Part shown: positions 1 through 64,000 of the stretch, in pieces
Layout of the letters: the number at the start of each line of letters is the position of its first letter
Position numbering within the stretch: the stretch's first letter is position 1
Assembly: GCA_027460525.1 (NCBI GenBank)
Contig: JAPZAS010000032.1
Coordinates: 91,913-155,912 of the forward strand
Reading direction: 5' to 3'
DNA: 64,000 nt
From: Candidatus Methanoperedens sp.
GTDB taxonomy: Archaea > Halobacteriota > Methanosarcinia > Methanosarcinales > Methanoperedenaceae
The notes under the pieces: model-generated
The model's input: the letters and a program-made list of their open reading frames with translations, nothing else
Databases searched by the model: none
What the model was told of the DNA's origin: nothing
Program-made: the position numbers and the translations under genes

Positions 1-1807
1 GGGTAAGGATATGCTCTGGTCTTGGTCTCATTTTCCTGACGTATTCCATAAGCTGCATTCTATCCGAATGACCCGAGAACCCGTCAACAGTCTCGATACG
101 CATATTGATTTTGACTGTTTCGGTCTTTCCTCCAGCCGCATGAATGGGAATTTCCTTCCAGCCCTTCTGGATGCGCCTTCCCAGCGTCCCTTCTGCCTGG
201 TAGCCTACAAAAACAATGGTGTTCTTTTCCTCTGGCCCAAAAGCCTTCAGGTATTCCATCACAGGTCCGCCGTTGAGCATACCAGAGGTCGCCAGAACGA
301 TGCACGGCTCGCGGTCATCGAGGATTTTCTGGCGCTTTTCCTTCGAATCCACCTGCACAAAACATTTCGCAAGGAATGGATTCATGCCTTTATGGAAAAT
401 CAGGTTTCTAAGCTCGTTGTTCAGGTATTCGGGATGCGTGGTATGGATTGCAGTTGCCTCGTATATCATCCCATCAAGGTAAACCGGGACATCGTTCAAC
501 AATCCCTTCCGTACGGCTTCCTCAAGCACTACCATGACTTCCTGGCTTCTTCCCACAGCAAATGTTGGGATAACAAGGGTTCCTCCATTTTCAAGAGTTT
601 CCTTGGCAATCTGCACAAGATGCCGCTCTGCCTCTTTTCTTGAGGGCTGCATATCCCTTGATCCACCGTACGTAGCTTCCATCACCAGAGTCTCAATGCG
701 GGGAAAATCATTGGTTGCAGGGTCGAAAAGCCGCGTCTTTTCGTATTTCATATCTCCTGTAAAAGCGATATTGTACAGACCGTCTCCCACATGGAAGTGC
801 GCAATCGAAGAACCCAGTATGTGACCGGCATTATGGAACGTCAGCTTCATATCCGGGCCTATGTCCGTGACATCGCCGTAGTTCAATGTTATGATATGTT
901 TCAGAACTTCGCGGATCATGGCTGATTCGTAAGGGATTTTCCTTCCCTCACGGGCTGCAACATCGATATAGTCCAGTTGCAATAATGCCATCAGGTCGCG
1001 TGTCGGGGGAGTGCAGTAAACTGGTCCTTCAAACCCGTATTTGTACAGTAAGGGTACCAGACCTATGTGGTCGAGATGAGCATGCGTAAGAACAACTGCG
1101 TCTATCTGGCTTATCGGATGCACTTCGGGTACATAGAGATAGGGTGTTCCATTGTCTTCCCCGGCTACGTTCACCCCGCAATCGATCAATATCCGGGTTT
1201 CGGGGGTCGAGAGTAAAAAGCAGCTTCTTCCCACTTCACGGCAGGCGCCGAGCGTGGTAATTCTCACCCATTTATCCTTGGAAGAAACTCCGCGGTGTAT
1301 CTTTCTGCCTATGGTTTTCAGCAAGGTCTTTCGTTCTTCTTTATTTGCACGCAGGAACTGGCGGATATTGTTCACAGTCGTAGATTTCATCGGCGGGGTT
1401 CTAACTACTTTTGCTGTCCAGCCGATGACTTTCGTGATTTCCCTCAGGGTCTCGCCGTGCCTTCCAATTACCAGCCCGGGCTTTTCGGCTTCTATTATGA
1501 CCTCGCCTGTGTCCACGTCAAAGTAATGGTTGGATATCCCGGATTCTGGAGGGACGATTTTTGAAATCGCAGTAATTGCCTCTTCAGGCTGCTCCAGCAC
1601 CTTTGGGTCTGGTCTCACCACCAGTCGTTTTCTCAATTCCTTGGCAAGGTTCTTTATGAGGTCGCCGTTATCAGCGAATTTTCTTGGCTCTTCTGTATAA
1701 ATAACGAGCTCGGGTCCCTCGAAATCCACATCAGATATCGTGATGTCTTTGGGAAGCTGAGCTCTTATTTTTTGTTTTAGCTCATTTAATACGTCTTCAA
1801 CTGTCAT
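1..1807 (-). CDS. aCPSF1, archaeal KH/beta-CASP ribonuclease (3' end outside window)
   Basis: About 602 residues are visible; the stop lies beyond the left edge. The N-terminal region (about 1-145) is KH-like with a GRHG loop near residues 115-118. A metallo-beta-lactamase fold follows, with the zinc motif HAHLDH at 242-247 and a later GHILGSS, then a beta-CASP domain. The family is the archaeal CPSF73-related endo/5'-exoribonuclease that trims RNA 3' ends and acts as the general transcription terminator. ATG at 1807-1805 is the chosen start. The gene lies 40 nt downstream of psmB on the same strand, so co-transcription is likely. Family assignment is secure; only the C-terminus is unseen. 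Confidence 0.95.
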
Positions 1808-1847
1808 CGTAAGTTTCCTTTTAAAATACAAAAAATAAAATAAAAGT

Positions 1848-2477
1848 TTATGTAAAGGTTTCGCGCAGTTTCTTTATTTCTGTTTCTTCTACCTGTATGT
1901 ATCCATCAGGAGTAATTTTTACTACATCAATGCCATCGCCCGATGCTGAATCGCGCTTCATGGCATTATGCAGGGCGCGTACTGCCAGTTCGACCCCTTC
2001 CTCTACAGGCATGTTCTCTACATATCTGTCTTCAAGCACACCGTATGCCATAGGCGAACCTGACCCCGTTGCCACAGCTTTTTTCTCTTCGATTATTCCG
2101 CCGACAGCGTCAAGAGAATAGATACCCGGTCCGTTTTTATCAACGCCTCCGACAAGAAGCTGGACAAAGTATGGAAAGTATCTGTTACCGCTCAGTATAT
2201 TGGCAAGCAGACTTACTATTCCCTTCACGGTCATGGTCTCTTCCCGGCGCATTTTATAGAGTTTGGCTTCGACCTGCATCCATTTTACAAGCCTCTGCGC
2301 ATCTCCTACTGAGCCTGCGGTGGTCATTGCTATCAGGTCATCTATCTGATAGACTTTCTTTGCGTCCTTACTTGCAATAAAGTGCCCCATCGTTGCTCTT
2401 CTCTCGGTGGCTAAGACTACGCCTTTATCGCAAACTAACCCGATTGTGGTTGTTCCTTTGTATTCTGTATTATCCAT
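1848..2477 (-). CDS. psmB: Proteasome beta subunit precursor
   Basis: The 209-residue protein has a short propeptide ending at Gly8; autocleavage would expose Thr9 as the catalytic N-terminal nucleophile (the sequence at the junction is G-T-T-T). The N-terminal nucleophile hydrolase core and length match archaeal beta subunits. It forms the two inner rings of the 20S proteasome with the alpha subunit encoded at 54545. A GAGGTA ribosome-binding site sits just before the ATG at 2477. The aCPSF1 gene follows on the same strand after 40 nt. Identification is essentially certain. Confidence 0.97.
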
Positions 2478-2544
2478 TTAAATACCTCTTAGATACCTCA
2501 TCACAAAAAATGAGAAAATTAGCAGTCTATAATTTGCCTATGGG

Positions 2545-2594
2545 TATTTAAAGGTTTTTGCGTTTTTTGTCTATTATTCTCAGAAAAGTTTATA
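2545..2594. promoter_or_regulatory. Divergent promoter region between psmB and thi4
   Basis: On the minus strand a TTTAAATA box (2545-2552) lies about 70 nt before the psmB ATG. On the plus strand TTTATA (2589-2594) lies about 35 nt before the thi4 ATG. Both resemble archaeal TATA boxes. Start sites are inferred, not seen. Confidence 0.5.
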
Positions 2595-2628
2595 GTTAGC
2601 AGAAGCCCTATTAACTTAGGGTGAAATT

Positions 2629-3480
2629 ATGACGAACATAAGTGAGATACATGTCACAAGAACAATAGTGAATGAATTCCTGGATGATTTTATGCAGAAC
2701 ATTCTCGACAGCGATGTTGTTGTGGTTGGCTCAGGACCATGCGGAGTGGCGGCGGCAAAATACTCGGCAGAAAAAGGTTTTAAGACCGTTATGATAGAGA
2801 GAAACATCTACGGCGGTGGAGGTATGTGGCAGGGAGGTTATCTCATGCCCAAGAACACAGTCGGGGCACCTGCTAACAAGATACTCGAAGAGTGCGGCGT
2901 AAATCTCAAAGACGCTGGAAACGGACTTTATGTCTGCGATTCTTTTGAGATGGTCTCAAAGATGCTGGCAAGCGCATGTAATGCAGGTGTGAAATTACTC
3001 AACTCTACGAACGTGGAAGACCTGATACTCAAGGAAGACCATGTAGAAGGCGTGGTTATCCAGTGGTATCCGGTACAACGCATGCCCAAGTTCATTACAT
3101 GCATGGATCCGATTGCAATAAGGTCAAAGGTGGTAATAGATGCGACTGGACATGATTCAGTCCTTGTCAAACGCCTCTGGCAGCAAAAGAGATTAACCAT
3201 CCCTGAACCGCCAGGCTGCGGCTCTCTGTGGGTTGATGAAGCAGAAAAACAGACCGTAGATCTCACCCACGAGATATATCCGGGCCTGATTGTGGCAGGC
3301 ATGGCTGCCACTTCAACATACGGTGCGCCGCGCATGGGACCGATTTTCGGCGGTATGCTGCTTGCAGGAAAGAAAGCGGCAGAGCTTGCGCATGAGAAGA
3401 TTATGGGAGTAAAAGTAAAAGGCATGGGCAAAGGCTTGAAAATCAGCCATCGAGCGCCTGATGTCCTCGTGACCGAGTAA
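2629..3480 (+). CDS. thi4: Thi4 family thiazole synthase with Cys at the sulfur-donor position
   Basis: The 283-residue protein has a GSGPCG dinucleotide-binding motif (34-39), the GGGGMWQGG segment (62-70) and an IDATGHD signature (170-176), all typical of Thi4. Thi4 builds the thiazole phosphate of thiamine from NAD, glycine and a sulfur source. In the DP motif region the residue is Cys158 (TCMDP), where characterised methanogen Thi4 proteins have His and use free sulfide; yeast and haloarchaeal forms have Cys. A TAGGGTGA ribosome-binding site precedes the ATG. No other thiamine genes are adjacent. Family is certain; the sulfur mechanism is inference. Confidence 0.93.
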   Translation: MTNISEIHVTRTIVNEFLDDFMQNILDSDVVVVGSGPCGVAAAKYSAEKGFKTVMIERNIYGGGGMWQGGYLMPKNTVGAPANKILEECGVNLKDAGNGLYVCDSFEMVSKMLASACNAGVKLLNSTNVEDLILKEDHVEGVVIQWYPVQRMPKFITCMDPIAIRSKVVIDATGHDSVLVKRLWQQKRLTIPEPPGCGSLWVDEAEKQTVDLTHEIYPGLIVAGMAATSTYGAPRMGPIFGGMLLAGKKAAELAHEKIMGVKVKGMGKGLKISHRAPDVLVTE

Positions 3481-3570
3481 ATTATACAACCGGTACGATA
3501 GTTCGGGTGAGAGCCCAACCCCTATCTTTTTATAGTTCTAAAATCAATTCTTATTAGTGGAGGTTAAAAT

Positions 3571-3807
3571 ATGCAAGGAATGATGGACGGCTACGGTTAT
3601 GGCTATGGCATGATGGGCGGTGGTTGGTGGATTTTAGGGCTTATCTTCTGGCTCCTTGTGCTCATCGGGCTTGTCCTCCTTATCAAATACCTGTGGGAAG
3701 GCGGCGCCAAGCGAGTGGATTCAGCCCTTGAAATCCTGAAGAAAAGGTATGCCAGCGGAGAGATAAGCAAGGAAGAGTTCGAAGAGAAAAAGAAAGACCT
3801 GGTATGA
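3571..3807 (+). CDS. Small membrane protein with C-terminal SHOCT domain
   Basis: The 78-residue protein opens with a Gly/Tyr/Met-rich stretch, followed by one strong hydrophobic segment (about residues 23-44). It ends in a SHOCT domain (ALEILKKRYASGEISKEEFE region, about 50-76), a short helical oligomerisation module common in bacterial and archaeal membrane proteins. Its stop overlaps the start of the downstream cytochrome c gene by 4 nt (ATGA), so the two are translationally coupled and probably act together at the membrane. A CTTTTTATAG box at about 3524-3533 is a plausible promoter. The molecular function is unknown. Confidence 0.85.
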   Translation: MQGMMDGYGYGYGMMGGGWWILGLIFWLLVLIGLVLLIKYLWEGGAKRVDSALEILKKRYASGEISKEEFEEKKKDLV

Positions 3808-4271
3808 AAAGCCCGAAAATTGCAATAATCCTTATTGCAGTCGGCGTGATAGGGCTTTTTGCGGTGACCCTCTATTCGCCATCGTACAGTGCATACACAA
3901 CGTCAGGTTTCAAAAGCAACGGGGAGAGGATATATTTCACAGCCACGTCGAATTCGGGTAAACCCATTATTTCATCAATAGGAACGATGGCAATGCGTGG
4001 AATGATGAGCTGCGCCGCCTGTCATGGTGTAGACGGGAAAGGAGGGCGGGGAAGGATGATGATGTGGACGTTTGATGCATCGGATATCAGATATTCTACA
4101 TTGACAGCAGGGGGCGGGAATGAAACACCATATACCGACGAACTCATCAAACGGGCGATTACGCAAGGTGTTGATGCTGATGGAAAGAGGCTTGAGCCGC
4201 CAATGCCTGTATGGCAGATGTCAGATAGCGACCTTAACGACCTGCTCGAATATCTTAAGAGTCTGAAGTAA
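3804..4271 (+). CDS. Membrane-anchored monoheme c-type cytochrome
   Basis: The 155-residue protein has an uncleaved-looking N-terminal membrane segment (about 6-25), then an extracytoplasmic domain with one heme c motif, Cys70-Ala-Ala-Cys73-His74. A Met in the PPMPVWQM segment (Met134 or Met139) is the likely sixth ligand, giving a class I cytochrome c fold. It presumably transfers electrons on the outer face of the membrane. It overlaps the SHOCT gene by 4 nt. The CcdA/TlpA pair at 11.2-13.1 kb may supply reduced thiols for heme attachment. The redox partner cannot be told from sequence. Confidence 0.9.
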   Translation: MKSPKIAIILIAVGVIGLFAVTLYSPSYSAYTTSGFKSNGERIYFTATSNSGKPIISSIGTMAMRGMMSCAACHGVDGKGGRGRMMMWTFDASDIRYSTLTAGGGNETPYTDELIKRAITQGVDADGKRLEPPMPVWQMSDSDLNDLLEYLKSLK

Positions 4272-4293
4272 CCGCTATCCTGAACTTGAACCT

Positions 4294-4440
4294 TTATTTC
4301 TTATCAAGCAAGTAGCTGCCGATTACTATTACGATAAGAGCCACTACACTTATCGGTATGCTCTTATCAATTGCTCCTTCCACACCGCCTATTATTCCCA
4401 CTGCGTAAAGTACGTAGCCTATTATTTTTTCGTTACTCAT
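4294..4440 (-). CDS. Small two-helix membrane protein
   Basis: This 48-residue product has two hydrophobic stretches (about 7-22 and 29-45) and a charged C-terminus. I chose the ATG at 4440-4438 because GGTGG lies about 5 nt upstream; a longer reading to 4554 would run into the tRNA-Lys region and is unlikely. It is convergent with the cytochrome gene. No family is recognised, and it could be a membrane-complex accessory peptide. Confidence 0.6.
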   Translation of the reverse strand: MSNEKIIGYVLYAVGIIGGVEGAIDKSIPISVVALIVIVIGSYLLDKK

Positions 4441-4529
4441 AAAACCACCTGATATGTATATACGATATATAATTATATTTATACTTTTTCTTTGGGTAGC
4501 ACAGGGATTATCCTGTAAGATTCCGAAAG

Positions 4530-4603
4530 CGGGCTGGGAGGGATTTGAACCCACGACCGTCGGATTAAGAGTCCGACGCTCTGCCTGTCTAAGCTACCAG
4601 CCC
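4530..4603 (-). tRNA. tRNA-Lys (CTT)
   Basis: The minus strand folds as a cloverleaf. The acceptor GGGCTGG pairs with CCAGCCC, with discriminator G. The anticodon stem GTCGGA/TCCGAC encloses the loop CTCTTAA, so the anticodon is CTT. The T-arm carries GGTTCAAATCC. CCA is not encoded. Confidence 0.96.
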
Positions 4604-4634
4604 AATAGAAAGGGCTTTCCTCTAATCATGCTAT

Positions 4635-4646
4635 CTAAATATATAC
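4635..4646. promoter_or_regulatory. Shared bidirectional TATA element
   Basis: CTAAATATATAC lies about 25 nt before the ATG at 4666, which suits a leaderless JAMM transcript. On the other strand it lies about 38 nt from the mature tRNA-Lys 5' end. One symmetrical TATA box may therefore serve both genes. Confidence 0.5.
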
Positions 4647-4665
4647 ATTTCGCAGTTACTATACC

Positions 4666-5055
4666 ATGAAAATTGCACGCGATACATTAAATTTCATACT
4701 CGAAGTCTGCAAATCCTCGTATCCAAAAGAGTTTGCCGGCATGCTTTCCGCAGATGGCGATGTCATAACAGACGTCGTGGTCGTCCCCGGAACCGAATCA
4801 ACCGATGAGAGCGCGGTAATGCAATTATTCATGCTTCCAAATATACGCACAGTGGGAACGGTGCACAGCCATCCAACAGGCGACACAAGACCATCAACCG
4901 CCGACCTTGAACTGTTCGATGCAAAAGGCCAGATACATATAATTGCAGGGGCGCCTTATACTATCGCAAGCTGGACATGCTACAATAAAGAGGGAAAACC
5001 TGTCAAACTTGAGATAGTCGATTACGAGTTTAAAGAAAACGAAGAGAACTGGTAG
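4666..5055 (+). CDS. JAMM/MPN metalloprotease (archaeal desampylase type)
   Basis: The 129-residue protein is a single MPN domain with a complete JAMM zinc motif: Glu22, then His67-Ser-His69-Pro, Ser77 and Asp80. Archaeal relatives such as haloarchaeal JAMM1 remove ubiquitin-like SAMP modifiers from proteins and can cleave linear fusions. The likely role here is isopeptidase activity working with the proteasome. The TATA element 25 nt upstream suggests a leaderless mRNA. The stop codon abuts the stop of the convergent GcvH gene. Substrate is inferred from the family. Confidence 0.9.
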   Translation: MKIARDTLNFILEVCKSSYPKEFAGMLSADGDVITDVVVVPGTESTDESAVMQLFMLPNIRTVGTVHSHPTGDTRPSTADLELFDAKGQIHIIAGAPYTIASWTCYNKEGKPVKLEIVDYEFKENEENW

Positions 5056-5484
5056 TTATTTCTTCTTGCGGGTTTCTATCTCTTTCTTAAGCCATGGGCC
5101 AACATCTTCCCCGTGAACAAGAGTCTTCAGGTCGTCTTTTAAATTGCTGGGCTTAACCTTGATCAGCCAGCCCTCGCCATAGGGGTCTTTTGCAAGTAGC
5201 CCGAGTTCATCCTCGATATTTTCATTGACTCCGGTAACTGTACCTGAGACAGGCATCAGCAGTCCGCCCACCCATTTTGCAGACTCCAGCGAGCCAAATG
5301 CTTCTCCTGCCTCGAATTCATCGTCTTCCATCGGAAGGTCTATGAACTCTATGTTGCCAGCCGCTTTTGCACCATATGCATCCATGCCAACAGTGACTGA
5401 ACCATTCTCTTCTACTCTTGCCCATGTGTGATCTTTAGTATAATACAGATCATCTGGAAGGTTATGTCCATCTATTTCCACCAT
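5056..5484 (-). CDS. gcvH: Glycine cleavage H-type lipoyl protein
   Basis: The 142-residue protein has the GcvH beta-barrel signature, with the lipoyl-acceptor Lys70 in GSLESAKWVGG. It carries an aminomethyl or other acyl group on lipoamide between enzyme active sites. No gcvP or gcvT is in the window; a dihydrolipoamide dehydrogenase-like gene lies at 30549. A TTTATATAT box (about 5516-5525 on the minus strand) is the probable promoter. It is followed upstream by a second, diverged GcvH-like gene, so the organism may use H-type proteins beyond glycine cleavage. Confidence 0.93.
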   Translation of the reverse strand: MVEIDGHNLPDDLYYTKDHTWARVEENGSVTVGMDAYGAKAAGNIEFIDLPMEDDEFEAGEAFGSLESAKWVGGLLMPVSGTVTGVNENIEDELGLLAKDPYGEGWLIKVKPSNLKDDLKTLVHGEDVGPWLKKEIETRKKK

Positions 5485-5525
5485 GTTTTTGCCTCAGTCA
5501 ATTGAATACATGGTCATATATAAAC

Positions 5526-5948
5526 TTAATTATCTGCATATCGTTCACGCTCTTTTGCGATTAGTTTTCTGTAGTATTCCGAGGCTTCTTTTACTTTCAT
5601 TACCTTGCTCTCGCTAAGCTCGCCTTTTATTTTTACGAGCCATTCGCTGTACGGGTCGCCGTTAATGATGTTGGGGTCTTCCCACAGTTTTTCATTGACT
5701 TCTGTGACTTCTGAATCAAAAGGAATTGATATCTGCGAGACAGCTTTTATGGTTTCATAAGCCACAAGCATGTCCCCTTTCTTAATCGAATCCCCCACCT
5801 GCGGAAGGTCTATGTGTACTATTCCTTTGGAAAGGGATTGCCCGAGTTCTGTAATTCCAATGAGGATTTCCTTATCCTCCTGCTTTAACCATACATGGTT
5901 CTTGAGGTAATACCTGTCTTCAGGGAACTCAAACTCGTAAGCCTTCAT
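5526..5948 (-). CDS. Diverged second GcvH-like lipoyl-domain protein
   Basis: The 140-residue protein (ATG at 5948) aligns by eye with the upstream GcvH: it has the YYLKNHVW segment and lipoyl-type Lys68 in AYETIKAVSQ, and ends in a longer helical tail. The Lys is retained, so it could still be lipoylated, but the surrounding residues differ from canonical GcvH. A longer reading to 6071 adds 41 low-complexity residues and has no supporting ribosome-binding site. It probably acts as a lipoyl carrier in a different redox or sulfur system. Its partner enzymes are not visible next to it. Confidence 0.82.
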   Translation of the reverse strand: MKAYEFEFPEDRYYLKNHVWLKQEDKEILIGITELGQSLSKGIVHIDLPQVGDSIKKGDMLVAYETIKAVSQISIPFDSEVTEVNEKLWEDPNIINGDPYSEWLVKIKGELSESKVMKVKEASEYYRKLIAKERERYADN

Positions 5949-6132
5949 GCTGCTTAGAATTTGAAGATGGGTATAAAATACTTTTGCAATGCTTGTGTGT
6001 GCTGCGCCAAAAGATTTATGAACGGACAGACCATAGTTAAAATGTTGTTCGCTTGGGGAAAGTGTATGCAATTCATCCGCTTGCTATTTCTTTCTCTTTG
6101 GACGAATTCCATGTTAAGGAGGTTAGTAAAAT

Positions 6133-6522
6133 ATGGGAGCATATGAAAATACACTTAAAGATATAGAGAAGACACTGGGTATAGTTCCTGATTTCATGAA
6201 GGCTTTGCCGAAAGAAGTCCTTGTCCAGGAATGGCCCCTTTTCAAGAAGTATAACTTTGAAGAGACCGAGATACCAGCCAAGTACAGGGAACTGATGGGG
6301 TTGGCTGTCGCAGCCAATATAAAGTGCCCTTACTGCACGCTTTTCCACAAGGGCGCAGCTATGATGAACGGTGCGACCGAGGAAGAACTTGCCGAGACCG
6401 CATTCCTTGCCAGCTACACCGCAAGGTGGAGCGCCATTATCCATGCCCAGCACTACGACTATGATACTTTCGCCAGAGAGTTCGAGAAGATAGGCGAGTA
6501 TCTGAAGACGGGGGGTGAATAA
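6133..6522 (+). CDS. Carboxymuconolactone decarboxylase/AhpD-like protein
   Basis: The 129-residue protein is an AhpD-fold helical bundle with the redox motif Cys-Pro-Tyr-Cys followed by TLFHKGAA, the typical CxxC-x3-H arrangement of the CMD family. Members with this motif act as thiol-dependent peroxidase partners rather than decarboxylases. The ribosome-binding site AAGGAGGT lies 9 nt before the ATG. The next gene begins after 2 nt, so this is the first gene of a three-gene operon. An antioxidant role is plausible but not proven. Confidence 0.88.
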   Translation: MGAYENTLKDIEKTLGIVPDFMKALPKEVLVQEWPLFKKYNFEETEIPAKYRELMGLAVAANIKCPYCTLFHKGAAMMNGATEEELAETAFLASYTARWSAIIHAQHYDYDTFAREFEKIGEYLKTGGE

Positions 6523-6524
6523 CA

Positions 6525-6932
6525 ATGTTAGGGGAAATGATAGGTGAATTCAAAGGTAAGATAACAGGGTACAGAGTGCTTCCAACCGAGGGGATGTACC
6601 CCAAGGTTGAAACCTCGGTACAGATGAGCGGAAAGCTTCTTGGAGTGGATGCGACCAATTTAGTAACGTACATGTCTGTCATGAGACCCGGAGGAGGGCT
6701 CTACGGGGAGGGACAGGGAGTAATAATGACCAAGGACGGAGAAAACCTAACCTGGATAGGACATGGAGTTGGAAGGTTCACGGGGCGTGGCTCTGCTGTT
6801 AGCTTCCGGGGAGATAATTACTTACAGACAGCATCTGCGAAATTAGCGCGCCTCAATAATGTTGCCGTTATCTTCGAATATGAAGCCGATGAGAACGGGA
6901 ATACGCACGCGAAATTCTGGGAATGGAAGTAA
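6525..6932 (+). CDS. Conserved-looking hypothetical protein in CMD operon
   Basis: The 135-residue soluble protein is not recognised. It is rich in Gly and beta-type segments (GEFKGKITGYRV, VETSVQMSGK, a GRGSAVSFRG turn), consistent with a small beta-barrel such as a lipocalin/DUF-type ligand-binding fold. It contains no cysteine and no membrane segment. It lies 2 nt after the CMD gene and 4 nt before the frameshifted monooxygenase-like gene, so the three are one transcript. An oxidative-stress or small-molecule role is a guess from context. Confidence 0.7.
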   Translation: MLGEMIGEFKGKITGYRVLPTEGMYPKVETSVQMSGKLLGVDATNLVTYMSVMRPGGGLYGEGQGVIMTKDGENLTWIGHGVGRFTGRGSAVSFRGDNYLQTASAKLARLNNVAVIFEYEADENGNTHAKFWEWK

Positions 6933-6936
6933 TACC

Positions 6937-7222
6937 ATGCCGTACCTGCTTATCCGGCATAAAGTCAAGGACTTTTGACAAGTGGAAGCCTGTGTTCGAT
7001 GAGCACGGCTCTGCCCGCAAAACTTACGGTTCCAGAGGAGGGCGTCTCTTCCGAAATGCAGATGACCCGAACGAGACAGTGATAATCTTTAAGTGGGACA
7101 GCCTTGATAAAGCCAGGAAGTTCGTCAAATCCGAGGACACGAAAAAGGCGATGCAGAGGGCTGGTGTTGCCGACAAGCCTGACGTGTACTTCCTCGATGA
7201 GGTTGAAAAAGTGCCTGTATAA
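6937..7222 (+). pseudogene. ABM-like ferredoxin-fold protein disrupted by a one-base frameshift
   Basis: The ATG at 6937 opens a frame reading MPYLLIRHKVKDF and then TGA at 6976. Shifting by one base gives DKWKPVFDEHG onward to the stop at 7222. Joined as VKDFDKWKPVFDEH, this matches the usual opening of antibiotic-biosynthesis-monooxygenase-like small proteins. The break is at the run of four T at 6973-6976; three T would restore one frame of about 94 residues. It may be a real inactivation, programmed slippage, or an assembly error. An in-frame start at 6923 gives a less convincing N-terminus. Confidence 0.7.
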
Positions 7223-7274
7223 AAAATCATTGCTATCGGATATCTTTATCATATCTTCGGGTTGATATGAATCG

Positions 7275-7925
7275 ATGCTCAAGGCAGTGATTTTCGATAT
7301 GGATGGCGTACTTGTGGATTCCATGCCATATCATGCGGACGCGTGGATAGTCGTGTTTGCCGAGGCAGGCATCCATATCAGAAGGCAGGATATCTATGGC
7401 CTTGAAGGTTCAAATCATGAAGGAATAATCAGGCTGGTATTTGAGAAGGCTGGGAGGACTCCGGAGCCTGAGGATTTTTACGTGCTTGCAAAGAAAAAAA
7501 GGGAGATTTTTGCAAGGATAAATAAAATGGAGGTGTTTGAAGGAATATACGAGTGCTTGAATTTCCTGAAAAATAGGTGTCTCCTCGGAGTTGTTTCGGG
7601 TTCGGATATGGGGGTTGTCATGGAGATAATCGCGCGATTTTTCCCGGACAGGTTTAGCGCCATAGTTACTGGAAATGATGTTACTGCGGGAAAGCCGTCA
7701 CCTGAACCCTACCTGAAAGCTGTCAGGATGGTTGGAATAAGCAACGATGAGTGTATAGTAATCGAGAATTCGCCGCTTGGGGTGGAATCGGCAAAGAGGG
7801 CAGGCTTATTCTGCATAGCAATCCCGACATACGTGGAAGCGCAGAGGTTGAAGGATGCAGATGTTGTGCTTGAAAAGCATAATATGCTGAAGGAATATCT
7901 AGGGCATCTGTTCTTTGGGCAATAA
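7275..7925 (+). CDS. HAD-superfamily hydrolase, beta-phosphoglucomutase-like
   Basis: The 216-residue protein has HAD motif I DMDGVLVDS (residues 8-16, nucleophile Asp8), motif II in VVSGSD, Lys in AGKPSPEPY (motif III), and motif IV around IENSPLGVESA. The cap insertion after motif I is of the subclass I alpha-helical type. Such enzymes are phosphatases or phosphoglucomutases acting on sugar phosphates; the substrate cannot be assigned. Two hairpin terminators follow the stop codon. It is separated from the preceding operon by 52 nt and may have its own promoter. Confidence 0.9.
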   Translation: MLKAVIFDMDGVLVDSMPYHADAWIVVFAEAGIHIRRQDIYGLEGSNHEGIIRLVFEKAGRTPEPEDFYVLAKKKREIFARINKMEVFEGIYECLNFLKNRCLLGVVSGSDMGVVMEIIARFFPDRFSAIVTGNDVTAGKPSPEPYLKAVRMVGISNDECIVIENSPLGVESAKRAGLFCIAIPTYVEAQRLKDADVVLEKHNMLKEYLGHLFFGQ

Positions 7926-7942
7926 GGATTGTTTTTAGAAAT

Positions 7943-7992
7943 ACAACCAAAAAAGGTTGTTTTTTAATTTACAACCAAAAAAGGTTGTTTTT
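7943..7992 (+). terminator. Two tandem identical hairpins with T tracts
   Basis: ACAACC-A6-GGTTGT occurs at 7943-7960 and again at 7971-7988, each followed by four or five T. This is an unusual doubled, intrinsic-terminator-like element just after the HAD hydrolase stop. Confidence 0.65.
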
Positions 7993-8114
7993 ATATAGGG
8001 GTCACTTATTCAATAATGATAGGATTGCTAGTAAAAATCCTTATAGCGATAATCTGAGCCCACTGGAATTATTTATTAACCGCCACTGCCATTTAAGAGT
8101 TTGAGGAAAGAATT

Positions 8115-8411
8115 ATGGAATCCGTTTATTTCTATGAAGACAAGGTAAGCAACGACGTTGCAAAAGTATTAGAGGACGATTTTTTCAAGCGCATCGGCTA
8201 TACCGTCAGGGAGTGCAGGCTCATGGGCTCAGAACGCAAGGGTTATTTTCTTTTTATCAAAGCCAATTCTGAAAACATCGACCGCGCCGAGGGAAAACTT
8301 GAGGGATGCGGTCTTGAAAAACTCATGGGCGAGGAAAAGAAAATAGTTACAGCCGCATTTATCGCAGAAGAGGAGAACGCTGCAAGCGGCATGGGAATGA
8401 TTTTCGGTTAG
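8115..8411 (+). CDS. Hypothetical small soluble protein
   Basis: The 98-residue product is not recognised. It alternates helices and strands (a possible ferredoxin-like alpha-beta fold), with one Cys in VRECRLMG and another in GCGLEK, and a flexible Gly/Met-rich C-terminus. GAGGAAAG lies 5 nt before the ATG, which supports expression. The stop codon overlaps the stop of the convergent dehydrogenase gene by 4 nt. No function is proposed. Confidence 0.7.
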   Translation: MESVYFYEDKVSNDVAKVLEDDFFKRIGYTVRECRLMGSERKGYFLFIKANSENIDRAEGKLEGCGLEKLMGEEKKIVTAAFIAEEENAASGMGMIFG

Positions 8412-9418
8412 AGCTTTCCGATAATCGCATTCACCATCTCGCTTGACCCTGCGCTGCCGCCCAGGTCGTAGGTCACGTATTTACCCTCAGATATTACTTT
8501 CTCCGTGGCTTCAAAGATGGCTTTTGAATTCTCGTGCTCTCCCAGGTAATCGAGCAGCCATGCGCCTGCAAGTACGGTAGCCACGGGATTTACTTTATCC
8601 TGTCCTGCATACTTTGGCGCCGAGCCGTGCGCAGGCTCGAACATGGCATATTTATCCCCTATATTTGCCGAGTAAATGAGTCCGATGCTGCCCACAAGCG
8701 CAGAGCACTCCTCGCTCAGAATATCCATGAAAAGATTGGTTGAAAGGAGGATTTTCTGGTTGAAAATCTGCGGGTTCTTGATCAACTGCTGCGCGATATT
8801 GTCGATATGGTATTCCTCCAATTCTATGGGATAATTCTCGCCAACCTTCCTGACTTCCTCGATAAATGTCCCGTCCGTCTGCTTCAGTATATTGCTCTTA
8901 TGTATTGCAACAACGCTCTTCCAGTCGCGGCGTGCCGCCTCTTCAAACGCGTAGCGCGCCACGTTCCTGCACGCTGAGCGCGTGATCTTTCTTATCGAGA
9001 TAAAAACATCATCCGTCAACTGGATCTCCTTGGCAAAATAGAACCCTTCCGTGCCTTCCCTCACGCATACGAAATCAACATCTCCAAGGGGTTTTGAGGT
9101 GCTTGGAAAGGATTTTATCGGTCTTACGTTGGCATAAAGATTGAACTTCTGGCGGATTGAAACCGCCACGCTCTTCGGTGAACCCGCGCCCCCCGGCGTA
9201 GTGGTCGGACCTTTAAAAGCAGCATCTGTACTGCCCAGTATTTCCCAGGTCTCATCGGGAATAAGCGAATCCCCGCCGTGCTCTTCCCACCACTGCGCAC
9301 CCGCCTCGCATACGATGAATTCGACATCCGTGCCGATTGCTTCCATTACCCGAAGTACATTATCAACAAGCTCTGGACCTACCCCATCGCCTTTAATGAC
9401 CGCTGCCTTCTTGCTCAT
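8408..9418 (-). CDS. Isocitrate/isopropylmalate dehydrogenase family enzyme, probably isocitrate dehydrogenase
   Basis: The 336-residue protein is a complete beta-decarboxylating dehydrogenase. It has the substrate-binding SIRQKFNLYANVRP block, VREGTEGFY, and HGSAPKYAGQDKVNP near the C-terminus. A Lys-Tyr pair after HGSAP matches E. coli NADP-dependent isocitrate dehydrogenase and suggests NADP use. Isopropylmalate or homoisocitrate (coenzyme B pathway) remain possible substrates. The start overlaps the stop of the upstream gene by 4 nt (ATGA), coupling it to the prenyltransferase-repeat protein. In this lineage the reaction would supply 2-oxoglutarate for biosynthesis. Confidence 0.88.
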   Translation of the reverse strand: MSKKAAVIKGDGVGPELVDNVLRVMEAIGTDVEFIVCEAGAQWWEEHGGDSLIPDETWEILGSTDAAFKGPTTTPGGAGSPKSVAVSIRQKFNLYANVRPIKSFPSTSKPLGDVDFVCVREGTEGFYFAKEIQLTDDVFISIRKITRSACRNVARYAFEEAARRDWKSVVAIHKSNILKQTDGTFIEEVRKVGENYPIELEEYHIDNIAQQLIKNPQIFNQKILLSTNLFMDILSEECSALVGSIGLIYSANIGDKYAMFEPAHGSAPKYAGQDKVNPVATVLAGAWLLDYLGEHENSKAIFEATEKVISEGKYVTYDLGGSAGSSEMVNAIIGKL

Positions 9419-10152
9419 AATTTTCCTTTTGCCTCCTCATAGACCATATCGCTATTAAATTTATCCAGATACATCCTCAGCGAAATTAACGAAAGCGAGG
9501 TTGAAGTGACATTCCCCCAATTGCCATTTTCCTGTTTTTCCAGGAGCCACTGAATTGAAGGCAGGATATCCTCTTCACCTGCCAGAATCAATGCCTGTAT
9601 CGCAAGGTTGCTTGTGGCGATATGAGTCCATCCTCCTGACTTCCTTTTTGAGAGGAGCCACCGTGAGCGGCTTTTTATGAATTCGATGTATTTATTTCTA
9701 TCTTGTTTCAGGAGAGCTGTGATGATGAGCGATGTCGTCCCCGCATATTCCCACTTTTCCCCGTAATTGCTCAAAAGCCACCTGCACCCCGATTCATTTT
9801 TCACGCTGAAATCCCCGAGAGCTATCAGGGCATAGGCTGTATCAATCTCGTTGTTGCTCCAGTTATCGTTTTTTTGCTGTTTAAGTATCCACTGGATTGT
9901 TCTGGATTGTTTTACCCCGCATCCGGCCAGCGCACTGCATGCCCTTGCGGTATCAAGAAGAGACGAATCAGTTTCCCAGAACCCATCTTTTCTTTTTGAT
10001 TGCAATAATTCAATTAACTCATGTGCGGGTTCATTCCACAAGGACAATGCCCCAAGTGCGCGGGATATATCCTTTACTGAAACAGGCTTTTGTTTTTTCA
10101 ACCAATCCAAACCGCGCAGCGCTGCATTGTTTATAGCTTTTTCCTGGATCAT
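9415..10152 (-). CDS. Prenyltransferase/squalene-cyclase-type alpha-barrel repeat protein
   Basis: The 245-residue protein (ATG at 10152) is made of repeated helical hairpins of the terpenoid-cyclase/prenyltransferase type, with recurrent motifs such as GLDWLKKQK, IQWILKQQKNDNW, GCRWLL and IQWLLEKQENGNWG. It lacks an obvious DxDD cyclase motif, so it is more likely a structural alpha/alpha-barrel than a cyclase. A longer reading into 10305 overlaps tRNA-Trp and is rejected. It is translationally coupled to the dehydrogenase at 8408-9418. Function unknown. Confidence 0.8.
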   Translation of the reverse strand: MIQEKAINNAALRGLDWLKKQKPVSVKDISRALGALSLWNEPAHELIELLQSKRKDGFWETDSSLLDTARACSALAGCGVKQSRTIQWILKQQKNDNWSNNEIDTAYALIALGDFSVKNESGCRWLLSNYGEKWEYAGTTSLIITALLKQDRNKYIEFIKSRSRWLLSKRKSGGWTHIATSNLAIQALILAGEEDILPSIQWLLEKQENGNWGNVTSTSLSLISLRMYLDKFNSDMVYEEAKGKL

Positions 10153-10215
10153 GATTCTGCTCTCTACCACATGATTAGATAGTTTTAATAGCATTCGGAT
10201 AAGTATAACGATGCC

Positions 10216-10411
10216 GGGGCTGTGGCCTAGTCCGGCATGGCGACGGGCTCCAGCGGAAAACCGGTTAATCCGGGTGTTATGATGAGCAACGGGTCTGCTG
10301 AGCAAGCCTGACGAGGTAAGCGATGATGAGCCGTTGGAGCACTGAACATGTGCTGCTCATGGCGTTTTCGGAGAGACCCGTCGATCGTGAGTTCAAATCT
10401 CACCAGCCCCA
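10216..10411 (+). tRNA. tRNA-Trp (CCA) with a 122-nt intron
   Basis: The acceptor GGGGCTG (10216-10222) pairs with CAGCCCC (10404-10410); discriminator A is at 10411. The anticodon stem ACGGG/CCCGT is split by an intron after position 37 (G10253), and exon 2 resumes at A10376. The loop is C-T-CCA-G-A. A canonical bulge-helix-bulge is visible: CTCC (10248-10251) pairs with GGAG (10370-10373), with 3-nt bulges AGC and AGA placing both cuts at the expected sites. The T-arm is GTGAG-TTCAAAT-CTCAC. Confidence 0.96.
10254..10375 (+). ncRNA. Intron-encoded box C/D guide RNA for tRNA-Trp 2'-O-methylation
   Basis: The intron carries box C ATGATGA (10279-10285), D' CTGA (10298-10301), C' ATGATGA (10323-10329) and D CTGA (10342-10345). 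The guide before box D (10331-10340) pairs over 10 positions with exon 1 plus the intron start. Its fifth nucleotide upstream of D (10337) faces C34. The guide before D' (10289-10297) pairs perfectly over 9 nt with spliced positions 35-43, and its fifth nucleotide (10293) faces C39. This matches the known haloarchaeal tRNA-Trp intron system, which modifies positions 34 and 39. Confidence 0.93.
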
Positions 10412-10675
10412 TACAACAAAGGTTCAAATCGCTTTTTAGAGGCATTAATTTCAATCGCTCTCTGAGGACTTAAGGAATAGAGCGGAGAGTGAATAAGAGC
10501 GTGGAGATGCACCTATCATGCATGAAGTCAAAATGGGTGAAGGAGGTCACTGAGAGAATCATCTGCGTCGATGCCTATTCGCTCACGCCATATTATCTTA
10601 AGTCCGCGCTGCCAGCTAGCAGTAATGCCGGCATAGTTATTACAACCGCTATTCTGAGGGCAAGTCTTCCCACGC

Positions 10676-11137
10676 TCACCGGGCACCTTTCTGCGGCATG
10701 GGCAGAGGCGGCACGATCCCCGGCTCCGTCTCCTTTTCGAACTCGTGGTCCTCCCACATATCGTATGCAATCGCGACCGCGGCTGCCTGGGTGATGATCG
10801 CGAAGGCGGTGACGACATGGAAGAAAAGGATGAGCCCGTAAATCGAGACATTGATGAGCGGGATGACCGCTGCCTTGCCGACGTCAAAGAAGAGCAGTAC
10901 CCCGAGGATGGCCGCCACCACTGAAAGGTTGAAACTCACCTGCACGATGCGTTTCACCCGGCCCGGGACGCGGGTCTTCCGAATCCCGGAGAAGTTGTAG
11001 AATGCGAGACCTATGATGGCGATCCCGAGAACAATGTGAAGATAAATCAGAACCGACGAGCCTCCAGGGGTCATAGCGAGGAGGAACTCGATGAGCACAA
11101 TCCAGATCATCGCGTATAGAGCCACCCATAGCTTCAT
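10676..11137 (-). CDS. Four-helix membrane protein, possible b-type cytochrome-like
   Basis: The 153-residue protein has about four hydrophobic segments (near 3-22, 28-48, 63-85 and 88-122) and a soluble tail. Single histidines lie within the second and fourth helices (YLHIVLG and FFHVVTAF), an arrangement compatible with heme b ligation, though no family is recognised. GAGGTGGG precedes the ATG. Its base composition and codon choice (many GCG, ATC and GAG codons) look richer in G+C than the neighbours, which hints at transfer. It could also be a small transport or quinone-related protein. Confidence 0.72.
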   Translation of the reverse strand: MKLWVALYAMIWIVLIEFLLAMTPGGSSVLIYLHIVLGIAIIGLAFYNFSGIRKTRVPGRVKRIVQVSFNLSVVAAILGVLLFFDVGKAAVIPLINVSIYGLILFFHVVTAFAIITQAAAVAIAYDMWEDHEFEKETEPGIVPPLPMPQKGAR

Positions 11138-11200
11138 CCAAACCCACCTCGGGGATTGAGGGCACGTCCTCCATGAAATTTATCAGATGCCATTTTTTCA

Positions 11201-12367
11201 CTATCCAAAAGTAAAAGTGAATGCCTGAAGACCGGGATTTTCCACAATGATCTCAAGCGTATGCTCGCCATAACCTGCAGGGTCTTCAATGAGTTTATAA
11301 AGATGAGGTTCACTCACATTAACGATGCTTAAACCGTTTTTCATCACAACATCTCCCCCGGCTTCATCACCCAGCGGCTTTCCATCCCGGAAAACCTGGA
11401 TTGTCGCGCCGTCTTTTGCGCTTGCCACAAAATAAACACTCTTTGCGCTATAGCGGAAAATAATCTTTGCCAGGGAATTTTCATTTTCAGCAAATTGATC
11501 CTGGAAATTCCAGCCGCCCACAAGATAGAGGATATTTGTTTTAACCTCCATCGGTTCAGAAAGGTTTTGAATTCCAACCGTGTTTAATTTTCCATTGCCC
11601 AGATAAACATTCCTGCCAGCGCCGAAATAAACCTCAGGGCTTCCTACTTTTGTAAAATCAACATTCATAGCGCCTGCTGGTTTTGAAATTTCTGTGGTTA
11701 CACTTTCATTTATCTTTAAAACCGCCATCCGCTCATTTAAAAGTTCCTGGATCTTCTGCTCGGTTTCATCGTATGCCCCCTCGCCAATGTGGTCATACAC
11801 TATGAAACCATCTATGTCGATGAGATATTTATGGGGCCAGTAGAGATTGTTGTATGCAGTCCATGTTGAATAGCTATTATCCAGAACAACCGGATACTTA
11901 ACACCAAATTTTTGAACTGCAGCCTGGACATTTTCATATTTTTGCTCAAAAAGGAACTCCGGGGTGTGCACACCGATAATAACAAGCCCTTTGTCCTTGT
12001 ACTTTTCATACCAGCTATTGAGATAGGGTATGGTTCGCTGGCAGTTAATGCAGCTATAGGTCCAGAAATCAATAAGTATTACCTTCTTTCCAACCAGCTC
12101 CGACACCGTGATTTTATCGGTGTTGATGTAACCTGAGGGATTTACGATTTCCTTGGCGAGCGGATATTTTGCCAATTTTTCTTTATTCAGAGGTCTGACT
12201 TCTTCCTGTGTGATATTCGAAGAGTTGATCCCGGCTGCCACTGATACGTTGGGCTTGATCTGTGCTTCTTGTGGTGATATCCTCACAGGTTTCAGGGACT
12301 CCAAATAAAGGATTGCTGAAGCAATCGCAATGAGGACAAGGATAAGGGTGATTGTTTTTGCTTTCAT
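11201..12367 (-). CDS. TlpA/DipZ-type membrane-anchored thioredoxin-like protein
   Basis: The 388-residue protein has an N-terminal membrane anchor (about 5-23) and a thioredoxin-fold domain with the active-site motif FWTYSCINCQRT, typical of the DipZ branch. A C-terminal beta-sandwich domain of about 150 residues follows, like that seen after the thioredoxin domain in DipZ proteins. It should act outside the membrane, passing electrons from CcdA to disulfides in extracytoplasmic proteins such as apocytochromes c. It overlaps ccdA by 4 nt (ATGA), so the pair is one unit. In bacterial DipZ both parts are fused; here they are split. Confidence 0.9.
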   Translation of the reverse strand: MKAKTITLILVLIAIASAILYLESLKPVRISPQEAQIKPNVSVAAGINSSNITQEEVRPLNKEKLAKYPLAKEIVNPSGYINTDKITVSELVGKKVILIDFWTYSCINCQRTIPYLNSWYEKYKDKGLVIIGVHTPEFLFEQKYENVQAAVQKFGVKYPVVLDNSYSTWTAYNNLYWPHKYLIDIDGFIVYDHIGEGAYDETEQKIQELLNERMAVLKINESVTTEISKPAGAMNVDFTKVGSPEVYFGAGRNVYLGNGKLNTVGIQNLSEPMEVKTNILYLVGGWNFQDQFAENENSLAKIIFRYSAKSVYFVASAKDGATIQVFRDGKPLGDEAGGDVVMKNGLSIVNVSEPHLYKLIEDPAGYGEHTLEIIVENPGLQAFTFTFG

Positions 12368-13083
12368 TGTCGTAATATCAGGCGATTAAGAGGCTCAAAA
12401 TTAGCTATAAGATTCAGGTTCTGGGTAAAGGCAAGGATGCCGAGGATGATAAGGATGACACCGAAAACAATGTTGACGTATTTAAATAATTTTGCATAAC
12501 GGATGGTTACGTTGTTAATGAAATTGGATGCCTGGGATGTGAATAACCCGACAAGAAGGAAAGGAACCCCGAGCCCAAGCGAATAAGAAACCAGAAGATA
12601 AAATGCCTGTCCAGGCTCTATAGCAGCAATTCCCAGAATGCTCCCGAACGCAACTCCAACGCACGGAGTCCAGCCGGCGGCAAGGGCAGATCCGAACAAA
12701 AATGACGTGAGATATTTAGATTTGAATTTACCTACTTTAAATTTATACTCCCGCTCAAGAAATGGTATCTCGATAAGCCCGACCAGGTAAAGCCCGAAGA
12801 TGATTATAATACCGCCGCCGATTCGAGCAAGCCATATCTGGACATCGTAGGCAACCTTCGATAGAATCGAATTTAGCAATACACCCAGGGCTGCGAAGAT
12901 CAGTGAAAATCCCAGAACAAAAAATAGGCTGTTTAGAAAAATATCCTTACGTTTTGACTTTGATTCGCCAAGCGACGCTCCTGCCAGATACGCCAGGAAA
13001 CCAGGAATGATCGGCAGCATGCACGGGGACAGGAAAGATACCAATCCGCCGATGAATGCTACTATGATTGAAATCTCGACCAT
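12364..13083 (-). CDS. ccdA: CcdA/DsbD-family transmembrane thiol reductase
   Basis: The 239-residue protein has six or more transmembrane helices. It carries the two hallmark cysteine motifs, SFLSPCMLPIIPGF near the N-terminus and GWTPCVGVAFGS in the middle. CcdA carries reducing power from cytoplasmic thioredoxin across the membrane to a TlpA-like partner, here the protein encoded immediately downstream with a 4-nt overlap. The likely use is cytochrome c maturation or repair of external disulfides. Upstream AT-rich sequence near 13110-13140 may hold the promoter. Confidence 0.93.
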   Translation of the reverse strand: MVEISIIVAFIGGLVSFLSPCMLPIIPGFLAYLAGASLGESKSKRKDIFLNSLFFVLGFSLIFAALGVLLNSILSKVAYDVQIWLARIGGGIIIIFGLYLVGLIEIPFLEREYKFKVGKFKSKYLTSFLFGSALAAGWTPCVGVAFGSILGIAAIEPGQAFYLLVSYSLGLGVPFLLVGLFTSQASNFINNVTIRYAKLFKYVNIVFGVILIILGILAFTQNLNLIANFEPLNRLILRQ

Positions 13084-13292
13084 ATTACTAACCCTGAGTT
13101 TAATACTACGATTATTAAGTATATATGCAACGTGTATATATAACGACTGGGAGCTCTATCTCCAGCCCTATCTGGAATTCTTTTTGGTCTCTATCCGCTG
13201 TCCGCGTTCTTTCTCAGACGAATCATCCTCGCAGGGTGAAGAGGCGTTCGCTTCGTTTTCTTGGGTTCTCGTGCGATTTTTTATTCACCTTT

Positions 13293-13466
13293 TTAGAGAC
13301 GCTGCCAACCTGTCTTCTGCAAACGATGGTTCTCTCGAAAACTTGTTTTCATCCCATATCCTTTTGGCTTTTTTCCTTCGATTATCTCAAGGAAGTCTTT
13401 GGAAGAGGCAATGGGGGTTGACCTGAGGCAATCCACAAATATTGATGTATCGACAAAAACTTTCAT
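13293..13466 (-). pseudogene. Truncated PIN-domain (VapC-like) toxin
   Basis: From the ATG at 13466 the product begins MKVFVDTSIFVDCLR, the first catalytic-Asp strand of a PIN ribonuclease. It then loses resemblance and stops after about 57 residues, against about 130 for an intact toxin. The remaining acidic motifs are absent, and no continuation is visible in other frames down to 13100. The ATGA overlap with the upstream antitoxin-like gene preserves the usual VapBC layout. I read it as an inactivated toxin. Confidence 0.75.
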
Positions 13467-13678
13467 TTTACCCAATCTAATCTCTTGGATTTGCGCAGAT
13501 TATCCACAAATTTCTTGCTATCCACATCATAACCCCACGCTCCTAGTGTTTCCTTCACCACATCTGTTTTTTTCTCGGTTGCTCGCTGCTCTCTGACTAT
13601 GTTTAAAATGGCATGGAGTTCTTTATCCAGAGCTAGAAGCCGCGCCTCAAGGTTTATCGAAGATTCCATAAATGTCAC
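13463..13678 (-). CDS. Antitoxin-like protein paired with broken PIN toxin
   Basis: The 71-residue protein is helical and highly charged (NLEARLLALDKELHAILNIV, then a Lys-rich tail), as in small archaeal antitoxins that pair with PIN toxins. It overlaps the truncated toxin by 4 nt. The reading frame is intact although the toxin is not. No DNA-binding motif is obvious. Assignment rests mainly on position and size. Confidence 0.6.
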   Translation of the reverse strand: MTFMESSINLEARLLALDKELHAILNIVREQRATEKKTDVVKETLGAWGYDVDSKKFVDNLRKSKRLDWVK

Positions 13679-13679
13679 T

Positions 13680-14140
13680 GTTTAAATTAGTATGCTCATG
13701 TTAATATTATTATCTATGCTCTCATCGGTGCGAAGATTCTGTGGCTTTTCCTAGCATTTTGCGGTGGCGCCGGGGTCTGGGAATGGGGATGGCAGAATTA
13801 TTTTAGACTGTTCGGCGCTGGGATTTGAGGTTTGCAGCCTGAATGTTGTGGATTGGGTGCAGGGATGCCGGGAATCTCGCAGAACGGCGCCGAGGGTAGC
13901 GGAATAGATTGTTGCTGTGAGAACGCCAAGAGAAGATAGTCTTTGAAATTCCCATCTTATGCCGAATAAATATGCGTTTCAGTTTCTACAGACTTTTTTT
14001 ATTTTTTCTTTTAATCTCTTAAATCTTATAGCGATGTCTTCCAACTCTGATATAAATATTTTAATAATAGCAAAGATACCAAAAAGATAAAAAGCATATT
14101 GGATAAAAATAAATTCATTCATTTTCTTCTCCACTATTAG
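13680..14140. other. Gene-free stretch with a G+C-rich core
   Basis: No gene is supported here. A block at about 13740-13930 is visibly richer in G+C than its AT-rich flanks and contains repeated CGGCGC cores near 13766, 13812 and 13891. On the minus strand it reads as short Pro-rich segments (IPAPN) interrupted by stops, which could be a decayed coding sequence. A structured RNA is an alternative. Confidence 0.4.
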
Positions 14141-14548
14141 TTATTTTTTGGAACCCTTCGACATCATATCTTTAATTGTTTTTCTGATTAAATCAGCTGG
14201 ATCGATGTTCTCTTTTTCACATAATTTGAGTAATTCTTTTACTACGTTTTCATCTTCATTATCAGTAATATTTACTAATCCAGTTTCTTTTCTGAAATCT
14301 GATTCCTCTTGAGCTATTATGAATATATTTTTTCCTATGAAATTAGTTAGTCCAAGTAATTTGCCATCAGGTGTAACGCTTCTCACAAGCATTTCTGAGG
14401 GCTCAGAGACTGTAAGTGATAATTTAGTTTTTTCTGAAGGGATAATGATTCTGACACTTCCTCTTTCACTTTTTATTCCAGAAACTTTCCCATGTTTTGG
14501 AACTTTTTTAGGTAATAATAAGTCGATATTCTCTATTTTTAATTCCAT
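14141..14548 (-). CDS. Hypothetical protein in accessory patch
   Basis: The 135-residue soluble protein is not recognised. The first two thirds is beta-rich with alternating hydrophobic residues; the end is helical and basic (LIRKTIKDMMSKGSKK). Codon use is AT-rich, like the surrounding accessory DNA. The gene stands alone, with no coupled neighbour. An antitoxin-like or nucleic-acid-binding role is possible from the tail but unsupported. Confidence 0.6.
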   Translation of the reverse strand: MELKIENIDLLLPKKVPKHGKVSGIKSERGSVRIIIPSEKTKLSLTVSEPSEMLVRSVTPDGKLLGLTNFIGKNIFIIAQEESDFRKETGLVNITDNEDENVVKELLKLCEKENIDPADLIRKTIKDMMSKGSKK

Positions 14549-14587
14549 ATATTCTAAATTATTTTCTTCGTATAAATATGTTTTAAT

Positions 14588-14640
14588 TTAGTACTATTAT
14601 TCCTAATTAAGTACTATAATCGCATAAATAAGTACTAAAA
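14588..14640. repeat. Three iterations of a GTACTA-centred motif
   Basis: TTAGTACTATTAT, TTAAGTACTATAAT and ATAAGTACTAAAAT recur at about 20-bp spacing (cores at 14591, 14611 and 14632). Spacing near two helical turns suggests operator-like sites upstream of the gene ending at 14141, but no regulator is known. Confidence 0.5.
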
Positions 14641-14671
14641 TAACATAAATTAAGCGATTTCAAGCCATCAA

Positions 14672-14766
14672 ATCTCCCCCAAGCCTCTCCGGCAATCACA
14701 CATCAGTCGCATAATCCAGCCCCTTCCCAGCAACAGCCTGCTGCTCAGCCATCTTCACCGACTTCA
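14672..14766 (-). pseudogene. Decayed duplicate of the 3' end of top6A
   Basis: About 95 nt align with the last part of top6A (15380-15475) at roughly 80 percent identity by eye, in the same orientation. The translation keeps AEQQAVAGKGLDYATDV, then an in-frame stop, then LPERLG, against [17 protein letters not shown] and YLPERLG in the intact gene. The two copies flank the HicAB module, which suggests that the module arrived by insertion at the top6A end. Confidence 0.85.
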
Positions 14767-14841
14767 ACTACGGGTAATCATTTACCTCATCAAAATAGAA
14801 TGAAACACATGAAGCAGCATTAACATGAACAATTCAAACGC

Positions 14842-15117
14842 CTATGCACATTCCGCGTTGGCTCTCTGTGAACGTCTGGCTCTAAAGCCTATCAATCCCT
14901 CAACCGCAGTTCTCAGGAGTTCTTTTCCTGTAGGTTCAGGTATATCTCTCCCGTCTTTCTTGGCGGTTTCCAGCCATAAGTCAATCGCTACCTTGATTTC
15001 CTTCAACGCCTCCTCCTCGGTTTCCCCAAAAGCAGAGCACTCAGGCAGTTCCGGCACTATGGCAATATAGCCTTCATCTTCCTCGCTATAGAAAATCTCT
15101 ATCGCATACCTATACAT
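14842..15117 (-). CDS. hicB: HicB-type antitoxin
   Basis: The 91-residue protein (ATG at 15117) opens with the HicB partial RNase H-like fold: YAIEIFYSEEDEGYIAIVPELPE, then GETEEEALKEIKVAIDLWLE. It ends with a short basic tail rather than a full HTH domain. HicB neutralises the HicA mRNA interferase by direct binding. An in-frame start 33 nt further upstream is less likely because it precedes the typical MYRYAIE opening. It overlaps hicA by 8 nt. Confidence 0.9.
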   Translation of the reverse strand: MYRYAIEIFYSEEDEGYIAIVPELPECSAFGETEEEALKEIKVAIDLWLETAKKDGRDIPEPTGKELLRTAVEGLIGFRARRSQRANAECA

Positions 15118-15370
15118 GATTTTCCTCCTTAAGGAGATTATACTTATCAATGATTTTTAAAAGCTGCCTTACCTGATAAGGTTTTGCCCATCCGCCAACA
15201 TTTTGGAAATTCAGCATCTCTTTTATGCCGTCCCGTCTGTATATCACATGGCTTCCCTTTCCTCCCCTGAACCTGAACCCAAATAATTCTGCTGCGCTGC
15301 ACAACCTGTTAAAACGCACATTTTTAGGATTTCTTTTTAATTCATCGTAAACAGTCCTTTTGTCGATCAA
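15110..15370 (-). CDS. hicA: HicA-type mRNA interferase toxin
   Basis: The 86-residue protein has the HicA double-stranded-RNA-binding-like core with the catalytic His in [13 protein letters not shown]. It starts with TTG at 15370, and GGGGGTGG lies just upstream inside the end of top6A. The TTGA overlap with the top6A stop couples the toxin to topoisomerase translation, an odd arrangement. The N-terminal extension of about 25 residues before the HicA core is unusual. With hicB it forms an intact toxin-antitoxin module. Confidence 0.88.
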
Positions 15371-16470
15371 ACCACCCCCATCTCCCCAAGCCTCTCCGGC
15401 AGATACGTGTCAGTCACATAATCCAGCCCCTTCCCCGCAAACGCCTGCTGCTCAGCCTTCTTCCCTATCTTCAGCATGAGATTAATCTGCTCCTTCCAGT
15501 ACGGCGTATCGAACCTGGGGTCTGTAAGCTCGCTGTTTAGCGCCTTGACATCCTGCTCATTGAGCTTATCCGTGGAAAGCTCGTATTCCACTATATCCGA
15601 GGACTGCACACCTATGAACTTCGCCGCGGGGGTTGCCATGAACTCCGAAAGATGCGCGCTCTTGATGGCGCCGTATGCCACGCTTGCGTATATGCGGAAG
15701 CTCCAGGGGTCGCCGTCCGTGAACACTACGACAGGAAGCTTGAGCTCCTCGTTCATGCGCTTGATTATCCTTCGGGTGCTGCGCGCGGGCTGACCTTTCA
15801 GGTGCACAAGGATAGCATCGAATTTCTCATCAAAACCGTTCTCCATGAGCCTGTCCTGCATACCACCTGTTTCTATGGCGATGATGAACTTCGCATCATG
15901 CTCTAAGAACTTTATCGTTTCCACATTGTAGGGTATCTGGTATCCAGCCTCACCCACATCCTCCTGGCAGTGGATGGTTCGCTCGCCGCGCTTCGTTATC
16001 TCCTTGAGTTTGATGGGACCGTACAGCGTTGCGCCGTTTTCCTCAGGGCGGACGTGGAAATCCTCGCGCTGGAGTCCTGTGATGATCTCAAGGTCCTCGA
16101 TGAGCCTGTCGCTTTCAGCCTGCTCGTGGAATTTTGCGATATCCCAGTTCTCGCTGATGTAATACAATTCTCTCAGGGTGGAGCTTTTGTTCTGGTCAAG
16201 ATGCCCTTTGATGAGCAGCTCGACAACATGCGAGGTCTTGAGGAGCTGGTTTGCGCCCTTTACCGTCTTTGCGCTCCGCAGGCTCTCGCTGTCGCCATAA
16301 ACCCATACGTCGCTGTCCTCCTTGAGTTCGATGTTCTTCTTGGTGCGCGAGGGCAGCACGATATGCGGAATCGTCTCGCTCTCGAACTGCTCGTAGAAAT
16401 CCTGTATGAGCTTTTTAAGCGTGGTCTTTGACAGGGAATCACGTATCTCTTTATTGCTTTTCTCCATCAA
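15367..16470 (-). CDS. top6A: DNA topoisomerase VI subunit A
   Basis: The 367-residue protein is Spo11-like. It has the catalytic tyrosine pair in RELYYISE (Tyr103/Tyr104) within the CAP domain, and the toprim metal residues Glu200 (AIETGG) and Asp252/Asp254 (FTDGDPW). With subunit B it makes and reseals double-strand breaks to relax and decatenate DNA. The start overlaps the top6B stop by 4 nt. Downstream it overlaps the hicA start by 4 nt, and a decayed second copy of its 3' end lies at 14672-14766. Confidence 0.97.
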
Positions 16471-18308
16471 AGCTTCACCGCCTTGGCTCCTGTGATGAGC
16501 TCCTGCTCAATCCCCTCGACCACTAACTGCGGAAGTTTTGAGGCATCTTCAACCCCCAGCTTATAGATTATCGCCTTCTGTTCCCCGGGCTTCAAGGAAA
16601 TCTTCCAGACATAATCGATCTGCTTCCCTACAGGGATTTTCTTCGGCAAAGGACTCGGGGATTCGATAGGGAAAGGCAGTGTCTCATGAAGATCGAAATG
16701 ATGCACGGAATCCCTGTAATTTTTAATCCTTATCTCTACGTTACACTCATTTCCGTTTGGCTGCACCACCCTGTGGATAAAAACATTCCCCATGATTTTC
16801 GCAACCACAGGCGTGATATCAGGCGCAGGTCTCTCAAGTATCTCCCCCACTTTCTTTGCAATGCGAGGGAGTATATGATAGATGATTTCCTCTTTTTCCC
16901 TTCTTTTCTCAAGGTTATCCTGCCTGGAAAGATAGAGCTTAAGCCGCCGTGCTATGTCTTTCAGGGCAAGCCCGATTTCTTCGACAATCTCAGGGACATC
17001 TGCTATTGCTTCCTTGGATTCCGATGTAAAAGGAACATGCGTAGAGGCTACATGCACTAAAATTATGGCAGGTCCTACAGGGATCCCGCCCGGCTGAAGA
17101 AGGGAGTAGTTCTTCCAGTTTAAATTCTCGACGGCATGTGTTATGGCACACGCCCCCTGCTGGTAAAGCAAAGGCACCCGGTTTGCAAACCGCAGTATCT
17201 CCACCTTCTCTTCTTTAGGGAGATTGCCCCCGTAGGCTATGCCTGCCTCCACCTGAAAAGGGTGACCGCTGTGCACCGAAGCAGGACGCGTCGTGGTCTC
17301 AATAAAATCCACAGTATGCTCTTTCCCCAAGCCTTTTCGGATTAATTCTTCTGTTATTGGAGAAAGACAATTGGTAGCCGGAGCCAGAATTTTTACCTTG
17401 CTGAATGCTTCATGCAATCTCTTGGCTTCTTCCAGGGTTACAGATTTCGGATTGGTTTCGGGACTCAGTCCGGCTTTTTTACATATCTCTTTTGCGGTTT
17501 GGGGACCTATGCGGGAAAATGAGCCGTGCAGGAATTCATCAAGTTTATCCGTTTCTGAGTACCGCAGCATCTTCATCAGCGTGCCAAGTTCAATGCCGTG
17601 CGGATGAGGCAGTATCTCCACAGCCTGCACGGGCATTTTGTCAGTCGCCCTTTCAAATACAATCTGGTTGTTGTCTGGTTCAACGAGTGTTATACGCGCA
17701 TGAGGGTTCACGACTGCTGTGTCCTTGAGATATTCGTACACCGACTGCCTCCTGCCTTTCACATACGAAGCTTCCACCTCAAGTTCGATTCTCGTACCGC
17801 GCAATCTATCCCACTCGGTTATTTTATCCGCAAGGATCTCGGGTTCGTTGGTCTGGGTGTTTATGAGCAGTTCGAAATAATGGGCTGGAGCGTCCTTATC
17901 TATCTTGGAAATTATTTTCGCAGGCCTGCCCGAGGTAAGCTGCGAATACAATACGGCTGCCGATATTCCTATTCCCTGCTGCCCGCGGCTTTGCTTAACC
18001 GAATGAAAGCGTGAGCCGTAGAGCAATTTTGCAAAAACCCTCGGGATTTGTTCCCGTACGATGCCGGGCCCGTTGTCTTCAACGATGAGGGTTATGTTAT
18101 TTCTTGAGGCATTTTCAAGTTTTATCAATATATCTGGAAGTATCCCCGCTTCCTCGCATGCGTCCAAGGAATTGTCTACAGCCTCTTTTACAGAGGTTAG
18201 CAGACTGCGAGGACTTGAGTCAAACCCCAGGATTTGCCTGTTTTTCTCAAAAAATTCGGCGATGCTTATTGCCTTTTGCTTCTTGGCAAGCTCTTCGGCA
18301 ATGACCAT
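16467..18308 (-). CDS. top6B: DNA topoisomerase VI subunit B
   Basis: The 613-residue protein carries a GHKL ATPase: Glu42 and Asn46 in [16 protein letters not shown] at 78-83, and GQQGIGIS at 109-116. It is followed by an H2TH segment and the transducer domain. ATP binding closes the subunit and drives strand passage through the A subunit's break. Length is typical of the Methanosarcinales type, including a C-terminal Ig-like part. It precedes top6A with a 4-nt overlap, and a small Lrp-type sensor gene lies 4 nt upstream on the same strand. Confidence 0.97.
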
Positions 18309-18312
18309 TAAG

Positions 18313-18543
18313 TTAAAGCTCCGCCCCCACTATTGTCTGCGTTTTCGTGACGTTTTCGCTTTCCCTGATAGTGTCCACCAGTTTATTTAACGCACTCAAG
18401 CCATCGACATTGCTTATCACTACAAAATCGTATTCCCCGAACACGTGATATACATCTTTAATTCCTTTTATTTTTATAAGCTCATTATATGCAGCTTTTT
18501 CCTGTCCCGGTACTACATTCACAAGTGTAACTCCTATTACCAA
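18313..18543 (-). CDS. Stand-alone Lrp/AsnC ligand-binding (RAM) domain
   Basis: The 76-residue protein is a single RAM domain ([21 protein letters not shown], then [16 protein letters not shown]) without the helix-turn-helix of full Lrp regulators. Stand-alone RAM proteins bind amino acids and can associate with full-length regulators. It sits 4 nt upstream of top6B, so it may share its transcript. The ligand is unknown. Confidence 0.88.
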
Positions 18544-18730
18544 GTTAAATCACCAATCCTTTAATTTTTTAAAGCTAACATGCATCAGAGTAGTGATATA
18601 CTTTAAGTACTAAAAAGGCTTTGTGTATGCGGGAGTATTTGGAATTATATAATTATTCTGAATATGTCAAGGAAAGCCTCAAGTATAATAAATACATAGT
18701 CCGTAAAAAAACAATCGAGGGTGTGTTTCT

Positions 18731-20221
18731 ATGAAATCAACGAAATCATTATGCCCTGAATGTTCTGCTGTGATAGACGCATCCATACTAGAAGAAAATG
18801 GAAAAATCATTCTTGAAAAAACATGCAGCAAGCACGGTTATTTCAAGGACATTTACTGGTCAAGTGCGAAGCAGTATAAACGCTTTGAGCGGTACTGGCA
18901 TGATGGAGAAGGTGTATCAAATCCAATAGGTTCGAATGGAAACTGTCCTCATGCGTGTGGATTATGCACCTCCCATAAGACAACCACCATTCTGGCAAAT
19001 ATCGATGTCACCAACAGATGTAATCAGGCATGCCCTGTATGTTTTGCAAACGCCCAGGCTTCAGGCTATCTGTACGAACCATCACTTGCGCAGATAAGGG
19101 CAATGATGCAGATGCTAAGAAACGAAACGCCTGTGCCGTGCCCTGCTGTCCAGTTTGCAGGCGGCGAACCCACGATGCGCGAGGACATTGTCCAGATTGT
19201 CAAGATGGCACATGAATTCAAATTTACCCAGATACAGATGGCAACCAACGGGATTAAACTTGCAAAGAGTTTAACATTATGCCAGCAGCTTAACGAAGCA
19301 GGTCTGCATACTGTTTATCTGCAGTTTGACGGCGTTACGGAGAAACCGTATTTCATAAACCGGGGTTATAATGCACTCCCCCTCAAACTTAAAGCAATCG
19401 AGAACTGCAGAATGGGAGGCTTGACGAGCATTTCTCTCGTTCCCACGCTGGCGAAAGGCGTAAACGACATGCAGGTAGGGGATATAATCAGGTTTGCGGT
19501 CACTAACCTGGATACGGTAAAAGGCATCAATTTCCAGCCGATTTCTTTTGCAGGAAGGATAAATAAAGAGGAAAGGATGGCAAAAAGGATAACGATCCCG
19601 GATTTATTTAATCTGATAGAAGAACAGACTGATGGCGCTATAAGCGCAGAGGATTTCTATCCAGTACCTTTCGTGGTGCCAATTTCCCATTTTGTGTCGG
19701 CAGAGGAAGGTGTCCACAATGTGGAATTCACGGTTCATCCACACTGCGGCACAGGCACATACGTCTATATCGAAGATGGCAAAATGATACCAATTACCCG
19801 TTTTATAGATGTGGAAGGACTTCTTGAGCATATCAATGAACTTGCATTGGGCGGCGACAAATGGCTTGGCAAGTCGCTCGGGAAAATGAGAAGAATAGGG
19901 AGCCTTATTTCAGCACTGCCCAGGTATATCGATACAGCAAAAGCACCAAAATCCATAGATGTGAAAAAACTTTTCATCAATGTCCTTAAGGAAGGGACTG
20001 GTGAAGCAACAAAAGAATTCCACCGCCATACCCTCTTCATAGGGGCAATGCATTTTATGGATTTATATAACATGGACCTTGAGAGGATTAAACGATGCGG
20101 GGTGCATTATGCGACTCCTGATGGCAGGATTATACCGTTCTGCACATATAATACGATACACAGGGTGGAAGTGGAGAGGAAGTTTGCCACACCACTGATA
20201 AGAGTGAGAAGCAGCAAGTAA
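18731..20221 (+). CDS. Radical SAM enzyme of the tetraether synthase (Tes/MJ0619) type
   Basis: The 496-residue protein has an N-terminal Cys-rich region (CPECSAVID, CSKHGYF, CPHACGLCTSHK), the radical SAM motif CNQACPVC (CxxxCxxC), and the glycine-rich GGEPTMRED. Cysteines continue to the C-terminus (HPHCGTGTY, FCTYNT). Members of this family join two archaeol tails to make membrane-spanning tetraether lipids, using extra iron-sulfur clusters. GAGGGTGTG precedes the ATG. A PflX-type radical SAM gene follows with a 1-nt overlap. Family is clear; the exact reaction is inferred, because paralogues exist. Confidence 0.85.
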   Translation: MKSTKSLCPECSAVIDASILEENGKIILEKTCSKHGYFKDIYWSSAKQYKRFERYWHDGEGVSNPIGSNGNCPHACGLCTSHKTTTILANIDVTNRCNQACPVCFANAQASGYLYEPSLAQIRAMMQMLRNETPVPCPAVQFAGGEPTMREDIVQIVKMAHEFKFTQIQMATNGIKLAKSLTLCQQLNEAGLHTVYLQFDGVTEKPYFINRGYNALPLKLKAIENCRMGGLTSISLVPTLAKGVNDMQVGDIIRFAVTNLDTVKGINFQPISFAGRINKEERMAKRITIPDLFNLIEEQTDGAISAEDFYPVPFVVPISHFVSAEEGVHNVEFTVHPHCGTGTYVYIEDGKMIPITRFIDVEGLLEHINELALGGDKWLGKSLGKMRRIGSLISALPRYIDTAKAPKSIDVKKLFINVLKEGTGEATKEFHRHTLFIGAMHFMDLYNMDLERIKRCGVHYATPDGRIIPFCTYNTIHRVEVERKFATPLIRVRSSK

Positions 20222-21234
20222 TGCTTTTTCGATATTTTGATGTGATGAAGGACAAGCTTCCTTCACAGTTCAGGATTTCCCAATCGCTGAGGGTTGATTT
20301 TAAAAAAGATTCACCGCTGGAGGAACTCTGGGAAATACACGATAACGCGATGAAGTTTTTTTATGAGAAATTTGAGGAGATAAGCTCTGTGAAAGAACTT
20401 TCCCCTCCTGTCGAACCTTCGCTTCTCGCTTTGAAAGAAGCAATCGCGGACAAGATACTCGAATCCTGTCATTTTTGTGAGAGGCGCTGCGGGGCAAACC
20501 GCAAAAAAAAGGAGTTGGGTTACTGTAGATGCGAGGCTGTTTCGCATTATTCTGCCGAGTTCCAACACTTTGGCGAGGAGCCTGAACTCGTGCCATCGCA
20601 TACGATATTCTTCACAGGCTGCAATTTTTCCTGCGTTTACTGCCAGAACTGGGAAATTTCAACCTCGCCCCAAAGCGGTATTTCCATATTACCGCAGGAA
20701 ATGGCAAGGATAATCGCACTGAGGCGCGCTTATGGCTCAAGGAATGTGAATTTTGTAACCCCGACGCCGCATACGCATGTCATCCTTAAGATACTGAACG
20801 CACTGAAAATCAATATACCTGTTGTATGGAACTCCAATATGTATTATTCGAAGGAAATTGCAAAATTGCTTGAAGGCGTTGTTGATGTGTATCTCGGGGA
20901 TTTCAGGTATGGGAACGATGAATGCGCAGTCAAATATTCAAACGCGCCTGATTACTGGGAAGTGGTGACGCGGAATTTTGAAAAAGCATACACCAGAGGA
21001 GAAATCCTGCTAAGACAGCTTGTTCTTCCGGGACATCTTGAATGCTGCACCAGACCGATTGTACAATGGACGAAAGAGCATATCCCGAAGGCAAGGTTTA
21101 ACCTGATGTTCCAGTACCGTCCCAGTTACAGGGCTTATGAATATCCGGATATAAACCGGAGTCTTTCGCCGGAGGAGATTCAAAAGGCGCTTGATATTGT
21201 GAAAGAATCCGGGCTTGAAGATGTGCTGGTGTGA
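20221..21234 (+). CDS. PflX-like radical SAM protein (pyruvate-formate-lyase-activase related)
   Basis: The 337-residue protein has an N-terminal Cys cluster (CHFCERRCGANR, then YCRCEA) followed by the SAM-cluster motif GCNFSCVYCQNW and PTPHTH. This matches the COG1313-type activase-like group, whose substrates are not firmly known. It overlaps the Tes-like gene by 1 nt, so the two are co-translated and may work in one pathway. A role in lipid or cofactor modification is only inferred from the pairing. MqnE follows after 38 nt. Confidence 0.85.
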   Translation: MLFRYFDVMKDKLPSQFRISQSLRVDFKKDSPLEELWEIHDNAMKFFYEKFEEISSVKELSPPVEPSLLALKEAIADKILESCHFCERRCGANRKKKELGYCRCEAVSHYSAEFQHFGEEPELVPSHTIFFTGCNFSCVYCQNWEISTSPQSGISILPQEMARIIALRRAYGSRNVNFVTPTPHTHVILKILNALKINIPVVWNSNMYYSKEIAKLLEGVVDVYLGDFRYGNDECAVKYSNAPDYWEVVTRNFEKAYTRGEILLRQLVLPGHLECCTRPIVQWTKEHIPKARFNLMFQYRPSYRAYEYPDINRSLSPEEIQKALDIVKESGLEDVLV

Positions 21235-21272
21235 AAAACCCTTATTTACTATCTGCATCTTATGAAACATAA

Positions 21273-22358
21273 ATGGAAGAGCTCTCATCGATAATAGAAA
21301 AAGTACAGGCAACAGAGGAACTGGATTTTGAGGACGGCATGCTCCTCATGGAATCCAAAAACCTCTCACTCATAGGAGCGCTTGCGGATTATGCGCGCAA
21401 AAAAACTGTGGGCGAGAGGGTGATGTTTGTAACCAACTGCCACATAAACTATACCAATATCTGCATCTCAAAATGCAGGTTCTGTGCGTATTTCAGGGAA
21501 GAGGGGCAAAAAGGTGCTTTCACCCTTACCATTGATGAAATAATGGAGAAAGCGCAAAAGGCTTCGAGAATGGGCGCAACCGAACTCCATATCGTCGGCT
21601 CGCTCAATCCCAAACTCCCTTTTGAATATTATGAGGAAATGCTCAGCAGGCTTAATGAGAAGCATCCTGAAATGTCATTGAAGGCATATACGGCAGTGGA
21701 GATTGCGCACCTTGCAGAAACAGCAGGAATAAGCGTCAAAGAAGTGCTTCTGCGCCTGAAAAATGCAGGGCTTGCAGGTCTTCCAGGAGGCGGCGGGGAG
21801 ATATTCAACGAAGATATCAGGAAAAAACTTTGCCCGAATAAAATCAGCGGGGAGCGGTGGCTTGAAGTTATGGAAACCGCCCACAAGCTTGGAATAAAAA
21901 GCAATGCCACGATGCTCTACGGACATATAGAGGCGCACGAGGACATTGTTGACCATATCCTGAGGATCAGGAAATTGCAGAAGAAAACAAAAGGTTTCCA
22001 GGCATTCATCCCTCTGAGCTTCCACCCCGATAACACCGAGCTCCAAAAAAACGGGGTGAGAGGTCCAACCGGGTTTGATGACCTGAAAATCATCGCGGTC
22101 TCGCGCCTTTTGCTGAACGGGTATGTCAATAACATCAAGGCATACTGGGTCATGGTGGGGGAGAAGCTTGCCCAGATTGCGCTTCACTATGGGGCGAACG
22201 ATATCGACGGCACAGTGATGGAAGAGCGCATCACTCATGCGGCTGGAGGGGCTTCGCCGGAATATATGCCCAAAGAGAGGCTGATTCATTTAATAAAAAA
22301 TGCAGGCAGGATTCCGGTGGAAAGAACTACGAATTATGAAATAATAAAAGAGTATTGA
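21273..22358 (+). CDS. mqnE: Aminofutalosine synthase (MqnE), radical SAM
   Basis: The 361-residue protein has the CxxxCxxC motif in ICISKCRFCAY, HIVGSLNPKLPFEYY, the GLPGGGGEIF loop, and NATMLYGHIE. The C-terminal segments AYWVMVGEKLAQ, IDGTVMEERITHAAGG and IPVERTTNYE fit MqnE better than its homologue CofH, which typically reads LGGTLMEE. MqnE joins SAM to a chorismate-derived enolpyruvyl benzoate in the futalosine route to menaquinone. This suggests a menaquinone-using archaeon. CofH, which makes the F420 chromophore, is the alternative. Confidence 0.8.
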   Translation: MEELSSIIEKVQATEELDFEDGMLLMESKNLSLIGALADYARKKTVGERVMFVTNCHINYTNICISKCRFCAYFREEGQKGAFTLTIDEIMEKAQKASRMGATELHIVGSLNPKLPFEYYEEMLSRLNEKHPEMSLKAYTAVEIAHLAETAGISVKEVLLRLKNAGLAGLPGGGGEIFNEDIRKKLCPNKISGERWLEVMETAHKLGIKSNATMLYGHIEAHEDIVDHILRIRKLQKKTKGFQAFIPLSFHPDNTELQKNGVRGPTGFDDLKIIAVSRLLLNGYVNNIKAYWVMVGEKLAQIALHYGANDIDGTVMEERITHAAGGASPEYMPKERLIHLIKNAGRIPVERTTNYEIIKEY

Positions 22359-22363
22359 AAAAC

Positions 22364-22900
22364 TCACAAACCCATTTCAGAGCGTTTCAATTCGCTTCTT
22401 TTCTTCTCAAGGAACTTATAGACAGGACCATGCGATGAGCCTTCCAGAAGCATATCTATCCCTTTTTTTGCCACCGAATTTTGTTCCGGATGCCCTATCA
22501 GACATACAGTTTTCCCATAAACCGAGATGCGTACATTGGTAAGCGACTCAAAGATCTCCCGTGTTTTCCCGCTCTTGCCTATGATTCTTCCTCTGATGCG
22601 CTGGAGGTCTTTTTCTGTTCTGGCGATATTCGAAAGGTCGATTGTCTCAAACATAAGAAACTCATCATCAAAGAGCCGAAGAGCCTTTTCAGGACTGAAA
22701 CCCCGCGCAATGGCATGTATCACTTCTGTTGCACGCATTCCTTTGAGCGGATCTTTCGCACTTTTTATCTCAACATCCCCGCTCTGGCTGTCGATATTGA
22801 GCATTGCTGTTGATTTCTCTTCGATCAATTCCTTAATACCGCCTTTGGGACCCACAAGAACGGCGATTCTCTCAAGTGGAACTTTGATATACTCTGTCAT
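22364..22900 (-). CDS. KH-domain ribosome assembly factor, Pno1/Dim2-like
   Basis: The 178-residue protein has two KH-type domains: the first has GPKGG (about 17-21), the second GKSGKTRE in the form GRIIGKSGKTREIF (about 104-117). It corresponds to archaeal Dim2/Pno1, which binds the 3' region of 16S rRNA during small-subunit maturation. It overlaps the upstream rio1 gene by 4 nt and follows aIF1A, a cluster order common in archaea. Assignment is secure at family level. Confidence 0.93.
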   Translation of the reverse strand: MTEYIKVPLERIAVLVGPKGGIKELIEEKSTAMLNIDSQSGDVEIKSAKDPLKGMRATEVIHAIARGFSPEKALRLFDDEFLMFETIDLSNIARTEKDLQRIRGRIIGKSGKTREIFESLTNVRISVYGKTVCLIGHPEQNSVAKKGIDMLLEGSSHGPVYKFLEKKRSELKRSEMGL

Positions 22901-23685
22901 TTTGCTTCCTCTTTTATAATCGAAATCATTTCATCTTCATCAGTCTTGATGTATTTCCCGAAGAACCGTGCAATATTGGCTACATCGCGCCGCAGGTACG
23001 CATCCGCATTTAAATGGTCTGTCATAACCGACTGACCCATATCTATTATCACCGGCTCCATCGTATTCACATCTACCAGTATATTATATTCGCTTAAGTC
23101 GGCATGGACAAGTTTTGCCTTTGAATACAGGAGTTTCATATACTCGACAGTCCTGTTAAAAATATGTTTTGCCTCTTCATGTGTCAGTTCGGCTTCTTTC
23201 AATTGGGGCATTGGGATTCCGTCCTTTCCGATAAACTCCATTAACAGAATGTTCCTTTTTGTAAAATACGGTTTCGGCACCCTTACCCCGGCTTCTTCGG
23301 CACGCTTCAGGTTCTTAAATTCTTTTCTTGTCCATGCAAGAATTATATCCTTTCTGGATTGTTTAATCCCCATAAAACGCGGGTCTCCCAGAATGTATTC
23401 CTTCATGGCATTAAAATTTGCAGTGGAAATGAGGTAGATCTTCACGGCAATTTCAGAAATATCGTCTTTTTTCGCGAGAGCATGGAAAAGATTCGCCTCT
23501 TTTCCTGTGCTGAAACAACCCCCAAGCGCCTCGATGTAGCCTTTTCTGGAAAGCTCGTAGAGTGCCATTAGTGTCGCCTCGTCAAAAACATCAGAATAAA
23601 CCCCTCTCTGGTCAGAATCCTTGATACGCATGCGGAATTCATCGATTATCTCATCCATGCGGTGAAGCTTCTTGTCACTCACCAT
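22897..23685 (-). CDS. rio1: RIO1-type serine protein kinase
   Basis: The 262-residue protein has the RIO-specific nucleotide loop STGKEANLFHAL, a catalytic loop LVHADLSEYNILV with the invariant Asp, and IIDMGQSV as the metal-binding segment. RIO1 kinases act in late 40S/30S subunit maturation. The ATG at 23685 is used; a second ATG 27 nt downstream is possible. The gene sits 6 nt after aIF1A and overlaps the Pno1-like gene by 4 nt, giving a small ribosome-biogenesis operon. Confidence 0.94.
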   Translation of the reverse strand: MVSDKKLHRMDEIIDEFRMRIKDSDQRGVYSDVFDEATLMALYELSRKGYIEALGGCFSTGKEANLFHALAKKDDISEIAVKIYLISTANFNAMKEYILGDPRFMGIKQSRKDIILAWTRKEFKNLKRAEEAGVRVPKPYFTKRNILLMEFIGKDGIPMPQLKEAELTHEEAKHIFNRTVEYMKLLYSKAKLVHADLSEYNILVDVNTMEPVIIDMGQSVMTDHLNADAYLRRDVANIARFFGKYIKTDEDEMISIIKEEAK

Positions 23686-23691
23686 ATTAAT

Positions 23692-24006
23692 TTAAGTTTT
23701 TAAAAATCCCTTGCGTTCGAGCCAGTTTACCTGAGGTCCGCTATATTTCCACACTATGTCTGCCTTTTCATTCTGGAAAGACCATGGAACTAATATAACC
23801 ACGTCCCCTTCACGAATCCATGTACTTTTCTTCATTTTACCTGGAATGCGAGCGAGCCTTACTACCCCATCCATGCACCTGACCCTCAGCTTATTTGCCC
23901 CCAGCAAACTTTCAACGGTGCCTAATAACTCGTTCGCCTTTTTTTGAGGGATGCGAATCCTGGTGAATTCTTCGGGCTGCTGGTTTTTATTTTCTCGCTT
24001 TTTCAG
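23692..24006 (-). CDS. Translation initiation factor aIF1A, apparently with a CTG start
   Basis: The conserved core (RIRIPQKKANELLGTVESLLGANKLRVR is split across codons before and after 23907) extends well upstream of the first TTG at 23907. It is open back to a TGA near 24016, but no ATG, GTG or TTG is found there. GAGGTG at 24012-24017 lies 5 nt before CTG at 24006-24004, giving a 104-residue protein of normal aIF1A length; ATA at 24009 is an alternative. The S1-like OB fold and C-terminal VNWLERKGFL are typical. It stabilises initiator tRNA and scanning on the 30S subunit. Confidence 0.85.
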   Translation of the reverse strand: MKKRENKNQQPEEFTRIRIPQKKANELLGTVESLLGANKLRVRCMDGVVRLARIPGKMKKSTWIREGDVVILVPWSFQNEKADIVWKYSGPQVNWLERKGFLKT

Positions 24007-24082
24007 TATAACACCTCATGGTTCATGCTTCATATTGTCGCATGCTTCTTATTATGTCTGTGCTGTATGTAAAGTTTACTGA

Positions 24083-24189
24083 TTTGAAAATTCTGCCAAA
24101 TATTTAAAGTTCAAGTCTTCACTGAATTTTCAAATTTTGAAAATTCTGCCAAAATATTTAAAGTTCAAAGTCTTCATTGAATTTTCAAA
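24083..24189. repeat. Tandem duplication of a 52-54-bp unit with inverted ends
   Basis: Two head-to-tail copies (24083-24134 and 24136-24189) each begin TTTGAAAATTC and end GAATTTTCAAA, an 11-bp inverted repeat. Each contains AAATATTTAAAG, a TATA-like box. They lie between the divergent aIF1A and kae1-bud32 genes and may be duplicated promoter or operator units. Confidence 0.75.
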
Positions 24190-24203
24190 ATGCGATACTT
24201 AGT

Positions 24204-24229
24204 AGACCCCGTATTTAAATACGGGGTCT
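24204..24229. promoter_or_regulatory. 26-bp perfect palindrome upstream of kae1-bud32
   Basis: A perfect palindrome centred between 24216 and 24217, with core CCCCGTATTTAAATACGGGG, ends 4 nt before the ATG at 24234. The same 20-bp core recurs at 59240-59259. The AT centre resembles a TATA box, so an operator overlapping a promoter, or a hairpin in the mRNA leader, are both possible. Confidence 0.7.
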
Positions 24230-24233
24230 TTAT

Positions 24234-25844
24234 ATGAAGCTGCCAATGCCAAAAATATCGATATTCGGTCTTGAAGGAACTGCATGGAACCTGAGCGCTG
24301 CGGTTGTTGACGAAAAGGAAGTAATAGCCGAAACAACAGCCACGTATATGCCTCAGACGGGAGGAATACACCCGCGTGAGGCAGCGCAGCATCATGCCAA
24401 CCATATCGCGAAGGTAGTAAAAGAAACCCTGGAAAAAAGCGGAAGGGATATAAACGCAGTGGCTTTTTCCCAGGGTCCCGGGCTCGGTCCATGTCTTCGC
24501 ACAGTTGCAACGGCAGCGAGGGCTCTCGCCTTGTCCCTGGAAGTTCCTCTCATAGGCGTAAATCACTGCATAGCCCATATAGAAGTCGGAAGGTGGAAAA
24601 CAGAGGCTGAAGATCCTGTCACGCTGTATGTTAGCGGCGCAAACTCGCAGGTTCTTGCTTACAGAAAAGGTCATTACAGGGTTTTTGGCGAGACGCTTGA
24701 TATCGGGATAGGGAATGCTCTTGACAAGTTTGCAAGGTTTGCAGGACTGCCGCATCCAGGTGGTCCCAAGGTTGAGGAACTTGCTAAAAAAGCCACACGA
24801 TACATTCCCCTGCCCTATACAGTGAAGGGCATGGATTTTTCATTCTCAGGTCTTACGACTGCAGCACAGGAAAGTTTAAAAAGCTCCACCTTGCCTGATG
24901 TCTGCCACTCATTCCAGGAAACTTCGTTTGCCATGCTGGTGGAAGTGACAGAGCGGGCTGTGGCGCACACCGGAAAAAACGAGGTTCTTCTTGCAGGAGG
25001 CGTGGGGGCGAATTTGCGCCTGCGGGAAATGCTTTCAATTATGTGTAAGGAGAGGGACGTTGAGTTCTATGTGCCTGAGAAGCGGTTTATGGGAGACAAT
25101 GGCGCCATGATAGCATACCTTGGTCTTCTGATGTATAAAACAGGGTATAGAACACCAATTGCGGATTCCAGGGTCAATCCCAATTTCAGACCTGATGACG
25201 CGGTGGTTAAATGGAAACCTTTAGGAAAGGTTTATCAAACAGGGGGTATGCCAAGCATACCCCAACACGGCGGAATAATAGCAAGCGGCGCCGAGGCTGC
25301 GATAGCTCTTGAAGGAAATACGATAATCAAGACAAGGATACAGAAACGATATAGGCTGAAGGAGATTGATGAGGCGATACGCAGGGAGAGGACAAAAACT
25401 GAGGCAAAGCTGATATCCGAGGCGCGAAGATGCGGAGTGCCTACGCCGATACTCAGGGATGTTACCGATTTTGAGATAAAAATGGAGTATATCGAGGGAA
25501 CTGCCCTGAAATATATAATCACCCCTTTGCTTAGCGAACAGACTGGAGAGCTTATCGGACGCCTTCATACATGCGCAATTGTGCACGGCGATCTTACCAC
25601 ATCGAACATAATTTTAAAAGAAGGTAAACTTTACCTGATAGACTTCGGTCTTGCGTATCTTGATAAGACCTTGGAAGCAAGAGGTGTGGACGTGCATGTG
25701 CTGTTCCAGACCTTTGAAAGCACGCATGAAAACCACGAAGAGCTAATCGAAGCTTTCAAGAAAGGATATGCCAGAACTTTCCATGGAGCAGAAGAGGTTC
25801 TTGAAAGGGTAAACGAAATCGAATCGCGAGGCAGGTACGCCTAA
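24234..25844 (+). CDS. Kae1-Bud32 fusion: tRNA t6A threonylcarbamoyltransferase and kinase
   Basis: The 536-residue protein joins a Kae1 ASKHA domain (about 1-325) to a Bud32 small kinase (about 340-536). Kae1 shows the metal-binding His111 and His115 (NHCIAHIEVGR), VSGANSQ and GGVGAN. Bud32 shows HGDLTTSN and LIDFGLAY. Together they install threonylcarbamoyl on A37 of ANN-decoding tRNAs, with Bud32 hydrolysing ATP for turnover. The fusion is normal in euryarchaea. ATG at 24234 adds seven residues before the usual KISIFGLEGT opening; ATG at 24246 is an alternative. The palindrome and tandem repeat lie directly upstream. Confidence 0.96.
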   Translation: MKLPMPKISIFGLEGTAWNLSAAVVDEKEVIAETTATYMPQTGGIHPREAAQHHANHIAKVVKETLEKSGRDINAVAFSQGPGLGPCLRTVATAARALALSLEVPLIGVNHCIAHIEVGRWKTEAEDPVTLYVSGANSQVLAYRKGHYRVFGETLDIGIGNALDKFARFAGLPHPGGPKVEELAKKATRYIPLPYTVKGMDFSFSGLTTAAQESLKSSTLPDVCHSFQETSFAMLVEVTERAVAHTGKNEVLLAGGVGANLRLREMLSIMCKERDVEFYVPEKRFMGDNGAMIAYLGLLMYKTGYRTPIADSRVNPNFRPDDAVVKWKPLGKVYQTGGMPSIPQHGGIIASGAEAAIALEGNTIIKTRIQKRYRLKEIDEAIRRERTKTEAKLISEARRCGVPTPILRDVTDFEIKMEYIEGTALKYIITPLLSEQTGELIGRLHTCAIVHGDLTTSNIILKEGKLYLIDFGLAYLDKTLEARGVDVHVLFQTFESTHENHEELIEAFKKGYARTFHGAEEVLERVNEIESRGRYA

Positions 25845-25854
25845 ATGTGTAAGG

Positions 25855-25886
25855 TATCTGTGTTTATCTGCGTTCATCCGCGGTTA
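25855..25886 (-). repeat. Dispersed 32-bp repeat, copy 1, supplying the arcS stop codon
   Basis: On the minus strand this reads TAACCGCGGATGAACGC and continues; it matches 61154-61185 at 29 of 32 positions, all differences being transitions. It encodes the last residues (TADERR) and stop of ArcS, so the repeat has become part of the gene end. Confidence 0.8.
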
Positions 25887-27690
25887 TTTTTTCAATCTTC
25901 TTTGAATGCCGAAGTTCCACTGCCACACCCCTCCCGCACTCCTTCATCTCCCACCCGCTCATGAGAGCGCGCCCAACCCCGAAAAACTTCTCACCCTCCA
26001 CTATCACCTCATCATTTGGGCAAATCTTGGGGTCTGCATCCAGAACCCCGGGCGCAAGGATGCTGCTGTGGGGAATGAACTCCCCAATCTTCACCCTGTA
26101 AAACGGGTGATTGCGAAGCCGCTGCGCTCCTTCCAAAGTCAAGGCTAGTGTGCCGTATTGCGGGACTAAGGTGACTAGCTGTTTATCCTGGAATAACTGG
26201 AACTTGGGATAGGGTGCTCTTACAACCGCATCATCCATAACCAGCATATCACCTGCGCCACACCCGAACTGGTAATCCGCAGATGCCCGGAAAATGTCAA
26301 GTTTTGCCCGCTCGCTTGTTCTTTTTTTAACGTTTTCGAGCCCTGAAACAGCCTCTTTTAGTTTATCAAGGGATGCGTGTAAAGTAACACCTTCGTCTGC
26401 CGTATAAATAAACTCTAAGCCGAGCTCGTTTTCCACCGTTTCGCAAATTTCCTTGTACACCCCGTGCACATGCGCGATGATGTTTTTGTATTTATTTTTT
26501 TGAAGGTAGTTTTTAAGGCAACCTCCGACCCATGCCCTCTCCTCCAGATCCCAGTGACCTGTCACAGGCGTATCGTAATGTGCAGCGGGATACATTAATT
26601 CAAGCTCGCGCGGGACAATCCCCACAGGCGATGAGATTATTACTTCATGCACATATTTTCTGGATTTTCCAAGGGCATGGATGAATTTCTGATGTGACAG
26701 CGACATGGAATAAGGTTTTTTTGCAGAGCAGGGAAGAAGCACAAGCGTATCCAGTTCGGGCGCAGTGTAGCGCTCTATTATCCGCTGTGCAAACCGTTTG
26801 ATTTCAACCCTGTTAAACGATTCCACGGTGTTGGCGTACAGGGTATTCGACCTGAAAATCGGCGTTCTTCTTTCAAGAAATAAGTATTGCGAGTCTATGA
26901 GGCGGAGCGCAGCAGTGAGCCAGGGACGCGACCTGCACTGTCGTTCCACGTACTCGCGGAGATATCCTGACCTTATGAACTCGCGCACTGCGCGCAGTTC
27001 CTCGCCGAGCTTTTGAGTATTATGGCTCGATAACAGCTCGATGCGTTCTTTTTTGGGTAGTTTTAACAGTTCATGCGGGGTATTCGAATTGCATGCCTTA
27101 CATGCGCAGGGGAATTCATGCAGCCTGTCAAGGTGATGCTCGCCCCAGTTCGTCAAATAAATATCCTGGTACGCTTTGATTATAGGTAATGTATCATCCA
27201 CTATGTCCACGCCCATGTACACAAGCATGGAGAGGTTCTCAGGTGTGGCGAGAGCGGGCGCGTAGAGAAGCGAATCGGCGCGCGTGTTTTCCTTGAGCCT
27301 GATGATTGATTCAACGAGTTCTCTGGGCTTGTTTTCAAGCTGTCTTGCCGCGCCGAGGACGTACAGGTCTGATTCAGGATATTCGCGGGTGGAAGGGTGG
27401 ACGACAATGCCTGTATGCGCCGATGTGGTCACATCTGGAAGCGAATCCTGGATTTCTTTTATGATTTCCTCTCTTGTATGCAGGGGCAGTGATTTATGGG
27501 GAAGGATTACTATCTTATTTGCATCAGGTTCAGGAGGCGCGGTCTTTTTCCAGAGAGAGCCTGAATCTATTACAGAGCTATCTTTTTCGTGAATCTGGAT
27601 GATGGCTGGAGTTGATATTTCCTTATCCAGAACCAGTTTGCCGATTCTGGCTGCTGCATCACGGTGGATAATTTCGAATATTTTACTCAC
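25864..27690 (-). CDS. arcS: Archaeosine synthase ArcS (TgtA2)
   Basis: The 608-residue protein is a tRNA-guanine-transglycosylase paralogue. It has an N-terminal TGT-like barrel, CACKAC near 195-200, the ArcS hallmark PCSAKKPYS (320-328) followed by SLSHQKF, and a C-terminal PUA domain (about 530-600). ArcS converts preQ0 at position 15 of tRNA to the archaeosine precursor by adding lysine or another nitrogen donor. The start is GTG at 27690, with GAGG just upstream. The PTPS/QueD gene at 33337 supplies an earlier step. The final residues are encoded by a dispersed repeat. Confidence 0.93.
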   Translation of the reverse strand: MSKIFEIIHRDAAARIGKLVLDKEISTPAIIQIHEKDSSVIDSGSLWKKTAPPEPDANKIVILPHKSLPLHTREEIIKEIQDSLPDVTTSAHTGIVVHPSTREYPESDLYVLGAARQLENKPRELVESIIRLKENTRADSLLYAPALATPENLSMLVYMGVDIVDDTLPIIKAYQDIYLTNWGEHHLDRLHEFPCACKACNSNTPHELLKLPKKERIELLSSHNTQKLGEELRAVREFIRSGYLREYVERQCRSRPWLTAALRLIDSQYLFLERRTPIFRSNTLYANTVESFNRVEIKRFAQRIIERYTAPELDTLVLLPCSAKKPYSMSLSHQKFIHALGKSRKYVHEVIISSPVGIVPRELELMYPAAHYDTPVTGHWDLEERAWVGGCLKNYLQKNKYKNIIAHVHGVYKEICETVENELGLEFIYTADEGVTLHASLDKLKEAVSGLENVKKRTSERAKLDIFRASADYQFGCGAGDMLVMDDAVVRAPYPKFQLFQDKQLVTLVPQYGTLALTLEGAQRLRNHPFYRVKIGEFIPHSSILAPGVLDADPKICPNDEVIVEGEKFFGVGRALMSGWEMKECGRGVAVELRHSKKIEKITADERR

Positions 27691-27994
27691 AAAACCTCTT
27701 TCAGCGATTTGCGCCTCAAGTGCAGTCTATGTGAGAGCTTTATTTAAATCTGAGCTTATTTTCCCTGCAATTTGTAAGTTCTAAGCATATGCGGCGAATA
27801 GAAATAGAAGAGCGAAGTCATCACGCGTGCGCAGGATGAAAATCTGCAGAGTTATAAACACAAACCGTGTATGCATGATAATCGATATAGATTGTAAATA
27901 TAAAAATAAAAAAGAAGGGAACCCATTATATTCAACAGCATATCAACACATCATCTGTCTTCTCCCTTGCTGAAATAAAATCTGCCAACCCTCA
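27691..27994. other. Intergenic region, no feature recognised
   Basis: These 304 nt separate arcS from the propeller gene. I see AT-rich sequence around 27890-27930 but no hairpin, repeat or coding potential I can support. Confidence 0.5.
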
Positions 27995-29095
27995 TTAGCG
28001 AGACGCCAGACCATTGGCCCCGATGGGTACGCCAACCGTCGGTACCGCTATAAGGCTGCCATCCGGATTAACCCGGAAGCCAGCAATTGTGTGAGCTCCT
28101 GAGTTCAGGCTATACAGGAACTTGCTGTTCTTACTTAATGCCAGGTCAATATTTCCTGCGCCGGGTGTTCCTGCGATGGAATCGAGAAGGGAAATCATCC
28201 CTGTTTTACCGATTTCGTAACTCGAGATAGTGCCGCTATGTGCATTATTTGTATAGGCGAACTTCCCATTTTTAGTTACTACAACCCAGCAGGCTGCAAT
28301 CTGGAAATCAGGGACAGAACCACTTATTGTTACCAGATTGCCATGATCATCCACAGCGTACGAAGAAAGAGCGTTGGAAGCAGCTTCACTGACTATGAGA
28401 TGTCCTTTTTTATCAAATGCGAACCCAAATGGTTCAGCGCCATTAGAAGTACGTGTAATAGGTCCATTCGCAATTCCTTTTTTGTTTACTGTGTACGTAT
28501 CAATCTTGTTGTTTGTTTTCTCTGTGACCACAAGCACCTTTCCATCAGGATCGAAAGCTATCTCTGCAGGACCAACAGCACCACCACTCAACGGTAGGGT
28601 AGATCCGGGAATCGGTGACAGCTTGCCTTTATTGCTCAGATGGAAACCAGAAATATTACCGGTTCCGCCAGCGTTAAGGACGTACACCAGATCTTTATGG
28701 ATTGCGATGCTGATTGGCAGAGTTCCGCCTGAGCTGACCTTGTCAGTAAGCATCAATCCTTTGGATTTCACCCGGAAGGCAGAAATCTCATTGCTTCCTG
28801 CATTGACCGCCAAGAGCATATCGCCGTCTTCGCTGGGTACCAGTCCGCCTTGGCTACCAAGGCTGCTTCCCGTCCCATGACCATTAGTTGAGAAGGTACC
28901 GGAGAGGCTTAATGTACCATCAGCCGCCCGGTCATAGCGTATCACCTCATTGCCTGCTGCAGCATTAGTCATGGTATACACCGCTCCATTTCCATCTTCG
29001 GGTGTGGCCGCAGCCGGAAATAGAAACACCGTTCCGAGGGTCAGCAACGACAACAATGCGAATGCAACCCACTTATATTTCTTATTACGAATCAT
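27995..29095 (-). CDS. Secreted lactonase-type seven-bladed beta-propeller protein
   Basis: The 366-residue protein has a signal sequence (basic start, hydrophobic about 9-30, AAATPEDG at the likely cleavage region). Propeller blades follow with recurring motifs such as ISAFRV, ISGFHLS, IDTYTV, LSSYAV, ISSYEIG and IAGFRV. The fold resembles 6-phosphogluconolactonase (YbhE) and surface propeller proteins of Methanosarcina; no catalytic assignment is possible. GGGGTGA precedes the ATG. It probably acts at the cell surface. It stands alone, bounded by gene-free regions on both sides. Confidence 0.85.
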   Translation of the reverse strand: MIRNKKYKWVAFALLSLLTLGTVFLFPAAATPEDGNGAVYTMTNAAAGNEVIRYDRAADGTLSLSGTFSTNGHGTGSSLGSQGGLVPSEDGDMLLAVNAGSNEISAFRVKSKGLMLTDKVSSGGTLPISIAIHKDLVYVLNAGGTGNISGFHLSNKGKLSPIPGSTLPLSGGAVGPAEIAFDPDGKVLVVTEKTNNKIDTYTVNKKGIANGPITRTSNGAEPFGFAFDKKGHLIVSEAASNALSSYAVDDHGNLVTISGSVPDFQIAACWVVVTKNGKFAYTNNAHSGTISSYEIGKTGMISLLDSIAGTPGAGNIDLALSKNSKFLYSLNSGAHTIAGFRVNPDGSLIAVPTVGVPIGANGLASR

Positions 29096-29520
29096 ATTTT
29101 CACCCCAAGTTTTATTTGGATTTAATTATGATAAGGCTTTCGCCATTCCCGGCTTTGGGACGAATTAAGCAGGGTACAGGTTTAACAGATTATGCCAACG
29201 CCAGGACATGTCAAAGCAGTACCAATCCGAACATCCCTTTTTTGTCCCACTTTCCATCCAAACCATCTTTTATCCATAGAAAATCCCGGGCTTCAGGCAT
29301 TCACTTTTACTTTTGGGTGAGACGGCATTAACATTAAAACAAAAGGGCGCAAGCATCAAGCATGCGCCCCGGCAGTCTGTTGAGAGACTGATATCTGGTC
29401 GATCACGTCAAACTATCTTCTGTTTCCCCATTATTTAAGGATTTGCTTGTGCGAATTGAAATAATACTTTCACATCGCTTGGAAATGACTCAAATAGTCT
29501 GAAGGCAAGGTAGAAATCAT
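29096..29520. other. Gene-free stretch holding a hairpin and a tRNA-Leu fragment repeat
   Basis: No coding gene is supported. A hairpin GGGCGCA/TGCGCCC with an 11-nt loop lies at 29345-29369, and a copy of part of tRNA-Leu lies at 29393-29410. TTATTTAAGG near 29431-29440 could be a TATA box, though it is far from the tRNA 5' end. Confidence 0.5.
29393..29410 (+). repeat. 18-bp exact copy of part of the downstream tRNA-Leu
   Basis: ATCTGGTCGATCACGTCA is identical to 29559-29576, which covers the anticodon-stem 3' strand and variable arm. It may be a remnant attachment site or a decayed tRNA copy. Confidence 0.75.
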
Positions 29521-29608
29521 GCCGAGGTAGTCTAGCAAGGTAAGGCGCCAGACTAAGGATCTGGTCGATCACGTCAGATCGCCGCGGGTTCGAATCCCGT
29601 CCTCGGCG
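29521..29608 (+). tRNA. tRNA-Leu-like class II tRNA with anticodon AAG
   Basis: The acceptor GCCGAGG pairs with CCTCGGC. The anticodon stem CCAGA/TCTGG encloses CTAAGGA, giving AAG. A long variable arm CGATC-ACGTCA-GATCG marks it as class II (Leu/Ser). The T-arm is CGGG-TTCGAAT-CCCG. The discriminator is G rather than the A usual for archaeal Leu, and A34 is not expected in archaea, where GAG is normal. Confidence 0.85.
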
Positions 29609-29632
29609 CAGTGATCATTCAGACGCGCTGCA

Positions 29633-30427
29633 CTACTTTAACCTGTTTATTTCACACCTCACCCCCTTCTCCTCGCATCTCCTCAAAACCCTCTCAAAAA
29701 CCCCGCTGTAATAATCCTCACCCTTCAAAAAAATCCTCTCGTAATCGGTAAGCAGCTCAGGCTTAAATCCCGCAATAAACTCCCTAACCCTCTCCCACAC
29801 CCCCTCCTTCAGCCTCAGCCTGTCCACAAGCACATACCTCGGCTTCACTTCTGCGATAGCCTCAACCAGCGCCTCAACACCAGTAATATACGGCATCACA
29901 GGTCCGAGGAAGACCCATGTTTTAATCCCATTCCTCTCAAGTTCCGAAAGCGCGAGCAGCCTCTCCTCCACACTCGATGCGCAGGGTTCCATTTTTGCCC
30001 TTATACCATCAACGAGCGCCGTTAGGGTCACTCCCACCTCAATATTTGAAAATTGTTTCAACAAATCCATATCCCTCAGCACAAGAGAAGATTTTGTCTG
30101 GATGCACACTGGAAAATCATGCCGCAAAAGAAGTTCAAGGCACCTGCGAGTAATTTCGTATTTCTTCTCCGCGGGCTGGTACGGGTCTGTCACTGTTCCA
30201 AGCCCCACAACACCTTTTTTCCTTCGCAGTTCCTTTGACAGGATGCGCGGAAGATTCATCTTGACCTCCACAAGCTCGCCCCACTTTCCTCTATCCCAAT
30301 GTATGACCGACGGTGCGTAGCAATAGACGCAGGCATGCGCGCAGCCCCTGTAAGGATTGAGGGCATAATCCAGGCCGGGGAGCTTTGATGGGGAGAGCGC
30401 GGTTTTCACTGTTATTTCTTTTATCAT
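29633..30427 (-). CDS. SPL-like radical SAM protein (Rv2578c type)
   Basis: The 264-residue protein has the motif RGCAHACVYCYAPSV (CxxxCxxC) close to the N-terminus. The following TIM-barrel resembles spore photoproduct lyase, as in the widespread Rv2578c-like radical SAM group. A cysteine-rich end (CEEKGVRCEIN) may bind a further metal. No spore or photolyase context exists here, and the substrate is unknown. The gene is solitary, between tRNA-Leu and the divergent flavoprotein gene. Confidence 0.85.
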   Translation of the reverse strand: MIKEITVKTALSPSKLPGLDYALNPYRGCAHACVYCYAPSVIHWDRGKWGELVEVKMNLPRILSKELRRKKGVVGLGTVTDPYQPAEKKYEITRRCLELLLRHDFPVCIQTKSSLVLRDMDLLKQFSNIEVGVTLTALVDGIRAKMEPCASSVEERLLALSELERNGIKTWVFLGPVMPYITGVEALVEAIAEVKPRYVLVDRLRLKEGVWERVREFIAGFKPELLTDYERIFLKGEDYYSGVFERVLRRCEEKGVRCEINRLK

Positions 30428-30548
30428 TTCATGAGACCACTTTTACAGCTTTTCTTATCTTTACGTTAATAGTTCTAAAAAGCATACCTATGACTGGAAA
30501 AAGGCTATATGCAAACAAATACAACACTCAATATCAGGGGTGATTCAG

Positions 30549-31991
30549 GTGAAAGAGTACGACTTGATTGTGATAGGCACAGGTTCAGGGATTAACTATG
30601 TTGAATCAATGATAAGCACGAATCCGGGAATTAAAATCGCGGTTATTGATAAAGACGAACCCGGCGGGATATGCCTGACAAGGGGATGCATCCCATCAAA
30701 ACTTCTTCTTTATCCTGCAGAGCTTGTCAGGGAAATTGAAAGAGCAGGAAAATTCGGCATCGATGTACAGCTTAAAAACATCAATTTTAATTTCGTGATG
30801 GAAAGGATGAGAACACTCATCTCAAAAGAAATTAAAATGGTCAGTGAAGGATTGTCCGGCAATCCGAACATCGATTATTATCACGAGGTTGCAAAGTTCG
30901 TTGCTCCCTATACTATGAAGGTAGGAAGCGAGACAATTACCTCAAAAATGATCTTCCTCTGTACAGGTTCAATACCCATTATACCACCAATAAAAGGGCT
31001 GGAAGAAGCAGGATATCTGACAAGCGATACGGTATTGAAGATGACAGAACTTCCACCCAGCATTGTCATTATAGGCGGCGGATATATCGCTGCCGAGTAC
31101 GGGCATTTCTTTTCTGCAATGGGTTCAAGGGTGACCATCATTGGAAGAAATCCACAGTTCATTCCTGAGGAAGAACCTGAGATATCAGCCTTGGCGAAGA
31201 GGGATATGTCAAGACACATGGAAATCATCACAAATCATGAGGTTGTAGAAGTGCAAAGGACAGGTAAAGGGAAGAAAAGGATAATTGCAAGGGACAAAAC
31301 CAGCGGCAAGGAAATAATAGTGGCTGCGGATGAGCTTCTTGTTGCATCAGGAAGGGGACCGAATAACGATATATTGCATCCCGAAAGGGGAAAAATTAAT
31401 ATTGATGAAAACGGGTGGATCTCTGTGAATGAATATCTTGAAACCTCGCAGCCGAATATCTGGGCGTTCGGTGATGCAAACGGGCAGTATCTTTTCAAGC
31501 ATGTTGCAAATTACGAATCTAGTATTGTTTACTCTAATGCAGTCCTGAAGAAAAGGGTCAAAATTGACTACTATGCAGTTCCCCATGCCGTTTTTTCCTA
31601 TCCTGAAATAGCCAGCGTGGGAATGAACGAAAAGGACGCCATCAAAAGATATGGTGAGGAGAATGTGCTAATAGGTTTCGAGAAGTATGAAGACACAGCT
31701 AAAGGCGAGGCAATGGATGTGAAAGATTATTTTGTAAAGGTGATAGTTGAAACTGGCATGCACAGGATTCTGGGTGCGCATATAATTGGTCCACATGCCT
31801 CGATACTTATCCAGGAAATCATAAACCTCATGTACACTCCACAAGAAAGTGCAGACTCTATTATGCTTGGAATGCACATCCATCCGGCATTAAGCGAGGT
31901 TGTTAAGAACGCGTTCTATTCGCTTATGCCTCCGGCACATTACCATCATATTCTGGAGAATATGAACCTGGAACCCGAGTCTACATCCTGA
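30549..31991 (+). CDS. Dihydrolipoamide dehydrogenase-like flavoprotein disulfide reductase
   Basis: The 480-residue protein has an FAD-binding GTGSG motif near the N-terminus, the redox disulfide GGICLTRGCIPSK (CxxxxC), an NAD-binding GGGYIAAEY, a second FAD motif in AFGDANG, and the C-terminal dimer interface with a His-Pro pair in HIHPALSEV. This is the class I pyridine nucleotide-disulfide oxidoreductase layout. It could reoxidise the lipoyl groups of the GcvH-like proteins at 5.1-5.9 kb; mercuric reductase-like or mycothione-type activity cannot be excluded. GTG at 30549 is chosen because GGGGTGAT precedes it; GTG at 30540 is the alternative. Confidence 0.88.
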   Translation: MKEYDLIVIGTGSGINYVESMISTNPGIKIAVIDKDEPGGICLTRGCIPSKLLLYPAELVREIERAGKFGIDVQLKNINFNFVMERMRTLISKEIKMVSEGLSGNPNIDYYHEVAKFVAPYTMKVGSETITSKMIFLCTGSIPIIPPIKGLEEAGYLTSDTVLKMTELPPSIVIIGGGYIAAEYGHFFSAMGSRVTIIGRNPQFIPEEEPEISALAKRDMSRHMEIITNHEVVEVQRTGKGKKRIIARDKTSGKEIIVAADELLVASGRGPNNDILHPERGKINIDENGWISVNEYLETSQPNIWAFGDANGQYLFKHVANYESSIVYSNAVLKKRVKIDYYAVPHAVFSYPEIASVGMNEKDAIKRYGEENVLIGFEKYEDTAKGEAMDVKDYFVKVIVETGMHRILGAHIIGPHASILIQEIINLMYTPQESADSIMLGMHIHPALSEVVKNAFYSLMPPAHYHHILENMNLEPESTS

Positions 31992-33258
31992 AGAAGTCCT
32001 CAAGACCTCTCTGGTATAATGTATCCTTCAACACAGTGCTCTCCTTTATCCACCGCGCCTTCGGGATGACAAGCCTCGTTGAAATATACGCAAAGGCATC
32101 ATCCAGAGAAGAAAAATTCCTAGCCGGTGACTTCAGCGCAGCCCTCACATTCTCCCTCACGTTCCATACTCCGACAGGCATGATGTAACCCGGATGGGCC
32201 TCCCTGAGTATCACCACGCGCGCCTGCCTTTTCTCTTTAACGAGGTATTCATTCACAGCAAACCTCGCAGCATAATAGCAGCCCCCTATCTCAGCGTACG
32301 TGGTTCTTCCTTCATAACCCTCGGAGGAAGACATTATCGCCACCTCCTTTCCGAACGGGTTCCACACGGTATTGGGATACCACGCCTCTATAAGCTCATA
32401 GCTCCAGGCGCGCGGCATCATCAGGACCACGAACCTGTTATCCAGCTGCCACGACTCAAAAACCATGTATTCGTTAATCAACGTGAAATCCTTCATCTTC
32501 TCCATCAGATGGGCGCCTATCATGCTGTCGACGGCTGTAATGCTCCACCTTGTGGGGACAAAACGGCGCGCTTTCCCTTCCCCGAATGAGCCCACGCTAA
32601 AGGCTTTCTGGATGCTCGAGATTAAAGTATCCTTCTTGTAGAGTTCAAGCACCGCATCCTTTGCCTTAAGATCGGTATCGTTATACGCCTTCTCCATCCT
32701 CTGGTCAAGCTTCGTATTTCCGAGGTCTATCTTCTTAAGAGGCGCGGTGGGGCCGAAGGGCTGGACCTCATCATCCAGTACCAGCCTTGCACTTGGCTTT
32801 TTCAAGAACTCAGCCTCCACATCTACAGGAGACTTGGAGAGTGCCATCTCCCGCGTAGCTTCTATTATGTGGTTGCTTTCAAGGTCTCTTATGTGTACAA
32901 GATGTTTTCCCCTTACCAGTTGAGAGCGGAAATCCACGATATCATCGATGCTCTTACCAATCCACATCTCGGGTGTGTCCAGAAGGGTTGTGTCCCCATG
33001 CGAGGGAGGGATTAAAGGGCCCACGGAAACGTATGGATACCCGATTCTTCCCACAAACACTCCCGGCGGGGAAGAACCATCAATGCTGAGGCTGTCCGTG
33101 AGCGATTTCACCCTAACGTTGGAATAGAATTTGACAAGGACAGGGCATCTCTGTTTGCCGCATAATAATTTCGCTCCCCGACAAAGAATGCAGAGTGCAT
33201 CACTCTTGCCGCTAAATAGTGAATCCGGACCTTCCATGTTTTGATTAACAACATGCAT
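31981..33258 (-). CDS. Nre archaeal DNA repair protein with PCNA-binding tail
   Basis: The 425-residue protein starts with a Cys cluster (CILCRGAKLLCGKQRC) that likely binds zinc. A conserved Nre core follows (VGRIGYPYVSVGPLIPP; PRAWSYELIEAWYP). It ends in QRGLEDFF, a PIP box for binding the sliding clamp. Haloarchaeal NreA works with PCNA in repair of alkylation or mitomycin-type damage. The last 11 nt overlap the convergent flavoprotein gene. The family call is firm; the biochemical activity is not established. Confidence 0.93.
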   Translation of the reverse strand: MHVVNQNMEGPDSLFSGKSDALCILCRGAKLLCGKQRCPVLVKFYSNVRVKSLTDSLSIDGSSPPGVFVGRIGYPYVSVGPLIPPSHGDTTLLDTPEMWIGKSIDDIVDFRSQLVRGKHLVHIRDLESNHIIEATREMALSKSPVDVEAEFLKKPSARLVLDDEVQPFGPTAPLKKIDLGNTKLDQRMEKAYNDTDLKAKDAVLELYKKDTLISSIQKAFSVGSFGEGKARRFVPTRWSITAVDSMIGAHLMEKMKDFTLINEYMVFESWQLDNRFVVLMMPRAWSYELIEAWYPNTVWNPFGKEVAIMSSSEGYEGRTTYAEIGGCYYAARFAVNEYLVKEKRQARVVILREAHPGYIMPVGVWNVRENVRAALKSPARNFSSLDDAFAYISTRLVIPKARWIKESTVLKDTLYQRGLEDFFRM

Positions 33259-33336
33259 GGATATAAAATAAATCTAAGCTCTGTGAAAGTGATTCAACAA
33301 AAGGATTATACTACCCTGAGTACTTAAGCCGATGTG

Positions 33337-33816
33337 ATGTTCATTGAGATAGACGGCTGGATGGCAAAACTGCGTTTTTCAGCGTGCCACTTCATCCCAA
33401 ACCACCCGAAATGCGGATGCCTTCACGGGCATACCTATGCTGTCAGCGTGCGGATTGAAGGCGAACAGGTCGGGGAGTTCATCATTGATTTTGAGCTGGT
33501 GAAAGGGATAGTCAATGCTATTTGCGACAGGCTTGACCATAAAGTCCTGATAGCCGAGAAAGACCCCCGCCTTCGGATTGAGAAAAAAAGTGCGGCGTCT
33601 ATTGAAATCATTGAAAGTAAAAAACGATACTTGTTGCCGCTGGAAGATGTCATGTTCCTGCCCACTCTATCGGTAAGCGCTGAAGACATGTGCAAATTTT
33701 TCACCGCCGAAATGGTAAAGGCGTTGAAGTCAAGCGGTGCGGATAACATCAAAAAGCTACATGTCAGGCTGGATGAAGGGATAGGTCAGGGAGCTGGCTG
33801 TGAAATAGAAATCTAA
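33337..33816 (+). CDS. 6-pyruvoyltetrahydropterin synthase/QueD family protein
   Basis: The 159-residue protein has the PTPS/QueD signature FSACHFIPNHPKCGCLHGHTY, with the three zinc-binding histidines (ACH and HGH) and catalytic Cys. A central DFELVKG and a DHK segment (CDRLDHKVL) are also present. In archaea this family makes carboxytetrahydropterin for preQ0 and archaeosine, or acts in pterin synthesis. With ArcS in the same window the archaeosine route is favoured. Codon GTG at 33334 is an alternative start. No strong ribosome-binding site is seen. Confidence 0.88.
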   Translation: MFIEIDGWMAKLRFSACHFIPNHPKCGCLHGHTYAVSVRIEGEQVGEFIIDFELVKGIVNAICDRLDHKVLIAEKDPRLRIEKKSAASIEIIESKKRYLLPLEDVMFLPTLSVSAEDMCKFFTAEMVKALKSSGADNIKKLHVRLDEGIGQGAGCEIEI

Positions 33817-34027
33817 AAATAAGTTTCAAAATGAACGCAACGTTTTTCTTTTATAGCATGCTTAAACAGGTCTAAATCTGAAATTTTCTCCAGAAGTGCA
33901 ATCTATAAAGAAAATATAGACTCGGAAGATGTTAAATTAAACTAATTAAAATAGTGATAGACGGTATGTTGAGATTATCAATTTATAATGTCTTTATTAT
34001 TAATAAATACAATTAAAAAATGAAAAG

Positions 34028-34065
34028 CTTTATATATGGGCAACATACATAATCATAATTATGAT
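34028..34065 (+). promoter_or_regulatory. Promoter with palindromic operator-like site
   Basis: CTTTATATATG (34028-34038) is a strong TATA box. ATCATAATTATGAT (34052-34065) is a perfect 14-bp palindrome lying about 15-25 nt downstream, near the expected transcription start. This suggests repressor control of the Cys-rich gene at 34108. Confidence 0.6.
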
Positions 34066-34107
34066 AATGCACATTATTATCTAAATGTAAATGATGAGGT
34101 GGTAAAT

Positions 34108-34302
34108 ATGGAATGCAAGCATTTAAAGATCGATTGTGTCACCCGCGTAATAGATCAGAAGTGGGAAGAAATGCGGGCGTGCGAATGCGGGGTATCCTGC
34201 TTTTATCAGGATAATCCTGAACTCACTTCTATTTCTTTAGTACCGAATGAGATTCCGGATATCTTTCGGTCACGGTACACGATGTACGAGGCATATACAT
34301 AG
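34108..34302 (+). CDS. Small Cys-rich protein
   Basis: The 64-residue protein (ATG at 34108) has Cys3, Cys10, Cys25, Cys27 and Cys31 plus His4, a spacing that suggests a bound metal or iron-sulfur centre. GAGGTGG lies 6 nt before the ATG and decides the start; a longer frame from 34036 includes the promoter palindrome and is unlikely. A strong promoter with an operator-like palindrome lies upstream, so it may respond to metal or redox state. No family is recognised. Confidence 0.7.
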   Translation: MECKHLKIDCVTRVIDQKWEEMRACECGVSCFYQDNPELTSISLVPNEIPDIFRSRYTMYEAYT

Positions 34303-34500
34303 CGTTTTTAGATTATTCCAATATTATACTATTACAGTATTGCCATAACACCTGCGGAATATCTTTTTGACCTCAAACTTAGAGCAGTTGCTACTTAAAG
34401 AAGAAGGACAGATATAATTGTGACCTGATTTGCCAAAGTTATTTTATATCATCTGCATCGTAATATGACCAAATATATCATTCATCAAAAGGAACGAATA

Positions 34501-37431
34501 ATGGTCAGGAGAATTGAAGTCGGTTTTAAAAAAGGGATGAGGGATGCGCTGGGTGAAAGCATTAGAAAAAGGATAGTAGAAGACCTGCATATTAATGTGG
34601 ATTCTGTCAGAACTGTTGAAGTCTATACCCTTGATGCAACTCTATCAAATGAGCAGGTAAAGCTTTTGGGGGAAAAACTATTCGCGGACCCTGTGATACA
34701 GGTTTTTTCTGATGAACCCCTGGCAGAGAATTTTTCATGGCTGATAGAAGTGGGCTTCAAGCCAGGTGTGACGGATAATGTCGGGACGACGGCAAAAAAA
34801 GCCTCAGAAGACATACTGAAAATCCCGTTGAGTGGAGTTTATTTTTCAAAGCAGTACCTCATCAATGGGAACATCACAAAGGAAGAGGTCAAGCGTATTG
34901 CAGGAGGGCTTCTTGCAAACAGCATGATTGAACGATGGGTAATAGCAGGCATCAAGGAATGGAATAAAGAAAAGGGTGTGCGTCTTCCTCTCCCTGTGGT
35001 GAAAGGAAAACACACACCATCGGTCTTGACACTGAACTTAGAGGCAAGTGATAATCAATTAAAAGAACTAAGCAGGCAGCGGCTTCTTGCCCTGAACCTT
35101 TCGGAGATGAAGGCAATCCAAAAATATTTTAACAAAGCCGATGTTAAAAAAGATAGAGAAGAGTTTTGTCTTTCCCTGCCCACCGATGTGGAGATTGAGG
35201 CGCTTGCCCAGACATGGTCAGAACACTGCAAACACAAGATTTTCAACTCGCAGATAACCTATACGGATGAAAAAGGTACGAAGACTATACATTCGCTTTT
35301 CAATACTTTTATAAAGCGAGCAACTAAGGAGATCAATAAACCCTGGCTTGTTTCTGTTTTTACAGACAACGCAGGCGTGATCAAATTCAACCGCGATTAT
35401 AACCTTGTTATGAAGGTGGAAACACATAACACGCCTTCTGCCCTTGACCCTTACGGCGGCGCCATTACCGGTATTGTGGGCGTTAACCGCGACCCGCTTG
35501 GCACGGGTATGGGGGCAAGACTGATTTTCAATACGGATGTTTTCTGTTTTGCCTCGCCGTTCTATGATAAGGAGTTGCCGCCTCGTCTTCTCCATCCCAA
35601 GAGGATATTTGAAGGGGTGAGGCGCGGCGTGGAGCACGGCGGAAATAAGAGCGGCATCCCCACGGTGAACGGCTGCATAGTCTTTGATGACAGGTATCTC
35701 GGAAAGCCTCTGGTGTACTGTGGCACGGGGGGGATAATGCCTTCAACAATAAACGGGAAGCCATCGCATATCAAGGAAATCCACACCGGCGACCTTATAG
35801 TGATGACCGGAGGTCGAATAGGGAAAGACGGCATACACGGCGCTACTTTCTCGTCCCTTGAGTTGGATGAGGATTCCCCTGTAACAGCGGTGCAGATAGG
35901 TGACCCCATAACCCAGAAGAAGATGCTGGATTTCCTGCTTGAAGCGAGGGATAAAGGACTGTACAACGCCATCACCGATAACGGCGCAGGAGGATTATCC
36001 TCCTCCGTGGGAGAGATGGCGCAACTCTCGGGAGGCTGTCTCATAGAACTTGAAAACTGCCCATTAAAATACGCTGGTCTTGACCCCTGGGAAATACTGC
36101 TTTCGGAATCGCAGGAGAGAATGACCCTTGCTGTTTCCCCTGATAAGATTGATGAATTCTTAGAGCTTGCAAAAACAAGGGATGTTGAGGCTACTGTCAT
36201 CGGTACCTTTACAGACTCTGGAAAATTCCATGCAATGTACGGCGATAAAACCGTAGCTTATCTGAATATGGATTTCCTGCACAGAGGTCTTCCAACCATG
36301 AAACTCGATGCACGCTGGGAAACCCGTAAATTCGAAGAACCCGTGCTCGGGACTGTGGAGCTGACCTCAGCCCTTAAGACCCTCCTCTCTCGCCTCAATA
36401 TCTGCTCAAAGGAATACGTTATCCGGCAGTACGACCATGAAGTGCAGGGCGGTTCAGTGCTTAAGCCGCTAACAGGCGATGGACCGAGCGATGCCGCAGT
36501 TCTAAGACCACTGCTCGGCAGCATGGAAGGTGTGGTGGTGGCGAACGGCATCTGTCCCAGATACGGCGACATTGATACCTACCACATGACCGCCGCCGCC
36601 ATAGATGAAGCCGTGCGCAACCATATATGCGTGGGAGGCTCGTTCGATCACTTAGCTGGGCTTGATAATTTCTGCTGGTGCGACCCTGTGAAATCAGAGA
36701 AAAATCCTGACGGCGAATTCAAACTTGCGCAGCTTGTGAGGGCGAACATGGCTTTGTACGAATACACCAAAGCCTACGGCGTGCCCTGCATCTCGGGAAA
36801 GGACAGCATGAAGAACGATTATATCATAGGCAGGAGGAAAATCTCAATCCCGCCCACGGTGCTTTTTTCGACGATAGGCAAGATAGAGGATGTCAGGAAA
36901 GCGGTGACGATGGATGCCAAGAGACCGGATGACAGGATTTACGTCCTTGGAATGACGAAGGATGAACTCGGCGCTTCTGAGTATTTCGCTTCTCTTGGTT
37001 ACATTGGAAATGACGTGCCGAAAGTGGATGCTGGTTCTGCGAAGAAGCTCTATATTGCGCTTGAAAAAGCCATCCGTGAGGGCGCTGTCGCCTCGTGCCA
37101 CGACTGCTCAGACGGCGGTCTTGGAGTGGCGCTGGCTGAGAGCGCGTTCTCAGGAGAACTTGGGATGACGGTCGAGCTGACAAAGGTGCCTGTGGAGAAC
37201 ATCAGGCGTGCTGATACGATACTGTTTTCAGAATCCCAGAGCAGATTCGTGGTGACTGTGGCGCTGGATAATGTTGAGAGGTTCGAGGCGATAATGAAAG
37301 GCAATGTGTTTGCTGATATAGGCATGGTGACACAGCAGCAGAATTTCGCGGTGATGGACGGGGAGAAGGTGGTGCTGAGCGCGGGGATAGATGAGCTTAA
37401 GGAGGCGTGGCAGAAGACGCTGCGGTGGTAA
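34501..37431 (+). CDS. purL: Phosphoribosylformylglycinamidine synthase subunit, PurS-PurL type
   Basis: The 976-residue protein (ATG at 34501, with AAGGAAC upstream) begins with two PurS-like ferredoxin modules, RRIEVGFKKGMRDALGE and SWLIEVGFKPGVTDN. The synthetase part follows with SEHCKHKIFNS, VKVETHNTPSALDPYGG in the form MKVETHNTPSA, and GCIVFDDRY. It converts FGAR to FGAM using glutamine-derived ammonia from PurQ. PurQ is encoded at 41287, separated by a 3.8-kb AT-rich insertion. A start at 34465 is less likely because it lacks a ribosome-binding site. Confidence 0.95.
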   Translation: MVRRIEVGFKKGMRDALGESIRKRIVEDLHINVDSVRTVEVYTLDATLSNEQVKLLGEKLFADPVIQVFSDEPLAENFSWLIEVGFKPGVTDNVGTTAKKASEDILKIPLSGVYFSKQYLINGNITKEEVKRIAGGLLANSMIERWVIAGIKEWNKEKGVRLPLPVVKGKHTPSVLTLNLEASDNQLKELSRQRLLALNLSEMKAIQKYFNKADVKKDREEFCLSLPTDVEIEALAQTWSEHCKHKIFNSQITYTDEKGTKTIHSLFNTFIKRATKEINKPWLVSVFTDNAGVIKFNRDYNLVMKVETHNTPSALDPYGGAITGIVGVNRDPLGTGMGARLIFNTDVFCFASPFYDKELPPRLLHPKRIFEGVRRGVEHGGNKSGIPTVNGCIVFDDRYLGKPLVYCGTGGIMPSTINGKPSHIKEIHTGDLIVMTGGRIGKDGIHGATFSSLELDEDSPVTAVQIGDPITQKKMLDFLLEARDKGLYNAITDNGAGGLSSSVGEMAQLSGGCLIELENCPLKYAGLDPWEILLSESQERMTLAVSPDKIDEFLELAKTRDVEATVIGTFTDSGKFHAMYGDKTVAYLNMDFLHRGLPTMKLDARWETRKFEEPVLGTVELTSALKTLLSRLNICSKEYVIRQYDHEVQGGSVLKPLTGDGPSDAAVLRPLLGSMEGVVVANGICPRYGDIDTYHMTAAAIDEAVRNHICVGGSFDHLAGLDNFCWCDPVKSEKNPDGEFKLAQLVRANMALYEYTKAYGVPCISGKDSMKNDYIIGRRKISIPPTVLFSTIGKIEDVRKAVTMDAKRPDDRIYVLGMTKDELGASEYFASLGYIGNDVPKVDAGSAKKLYIALEKAIREGAVASCHDCSDGGLGVALAESAFSGELGMTVELTKVPVENIRRADTILFSESQSRFVVTVALDNVERFEAIMKGNVFADIGMVTQQQNFAVMDGEKVVLSAGIDELKEAWQKTLRW

Positions 37432-37517
37432 AATTTTATTATATGAACAGTTTCGAAAGTTTTATCAAGGATATGTTCTTACGTAGGTTGATTTTCTCTA
37501 TTTAGAGTGTATAGTTT

Positions 37518-38210
37518 ATGGATTCACGTACAACTATGCTTTTCAAGCGTATTCAGAGTGATGGTATCTCTTTAAAGGATATTATAAAAAAAATAAAAGA
37601 AAATGAATATTCTAAATCTAAAGGCGAAGGTTTCGCCATTAAGGAAATCGGAGAGAATATTATTTATGCAAATTACATATTTCAGTATCCTTCATTCATA
37701 AATAAGTTCGACGACGAGAGCTTAGATATTAAAAAAGAAAAAATAATAAATAAGGCAGTTATTAGCTTTTCAATAGACTTTTCACACAATCTCATAGTAG
37801 TATTTTCAAATTCCTCAAATGCACGTCGTTTATTGACGGAATTAGGCAAAATAACGGATTTTGAAATGCCCATAGAAGATGTCAATTTTTCGCCACTAAA
37901 CTTGCTTCCAAAATTCAAAAAATCAAATAATATTTTGAATATCACCTCTCTAAGAATTAGAAATTTCAAGTTCAATCAAAAGCTTTCAGGAACATTCTGG
38001 GTAAGAATATTGGAACAACAAACCGCCAAAGAATTGATAGATAATTATTCTGGAGAAATTATTTACATGGGCGCATCTACTAAATTTGATGGAAGAAATG
38101 TAAGCATGGGCTTTTATGAGAATGGAAGTCTCATGATATTTGATAAGCTTAATAATCTATACGATATTATAGATGAGATTAAGAATATATTATTCTTGGA
38201 GAGCAACTAA
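37518..38210 (+). CDS. Unknown protein A of a three-gene AT-rich cassette
   Basis: The 230-residue protein is not recognised and has no membrane segment or signal. It begins with a Lys-rich helix (SLKDIIKKIKE), then a run of beta strands (IIYANYIFQY, AVISFSIDF, NLIVVFSNS), a helix (ARRLLTELG), and the strand TSLRIRNFKF. The same order appears in protein C (39134-40198), so the two seem to share a domain. Codons are strongly AT-rich. The next gene begins directly at the stop codon. The set suggests a mobile defence-like operon. Confidence 0.75.
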   Translation: MDSRTTMLFKRIQSDGISLKDIIKKIKENEYSKSKGEGFAIKEIGENIIYANYIFQYPSFINKFDDESLDIKKEKIINKAVISFSIDFSHNLIVVFSNSSNARRLLTELGKITDFEMPIEDVNFSPLNLLPKFKKSNNILNITSLRIRNFKFNQKLSGTFWVRILEQQTAKELIDNYSGEIIYMGASTKFDGRNVSMGFYENGSLMIFDKLNNLYDIIDEIKNILFLESN

Positions 38211-39134
38211 TTGCCAGAAGAACAGCCCTATAGGGGAAATAGATGGACAAAACACGCAGTAGAGCTACTTGGTAACTTGGGGTGGAATTTGAAAGGAGAT
38301 ACAAACATGGACATACCTTGCGCTATCCACACTGGACGCAAAGTTGGTCATGGAATTGATGCTTTTTTGACTTATTTCGATCCATATCAAAATTGTGAGA
38401 TAGGAGTTATAACTGAAACCAAGTATTACGCATGGAATAATATAAATAAAGACTTTGTTCAAGAATCTGTTGATAATCTAATTCAGGCAGTTGAATGCGT
38501 TCCGCATTCTGAAGAGTTTACGCAGAAGCTAAATTTTAACCATGCAAAGGTCAATACAGGACTTTTAATGATATGGTCACATGACAAGTTCGAGAAGGGC
38601 AAATTTGAAGACTACTTGCAAGGGGTCAAAATACCACAAAAACACAATATGTCAAGAATCTATGTATTGAACAATTATGATATTTTAAAACTATATTCTA
38701 TAATCGACGTTATCAATGGATTAACGAATGAGTTAAATGGAAAAGGGAAATTCGATATTTATTATCCAAGTTATCCTGAGAGTGACTCATTAAGAGGCAA
38801 GAACTTTGTTGGTCTTGAGTATTTCAATTCAAAATTCATTTTCGGAAAAATGGTAAGGATTAAGGAATTTCCAAACGGTGGTTCTATGCCTATCAATGTC
38901 ACAGTCGTTCTTTATTTTGACAAATTGACTACCGCATGCTTGAAGTATATGTATTTAGCTTTAAGAAGGTTCCAGTTAACTGACGAGGAAATATGGGTCT
39001 ATCATTATGAAGACCCTATAGACTATAGAGGACAAACAAGTGAATTTGAAAGGCAATATGGAGAAGGCCAGAAAAAACAGATAATTTTTAAACCTATGAA
39101 CCGCTTCAAAGACGTACCTTGGAGGCTCGCGTAA
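38211..39134 (+). CDS. PD-(D/E)XK-like nuclease domain protein (cassette protein B)
   Basis: The 307-residue protein starts with TTG at 38211, preceded by GGAGAG inside the end of gene A. An N-terminal helix (WTKHAVELLGNLGW) leads to GHGIDAFL and VITETKYYAW, giving Asp50, Glu69 and Lys71: the D-(x)18-ExK spacing of Mrr-like restriction endonucleases. The C-terminal 150 residues (KNFVGLEYFNSKF, CLKYMYLALRRFQ) are unassigned and may recognise a target or partner. It is placed between genes A and C without gaps. Nuclease activity is inferred from motif only. Confidence 0.75.
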   Translation: MPEEQPYRGNRWTKHAVELLGNLGWNLKGDTNMDIPCAIHTGRKVGHGIDAFLTYFDPYQNCEIGVITETKYYAWNNINKDFVQESVDNLIQAVECVPHSEEFTQKLNFNHAKVNTGLLMIWSHDKFEKGKFEDYLQGVKIPQKHNMSRIYVLNNYDILKLYSIIDVINGLTNELNGKGKFDIYYPSYPESDSLRGKNFVGLEYFNSKFIFGKMVRIKEFPNGGSMPINVTVVLYFDKLTTACLKYMYLALRRFQLTDEEIWVYHYEDPIDYRGQTSEFERQYGEGQKKQIIFKPMNRFKDVPWRLA

Positions 39135-40198
39135 TGGAACTCCAAGAATTTTATCCGAATGATAGCGAGATCGATGACTTTTTCAATGAATTTATCAGTT
39201 TTGACAATGCCAGGGATTATTTTAAAAAAATGGGCATACTGTTTGCAACAAATAAACGCTCTGAAATAGCAAAATATGCATCAAGAATAGTTTTTGGCTA
39301 TGAAGATTTTGAAATGATGAAATCCATTACTGCAACTAAGCAGAATTATGATAAGGTCAGCGGATTTGAAATTAAAACAAGCAAAAGCATTCAAGAACTT
39401 AAAGAAGCCTTCAATAGCGGTGAAGTGATAAAAAATCAAAATAAGTTGACTATTAGGGAGTCGATAGTAGACCCCCATACGCACAGCATCACAGTTTCAT
39501 ACTCTTTTGAACGAAAAACCCCAGGCAAAATGAATCTGATAAGTGCTGAGGAGAGAAAAGGTGAATTCAGAATAGAGAAGGGAGACGACGAGACAGGCAA
39601 AATAGTTGTTTTCAATCATAGCAAAAATGAAGATTATGGCGCAGTAAAAGAAATTATCACGGCGATAGGGCAGAATGAAGAAACAAAAATGGATATTGTT
39701 CCTATAACACTGGAACGATTTGATGTAAAGGGAAAAATCGACTTTATCGATAAAGTTCTTCAATATGAATATAAAAAGTGGAAACTGGAAGAAGTAGTAA
39801 CTATAAGGGTTAGAAAAGGTGAAGAATCTGAGGAGGAATTGGAAGAAGCGGATAAGAAATTCTTGGAAGGGATTAATGATGCAATCCTGCATGGACACAA
39901 TTTACGGACTAATCCCTTTGTTATTAAATGCGAAAAGTCAGGTTATTACTTTCCAAGTATAATACTGAAAATGGCTCACAAAACTGAGCCTTATAAAATT
40001 AGCCTTGAAGTTCAATTTAAATTCCGCCCCGATATGCCTGAAATCAATATTGTGGACTCTTTTATGGTTGAGGAAAGCGCAGAAAAATCATATGTTCTGG
40101 AGAAAGAGTTCAGAAAACAAACTCTGGATAATTTTTTCCATGATATTATTGGAATTTATAATAATGTAGCTGGAGCTGAAAAAAACATCGTTAGTTAA
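39134..40198 (+). CDS. Unknown protein C of the three-gene cassette
   Basis: The 354-residue protein (ATG at 39134 sharing one base with the previous stop; GGAGG about 10 nt upstream) is not recognised. Residues about 85-230 follow the same helix-strand order as protein A: SIQELKEAF, KLTIRES, SITVSYSFE, KIVVFNHS, AVKEIITAIG, VTIRVRKG. It has about 80 extra residues in front and a further beta-rich region with HGHNLR behind. An acidic stretch (EESEEELEEA) separates the halves. It may be a sensor or scaffold for the nuclease; this is inference. Confidence 0.75.
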   Translation: MELQEFYPNDSEIDDFFNEFISFDNARDYFKKMGILFATNKRSEIAKYASRIVFGYEDFEMMKSITATKQNYDKVSGFEIKTSKSIQELKEAFNSGEVIKNQNKLTIRESIVDPHTHSITVSYSFERKTPGKMNLISAEERKGEFRIEKGDDETGKIVVFNHSKNEDYGAVKEIITAIGQNEETKMDIVPITLERFDVKGKIDFIDKVLQYEYKKWKLEEVVTIRVRKGEESEEELEEADKKFLEGINDAILHGHNLRTNPFVIKCEKSGYYFPSIILKMAHKTEPYKISLEVQFKFRPDMPEINIVDSFMVEESAEKSYVLEKEFRKQTLDNFFHDIIGIYNNVAGAEKNIVS

Positions 40199-40409
40199 TT
40201 AACTGCTTTACAGCCCCAGCCCTTTAATTTCCCAGGTCAAAGCTGCATCGATAGCGCCACAAATTAATACAATTGAATTTATTAAATTAAATGAATCTCT
40301 ATCTCAAATGTTAATGCGAGTTCAATCGAGTTCCTGTCAATCCGAGGGTTTTGAAAGTAAACAGTTATTACATAATACGTTTATAATAATACAAACTCCG
40401 GTGAAAATT

Positions 40410-40715
40410 ATGACAGAAAGCCTTGTGCGCGAAAGTATTGATATTCTCTCAAAATCACGATACTTTGGCAGCAAAAATAAACTGCTTGACGAAGCGGTCA
40501 GAACTTTACTGGAAGTCAAGCCTGCCCTGAAAATAGAAATCGCTCTTGAACTTTATAAAAAAGGTACTGTCTCTTTAAGCAGGGCTTCAGAAATTGCAGG
40601 CGTATCGACTCAGGGATTTAAAGAAATACTTGCAAGCAGGGGCATGGTCAGGGTTATCAAAGCCCCTTCCAGGGAAAAAATCAAAAAAGAAGTTAAACTG
40701 ATATTACACGGATGA
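40410..40715 (+). CDS. UPF0175-type antitoxin
   Basis: The 101-residue protein (ATG at 40410; a longer frame from 40308 lacks support) has the UPF0175 layout: an N-terminal helix pair (LVRESIDILSKS), then a helix-turn-helix ALELYKKGTVSLSRASEIAGVS. Members of this family are encoded next to PIN-like toxins. The stop overlaps the toxin start by 4 nt. CGGTGA upstream may serve as ribosome-binding site. It ends the AT-rich island between purL and purQ. Confidence 0.85.
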   Translation: MTESLVRESIDILSKSRYFGSKNKLLDEAVRTLLEVKPALKIEIALELYKKGTVSLSRASEIAGVSTQGFKEILASRGMVRVIKAPSREKIKKEVKLILHG

Positions 40716-41206
40716 AAATGCCAGTCATCTTCGATGCAGACATTCTCAGCACATTTGCAAAAACCGACACTTTATTGTTGTTAAAAAAGCTCTTCTCAAA
40801 ACACGATGTTTACATAACCCCTAAAATTTATGAAGAACTCAGCGTTCCTCTGGATTATGGTTACTCTTTTCCATTGAAAATATTTGAACAGTTCAAGATT
40901 CTATATCCAGACGAGGAAGAGCAGAAAACGTATCGTGGATTTATAAAAGCCAATCGGCGCCTTGGAAGAGGCGAACTGGAAGCAATCTCCATTTGCATGA
41001 ACCGGAAATATTATTTCTCGTCAATGGATGAAGTTGCCATATCATTCGCAGAAGTCAATGATGTTACAACAATAAGTTTGCATTCAATTTTAAGATCATT
41101 CTGGGAGTCTAAGATTTTAACTAAAAAAGAAGTGCAGGAACTAATATCTGAAATTGAGCAAAAAGATAATACAAGAATCAAGGATACTCAAAGGATTCTT
41201 CAATGA
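40712..41206 (+). CDS. DUF3368/PIN-like toxin
   Basis: The 164-residue protein has the PIN-fold acidic residues: Asp8 and Asp10 in VIFDADILS, Glu in GRGELEAI, and Asp in SSMDEVAI. This matches the DUF3368 branch that pairs with UPF0175 antitoxins. It would cleave RNA when freed of its partner. The 4-nt overlap with the antitoxin gene is typical. All acidic residues seem intact, so it is probably functional. Confidence 0.87.
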   Translation: MKMPVIFDADILSTFAKTDTLLLLKKLFSKHDVYITPKIYEELSVPLDYGYSFPLKIFEQFKILYPDEEEQKTYRGFIKANRRLGRGELEAISICMNRKYYFSSMDEVAISFAEVNDVTTISLHSILRSFWESKILTKKEVQELISEIEQKDNTRIKDTQRILQ

Positions 41207-41286
41207 GATATGAGATGTCTGTTTAACTCGTGTCTTACAAAGACTAATGCTAAGTATAAGGAGAAACACTCAGAATTAACAATAAC

Positions 41287-42072
41287 ATGACCCCGAAAGT
41301 CCTCGTCCTCACAGGCTACGGCATAAACTGCGATATGGAGCTTGCGCACGCCTTCAGGCTTGCCGGTGCGGATGCAGAGCGCGTCCATCTCACCGACCTT
41401 ATCAATGGCACCCCGAAACTCTCGGATTTTAATATTGTGGCGCTCCCGGGCGGCTTCTCCTTCGGGGATGATATTGCCTCGGGCAAGGTGCTTGCCAACA
41501 TGCTCAAATACAATCTGGGCGCGCAGATTCAGGAATTCATAGATGCAGGAAATCTTATTATCGGCATCTGCAATGGTTTCCAGGCAATGGTAAAGATGGG
41601 GCTTCTGCCTGCTTTTGATCGGGATTATGCCGCGCAGGAAGTCACCCTCACTTTCAATGACTCGGGAAGATTCGAGGACAGGTGGGTGCACCTTAAAGCC
41701 AATAAAAGCTCAAAGTGCCTTTTTACGAAGGGAATAAACAGCATCTACCTTCCAGTACGACACGGCGAGGGGAAGTTCGTGGCTAAAAACCCGCAGGTGC
41801 TTGCAAGATTGAAAAAAAATAACCACATTGTATTCCAGTATGTGGACAGAGAGGGAACCTCTGGCGGATATCCGTTTAATCCCAACGGCTCTGTGGATAA
41901 CATCGCAGGGATATGCGACGAGACCGGGAGGGTTTTCGGGATGATGCCGCACCCGGAAGCCTTCACGCACAGGACAAACCACCCGGCATGGACAAGGGAG
42001 GAGCTGCCTGAGGAAGGGGCAGGGGTGGCGATATTCAGGAATGCTGTGGAGTATGTGAGGGAGAGGTTATAA
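41287..42072 (+). CDS. purQ: Phosphoribosylformylglycinamidine synthase, glutaminase subunit
   Basis: The 261-residue protein is a class I glutamine amidotransferase: LPGGFSFGDDIASGK, the nucleophile Cys in GICNGFQAM, and MMPHPEAF bearing the catalytic His and a Pro-Glu motif. It feeds ammonia to PurL (34501). In many archaea purL and purQ are close; here a cassette of five AT-rich genes lies between them. The downstream gene is a small hypothetical protein. Confidence 0.95.
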   Translation: MTPKVLVLTGYGINCDMELAHAFRLAGADAERVHLTDLINGTPKLSDFNIVALPGGFSFGDDIASGKVLANMLKYNLGAQIQEFIDAGNLIIGICNGFQAMVKMGLLPAFDRDYAAQEVTLTFNDSGRFEDRWVHLKANKSSKCLFTKGINSIYLPVRHGEGKFVAKNPQVLARLKKNNHIVFQYVDREGTSGGYPFNPNGSVDNIAGICDETGRVFGMMPHPEAFTHRTNHPAWTREELPEEGAGVAIFRNAVEYVRERL

Positions 42073-42127
42073 ATTCCCAGTTTTTCGTCGCAAGCTTCAT
42101 TATTGATTAACACATCATTTGCTTTAG

Positions 42128-42331
42128 ATGACTGTCTTAGATGGATACCTGGAATTTTTTGATACGGCAGAGGATCCGAATCTCCATGCGTCCAAACAAA
42201 AGGACGGCATGTTCTTTATTTTTCGTTCAATAGAGGCATGGAAAGAGGAAAAGTGCAAGGATGAGGACATCCCGGCGAAAGAACTGGTGCTCAATGAGTT
42301 CACAAGGAACAGGTTTCTTGCTCATCCATAA
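42128..42331 (+). CDS. Hypothetical small acidic protein
   Basis: The 67-residue soluble protein has no recognised motif. It contains an aromatic-rich start (DGYLEFFDTAED) and a Lys/Glu-rich helix (SIEAWKEEKCKDED). It lies 55 nt after purQ and 62 nt before the KaiC-like gene, both on the same strand. No ribosome-binding site is clear. It could be a real small gene, but support is limited. Confidence 0.5.
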   Translation: MTVLDGYLEFFDTAEDPNLHASKQKDGMFFIFRSIEAWKEEKCKDEDIPAKELVLNEFTRNRFLAHP

Positions 42332-42393
42332 TCTCTTTTACAATCAATTATATATATTAATAAATTCATTTCTCCATAGTAGCGAGGAAACGA

Positions 42394-43161
42394 ATGGGCA
42401 AAGTAAAAACTGCTATTCCAGGGCTTGATGAATTAATCGAAGGAGGATACGTTGAGAACGATGTCATCATTGTGACAGGCGGTCCGGGGGCAGGCAAGAC
42501 AACATTCGGGATACAGTATCTGGTGGGCGGGGCAATGAATTATAACGAGCCCGGGGTGCTTGTTGTAATGGAAGAAACCCCATCCAGGATGATCCGGGAT
42601 ATGTGGAGATTCGGCTGGGATATTGAGAAACTGGTAGCCCAGAAAAAAATAAAGATAATATATGCTGACCCGTTCAAGTATACAAAATTTGTAAAAACGC
42701 CAGACAGCAGTCCTCTGGGTATTGTAGCCGCAACCAAAAATGTTGGGGAAATCTTCAAGCAAATTCAAACCGAGGTTGAATCAATAAAAGCAAAACGGGT
42801 TTTCATCGATTCCATAACATCCGTTAAATTAGCCTCGGAAGAAAGAGACGTCAGGCAGATTGTGTCCGAGTTCATCAAAAACCTTGAATTTCTTGATTGT
42901 ACCACCCTCATGACAAGCGAGATACAGGACACCGAACTGTTCAGTGTTGAAGAATATCTTTCATCAGGAGTTATCAGGCTGCATGTTTTCAGGGTAGGTG
43001 GAAGCAGGGTAAGGGCAATCGAAATATTAAAGATGAGAGGCGTCAAGCATGATGAAACCCTGCATCCCTACGACATTCAGGAAAAAGGTATCGTTATCCA
43101 TCCCGCCGAAACCGTGATGATTGATGACGTCAACCTTTTAGAGACAGTGGGCGCGAAATAA
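42394..43161 (+). CDS. KaiC/RadA-like RecA-superfamily ATPase
   Basis: The 255-residue protein has Walker A GGPGAGKTTFG (about 27-37), Walker B with RVFIDSITS, and a single RecA-type ATPase domain, as in the many archaeal KaiC-like proteins. Those are thought to act in signalling or regulation rather than as a clock. GAGGAAACG precedes the ATG. The function of this paralogue is unknown; it is not an obvious partner of the amino-acid biosynthesis genes that follow. Confidence 0.88.
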   Translation: MGKVKTAIPGLDELIEGGYVENDVIIVTGGPGAGKTTFGIQYLVGGAMNYNEPGVLVVMEETPSRMIRDMWRFGWDIEKLVAQKKIKIIYADPFKYTKFVKTPDSSPLGIVAATKNVGEIFKQIQTEVESIKAKRVFIDSITSVKLASEERDVRQIVSEFIKNLEFLDCTTLMTSEIQDTELFSVEEYLSSGVIRLHVFRVGGSRVRAIEILKMRGVKHDETLHPYDIQEKGIVIHPAETVMIDDVNLLETVGAK

Positions 43162-43176
43162 CATTTGGAGAATCAA

Positions 43177-44334
43177 ATGCAGCTTGATTATGACGAGATA
43201 GTCCAGAAATATGAAACATATATTTTCAACACCTACACGCGCCAGCCAATAGCAATAAAAAGCGCACGTGGCGCCGTGGTGACTGACGTTGATGGAAAAG
43301 AATACATAGACTGCGTTGCCGGCATAGCTGTGAATAATGTTGGTCACTGCCATCCTTCGGTTGTAGAAGCAATAAAACGGCAGGCTGAGCAGTTAATCCA
43401 TGTTTCAAACCTTTATTATACCGAACAGCAGGCGACTCTCGCCGAGGAGCTTGTCAAAATCACAGGCATGGATCGCGTCTTTTTCTGCAACTCAGGAACT
43501 GAAGCTGTCGAAGGTGCGCTGAAACTTGCCCGCAAAGCCTCGGGCAAAAAGGAATTCATTGCCACGGAGAACGCTTTCCATGGGAGGACAAGGGGGGCTC
43601 TTAGCGTCACGCACAAGGAAAAATACCGAAAACCATTTGAACCGCTTGCGCCTGCGGTATTCGTGCCGTATAACGATGCCGAGGCTGTAAGAACCGCCAT
43701 CAATGAAGACACAGCAGGCGTGATACTTGAGCCCATACAGGGCGAGGGCGGAGTGATAATCCCTTCTGATGACTATCTTAGAGAAGTGCGGGAGCTGTGC
43801 GATGAAACAGGCACGTTATTGATACTGGATGAGGTGCAGACAGGCTTCGGCAGGACAGGAAAATGGTTCGCAAAAGAGCATTCTGGCATCAAACCCGATA
43901 TCATGACAACAGCTAAAGCCATGGGCGGAGGTTTTCCCATGGGAGCGATGCTGGCACGCGAAGATGTGGCATCAAATTTCGGGCGTGGCGACCATGCCTC
44001 CACCTTCGGCGGCACCCCGCTTGCATGTGCGGCTGCACTTGCAAATATAGATGTCATCAGGAAAGAAAAGCTTGTGAAGAGGTCAGAAGAACTGGGGAAT
44101 TACCTCATCAAAAAACTGGAAAGCCAGAACAAGGATTATGTCAAGGAGATACGCGGCAAAGGATTAATGGTGGGTGTGGAGCTCACAATAAAGTGCGATG
44201 AGATTGTAAACAAAGCAAGGGAGAGAGGCGTTCTTCTCAACTGCACATCGGAATCGGTGCTGCGTTTTGTTCCTCCTCTCACCATCACAAAGGAACAATT
44301 AAATATTGCAGTATCGGTGCTGAATGAGATTTGA
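43177..44334 (+). CDS. argD: Acetylornithine/acetyl-lysine aminotransferase
   Basis: The 385-residue protein is a class III PLP aminotransferase: FFCNSGTEAVEGALK, FHGRTRGAL, ILDEVQTGFGRTG and the PLP lysine in TTAKAMGGGFPMGA. It makes N-acetylornithine for arginine synthesis. ATG at 43177 is chosen because TTTGGAG lies 6 nt upstream; TTG at 43165 coincides with that site. The stop overlaps the hisC start by 11 nt. Substrate is inferred from the family; LysJ-type use is less likely. Confidence 0.92.
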   Translation: MQLDYDEIVQKYETYIFNTYTRQPIAIKSARGAVVTDVDGKEYIDCVAGIAVNNVGHCHPSVVEAIKRQAEQLIHVSNLYYTEQQATLAEELVKITGMDRVFFCNSGTEAVEGALKLARKASGKKEFIATENAFHGRTRGALSVTHKEKYRKPFEPLAPAVFVPYNDAEAVRTAINEDTAGVILEPIQGEGGVIIPSDDYLREVRELCDETGTLLILDEVQTGFGRTGKWFAKEHSGIKPDIMTTAKAMGGGFPMGAMLAREDVASNFGRGDHASTFGGTPLACAAALANIDVIRKEKLVKRSEELGNYLIKKLESQNKDYVKEIRGKGLMVGVELTIKCDEIVNKARERGVLLNCTSESVLRFVPPLTITKEQLNIAVSVLNEI

Positions 44335-45415
44335 AAGGCTTCTGCGCCCCTCGGTGAAAGATATTAACGAGTATGTTGCCGGAAAATCCATCGAGGAGAT
44401 AGCAAAAAAATACGGGCATTCTCCTGAGAAGATAATAAAACTCGGCTCAAACGAAAACCCTCTTGGAGCTTCACCTCTTGCGGTAGCGGCTATTCAAGAA
44501 AATGCCGGAAAAGTCAACATATACCCGCCGAAGGATGCCTTTGAATTAAGATATGCGCTCTCTCTCTACACGGATTATCCTGTAGATAATATCGTGGTCT
44601 CGGGGAACGGCATGGACGGGATACTCGATACTGTGATGAGGCTTTTCATGCCGCCCGGGGCAGAGGCGGTAATACCAATACCCACTTTTTCCTATTATGA
44701 AATCGCAACACTTGCAAACGGGGGGAAACCTGCGTTTACAACAAGGGGAAAGGATTTTGAGATAACAGCAGGAAATATTCTTAGTAAAGTAAATAGCAAC
44801 ACAACGATGATATTTCTCTGCTCACCCAACAATCCTTCAGGAAACGCCCTGCCCGAAGAGGATGCAAGAGAGATTCTGGAATCGGTTAATGCCATTGTAT
44901 TCATAGATGAAGCGTATGCTGATTTCTCAGAGAACAACCTCACGGGACTTGTGAGAGAATACGATAATCTTATAGTGGGGCGAACTTTCTCAAAAGCATT
45001 CGGGCTTGCCGGGATGCGCATGGGTTATGCGCTCGTACCCGGATGGCTCTGCAGGGAATATATGAAAGTCATGACGCCGTTCTCTGTGGATGTTTTGTCA
45101 CTGGCTGCCGGCATAGCGGCTTTGAATGATACGGAACACCTGAGGAAAACCATTGAAACCGTGAAGAAGGGGCGCCTCCAGCTTTCTCGAGGACTTGAAT
45201 CCCTCTGCAAGGTTTATCCCTCAGAGGCGAATTTTATCCTTATAGACGTGTCGTCCAGCACTGCAAAGGAGGTTTCTGAATCTTTGCTGAAGAAGGGTAT
45301 AATCGTTCGCGACTGCACTTCGTTTCGGGGGGCAGGGCAATCCCTTATCAGGATAACCGTGGGTACGAAGGAGCAGAACGCAAGGGTCATTGATGCCCTC
45401 TGCAAAATTTTATGA
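44324..45415 (+). CDS. hisC: Histidinol-phosphate aminotransferase
   Basis: The 363-residue protein is a fold-type I PLP enzyme with LGSNENPLG at the N-terminus, NNPSGN, and the PLP lysine in RTFSKAFGLAGMRMGY. It converts imidazoleacetol phosphate to histidinol phosphate. Its first 11 nt overlap the end of argD, so expression is coupled. Other his genes are not in the window. An aromatic aminotransferase role is a minor alternative. Confidence 0.92.
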   Translation: MRFERLLRPSVKDINEYVAGKSIEEIAKKYGHSPEKIIKLGSNENPLGASPLAVAAIQENAGKVNIYPPKDAFELRYALSLYTDYPVDNIVVSGNGMDGILDTVMRLFMPPGAEAVIPIPTFSYYEIATLANGGKPAFTTRGKDFEITAGNILSKVNSNTTMIFLCSPNNPSGNALPEEDAREILESVNAIVFIDEAYADFSENNLTGLVREYDNLIVGRTFSKAFGLAGMRMGYALVPGWLCREYMKVMTPFSVDVLSLAAGIAALNDTEHLRKTIETVKKGRLQLSRGLESLCKVYPSEANFILIDVSSSTAKEVSESLLKKGIIVRDCTSFRGAGQSLIRITVGTKEQNARVIDALCKIL

Positions 45416-45437
45416 TTATGTTTAATAAACTCTGCGC

Positions 45438-45487
45438 TCTTTGCGTCTTTGCGGTGTTTGCTTTTATTCACCGCAGAGGCGCAGAGG
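45438..45487. repeat. Imperfect hairpin repeat upstream of AK6-like gene
   Basis: Two 19-nt arms (45438-45456 and 45469-45487) pair with four G-U positions around a 12-nt loop; the arms carry the GCGTCTTTGCGGTG-type motif found widely as dispersed repeats in environmental genomes. It lies between hisC and the kinase gene. Confidence 0.7.
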
Positions 45488-45509
45488 TCGCAAAGCGGGG
45501 TGTAGGTTT

Positions 45510-46070
45510 ATGATTATCGCTCTCTCGGGTACTCCTGGCACCGGAAAAACCACGGTTTGCGGCATCATAAGCGAGCATTCGCAGTACAGGAAGCAGTACA
45601 GTATTATCGACCTGAACAAACTTGTTCTCAATGAAAAGCTTTACTCGGGGAAGGATGAGGTGCGGGACACATACATTGCGGATATGGATAAACTGGAGGA
45701 GCGGGTGAAACAGATAATCAGCCGGACTCCAGGCATGGATGTCATCATGGAAGGACATCTTTCTCACCTCCTGCCTGCCGATGCCATAATCGTGCTCAGG
45801 GCGCATCCAGTGGCTCTGAGGAAGCGGCTTGGAAAAAGAAAGGACTATTCGTTTGCGAAGGTGAAGGAAAATGCCGACGCTGAGGCGCTGGATGTCATAC
45901 TTGTGGAATCATCGGAAAGACAGGACAAGGTCTTTGAGATAAATACCACGGATATGAATCCTCTTGCGGTTGTTAAATCCGTTGTTTCGATTATAGAATC
46001 CTTGAAGCAGGGGAAAATTCCCGAGGAGTTTTTACCTGGAAAGATTAACTGGATAGAACAGGTTAGTTAA
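45510..46070 (+). CDS. AK6/Fap7-type adenylate kinase
   Basis: The 186-residue protein has a P-loop GTPGTGKTT and the LID and base-binding segments of the AK6/Fap7 family, with EGHLSHLLPAD in the middle. This group assists small-subunit rRNA maturation through Rps14 and has adenylate kinase activity. The start is ATG at 45510 after TGTAGGTTT; an upstream start at 45441 would translate the hairpin repeat and is rejected. It is convergent with the nitroreductase gene. Confidence 0.88.
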   Translation: MIIALSGTPGTGKTTVCGIISEHSQYRKQYSIIDLNKLVLNEKLYSGKDEVRDTYIADMDKLEERVKQIISRTPGMDVIMEGHLSHLLPADAIIVLRAHPVALRKRLGKRKDYSFAKVKENADAEALDVILVESSERQDKVFEINTTDMNPLAVVKSVVSIIESLKQGKIPEEFLPGKINWIEQVS

Positions 46071-46071
46071 G

Positions 46072-46590
46072 TCACCACGTTTCCATGTGAACCACCCTGT
46101 CCAGACCCATCCTGGGCGGCGCAGCGGGTGCTTCATCCGCATATCCCACTGGTATTATAGCCACTGGTCTTGTTTTATGGGGAATACCGAGCATCTCGCT
46201 TACCGCGTTTTCATCGAAGGCGCCGACCCAGCATGTCGCCAGCCCCATGGAATGCGCTGCAAGAAGCATGTTCTCCACGCCCGCTGTGGCATCCTGAATC
46301 CCATAAAGCTCTCCCCTTGATCTATATATGCGGGATGACCGCTCGATATTCGCGACGACCACGATCACAACAGGCGCCTGCTCGATGAACGACTGCCCGA
46401 GGGCAGCTTCTTTTAACTTCTGTTTTGATATTTTATTGGACACGACTATGAAATCCCGCGCCTGAAGGTTTCCGGCTGACGGTGCCATCTGGGCTGCTTT
46501 CAGAAGTTCTTCGATTATCTCCTTTCCAACCGCGCGGTCTTTGAATTTTCTGACAGACCGCCTCCCGTTAATAGCTTCCATGCAATCCAT
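46072..46590 (-). CDS. Nitroreductase-family flavoprotein
   Basis: The 172-residue protein has the FMN-binding RRSVRKF start, APSAGNLQARDF, and the conserved LAAHSMGLATCWVGAF block. Members reduce nitro compounds or quinones, or act in flavin metabolism. ATG at 46590 is chosen because GGTGG lies 7 nt upstream; a TTG 6 nt further out is less likely. The electron donor and substrate are unknown. Confidence 0.88.
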   Translation of the reverse strand: MDCMEAINGRRSVRKFKDRAVGKEIIEELLKAAQMAPSAGNLQARDFIVVSNKISKQKLKEAALGQSFIEQAPVVIVVVANIERSSRIYRSRGELYGIQDATAGVENMLLAAHSMGLATCWVGAFDENAVSEMLGIPHKTRPVAIIPVGYADEAPAAPPRMGLDRVVHMETW

Positions 46591-46632
46591 ACACAAACCA
46601 CCAATGGTAATTGTTATTGATAGTATTTAAAC

Positions 46633-47199
46633 TCAGGCAAGTTTTGTCTGCTGGAATCTTGCCTTTAAGCCATCAAGGTCGATTAACTCGTTTATGATAT
46701 CTATAAGAACCTCATTCCCCTTTACCAGAACCTCGCTGCCATCGCTTATCTCAAATGCAGGGTCGTCGTAAGGTATTTTGACGCGGGTAACCGATGCTCT
46801 GTAATCCTTGACGCGGGGGTCCTTTGATTCCTTCACAGCACCGCTTTTCCGTGCTTCAATTCCCAGAAGCCCGAGTTCGTATTTGAAACATGGTCTGTGG
46901 AACAGCGAGGAAAGTATAAAAACTGCAATTTCCAGCCTCTCAGAAATATCAATCCCTTTCAGATGCTCTTTTACGATGCTATATATATCCCGCTTCACAT
47001 TCATTTTGAGCGTATAGACCTTTGAGGGCGGGATATCCGTCTCCTCGACATGACCCATGTCATACAGTGCGCGGAGGTATCCAGTGAGTATCAATCTGTG
47101 ATGGTCGTGTCCGTTTTTTTTCAATTCCCTCGCTATGCTGCTTATGGACATCTGCCTGCTCGCAAGTATTCCTGTGAGGGTATCGTAGAACTCAGACAT
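46633..47199 (-). CDS. Winged-helix-containing archaeal hypothetical protein
   Basis: The 188-residue protein (ATG at 47199) has an N-terminal helix-turn-helix region (SISSIARELKKNGHDHHRLILTGYLRALYDMG) resembling a winged helix. A strand-rich C-terminal half ends in a Lys/Gln-rich tail. It is not recognised as a named family. It may be a transcription or DNA-binding factor; no target is visible. It is divergent from hdrC, about 110 nt away, so it might regulate that operon, but this is inference. Confidence 0.7.
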   Translation of the reverse strand: MSEFYDTLTGILASRQMSISSIARELKKNGHDHHRLILTGYLRALYDMGHVEETDIPPSKVYTLKMNVKRDIYSIVKEHLKGIDISERLEIAVFILSSLFHRPCFKYELGLLGIEARKSGAVKESKDPRVKDYRASVTRVKIPYDDPAFEISDGSEVLVKGNEVLIDIINELIDLDGLKARFQQTKLA

Positions 47200-47311
47200 C
47201 GGTATAAGATTTGGTAATAGACCTGATAAAGGTTTTGATACATGCCCAAAGCGCAAAGTGCAGCAATATCTTTATATAACATAAACCCTACATCTGTTTC
47301 CCCTCAAATTT

Positions 47312-47932
47312 ATGAAAAAAGAAGCGCTCCTAGCGGAATCCAGAGACCCTGCTTTTCGAGACCTTATTTTAAAAACACCTGTAGGTGAGAAAATTCCAAC
47401 TTGCATGCAGTGCGGCATCTGTGCCGGCTCATGCCCGGTAAGCCATGAGATGGACTACACGCCACGTGAGCTTGTGCGGATGGTACAGCTCGGTCTTAAA
47501 CAGGAAGTGCTGAACAGCAACACTATCTGGATATGCACCACCTGCTTTTCATGCTCTGTGCGCTGTCCCAGGGGAATTCGCCCGACTGAACTCATAGAGG
47601 CGCTCCGACCCATCGCCATAGCGGAAGGGGTAAAGAACAAAAATGCCAGATTCGATAGCATCTTTTCAGGCGTGGTAGGGAAAAACGGGAGAGCTTCGGA
47701 ATTTCTGTTGATCTCAAAATACAGCCTCAAAGAGCCGGAAATGATTAAACAGGTTCCCTTCGGGCTCAGTCTTTTCGCAAAAGGAAAACTCCCGCTGTCT
47801 ATCGATAAGATGGAAGATACGCAAGAGTTAAAAGCGATTTTTAAAATGGCAGGGAAAAAGCAGGAAGGCGAATCAAAAGAAAAAGAGAAGACTCAAGAAA
47901 TACCCCAACCGCAAGAGGGAGCTGAAAAATGA
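47312..47932 (+). CDS. hdrC: Heterodisulfide reductase subunit C
   Basis: The 206-residue protein has two ferredoxin-type Cys motifs, CMQCGICAGSCP and CTTCFSCSVRCP, each binding a [4Fe-4S] cluster, as in HdrC. It passes electrons between HdrA and HdrB during reduction of the CoM-S-S-CoB heterodisulfide or a related disulfide. A TATA-like CTTTATATAAC lies near 47270. It overlaps hdrB by 4 nt. The C-terminal tail is long and Lys/Glu-rich. Confidence 0.93.
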   Translation: MKKEALLAESRDPAFRDLILKTPVGEKIPTCMQCGICAGSCPVSHEMDYTPRELVRMVQLGLKQEVLNSNTIWICTTCFSCSVRCPRGIRPTELIEALRPIAIAEGVKNKNARFDSIFSGVVGKNGRASEFLLISKYSLKEPEMIKQVPFGLSLFAKGKLPLSIDKMEDTQELKAIFKMAGKKQEGESKEKEKTQEIPQPQEGAEK

Positions 47933-48771
47933 AGTATTCCTATTACCCGGGGTGCGCGCAGCACGGAACCGCTGTGGATTACCGCATGTCAGTGGATGCT
48001 GTATTTCGCCGCCTCGGCATCGAGCTTGAGGAGATCAAGAACTGGAACTGTTGCGGCGCCCTCCATGTTCCTGACAGAACCACAAGAGTTGCCCTGTCTG
48101 CAAGAACTCTTGCCTCAGCAAAAGGTCTTGACATGGCAACGCCGTGCAACCTCTGCTATTCAAACCTGATGCGCACCCGGTCCGCACTTGAAGAGAGCAC
48201 TCTTAAAAACAGGATTAATGAAGCCCTTACTGTCAAATACGACGGCAATACAAAACCAAAACACCTTCTTGAAGTGATAGTAAAAGATTTCGGACTTGCG
48301 AAACTGGCTGAACAGGTCAAAATCCCATTAAAGATTAAAGCTGTGCCTTATTACGGCTGCCTGCTCACGCGACCTGAGAACAAGTTCGACAGCCCGGAGA
48401 ACCCAAAGTCGCTGGATAACCTTATCGCAAGCATCGGAGCGGAACCGGTTAAGTATTATTATAAGACAAAATGCTGCGGCGGTCCTGTACTGCTTACCAA
48501 CGAGGAATTGGCTCTTAGCCTTGCAAAGGATATACTCGTGATGGCAAAGGAGTCGGGCGCAGACTGCATCGTGGTGACATGCCCAATGTGCCATCTCCAA
48601 CTGGATGCCAAGCAGAAAGCTGTGGAATCAAAATATAATATAAAGCTTGAGATGCCTGTTATTTATTTCACGCAGCTCATCGGGCTTGCCATGGGTTTTC
48701 CGGCGAGCGAACTCGGGCTGGATAAGCACCTCGTTCCTGCTGATAAATTGATAGCTAAGATAGGGAAGTAA
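47929..48771 (+). CDS. hdrB: Heterodisulfide reductase subunit B
   Basis: The 280-residue protein has two CCG domains: PGCAQHGT with NWNCCGALH, and GCLLTRP with KCCGGP and CPMCHLQL. In HdrB these bind the noncubane [4Fe-4S] clusters at the active site. It is the catalytic subunit that reduces the disulfide. The overlap with hdrC (ATGA) and the 1-nt gap to hdrA give a tight hdrCBA operon. Confidence 0.94.
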   Translation: MKYSYYPGCAQHGTAVDYRMSVDAVFRRLGIELEEIKNWNCCGALHVPDRTTRVALSARTLASAKGLDMATPCNLCYSNLMRTRSALEESTLKNRINEALTVKYDGNTKPKHLLEVIVKDFGLAKLAEQVKIPLKIKAVPYYGCLLTRPENKFDSPENPKSLDNLIASIGAEPVKYYYKTKCCGGPVLLTNEELALSLAKDILVMAKESGADCIVVTCPMCHLQLDAKQKAVESKYNIKLEMPVIYFTQLIGLAMGFPASELGLDKHLVPADKLIAKIGK

Positions 48772-48772
48772 T

Positions 48773-51187
48773 ATGCCTGAAAACGAACAGCCTCAGAACG
48801 AATCCCCCAAAAACGAATCTAAAATAGGCGTGTACCTGTGCAGGTGCGGCGGGAACATAAGCGATGTGGTTGACCTGCAGGCAGTTGCGGACTCCCTGAA
48901 GGAGAATAAAGACGTAGTTGTGAATATCCAGGATTACCTGTGCAGCAGCCAGGGACAGGAAAAAATCAAAAACGATATAGAGAAGGGAAAAGTGAGCCGC
49001 ATCGTAATCGGTTCATGCTCGCCCAAGCTGCATCTTGAAACCTTCAGGGGCATGGCAAAAAAGGCAGGGCTTAACCCAAACCTGCTTGAGATCACGAATA
49101 TAAGGGAACAAGCCAGCTGGGTGCATAGTCCAGCCGAAGTGCTGGACACGCCCTCCAGAGGCGTGACTCTGGTACACGAGAAAGCCAGCATAGACTCAAA
49201 GGTCAAAGGATTAATAAAAGGCGCAGTCGCCCGCATGGGCTCCATAGAGCCACTCGTACCTCTTGAAAAAAAACTGGTTGACAGGACTCTTGTAATAGGA
49301 GGCGGGATAGCAGGGATAACCACAGCCCTTGAACTGGCAGATGCCCATGAAGTTATACTTATCGAAAAGCTGCCGTACATCGGCGGGCATATGATTGGCT
49401 TATCCAAGACCTTCCCCACGCTGGACTGCTCACAGTGCATACTCACGCCGAAAATGGTGGCTATCCACAATCATCCCGGTATCACCATGTTTACGCAGAC
49501 CGAGGTAGCGGATGTGCACGGCAGCCCCGGGGATTATTCCATCACACTAAAACACAGCCCGCGTTATGTGGATATAGATAAATGCATAAACTGCGGGGCA
49601 TGTGCAAGAAAATGCCCAAGTGGGGCGATATTCCTGCCTTTTGCCCAGGCTGTTCCGCAGGCATACATGATCGATATGTCAAAATGCAAGCGCTGTGAAG
49701 CCTGCGTGAAAGTTTGCCCCCGGGATGCCATAAACCTCGATGAAAAAGAAAAGACGAGTACAATATCAGCAGGGGCTGTTGCAATCGCCACGGGATTTGA
49801 ACCCATCGACCCGTCCTTCATCGAAGAGTACAACTATCCTTCTCCCAACATCCTGACAGCGGTGGAATTTGAGGAAATGCTCTCAGCCAGGAGCAAAACA
49901 GGGATGAGGCTGCAGAAAGCAGACGGTTCGTTCCCGAATAAAGTTGCATTCGTGCTGTGCGCCGGAAGCCGTGATTTCACAGGCAGAGGAAGAAAGCACT
50001 GCTCCAAGGTGTGCTGCATCTACTCGCAGAAACAGGCACAGCTCGTCAAGAAGATGAAAGGCGATGCCGAGGCGTGGATATTTTACATCGACATGAGGTC
50101 TGCGGGCAGGAGATTTGAGGAGTTTTACCATCACACGCAGGAAAAGGGTGTCAATTACGTGCGCGGAAAAGTGGCGGAAATAATACCAAGGCAGGACGGG
50201 AGTGTCATGGTGCAGTACGAGGACACAAACCTTAGCAGGAAGGGACGCGAGTTGTTCGACATGGTCGTGCTTTGCCCTGCGCTTATCCCATCTGCCGGGA
50301 CAAAGGAGCTTGCTGATAAGCTTGGCGTTCCCCTCGGCGATGACGGTTTCATCGAAGAAAAACACGTCAAGCTTGACCCTGTAAATACCCTGAACCAGGC
50401 TGTATTTGCTGCAGGTTGCGTTCTCGGTCCGAAGGACATACACGATTCCGTGACAGAAGGCTTGGGTGCCGCGCACAAGGTCTCCCAGTTTCTCGGAAAA
50501 GGCATGATACTGATTCCTCCTGAAAAACCCATGATACTGGAGTGCAACGGATGTGGGGACTGCGTGAGCGCCTGTCCTTATAATGCGCTTAGCCTTGACG
50601 GAGGAAAAGCGGTTCTTTCGCCGCTGGCATGCACAGGCTGCGGTATCTGCGTACCTGCCTGCCCGATAAAAGGAATCGAGATAAGGAATTTCACGCGCAA
50701 CCAGTTAAAAGCACAGCTCAAGGCGATATTAAGTGAAGGTGCTGGTGTGATTGTGTTCATTGATCCCTTTGCCTATGCTGCGGCTGATATTGCCGGGGTT
50801 AACCGAAAGCAGTACTCTTCTCTTGTCAGGTTTGTAAGCGTGCCTTCCATCCATATACTGGATGCCGATGTGGTTAATGCCGCTTTTGAGAACGGAGCGA
50901 CAGGCGTCCTGCTTGTGGAAGGTACGACTGATGAAAAACTCACATTGCGATCGGATGAGTTGTACAAGAAGCTTAAAAAAGAAACGAGAAAGCACAAAAA
51001 GCCGCTTCGTTATTCGCATATAGAGACTGCACAGTACGAAAAGCTTACCGACCTCCTGAATGTGTTTGCCCTGCAGGCTGAAACGAAGGCGCAGAAGCGA
51101 AGTAAGTTTGATGAATCCGTCAAAAAAGAACAGATAACATCGGATTCATCAAAAAAAGAAGAAGGTGCGGAAACCCAGGAAGAATGA
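48773..51187 (+). CDS. hdrA: Heterodisulfide reductase subunit A with a diverged FlpD/MvhD-like tail
   Basis: The 804-residue protein has an N-terminal CRCGG region, an FAD-binding GGGIAG, the SQCILTPKMV segment, and four ferredoxin-type motifs (CINCGACARKCP, CKRCEACVKVCP, CNGCGDCVSACP, CTGCGICVPACP). The last about 130 residues resemble FlpD/MvhD (DADVVNAAFENGATGVLLVEGT), but the cysteines usual there (VGC, CHY) are absent. HdrA bifurcates electrons in methanogens. The tail's loss of cysteine suggests that its 2Fe-2S site is gone and that it now acts as a docking domain. Confidence 0.92.
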   Translation: MPENEQPQNESPKNESKIGVYLCRCGGNISDVVDLQAVADSLKENKDVVVNIQDYLCSSQGQEKIKNDIEKGKVSRIVIGSCSPKLHLETFRGMAKKAGLNPNLLEITNIREQASWVHSPAEVLDTPSRGVTLVHEKASIDSKVKGLIKGAVARMGSIEPLVPLEKKLVDRTLVIGGGIAGITTALELADAHEVILIEKLPYIGGHMIGLSKTFPTLDCSQCILTPKMVAIHNHPGITMFTQTEVADVHGSPGDYSITLKHSPRYVDIDKCINCGACARKCPSGAIFLPFAQAVPQAYMIDMSKCKRCEACVKVCPRDAINLDEKEKTSTISAGAVAIATGFEPIDPSFIEEYNYPSPNILTAVEFEEMLSARSKTGMRLQKADGSFPNKVAFVLCAGSRDFTGRGRKHCSKVCCIYSQKQAQLVKKMKGDAEAWIFYIDMRSAGRRFEEFYHHTQEKGVNYVRGKVAEIIPRQDGSVMVQYEDTNLSRKGRELFDMVVLCPALIPSAGTKELADKLGVPLGDDGFIEEKHVKLDPVNTLNQAVFAAGCVLGPKDIHDSVTEGLGAAHKVSQFLGKGMILIPPEKPMILECNGCGDCVSACPYNALSLDGGKAVLSPLACTGCGICVPACPIKGIEIRNFTRNQLKAQLKAILSEGAGVIVFIDPFAYAAADIAGVNRKQYSSLVRFVSVPSIHILDADVVNAAFENGATGVLLVEGTTDEKLTLRSDELYKKLKKETRKHKKPLRYSHIETAQYEKLTDLLNVFALQAETKAQKRSKFDESVKKEQITSDSSKKEEGAETQEE

Positions 51188-51234
51188 AATTTATAATAGA
51201 TTCGTTATTCATTCCGCAAGTACAAGATACCATA

Positions 51235-53169
51235 TCATTCCTTCCCGCCAATCCTTTCAATCGCCAGAGCCCCCAGTCGGGCAATGGTATCAAATACAAC
51301 CTTATTCTCGGGGGTAAGAATCTGCAGAGGAGCGTCGAAATGAAATCCCACAACACCCTTTACGATATCTGTCGTTTTCATAGGAAGATAGTACGCCCAT
51401 GCTTCGGGGAGCGTATCCGTACCCATGCCGGCAGGTTCGCCATTGAGCCAGACCCAGGTTGCTATACCAAGTTCTTTCGGGTTTATCTGGAATCCGTCTG
51501 TAGAAGCCCTGACCGAAATTTGTCCATTTTCAGGAAGGAAAATAGCCATATCGCATGGGAAAATTTGTCTTGTATGACGAATCATCAGGTGCAAAACCTG
51601 ATCAATGCTCTGGGCAGTGACAAGGTCCTGGCTCAATTCATATAAAGTTGTATTTCTGGACTCGCTCTGTTGAAGCTGGTGCACCTTGTATTGAAGCTTG
51701 GATGCAAGATTGCTAATTACAAAGGCAAACGCAATGAACATGAGATAAGATAAAAAATATCTTACATCAGAAACCGCAAAGCTGAAATACGGTGGAATAA
51801 AGAAATAATCAAAAATGAGAACGCTTAAGACTGCTGCAAAGATAGACGGACCTCGCCCTATGAAAATAGCGATGATCACAACGGGTAGAAGCATTAAAAA
51901 TAGTAAGTTAATCTGACCAAGAATATCTCGAAAAAGAAAACCGAATAAAGAACCAAGAATAACAGCAAGTGCGCTTATGACAAAATTTAGCGGGCTGACT
52001 ATACCTATTTTTTTCTTAGGTATAGGTTGTTCGCTCTTGCCGGCAAAAAGGAAAACATCGATATCTCTTGTGCGTACCAGGATCTTCCGGGCAAGAGTTG
52101 GAAACAATCCAAAACGCCTGGGTTTGCCCATTACGATCTTTGTCACATTATGGCTCTGTGCATAGCGGGCTATTTCTTCAGCAACATCATCCCCTTTGAC
52201 CCAAACGACACGTGCACCCAGCTTTTCAGCGAGATCCAGGGCATTTTTGAGCCATTCCCGTTCTTTATCTGAAACTTGCGCATGTTTGGCGGTTTCTACA
52301 TAGAGCGCAACACATTCCGCATTCATATCAGAGGCTATGCGAAAGGCTGAGCGGACCAGTTGCTCAGCATAAGGGCTGGCTAATACTCCTACCAGGACAC
52401 GCTCCGTAGCAGACCAGGGCCCGCCGATTGCATGGGCTCTCATGTACTGAAGCATTTTTTCATCTACGTTACCTGCCACAAGCCGCAGCGACATTTCACG
52501 CAGTGCAAGTAAATTCCCAGGCTTAAAGAAACGCTTCACAGCATTTTCTGCCATATCCTTTGCGTAAACCTTTCCTTCTTTCAATCTTTTGAGCAGCTCC
52601 TCAAAAGGAAGATCTACAAGCTTGATCTCATCAGCTAACTGGAAAAAAGTGTCCGGGATGGTTTCACTGACACGAACTCCTGTTATACGGAAAACGATAT
52701 CATTTAAACTTTCCAGATGCTGCACGTTCAGGGTTGAATATACATCAATTCCTGCGTTCAGAAGCTCCTCTACGTCCTGATAGCGCTTAACATGGCGGGA
52801 ATTAGTGGCATTCGTATGGGCTAATTCATCAACAAGGACGATTTTGGGCACGCGAGCCAGGACACCATCCAAATCCATCTCCGCAAGCTGTACGCCTTTA
52901 TATTCAGAAACAATGAGGGGAATGGTTTCCAGACCCTCCAGGAGTATTTCGGTCTCTGCCCTGCCGTGTGTTTCAACGTACCCAACAACAACATCTATTC
53001 CTTCCTGTTTACGCATTCTGGCATCAGAGAGCATGGAATAGGTTTTCCCGACACCGGGTGCGGCGCCAAAATAGATGGTCAACTTTCCACGTTTTTTGGC
53101 TGCTTCTTCCTGTTTGGCAATTGCCAGAAGAGATTCTGGTTCCGGTCTTCTTTCTTCTGTATCTGTCAT
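51235..53169 (-). CDS. KdpD-like sensor protein lacking a histidine kinase module
   Basis: The 644-residue protein contains the KdpD N-terminal P-loop domain (GAAPGVGKTYSM, then LVDELAHTN), a UspA-like domain (VLVGVLASPYAEQLV), four transmembrane helices of the DUF4118 type (about 385-485), and a GAF domain. It ends where bacterial KdpD would continue into HisKA and HATPase domains; none is present. No kdpFABC genes lie nearby. It may be a cytoplasmic K+/stress sensor without phosphotransfer. The domain order suggests bacterial ancestry. Confidence 0.9.
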   Translation of the reverse strand: MTDTEERRPEPESLLAIAKQEEAAKKRGKLTIYFGAAPGVGKTYSMLSDARMRKQEGIDVVVGYVETHGRAETEILLEGLETIPLIVSEYKGVQLAEMDLDGVLARVPKIVLVDELAHTNATNSRHVKRYQDVEELLNAGIDVYSTLNVQHLESLNDIVFRITGVRVSETIPDTFFQLADEIKLVDLPFEELLKRLKEGKVYAKDMAENAVKRFFKPGNLLALREMSLRLVAGNVDEKMLQYMRAHAIGGPWSATERVLVGVLASPYAEQLVRSAFRIASDMNAECVALYVETAKHAQVSDKEREWLKNALDLAEKLGARVVWVKGDDVAEEIARYAQSHNVTKIVMGKPRRFGLFPTLARKILVRTRDIDVFLFAGKSEQPIPKKKIGIVSPLNFVISALAVILGSLFGFLFRDILGQINLLFLMLLPVVIIAIFIGRGPSIFAAVLSVLIFDYFFIPPYFSFAVSDVRYFLSYLMFIAFAFVISNLASKLQYKVHQLQQSESRNTTLYELSQDLVTAQSIDQVLHLMIRHTRQIFPCDMAIFLPENGQISVRASTDGFQINPKELGIATWVWLNGEPAGMGTDTLPEAWAYYLPMKTTDIVKGVVGFHFDAPLQILTPENKVVFDTIARLGALAIERIGGKE

Positions 53170-53470
53170 TAAAATCTACTTCATATTATCCAGAGCAAGA
53201 TTCAATTCCAAGACATTAATACGTTGCTCTCCTAAAAATCCCAACTGCCTTTCCCTCAACGTGTTCAAGCCCAATCGCCCCGTCATTCTAAAGGCTTTCA
53301 CACCTGCTTAGCCATCAAAAACTCAACAAAGTCCGGTTAAGAATTAAACTGTTTTCAAAATTTAAAAAGATTGTATTGCCGAAGATGCACAGTCAAAAAC
53401 ATTATGTAATCAACCCATAGAATCATAAATCGCATAACTATATCACACCATAGAATTATTAAGCCAGATA
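53170..53470. other. Intergenic region, little recognised
   Basis: These 301 nt separate the KdpD-like gene from the RNase P gene. An AT-rich run at about 53340-53470 may hold the promoter for the downstream superoperon, with CATAGAATTATTAAG near 53450 as a weak candidate. Nothing else is supported. Confidence 0.5.
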
Positions 53471-54127
53471 ATGTCGCTGTTTGATGCTAAGTTTTATGAC
53501 TTTAATATCCATCCCGACCCTTCACATTCAATCACCCAGCTGGCGCTTGAGGCAAAAAGGTACGGATACTCAGGAATCGCTATCATCAACTCAGGGGTAA
53601 CAAGCAACGAGGTTTTACCTCCGAATTTTTCGATTTACATCGGGGTTGAGATCACAGGCAGACCTTCAAGAATCAGGGAAGAAATAAAAAAACACAAGAC
53701 CGGGATACTGACAGTATTGGGCGGAAATGAGGAACTGAACCGTGCCGCAGTGGAAACAGAAGGGCTTGACATTCTTTTACAGCCGGAAGAGTTCAACAAC
53801 GTGCTCGCAAAAGCAGCAGGTGATAACTCAATTGCCATCGGTTTTAACCTTGGCTCACTCACACATCGCAGGGGGGAGGCGCGCGTGCGTGAATTGATGC
53901 TCATGAGGACAAACCTCCGCCATGCACGGAAGTATCACCTTTCCATGGTTCTCACATGCAGTGCCCATTCCATTTACGACCTTCGCTCACCGAGAGAGAA
54001 GGCTGCGCTTGCTGGCTTGTTCGGGATGACACAAAAAGAAGCAGTCATGGCTATGAGCGCAACCCCTCGTGGGATTCTGAGGAGAAAATCTTCTGATTAT
54101 ATACAGGAGGGAATTGAAATAGTATGA
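53471..54127 (+). CDS. rnp3: RNase P protein component 3 (Rpp30)
   Basis: The 218-residue protein has the Rpp30 TIM-barrel pattern, with DFNIHPDPS, TGRPSRIREEI, GFNLGSLTHRRGEARVREL and SAHSIYDLRSPRE. It binds the specificity region of RNase P RNA together with Rpp21/Pop5. It begins the large RNA-processing operon and overlaps rnp2 by 4 nt. Assignment is firm. Confidence 0.94.
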   Translation: MSLFDAKFYDFNIHPDPSHSITQLALEAKRYGYSGIAIINSGVTSNEVLPPNFSIYIGVEITGRPSRIREEIKKHKTGILTVLGGNEELNRAAVETEGLDILLQPEEFNNVLAKAAGDNSIAIGFNLGSLTHRRGEARVRELMLMRTNLRHARKYHLSMVLTCSAHSIYDLRSPREKAALAGLFGMTQKEAVMAMSATPRGILRRKSSDYIQEGIEIV

Positions 54128-54486
54128 AAACCCTCCCAACCCTGCGCGATAAGAAACGGTACATTGCCTTTGAGGCTGCATGCGAGCACACAATAACCAG
54201 GCAGGAATTAATTAGCGAAATTTTAAACTCAACATGCTCATTATACGGCGATGCTGGATGCAGCGAGATCAATCCCATGCTTATGTCTTTTGATGGGAGA
54301 TATGGAATTGTTCGATGCACCCGGGAAAAAACCACTCAAGTGAGGGCATCGCTTGCCTGCATAAATAATACTAAAAGTATACGAGTTTCCATTCTGGTGC
54401 TGGGGATATCCGGAACCATCAAAGGAGCGATGGAAAAGTTTATACAAAAGACACTCATTAAAGAGTTAGAACCGAAGAAAGAATAA
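54124..54486 (+). CDS. rnp2: RNase P protein component 2 (Pop5)
   Basis: The 120-residue protein is Pop5-like, with an RRM-like fold (KRYIAFEAACEHTITRQELISEI) and a following conserved RTRVSLACI-type strand (VRASLACINNT). It forms a heterodimer with Rpp30 on RNase P RNA. The start overlaps rnp3 by 4 nt, so the two subunits are co-translated. The proteasome alpha gene follows after 58 nt. Confidence 0.93.
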   Translation: MKTLPTLRDKKRYIAFEAACEHTITRQELISEILNSTCSLYGDAGCSEINPMLMSFDGRYGIVRCTREKTTQVRASLACINNTKSIRVSILVLGISGTIKGAMEKFIQKTLIKELEPKKE

Positions 54487-54544
54487 AAAAAGAAACAATT
54501 CCATATCCATAGGAATTACGGTTTTTCACACGGAGATGATATAA

Positions 54545-55318
54545 ATGCAAATGGCACCACAGATGGGATACGACAGGGCTATAACAGTGTTCAGCCCCGA
54601 TGGAAGGTTATTTCAGGTAGAATACGCGCGGGAAGCGGTAAAGCGCGGAACAACAGCAGTAGGGGTGAAAGCAGTGGATGGAGTGGCTTTACTGGTGGAC
54701 AAGAGGATTACGAGCAAACTTTTGGAAGCGGAATCCATAGAAAAAATATTCCAGATTGATGATCATATCGGGGCAGCCACATCAGGGCTTGTGGCGGACG
54801 CCAGGGTGCTCATAGACCGCGCCCGCGTGGAATCCCAGATCAACAAAGTTACGTATGATGAACCTATCGACGTCGAGACGCTTTCCAAAAAAATCTGCGA
54901 CTTTAAACAATCATATACGCAATACGGCGGAGTAAGACCCTTTGGGACAGCTCTTCTTATCGCCGGCGTTGATGACAGCAAAGCCCGGCTTTTTGAGACA
55001 GACCCCAGCGGCGCCTTACTGGAATACAAAGCCACAGGCATCGGTTCTGGAAGGACTGAAGCGATGGAAGTCTTCGAGAAGAAATATACCAACGATATTA
55101 AATTAGAGGGGGCTATTATTCTTGGGCTCGATGCCCTTTACAGCACTGCCGAAGGGATATTCAATGCTTCGACTATTGAAGTGGGAATAATCGAGCTCTC
55201 AACCAGAAAATTCAGAAAGCTCGCTCCTTCCGAAGTGGAGAAATACGTGGAGCAGGTCGTGAAGTCGCATGCTTCTGAAGCCAAGGGAAAGGAAAAGAAA
55301 AAGAAAACTGAAGAGTGA
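54545..55318 (+). CDS. psmA: Proteasome alpha subunit
   Basis: The 257-residue protein has the alpha-subunit signature [20 protein letters not shown] and lacks the catalytic Thr. It forms the outer rings that gate the 20S particle and dock PAN-type ATPases. GGAGATGAT precedes the ATG. It sits within the archaeal RNase P/exosome superoperon, between rnp2 and SBDS, a conserved location. Its beta partner is at 1848. Confidence 0.97.
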
Positions 55319-55324
55319 GCTGAA

Positions 55325-56020
55325 ATGGTCGCTCTGGATGAGTCAATAATCGCACGACTCAAGACACACGGCAAGACGTTTGAGGTTTTTGTGGAGCCTG
55401 AGGGAGCACTGGCTCTTAAAAGGGGAGAGGCTGTTAAACTTGAAAACATCCTTGCAGTCGAGGACGTGTTCCTCGACGCAAAGAACGGCGACAGACCTGC
55501 AGAGCAGGACGTTATAAGTGCCTTCGGCACCACGGACGCGATTAAGATTGCAGAAAAAATCATTCTGGAAGGAGAGCTTCACCTTACCACAGAGCAGAAG
55601 AAAAAGATCCAGGAGGAAAAAAAGAGGCGCGTAATAAATATTATCGCTCAAAATGCCATAAACCCGCAGACAAAAGCACCGCATCCCCCAGCAAGGATCG
55701 AAGCGGCTATGGATGAGGCTGGTGTGCATATTGATCCCATGAAAGAGGTGGATGAAATGGTCAGCATCACGATGAAAGCGATAAGACCGATTATCCCGAT
55801 ACGTTTTGAAGAGGTAAAGATCGCGGTGAAACTTCCGGCAGAATATGCTGCGAAAGCATACGGCAGCGTTGCAGGCTTTGGCAACCTCACAAAACAGGAA
55901 TGGCAGAACGACGGTTCATGGATAGGTGTTATAACCATCCCAGCAGGGAGACAGGACGAGCTGTACAGCCTCTTGAACAGGCTGACAAAAGGCAGTGCAG
56001 AGACTAAATTTTTAAAGTGA
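55325..56020 (+). CDS. SBDS/Sdo1 ribosome maturation protein
   Basis: The 231-residue protein has three SBDS domains: an N-terminal FYSH-like domain (ARLKTHGKTFEVFVEPEGA), a helical middle, and a C-terminal ferredoxin-like domain (GSVAGFGNLTKQEW). SBDS helps release eIF6/aIF6 from the large subunit. It lies 6 nt after psmA with GTGAG as ribosome-binding site, and just before rrp4, as in many archaea. Highly confident. Confidence 0.95.
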   Translation: MVALDESIIARLKTHGKTFEVFVEPEGALALKRGEAVKLENILAVEDVFLDAKNGDRPAEQDVISAFGTTDAIKIAEKIILEGELHLTTEQKKKIQEEKKRRVINIIAQNAINPQTKAPHPPARIEAAMDEAGVHIDPMKEVDEMVSITMKAIRPIIPIRFEEVKIAVKLPAEYAAKAYGSVAGFGNLTKQEWQNDGSWIGVITIPAGRQDELYSLLNRLTKGSAETKFLK

Positions 56021-56025
56021 TTGAA

Positions 56026-56817
56026 ATGGAAAAAAAACTAGTAATCCCAGGTGAATTTTTATCCGATGATGTAACTCTTGCAGACGAGGGTACATATGTC
56101 GAAGATGGTAAGGTATTCTCCTCAGTCTTCGGCATAGCGTCACTGAAAAACCATATAAGGGTGGTTCCGCTTTCAGGTAAATATATTCCAATCCCAGGTG
56201 ACATGATCATAGGCGTAATAACCGAAGTCTCTTTTTCGAACTGGATTGTGGATATCCGCTCGCCCTACGAGGGTTTGCTGCACATATCCGAATTCCCGAG
56301 AAGAATCGAGAGCCAGGACATGTCCAGATATCTTACTGTCGGGGATTCGATAATGGCTCTGGTAAGGGATGTAGATGCCAATATGAAAGTTGAATTGACT
56401 CTCAATGACCAGAGGTTGAGGCAGATAAAGGAAGGGCGCATTATCGAGGTCACACCTTCTAAAGTGCCCAGATTGATAGGCAGGAGCGGTTCGATGATTG
56501 CCATGCTGAAAAATGAGACAAACTGCAATATCTTTATCGGGCAGAATGGTAGGATATGGATGACGGGTAAGGACAAGGATCTGGATCTGGCTGTGAAGGC
56601 TATCTCCAAGATCGACAGAGAATCTCATATTTCAGGTCTGACTGACAGGATCATCAAGTTTTTAAAAGAAGAAAAAAGCGGGCAGGTTAAAGAACCTGAA
56701 AAAGAAGCCAAGAAAGAGATTAAGACAGAAGAACATGGTAAGGAAGAAAAATCGGAAGCAGAGCATGAAGAGGAAAAACCTGGAGGAATTCTGGACGAGC
56801 TCCTCGGGGATAAATAA
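56026..56817 (+). CDS. rrp4: Exosome RNA-binding subunit Rrp4
   Basis: The 263-residue protein has the Rrp4 NT domain, an S1 domain (PYEGLLHISEFPRRI), and a KH domain (PRLIGRSGSMIAMLKNETNC), then an acidic/Lys-rich tail ending DELLGDK. It caps the exosome and recruits RNA. ATG at 56026 is chosen because GTGAT, a fit to the 16S end, lies just upstream; GTG at 56017 is part of that site. It is followed by rrp41 and rrp42. Confidence 0.95.
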   Translation: MEKKLVIPGEFLSDDVTLADEGTYVEDGKVFSSVFGIASLKNHIRVVPLSGKYIPIPGDMIIGVITEVSFSNWIVDIRSPYEGLLHISEFPRRIESQDMSRYLTVGDSIMALVRDVDANMKVELTLNDQRLRQIKEGRIIEVTPSKVPRLIGRSGSMIAMLKNETNCNIFIGQNGRIWMTGKDKDLDLAVKAISKIDRESHISGLTDRIIKFLKEEKSGQVKEPEKEAKKEIKTEEHGKEEKSEAEHEEEKPGGILDELLGDK

Positions 56818-56865
56818 TTTACTTTTCATAATATAAAAAGAAGGAGAAAAGACAAGAGGAATTTT

Positions 56866-57597
56866 ATGAGTAAACCAGAAAAGTTGTTAGAAAACGGTAT
56901 CCGCCTTGACGGCAGAAAACCGGATGAACTAAGACCCATTAAAATCAAAGTGGGTGTTTTGAACAGAGCAGACGGCTCATGCTATTTTGAATTCGGGGGA
57001 AACAAGGTAATTGCAGCTGTTTATGGACCAAGGGAGGTTCACCCGCGTCACCAGCAGAAGTCAACCAGCGCTGTTGTAAGATACAGGTACAACATGGCAT
57101 CCTTCTCAGTTGAGGAACGCAAGCGGCCAGGTCCGGATAGGCGAAGCATTGAAGTGTCTAAGGTAAGCCGCGAAGCGCTCGAGGCTGTGATATTCGAGGA
57201 ATATTTCCCCCGCTCCGCAATCGATATCTTTGTGGAAGTGCTGCAGGCGGACGCTGGTACGAGAACAGCAGGGATTAATGCCGCTTCCATAGCTCTTGCT
57301 GATGCCGGCATACCTATGAAAAGCCTGGTCTCAGCCTGTGCTGTGGGGAAGGTAGATGATACGCTTGTTCTTGACCTGAATAAGGATGAAGATAACTACG
57401 GGCAGGCTGATATGCCCATCGCAATGACGCCAGAAGGTAAGATCACGCTGCTTCAGATGGACGGGCATCTCACCAAGGAAGAGTTCAAGGAAGGACTCGA
57501 GATGGCAAAGACCGGATGCCTTGCCATTCACGAGATGCAGAAAGCTGCGCTACTGGAGAAATACGCTTCACAGATGGAGGGTGATGTCCTTGAGTAA
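56866..57597 (+). CDS. rrp41: Exosome catalytic subunit Rrp41
   Basis: The 243-residue protein is an RNase PH-fold subunit with [19 protein letters not shown], the phosphate-binding arginine region ([13 protein letters not shown]), and the conserved Asp in [11 protein letters not shown]. Rrp41 carries the phosphorolytic active site of the archaeal exosome hexamer with Rrp42. AGAGG precedes the ATG. The end overlaps rrp42 by 14 nt. Confidence 0.97.
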
Positions 57598-58369
57598 CGA
57601 GGTAATGGCAGAACTCCGCAAGGATTATATCTACAACCTTATGGTTAAAGGGGAAAGAGAGGACGGGAGAGCTTTTGACCAGTACAGGGAAATAACAATC
57701 GACACCAATGTCATTGAAAAGGCTGAAGGGTCTGCACGCGTAAAACTGGGAGACACGCATCTCGTAGTCGGCGTGAAAATCCAGCCCGGCACACCGTTCC
57801 CAGATACGCCAGACCAGGGAGTGATTATCACCAACCTTGAGCTTATACCCTTAGCTTCGCCTGTATTTGAATCTGGACCTCCGAGGGAGGATGCCATCGA
57901 ACTTGCGAGGGTGGTGGACAGGGGTATCCGTGAGTCAGGAGCCATTGATCTTGCCAAGCTGTGCGTAACAGCCGGAGAGAAGGTATGGATGGTTTTCATA
58001 GACGTGCATGTACTGGACGATGGAGGGAATATTATGGATGCCGCATCGCTCGGCTCCATAGCCGCGCTGATGACAGCAAAACTGCCTGCCAAGCGCTTCG
58101 ATCTCGGCGAGGATTCGCCCCTTCCGATACGGGATGTACCTGTGGCTGTAACCGCTGTCGAGGTGGGAGGTTCAATAATGCTTGACCCATCGCTGAATGA
58201 AGCGAGCATAGCAGGGACGAAGCTTACAGTTATATCCAATCAGGATGGTTGCCTGTCCGGGATGCAGAAAAGCGGCGTACACCCCCTCACCACAGAGCAG
58301 ATAAATTATATAGTGGATATTGCAATTGAGAAAGCAAAAGAGCTAAGGCAAAAATTCCTTGAGGTATAA
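57584..58369 (+). CDS. rrp42: Exosome subunit Rrp42
   Basis: The 261-residue protein is the non-catalytic RNase PH-like partner of Rrp41, which still contributes to RNA binding. It has [27 protein letters not shown], and the conserved [14 protein letters not shown] segment. ATG at 57584 is chosen because GGAGGGTG lies immediately upstream within rrp41; the longer frame from 57521 is in rrp41 coding sequence. The rrp4-rrp41-rrp42 order is conserved in archaea. Confidence 0.96.
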
Positions 58370-58371
58370 TC

Positions 58372-58668
58372 ATGGTTGAAACTACAGCGAAAGGCAGGAA
58401 ATCAAGAACAGCAGGCAGATTCGGTGTGAGATACGGCACAAAGAGCAGAAAGCTTGTGGCAGATATCGAAGAGAAAATGCGTGCTGAATATACATGTTCA
58501 AAATGCGGAGCCAAAAAAGTGAAAAGGACAGGAACAGGCATCTGGCAGTGCACCAAATGTTTGCATACTTTTGCAGGCGGGGCGTATGTGCCCCAGACTT
58601 CGGCGCACCTCACTGTGCTGAGGGCTGTCCAGGGTGAGAAAGTCGTTAGCCTGGAAGCGGAAGAATAA
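58372..58668 (+). CDS. rpl37ae: Large-subunit ribosomal protein L37Ae
   Basis: The 98-residue protein has the zinc ribbon [11 protein letters not shown], then [17 protein letters not shown] (CxxC-x14-CxxC), diagnostic for L37Ae. It lies 2 nt after rrp42 with GAGGT as ribosome-binding site. The C-terminal extension is short and acidic. Its location between the exosome and Rpo12 genes is conserved in euryarchaea. Confidence 0.95.
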
Positions 58669-58670
58669 GC

Positions 58671-58808
58671 ATGGTCTATAAATGCACCCGCTGTAAAAGA
58701 GCCGTAGAGATCGATTACGAATACAGCGGCATCCGCTGTCCCTACTGCGGTCATAGAATACTTGTCAAGGAAAGACCAGTGGTTGTCAAACGCATCAAAG
58801 CTGAATGA
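58671..58808 (+). CDS. rpo12: RNA polymerase subunit Rpo12 (RpoP)
   Basis: This 45-residue protein starts with ATG at 58671, 2 nt after the L37Ae stop. It has the zinc motif [12 protein letters not shown] with a second CPYCGHRIL. Rpo12 is a small structural subunit of archaeal RNA polymerase at the Rpo3/Rpo10 platform. The stop overlaps the next start by 4 nt (ATGA). It is too short for most automatic gene callers. Confidence 0.95.
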
Positions 58809-59233
58809 TTATTACCACGGCGCGTAAACCTTCTTCAAAAATACGGATTTTTTGCAAGCATCTGGGCAGGTTCACTGGCTGGGAATACCTCACCCGGGGA
58901 AAAACCAGTTTATCGAGCCTGACAGATGAACCTTTTTTGCTGGTGGGAGAACATAAAGGGAATCCGGGAAGCTTTAAATTTTTTTCAAAAGGCAGATGTA
59001 TTCTCTCTATCCACGCAAATGTATCACTCGATAACGAGATAGAGGCTGGCGAAGCGCCTGCTATTGAAGGCGAGAGCCCTCTTGCCATTGCCCTGGGAAA
59101 AGCCACGGGGCTTACGATGGGTAATAGTTCGAAACGGGTTATCCATGTTAATGGCAGAATCGAATTTATTGAGAAAGGGGTACCCTGTATCATATTGACA
59201 GTGCTGGCAGTGAGAGGCGAAGGAATTGTTTGA
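58805..59233 (+). CDS. Brix-domain ribosome biogenesis protein (Imp4/Brx1-like)
   Basis: The 142-residue protein is a short archaeal Brix protein, beginning [19 protein letters not shown], with EYLTRGKTS and a conserved [11 protein letters not shown]. It binds rRNA during subunit assembly, as do eukaryotic Imp4, Rpf1 and Brx1. The start overlaps rpo12 by 4 nt. The stop lies 6 nt before the 20-bp palindrome and within the next predicted reading frame. Confidence 0.92.
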
Positions 59234-60191
59234 ATCAGTCCCCGTATTTAAATACGGGGTTTTCAGGAAGGAAGAAATTAATTTCTTAAAAGCAAGAATA
59301 AGAGAGCTTGAAGAGGAAAACAGGAAACTTTCTCTCCAGCTTGAAAAAAGGGATGAAAAAGCAAAGAAAACTGTTACGACAAAACAGGAGGTTGACAGGG
59401 AATTAAACGAGGCAAGGCAGAAGCTTTCTTCGCTCGGGAATGAACTGCAAAAACTTAAACAGGAGGCTCCCCGTGAATTGAGTTTCCGATTTTCTGAGAG
59501 TTTGCCCAGGCGCAAACTGGATGAGGTTCTTTTCTTACTCGGCTCGTTGCAGTCAAAGGCTCCAACGCTTGTAACCATTTATCTTGCACGGGATGAAACA
59601 CTTAAGAATATAGAAGAGACGATAGCATCCCGGCTCGACAGTTCTGCAGCATACCTGATTGAAAAAATAGAGTCGTCAACAGGCAAGGCGATTTTTTATG
59701 ATACGGACCAGATTATAAAATTAGTGGTTATCCCGGTTTTCCCGATATCGCATTCAGAATGTGCCCTTGGCAGGCAATTTGCTCTTGAACCCCTGGAAAA
59801 AAGTCTCGATAGTGATAAGATTCTTGTGCTCAATGCCCATGCGGGAGAGACGTTTGCCGGCATAGTGGAAGCTGATGCTTTTGCGGAACATGAAATAGTA
59901 AGAAGCAGCGTTATGGGGAAGCATTCAAAAGGAGGATGGAGCCAGAAGCGCTTCCAGAGCCTTGTCGAGGAGGATGTCAAGCACCATGCGGATAAGGTGA
60001 GGACGGCGCTTGAAAAGATGATCGGGAAGCATAAGGATATACAGTATGTCATTGCTGGCGGCGAGGGTAAGTTAATTAAAATGATAATGGAGGGGTATGA
60101 TTATCCTCTGGTTATCAAGAGCATGGATGCCGGCTCGAATGCCGAACAGGTGCTCAGGGAAGCGATGGCAGTGAGGATATACGGAATTTGA
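59226..60191 (+). CDS. Vms1-like release-factor-fold (VLRF1) protein with coiled coil
   Basis: The 321-residue frame has an N-terminal coiled coil (about 18-80, heavy in Glu/Lys/Leu), a middle region (GSLQSKAPTLVTIYLARDE), and the release-factor-like domain with VMGKHSKGGWSQKRFQ, where Gln aligns with the catalytic Gln of Vms1/eRF1. Such proteins cleave peptidyl-tRNA on stalled ribosomes. The start is uncertain: TTG at 59226 overlaps brix and includes the palindrome (encoding PVFKYG), while AGGAAGGA at 59264-59271 precedes an ATT at about 59277. No ATG is suitably placed. Confidence 0.85.
   Translation: MFESVPVFKYGVFRKEEINFLKARIRELEEENRKLSLQLEKRDEKAKKTVTTKQEVDRELNEARQKLSSLGNELQKLKQEAPRELSFRFSESLPRRKLDEVLFLLGSLQSKAPTLVTIYLARDETLKNIEETIASRLDSSAAYLIEKIESSTGKAIFYDTDQIIKLVVIPVFPISHSECALGRQFALEPLEKSLDSDKILVLNAHAGETFAGIVEADAFAEHEIVRSSVMGKHSKGGWSQKRFQSLVEEDVKHHADKVRTALEKMIGKHKDIQYVIAGGEGKLIKMIMEGYDYPLVIKSMDAGSNAEQVLREAMAVRIYGI
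59240..59259. promoter_or_regulatory. 20-bp perfect palindrome, second copy
   Basis: CCCCGTATTTAAATACGGGG is identical to the core of the palindrome at 24204-24229. Here it lies 6 nt after the Brix stop and at the start of the VLRF1 reading frame. The repetition before two genes suggests a shared regulatory site or a terminator-like hairpin. Confidence 0.7.
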
Positions 60192-60256
60192 CCTGAAAAA
60201 GACGATAGAAGAATGTATATACAACAACTCCAATAATATGTTTCAAAGGGATAGAT

Positions 60257-60502
60257 ATGGAACAAAAAACGGTAATTAAGATAAACGAAGATATTTTAAA
60301 AAAGACCACCAGATGCAAAAAAGACTTTTCCTGTTTATCTGGCGAAATGGAGCTTTGCAGGGTTGAACTCTGTGTTGATAATAAAATCCATTTTATTAAA
60401 TGCGTGAGCGATGAACCCTGCAGTTACAAGATACCCTTCGGGTACTCTTTTGTGTGCATCTGCCCTGTGAGGAAAGAGCTGCATAACCGATATGGAATTT
60501 AA
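60257..60502 (+). CDS. Small Cys-rich protein of unknown function
   Basis: The 81-residue protein has eight cysteines (20, 26, 34, 39, 49, 55, 67 and 69) spaced in pairs or singles, which suggests two bound metal or iron-sulfur centres. No membrane segment is present. GGGAT precedes the ATG. It is convergent with mptE and overlaps it by 4 nt. No family is recognised; a redox or electron-carrier role is a guess from the Cys content. Confidence 0.65.
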   Translation: MEQKTVIKINEDILKKTTRCKKDFSCLSGEMELCRVELCVDNKIHFIKCVSDEPCSYKIPFGYSFVCICPVRKELHNRYGI

Positions 60503-61134
60503 CCTGTCGCTATTTTTATTAACCTCTCAGCCCACACGAGCTTTTTCTTCTTCAAGGGAGTAACATTCTCATCCCTGAAATCAAACCCGATTAAAGTAAT
60601 ACTTCTCGCCCCCATTTCCTTCGCAAGGAACACACTCCTGTCCCCATCCGTGAACCCCCCGAAATTATAGACGTTCTTCAGGGGTTTTGACTGCGTTGTC
60701 CCGATCACTCTTTTCAGCCTCGGCACTTCTTTCATGAGCGCCTCTATGTTATCGCCGTGGGCATGCACCACCATTATTGCGCCTGCTCTTGCCTCGTCAT
60801 CCATATTGCCGTCAAGGTCTGTAACAATAATATCAGGTATAATGCCGTTACTCATCAATATGCTCGTGGCGCCATCTGCCGCTATTGTGACGTATTTTTT
60901 AAAATCCACATCTTTAATCTCATCCGCAAGTACCGGCGCCTTCCCGCACACAAGGACATCCTTCCCATTAATAGTTCTTCGCAGGACCTCTATTCCCGCA
61001 ACCTCATTTTTTTTCCTTGCCTTGGTTTCAAGCGTTTCAGAAAGCAAGAGCGCGGCACGCTCATCCTTTCTCCTGTCAAAACCCATGTCCTTGAGGATTA
61101 GCTTATAAACAGGCTCCCATTCCTCAAATTTCAT
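60499..61134 (-). CDS. mptE: 6-hydroxymethylpterin diphosphokinase MptE
   Basis: The 211-residue protein is of the DUF115 family. It has CGKAPVLADEI, the Asp-rich IADGATS and VTDLDGN segments, HAHGDN, and GTTQSKP, matching archaeal MptE. It pyrophosphorylates 6-hydroxymethyl-7,8-dihydropterin for tetrahydromethanopterin or folate synthesis. It is divergent from the TFB cluster by 61199 and overlaps the Cys-rich gene. Its presence supports an H4MPT-dependent C1 metabolism. Confidence 0.92.
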   Translation of the reverse strand: MKFEEWEPVYKLILKDMGFDRRKDERAALLLSETLETKARKKNEVAGIEVLRRTINGKDVLVCGKAPVLADEIKDVDFKKYVTIAADGATSILMSNGIIPDIIVTDLDGNMDDEARAGAIMVVHAHGDNIEALMKEVPRLKRVIGTTQSKPLKNVYNFGGFTDGDRSVFLAKEMGARSITLIGFDFRDENVTPLKKKKLVWAERLIKIATG

Positions 61135-61153
61135 ATATTGATTAATTTAATAT

Positions 61154-61185
61154 TAACCGCAGATGAACGCGGATAAACGCAGATA
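61154..61185 (+). repeat. Dispersed 32-bp repeat, copy 2
   Basis: TAACCGCAGATGAACGC and the following 15 nt match the reverse complement of 25855-25886 at 29 of 32 positions. It lies in the gap between mptE and the small coiled-coil gene, upstream of both. Confidence 0.8.
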
Positions 61186-61198
61186 GAGAATTAACAAA

Positions 61199-61384
61199 TC
61201 AGTCAGAGAGGAGTTTTAATTCCCCTTTCAGCTTCTCCAATCTTCCCTTAAGCCCGGAGCACCGGCGTTTACCTTCAGCCCGAAGGCTGAGCTGGCGCTC
61301 AACCTCCTTTATCCTGCCCTTTATGTGCTGCTTTTTCAAGTCTTTTTCAATCTGGGCTTCTATTATTGAATCCTTGACGTACAT
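61199..61384 (-). CDS. Small helical (coiled-coil) protein downstream of TFB
   Basis: The 61-residue protein is almost wholly helical and charged (VKDSIIEAQIEKDLKK; then KGRIKEVERQL), as in a short antiparallel coiled coil. It begins 5 nt after the tfb stop, so it is the last gene of the gar1-tfb operon. No family is recognised. It may interact with TFB or RNA, but nothing in the sequence shows this. Confidence 0.6.
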   Translation of the reverse strand: MYVKDSIIEAQIEKDLKKQHIKGRIKEVERQLSLRAEGKRRCSGLKGRLEKLKGELKLLSD

Positions 61385-61389
61385 TGCAC

Positions 61390-62403
61390 CTAAAGGATGA
61401 TTTCGATATCCAGCTCTTCTGCCAGTTCTTTGTACCTGTTCCGTATGGTCACCTCAGTGATGCCCGCCACTTCTGCCACTTCACGCTGCGTCCTCCTGTC
61501 GCCGCACAGGATTGAGGCAATGTATATCGCAGCCGCAGCCACGCCGGTGGGGCCGCGCCCGCTTGTGAGTTCCTTTTCTGAAGCCTGCCTGAGTATCTCA
61601 ACAGCCTTTGACTGGACTTCGCCTCGGAGGTTCAATCCCGAGCAGAAGCGCGGCACGTAATCTATCGGCGATGTCGGGATTAATTTTAACCCGAGCTCCC
61701 TTGAGATAAACCTGTACGTCCTCCCGATTTCCTTCCTGCTCACCCTTGATACTTCACCTATTTCATCCAGGGTTCTGGGGACATTGCACTGCCTGCATGC
61801 CGAATACAATGCTGCTGCAGCCACGCCCTCGATGCTCCGCCCGCGTATGAGGTTCTTATCAACCGCCTTGCGGTATACAACTGCTGCGGTTTCCCTCACG
61901 TTCTGAGATAAACCCAGAGCCGAAGCCATCCTGTCAAGTTCAGAGAGGGCAAAAGCCAGGTTCCTTTCTGTTGCATTGCTAACCCTTATCCTTCTCTGCC
62001 ATTTTCTCAGCCGGTAGAGCTGCGCCCTGCTCTTGGATGAGATGGATTTGCCGTACGAATCCCGGTTCCGCCAGTCTATCATTGTAGAAAGCCCCTTATC
62101 ATGGATAGTATAGGTCATGGGAGCGCCCACACGTGAGCGCTTCATCCTCTGGTCGTGGTCAAAAGCCCTCCACTCAGGTCCCTGGTCTATAAAATCTGCA
62201 TCAACCACAAGCCCGCATTCGTTGCATACAAGTTCAGCCCGCTCATAGTCGTGCACAAGTGTATGACTTCCGCATTCAGGGCATACCACTGTTGCTTTTT
62301 CAAACTGACCGAGCTTTTCTTTCTCCTTTTTTTGTTTAATGCCTTCTCTTATCTTCTCGCGTTCGGTCTTCTCAACTTCTTTAACTTTCTCAATTTCTGC
62401 CAT
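61390..62403 (-). CDS. tfb: Transcription initiation factor TFB
   Basis: The 337-residue protein has the TFB zinc ribbon ([20 protein letters not shown] and NECG), the B-reader/linker, and two cyclin-fold repeats ([47 protein letters not shown]). It binds TBP-DNA and recruits RNA polymerase. It lies between gar1 and the coiled-coil gene. Multiple TFB paralogues are common; only one is here. The N-terminus is Lys/Glu-rich. Confidence 0.97.
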
Positions 62404-62415
62404 TTTATCATTCCT

Positions 62416-62661
62416 TTATGCCAAATAGACTCTTTCGTTTCTCAGCTTCACGAGTAGAGAGCCTGTGGTTTCTCTGAATATCTTGATGGAAATGTAGGGA
62501 CCATTTACCGGACCGAAAATTTCTTTTATCCTTCCGATTTTCTTCATATTTTTTGTGACAACCGTTGAATTTTCAAATAAATCACCTGTTTTGAGTGTTT
62601 TATCAGCACGGACTATCAACAGGTTATCGACAGTATGCAGAATAGTTCCCAGTCTTTTCAA
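62416..62661 (-). CDS. gar1: H/ACA RNP protein Gar1
   Basis: The 81-residue protein has the Gar1 beta-barrel pattern: RLGTILHTVDN, then KKIGRIKEIFGPVNGPYISIK, typical of archaeal Gar1, which helps the Cbf5 pseudouridine synthase release products. It starts with TTG at 62661; GAGG lies 5 nt upstream. The gar1-tfb order is a conserved archaeal pairing. The insertion sequence begins about 60 nt upstream. Confidence 0.9.
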   Translation of the reverse strand: MKRLGTILHTVDNLLIVRADKTLKTGDLFENSTVVTKNMKKIGRIKEIFGPVNGPYISIKIFRETTGSLLVKLRNERVYLA

Positions 62662-62769
62662 TTTCGCCTCAGACGGAAAGGTTATATATAGCTAAATGTG
62701 CTATTTAAACTTTTTGGTCAAACTGGGTGTGGGACAAAAATGAAAGACGCCCTGTACCCATAAGCAACT

Positions 62770-62931
62770 TCAGTCCTTTAAAACAATAACGAAGACTCTT
62801 TTACCAATGTACTTTTTTTGAGCGTCTATCTTGGCACCATTTCCATAGGGTGTCACTTTTTTCTCATATATTTCTTCAACATTGTCTTTTATTGTCAATT
62901 TTCCGCCAACAACGGCTTTAATTTCTCTCAT
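62770..62931 (-). CDS. DUF2080-type IS companion protein
   Basis: The 53-residue protein (ATG at 62931) reads MREIKAVVGG, then VTPYGNGAKIDAQKKYIGKRV, the pattern of the DUF2080 small proteins found next to archaeal transposases. It may act as a DNA-binding or regulatory partner of the element. It is divergent from the transposase gene, sharing the 62932-62983 promoter gap, and fully inside the inverted repeats. It is too short for most gene callers. Confidence 0.88.
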   Translation of the reverse strand: MREIKAVVGGKLTIKDNVEEIYEKKVTPYGNGAKIDAQKKYIGKRVFVIVLKD

Positions 62932-62983
62932 GCTATAGTATATACATGTAAATACTTATATACTTTGTGGACATTATGTGCTT

Positions 62984-63970
62984 ATGTTCAAAAGTGATGA
63001 TATCAGGGACAGGATAAAGGACATAGAAGAATTTCTGCTAAAGCAATACAAAGAGAACAAAGAAGAAAAGAAACGCGATTGGCGGACATACGAAGAACAA
63101 TTGATGAACAGGATTAAAGAAGCAATTCGTAACCTTGAACCTTTGATAAATGAAGCGACAAATATTAAAATTCACAGAAGTAGGGGAAGACCTCCAGTTC
63201 TCAATCTTAACCAGAGGGTAACTATCCTTTTATTGAAAGAACTGTTTGGAGAGAGTAACAGAATGATGGCTTCTATGCTTGGTTTATTTTCTCTCCTTTC
63301 AGGAATTGATGTCGGCTATAAAACTGTGGAAAGATTGTACTCAAATCATGATGTTGAGATGGCAATTCATAATCTTCACATCCTGATTTTAAAAGAAAAA
63401 GGAGTTAAGAATATTGATGCATGTGGAGATGGGACTGGCTATTCATTGACTATAAAAAAACATTATGCTTCTGAAATTCAGTTACAAAATGATAAAGCGA
63501 AAGAGTACTCTGGAACTAAAGCTTTTGTATATTCTTTCAAATTGCTCGATCTTGAATCAAAATTGTATGTAGCATTTGGAATGAGTCTAAAGAGTGAAAA
63601 AGAAGCTTTTGATAGAGCAATGGAGATGCTAAAACACATTGATGTTAAAATCGAAAGCGTAAGGCTTGATAAATATTACAGCTTTCCTTCGTATGTCGAT
63701 AGATTCGGGGAAGCTAAGGTCTATGTCATTCCAAGAAAAAATGCCACTTTGAGAGGTTCATGGAAGTGGAAGGATACAATGGAGGAGTTTATAGATAATA
63801 CGATTATTTACCTTGGACAATATTTTCTCCGAAATAATTCTGAATCTGGATTTTCAGCGGATAAGAGGTGTTTTGGATGGACGGTGGGACAAAAAAGGGA
63901 TGATAGAATTGAAACTGCTTTATTTTGCACTGGCGTCTGGCACAATTTGCTAAACTTGTACCCGACTTAA
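62984..63970 (+). CDS. DDE-type transposase
   Basis: The 328-residue protein (ATG at 62984; GTG at 62978 is an alternative) has an N-terminal Lys/Glu-rich helical region, then RGRPPVLNLNQRVTILLLK, and acidic residues at intervals suiting a DDE triad: Asp in DACGDGTGYS, Asp in VRLDKYYSF, and Glu in RNNSESGFSADKR. It resembles transposases common in Methanosarcina-type genomes. It lies intact inside the inverted repeats, so the element is probably active. A TATA-like TACTTATATACT lies upstream. Confidence 0.9.
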   Translation: MFKSDDIRDRIKDIEEFLLKQYKENKEEKKRDWRTYEEQLMNRIKEAIRNLEPLINEATNIKIHRSRGRPPVLNLNQRVTILLLKELFGESNRMMASMLGLFSLLSGIDVGYKTVERLYSNHDVEMAIHNLHILILKEKGVKNIDACGDGTGYSLTIKKHYASEIQLQNDKAKEYSGTKAFVYSFKLLDLESKLYVAFGMSLKSEKEAFDRAMEMLKHIDVKIESVRLDKYYSFPSYVDRFGEAKVYVIPRKNATLRGSWKWKDTMEEFIDNTIIYLGQYFLRNNSESGFSADKRCFGWTVGQKRDDRIETALFCTGVWHNLLNLYPT

Positions 63971-64000
63971 TTCTGTCCCACAGCCGGTCAAACTTTTATT

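What the first reader, a model, noticed from the sequence alone, without database searches (positions are those of the whole stretch)
37518..40198. Undescribed-looking three-gene nuclease cassette between purL and purQ
Three AT-rich genes are joined without gaps: A stops at 38210 and B starts with TTG at 38211; B and C share one base at 39134. B has a D50-x18-E69-x-K71 pattern of PD-(D/E)XK nucleases. A and C are unrecognised. The set sits inside a purine locus that is otherwise conserved, and a toxin-antitoxin pair follows, as in defence islands. This is the best candidate for a new system in the window.
Basis: partly seen in the sequence, partly recalled or inferred. Interest (0 to 1): 0.85.

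Follow-up and report, generated by a model that had tools for sequence, protein, structure and literature searches.

The report
Archaeal clamp-plus-nuclease phage-defence trio
Between two purine-synthesis genes this archaeon carries three joined genes related to a known but unexplained bacterial virus-defence trio (3HP); structure predictions suggest that two of the proteins likely form a DNA-gripping clamp, and conserved residues suggest that the third is likely a nuclease that would cut the DNA they hold, which gives the trio a testable mechanism.

Summary
A (37518-38210), B (38211-39134) and C (39134-40198) are abutting AT-rich genes. B, C and A are homologues of Hp1, Hp2 and Hp3 of the Rst_3HP/PADLOC 3HP anti-phage system, reported to stop phage P1, mechanism unknown. 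The archaeal set is a divergent branch: only Hp1 matches its PADLOC model directly (E 1.9e-12); C and A are linked through PHROG families and profile comparison. Gene order is A-B-C, not Hp1-Hp2-Hp3 (B-C-A); A-B-C also occurs in two haloarchaeal plasmids, a Thermosipho-labelled MAG and a gut element. It is rare: the only full-length case among 31 genomes of the genus. New here: AlphaFold models of A (pLDDT 91) and C (83) both match E. coli RdgC, a DNA-encircling protein whose fold lambda RexA and kinetochore Iml3-Chl4 share; no sequence relation was detected. B keeps a PD-(D/E)XK motif in 26 of 26 aligned proteins. Most likely: A and C form a Rex/RdgC-like DNA clamp that recognises invading DNA and directs nuclease B. 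Fold similarity is shown; complex, trigger and cutting are inferred; B's fold was not modelled. New variant of a known kind.

The parts
37518..38210 (+). gene A, 230 aa, Hp3 homologue; predicted RdgC-like two-domain DNA-clamp fold
38211..39134 (+). gene B, 307 aa, TTG start, Hp1 homologue; predicted PD-(D/E)XK nuclease
   Evidence: PADLOC Hp1 E 1.9e-12; NCBIfam GapS4a 47 bits, cut-off 270; phrog_7059 E 1.4e-22
38358..38423 (+). stretch from the codon of D50 to that of K71 of B (E69 between), the candidate active site
   Evidence: D50 26/26, E or D at 69 26/26, K71 26/26
39134..40198 (+). gene C, 354 aa, Hp2 homologue
   Evidence: phrog_6531 E 2.4e-15; profile comparison with phage-type Hp2 E 4.1e-8
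39341..40174 (+). part of C (residues 70-347) with the RdgC-like core
39134..39331 (+). part of C (residues 1-66), helical N-terminal region of unassigned fold
   Evidence: secondary structure; lies outside the region spanned by the listed structural matches
40308..40715 (+). UPF0175 antitoxin-like gene following the trio (neighbour, not part of the system)
   Evidence: PF03683 E 1.4e-10; PDC-S70 E 9e-7
40712..41206 (+). partner toxin-like gene of the pair (neighbour)
   Evidence: PADLOC PDC-S70 E 1.1e-8; no Pfam PIN match
37432..41286 (.). 3855-bp stretch between purL and purQ; in three relatives the gap is 110-156 bp

Best explanation
The three genes are an archaeal relative of the 3HP anti-phage system in which A and C are predicted to form a ring- or horseshoe-shaped DNA clamp that would recognise invading DNA and direct B, a likely nuclease, to cut it. 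Shown by calls: homology of B, C and A to Hp1, Hp2 and Hp3, co-inheritance, the conserved D-(E/D)xK motif of B, and an RdgC-like fold for the models of A and C. Inferred: that A and C pair with each other (as Iml3 does with Chl4) rather than each with itself; that they sense an invader's DNA or replication intermediate as RexA is thought to do; that B is catalytically active and is the effector; and that the target is viral or plasmid DNA rather than the host chromosome.
Against: No sequence relation of A or C to RdgC was found (best hhalign E 0.072; no PF04381 match in the genome, among the 7 families listed for A proteins, or among the 25 of 36 families shown for C proteins). The structural alignments have high rmsd (5.5-5.7 A); Foldseek's TM-score for A is about 0.5, and for C Foldseek does not list RdgC among its 50 best and gives Iml3 only 0.23. 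C is acidic overall (pI 5.26). No complex was modelled, B's fold was not modelled, and profile searches of solved-structure sequences gave nothing under E 0.4. The archaeal set fails direct PADLOC Hp2 and Hp3 matching.
Confidence: 0.55

Rival explanations
1. Abortive, toxin-like mode: B is a promiscuous nuclease held in check by A and C; infection releases it and it destroys host DNA too, so that the infected cell dies.
For: RexAB, an analogue through the RexA fold, works by effector release and growth arrest; the trio sits beside a toxin-antitoxin-like pair.
Against: Nothing tested here separates targeted cutting from host killing; the constant company of the three genes fits either reading.
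Confidence: 0.22
2. A mobile-element housekeeping set: A and C regulate recombination as RdgC does and B processes DNA ends, serving replication or integration of the element rather than defence.
For: Phages themselves carry RdgC: 385 of 50,697 records match E. coli RdgC. An annotated integrase lies next to or near the trio in a Vibrio phage and a Halobacterium plasmid, and recombinase-like frames, by my reading, in L002 and L007.
Against: The bacterial trio comes from an accessory hotspot and protects against P1. In this window the trio stands between purL and purQ; I saw no integrase in the frames listed around it, by eye only.
Confidence: 0.13
3. A restriction-like system in which A and C read a modification or sequence mark and B cuts unmarked DNA.
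For: A nuclease with DNA-binding partners is the general layout of restriction systems (general knowledge).
Against: The three families found together hold no methylase that I could recognise; RdgC and RexA are described as non-specific binders.
Confidence: 0.07
4. A decayed passenger: the genes are intact frames but no longer active in this genome.
For: Rare in the genus and AT-rich relative to its surroundings.
Against: All three frames are open and the motif residues are kept.
Confidence: 0.03

Closest known systems
Rst_3HP / PADLOC 3HP (Hp1, Hp2, Hp3) of P2-like prophages
   Same: Three homologous adjacent genes of similar sizes; B matches the Hp1 model.
   Different: Gene order A(Hp3)-B(Hp1)-C(Hp2) instead of Hp1-Hp2-Hp3; the Hp2 and Hp3 models do not match directly; position 69 of B is E here, D in the ten phage-type rows; archaeal host; activity untested.
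Lambda RexAB phage exclusion
   Same: A and C are predicted to have the fold family to which RexA belongs (via RdgC); a DNA-binding part would be the sensor in both.
   Different: Two proteins of the fold instead of one; likely nuclease effector instead of the membrane protein RexB; RexA itself is not among the structural rows shown.
E. coli RdgC
   Different: No detectable sequence relation; RdgC is a homodimer-forming recombination protein; A and C are two different proteins beside a likely nuclease.
Kinetochore Iml3-Chl4 (CENP-L and CENP-N)
   Same: Two different proteins of this fold working as a pair; Foldseek's first match for C is Iml3, followed by kinetochore chains including CENP-N.
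GapS4a (GAPS4)
   Same: B matches the NCBIfam model at E 2e-12.
   Different: 47 bits against a cut-off of 270; A and C match no NCBIfam model at E up to 10.

Membership tests
Rst_3HP / PADLOC 3HP | three adjacent genes homologous to Hp1, Hp2, Hp3 | tested here: met
   PHROG links and profile comparison; three genes adjacent
Rst_3HP / PADLOC 3HP | direct match to the Hp1 model | tested here: met
   PDLC03004 E 1.9e-12
Rst_3HP / PADLOC 3HP | direct match to the Hp2 and Hp3 models | tested here: not met
   0 PADLOC families for A and C at E up to 10; no 3HP model among the matches of 15 C proteins scanned; a PDLC03005 search of the own genome found nothing, but no control genome rang
Rst_3HP / PADLOC 3HP | gene order Hp1-Hp2-Hp3 | tested here: not met
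   order is A-B-C = Hp3-Hp1-Hp2; 28 other loci with all three genes, Klebsiella and Vibrio records and related viral contigs, have B-C-A
Rst_3HP / PADLOC 3HP | anti-phage activity | not testable with these tools
   reported for the bacterial system only (PMC9122126, passages)
RdgC (Pfam PF04381) | match to the family profile | tested here: not met
   no match in own genome while E. coli control rang; not among the 7 families for 15 A proteins or the 25 of 36 shown for 26 C proteins; hhalign E 0.072 at best
RdgC/RexA/Iml3-Chl4 fold | structural match over most of the protein, above unrelated rows | tested here: met
RexAB | membrane effector RexB partner | not tested
   no transmembrane prediction was run
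CENP-L/CENP-N family | sequence family match | tested here: inconclusive
   one of 15 A-family proteins matches PF13092 at E 0.0074, level with unrelated families
PD-(D/E)XK nucleases | conserved D-(D/E)xK residues | tested here: met
   26 of 26 aligned B proteins
PD-(D/E)XK nucleases | nuclease core fold | not tested
GapS4a (NF047933) | score above the curated cut-off of 270 bits | tested here: not met
   47 bits

The most novel reading that the evidence does not exclude
3HP is a clamp-gated nuclease: two different RdgC/RexA-fold proteins form a heterodimeric DNA clamp that gates a PD-(D/E)XK nuclease, and the archaeal A-C pair is the nearest prokaryotic counterpart of the kinetochore's CENP-L/CENP-N heterodimer, so that a eukaryotic centromere-reading module grew out of an antiviral DNA clamp of archaea.
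Probability: 0.1. Interest if true: 0.92.

Novelty: new variant of a known kind. Interest (0 to 1): 0.62.

Why it matters
3HP was published as three genes without clear domains that stop P1, and a 2024 table files it under unknown mechanism (PMC10855318, passage). None of the papers listed by my searches (several lists were capped, and the library lacks most subscription journals) showed an explanation. Recognising two of its proteins as RdgC/RexA-fold DNA clamps and the third as a likely nuclease turns it into a concrete, testable machine, shows it in archaea and further bacterial elements with a second gene order, and raises the question whether DNA-clamp pairs of this fold, used in the kinetochore, are old in archaea.

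Tried and rejected
Undescribed system: rejected, because of PADLOC, PHROG and annotated Vibrio-phage matches. GAPS4 membership: rejected on the cut-off. Sequence descent of A or C from RdgC: looked for by blastp and by hhalign with 18 RdgC sequences, not found (17 of the 24 loci plus E. coli RdgC were used). A and C as detectable paralogues by sequence: not found (E 0.15). Profile searches of solved-structure sequences with A, B and C: nothing under E 0.4. Pfam gave only weak scattered matches: for A proteins; PF15008 (DUF4518) matched 8 of 26 C proteins (best E 1.5e-5); the four shown match in the N-terminal part, below the cut-off; not interpreted. The precomputed label PF26115.1 stands on 18 of 20 B relatives but is not in our Pfam copy, so its name stays unknown. 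The named-genome scan with the B profile matched 24 stretches, none a relative; a second one with the two haloarchaeal B proteins matched 399 stretches, one a relative; viral scans with C and with the haloarchaeal B pair found none. Ends of the 3.86-kb stretch: no 10-base match between the two 120-base ends; only short imperfect repeats. The N-terminal part of C is outside the listed structural matches, which proves nothing; lambda RexA is absent from the rows shown for A and C, which excludes nothing.

Full report
WHAT IS THERE. A (37518-38210, 230 aa), B (38211-39134, TTG start, 307 aa) and C (39134-40198, 354 aa) abut: A's stop is followed at once by B's start, and B and C overlap by one base. 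A UPF0175 gene and a PDC-S70-type partner follow. The window lies in an unnamed 2.4-Mb genome. One genome of the same phylum, G123, carries B at contig coordinates identical to those of Halobacterium sp. DL1, so the host is an archaeon; Methanoperedens is my guess from memory and was not tested.

THE SITE. purQ was matched in 29 of 31 genomes of the genus, in a few only in part. With 1.5-kb flanks purL was seen in 4 of 30 loci, one of them (L069) with only a 28-residue purQ match. Longer stretches were then fetched for 20 relatives: in 3 purL ends 156, 153 and 110 bp before purQ; in 17 purL was not in the fetched stretch. In this window the gap is 3855 bp. In the two relatives with the most similar purQ (86% each) the gap holds a short frame of nearly 50 codons (read by eye) that has no aligned counterpart in window 37201-41600. 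So the stretch looks like a replacement or insertion, but the locus itself is variable in the genus. No 10-base match was found between its two ends.

DISTRIBUTION. With the B profile 2 of 99 relatives match, own genome included; the other, in the same genus, is a 42-residue fragment at E 7e-4. Own genome is thus the only one of 31 of the genus with a full-length match. In 392 genomes of the phylum 3 match: own, one full-length (G123) and one fragment at E 5e-4. With a wider B profile 1 of 237 genomes of the class matches, own only; with the C profile 1 of 60 relatives, own only. Protein searches gave 4 hits for A, 20 for B and 18 for C, the window's own or near-identical entries included; six B and C hits have the same longest-contig length, which suggests but does not prove that they are neighbours.

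IDENTITY. B matches PADLOC Hp1 at E 1.9e-12 and NCBIfam GapS4a at E 2e-12 but far below its cut-off. A, B and C match phrog_5850, phrog_7059 and phrog_6531 at E 8e-8, 1.4e-22 and 2.4e-15. The trio of Klebsiella phage ST437-OXA245phi4.1 belongs to these same three PHROGs and matches PADLOC Hp1, Hp2 and Hp3 over full length (792, 820 and 521 bits). In Vibrio phage 1F53_PE003 the homologous genes are annotated Rst_3HP Hp1, Hp2, Hp3. Passages of Rousset et al. [quoted passage not shown] that this is Rst_3HP is my inference from the name and the hotspot. The DefenseFinder paper says that Rst_3HP lies mostly in prophages (PMC9090908, passage). hhalign of window-type against Klebsiella/Vibrio-phage-type profiles gives E 2.3e-5 (probability 76%) for A, 1.2e-17 for B and 4.1e-8 for C; nine cross-family controls give 0.022 or worse. 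Not all links hold: the upstream gene of viral contig L002 is not detectably an A (best E 0.065); gut L007 A against phage-type A gives 0.072 and gut C against phage-type C 0.0035. The haloarchaeal C and the L002 C do not match phrog_6531, and PADLOC matches none of the five L002 and L005 proteins tested.

GENE ORDER AND CO-INHERITANCE. Profiles of A, B and C were run on a window slice and 34 loci. All three are present in 33 of 35. The exceptions are L035 (contig ends inside B) and L002 (B and C, with a gene of A's size but no detectable similarity in A's place). Many loci are near-identical viral contigs, and many helped to build the profiles; L007 and L009 did not, and match all three. Order A-B-C occurs in 5: the window, two haloarchaeal plasmids (L005 Natronorubrum, L006 Halobacterium), a Thermosipho-labelled MAG (L070) and the gut element L007. 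Order B-C-A occurs in the other 28: Klebsiella and Vibrio records and viral contigs related to them. Thus 3HP has a second, A-B-C form outside that prophage group.

B. In 26 aligned B proteins W25, D50, P58, Y59, K71, G117, P186, S207, Y235 and Q255 are invariant, and position 69 is E in 16 and D in 10. D, then E/D-x-K after 18 residues, is the PD-(D/E)XK pattern (definition recalled).

HOW IT MOST LIKELY WORKS. Passages of the RexA structure paper (PMC11077077) describe one DNA-binding fold shared by lambda RexA, RdgC and the IML3-CHL4 pair: RdgC dimers ring DNA, and IML3-CHL4 heterodimers hold it in a horseshoe; a passage of PMC4080450 likewise links Chl4/Iml3 with RdgC and TBP. The RexA paper also reports no correlation between RexA's DNA binding in vitro and phage exclusion in vivo, which is a caution. 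Passages of the Pseudomonas RexAB paper (PMC12894663) describe RexA as the DNA-binding infection sensor and RexB as the membrane effector. The 3HP trio has two different proteins of this fold next to a likely nuclease. I infer that A and C pair on DNA, recognise a feature of invading or replicating DNA, and direct or release B to cut it: Rex-like sensing with a nuclease in place of RexB. Untested steps: pairing, DNA binding, trigger, B's activity, target. C's acidic pI (5.26) and the loose superposition speak against overconfidence.

LITERATURE. Searches for GAPS4, GapS4a, Rst_3HP, 3HP and RdgC with defence terms listed no paper that, from title and abstract, explains 3HP or links Hp2 and Hp3 to RdgC; several lists were capped (for example 12 of 27, 12 of 37, 15 of 41), and beyond ten papers I saw only the listing. 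A table in PMC10855318 files 3HP under unknown mechanism (passage). The 2026 survey of archaeal immunity (PMC12988326) has no '3HP' in its main text (supplements not read). The Asgard paper names 3HP once, among the less frequent systems in eukaryotic genomes (PMC11291487, passage). The AllTheBacteria preprint calls Rst_3HP broadly distributed at low frequency within species (PMC13370402, passage). The Phold paper reports a GAPS1-like protein in the same Klebsiella prophage; the passage does not say which gene (PMC12774648).

VERDICT. A real, co-inherited three-gene set of patchy distribution; not undescribed, but an archaeal, differently ordered variant of 3HP whose two unknown proteins are predicted to have a DNA-clamp fold.

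Noticed in passing
window 10216-10411 (+): Rfam finds a tRNA whose match spans the C/D-box RNA sR3, as for an intron-borne guide RNA; ARAGORN did not list it. That it is tRNA-Trp is recalled.
   Followed up: no
window 40308-41206: UPF0175 antitoxin-like gene with a PDC-S70-type partner directly after the trio.
   Followed up: partly
L073 and L075, purL-purQ gap: Two close relatives carry a short frame of nearly 50 codons (read by eye) between purL and purQ that has no aligned counterpart in the window.
   Followed up: partly
L005 9001-10302, 3' end: Both haloarchaeal C proteins are 433 aa; in Natronorubrum the extension is a helix-hairpin-helix domain absent from the window's C.
   Followed up: partly
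L002 1939-2643: In this viral contig the gene before B has A's size and place but no detectable similarity to A; a replaced or very diverged partner.
   Followed up: partly
phages collection: 385 of 50,697 phage records match E. coli RdgC; some of the matches shown are annotated as exonuclease.
   Followed up: no
N-terminal region of phage-type C proteins: Weak match to PF15008 (DUF4518) in 8 of 26 C proteins scanned, at about residues 10-104 in the four looked at.
   Followed up: no
L009 / NZ_CP013486 plasmid of Vibrio alginolyticus: A plasmid-borne trio in order B-C-A next to a Fic-family gene.
   Followed up: no
L039 2893-3895 (Vibrio phage 10N.237.312.G08_PE003): In this phage record the Hp1 region is annotated as two separate genes, only one of them labelled Hp1.
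   Followed up: no
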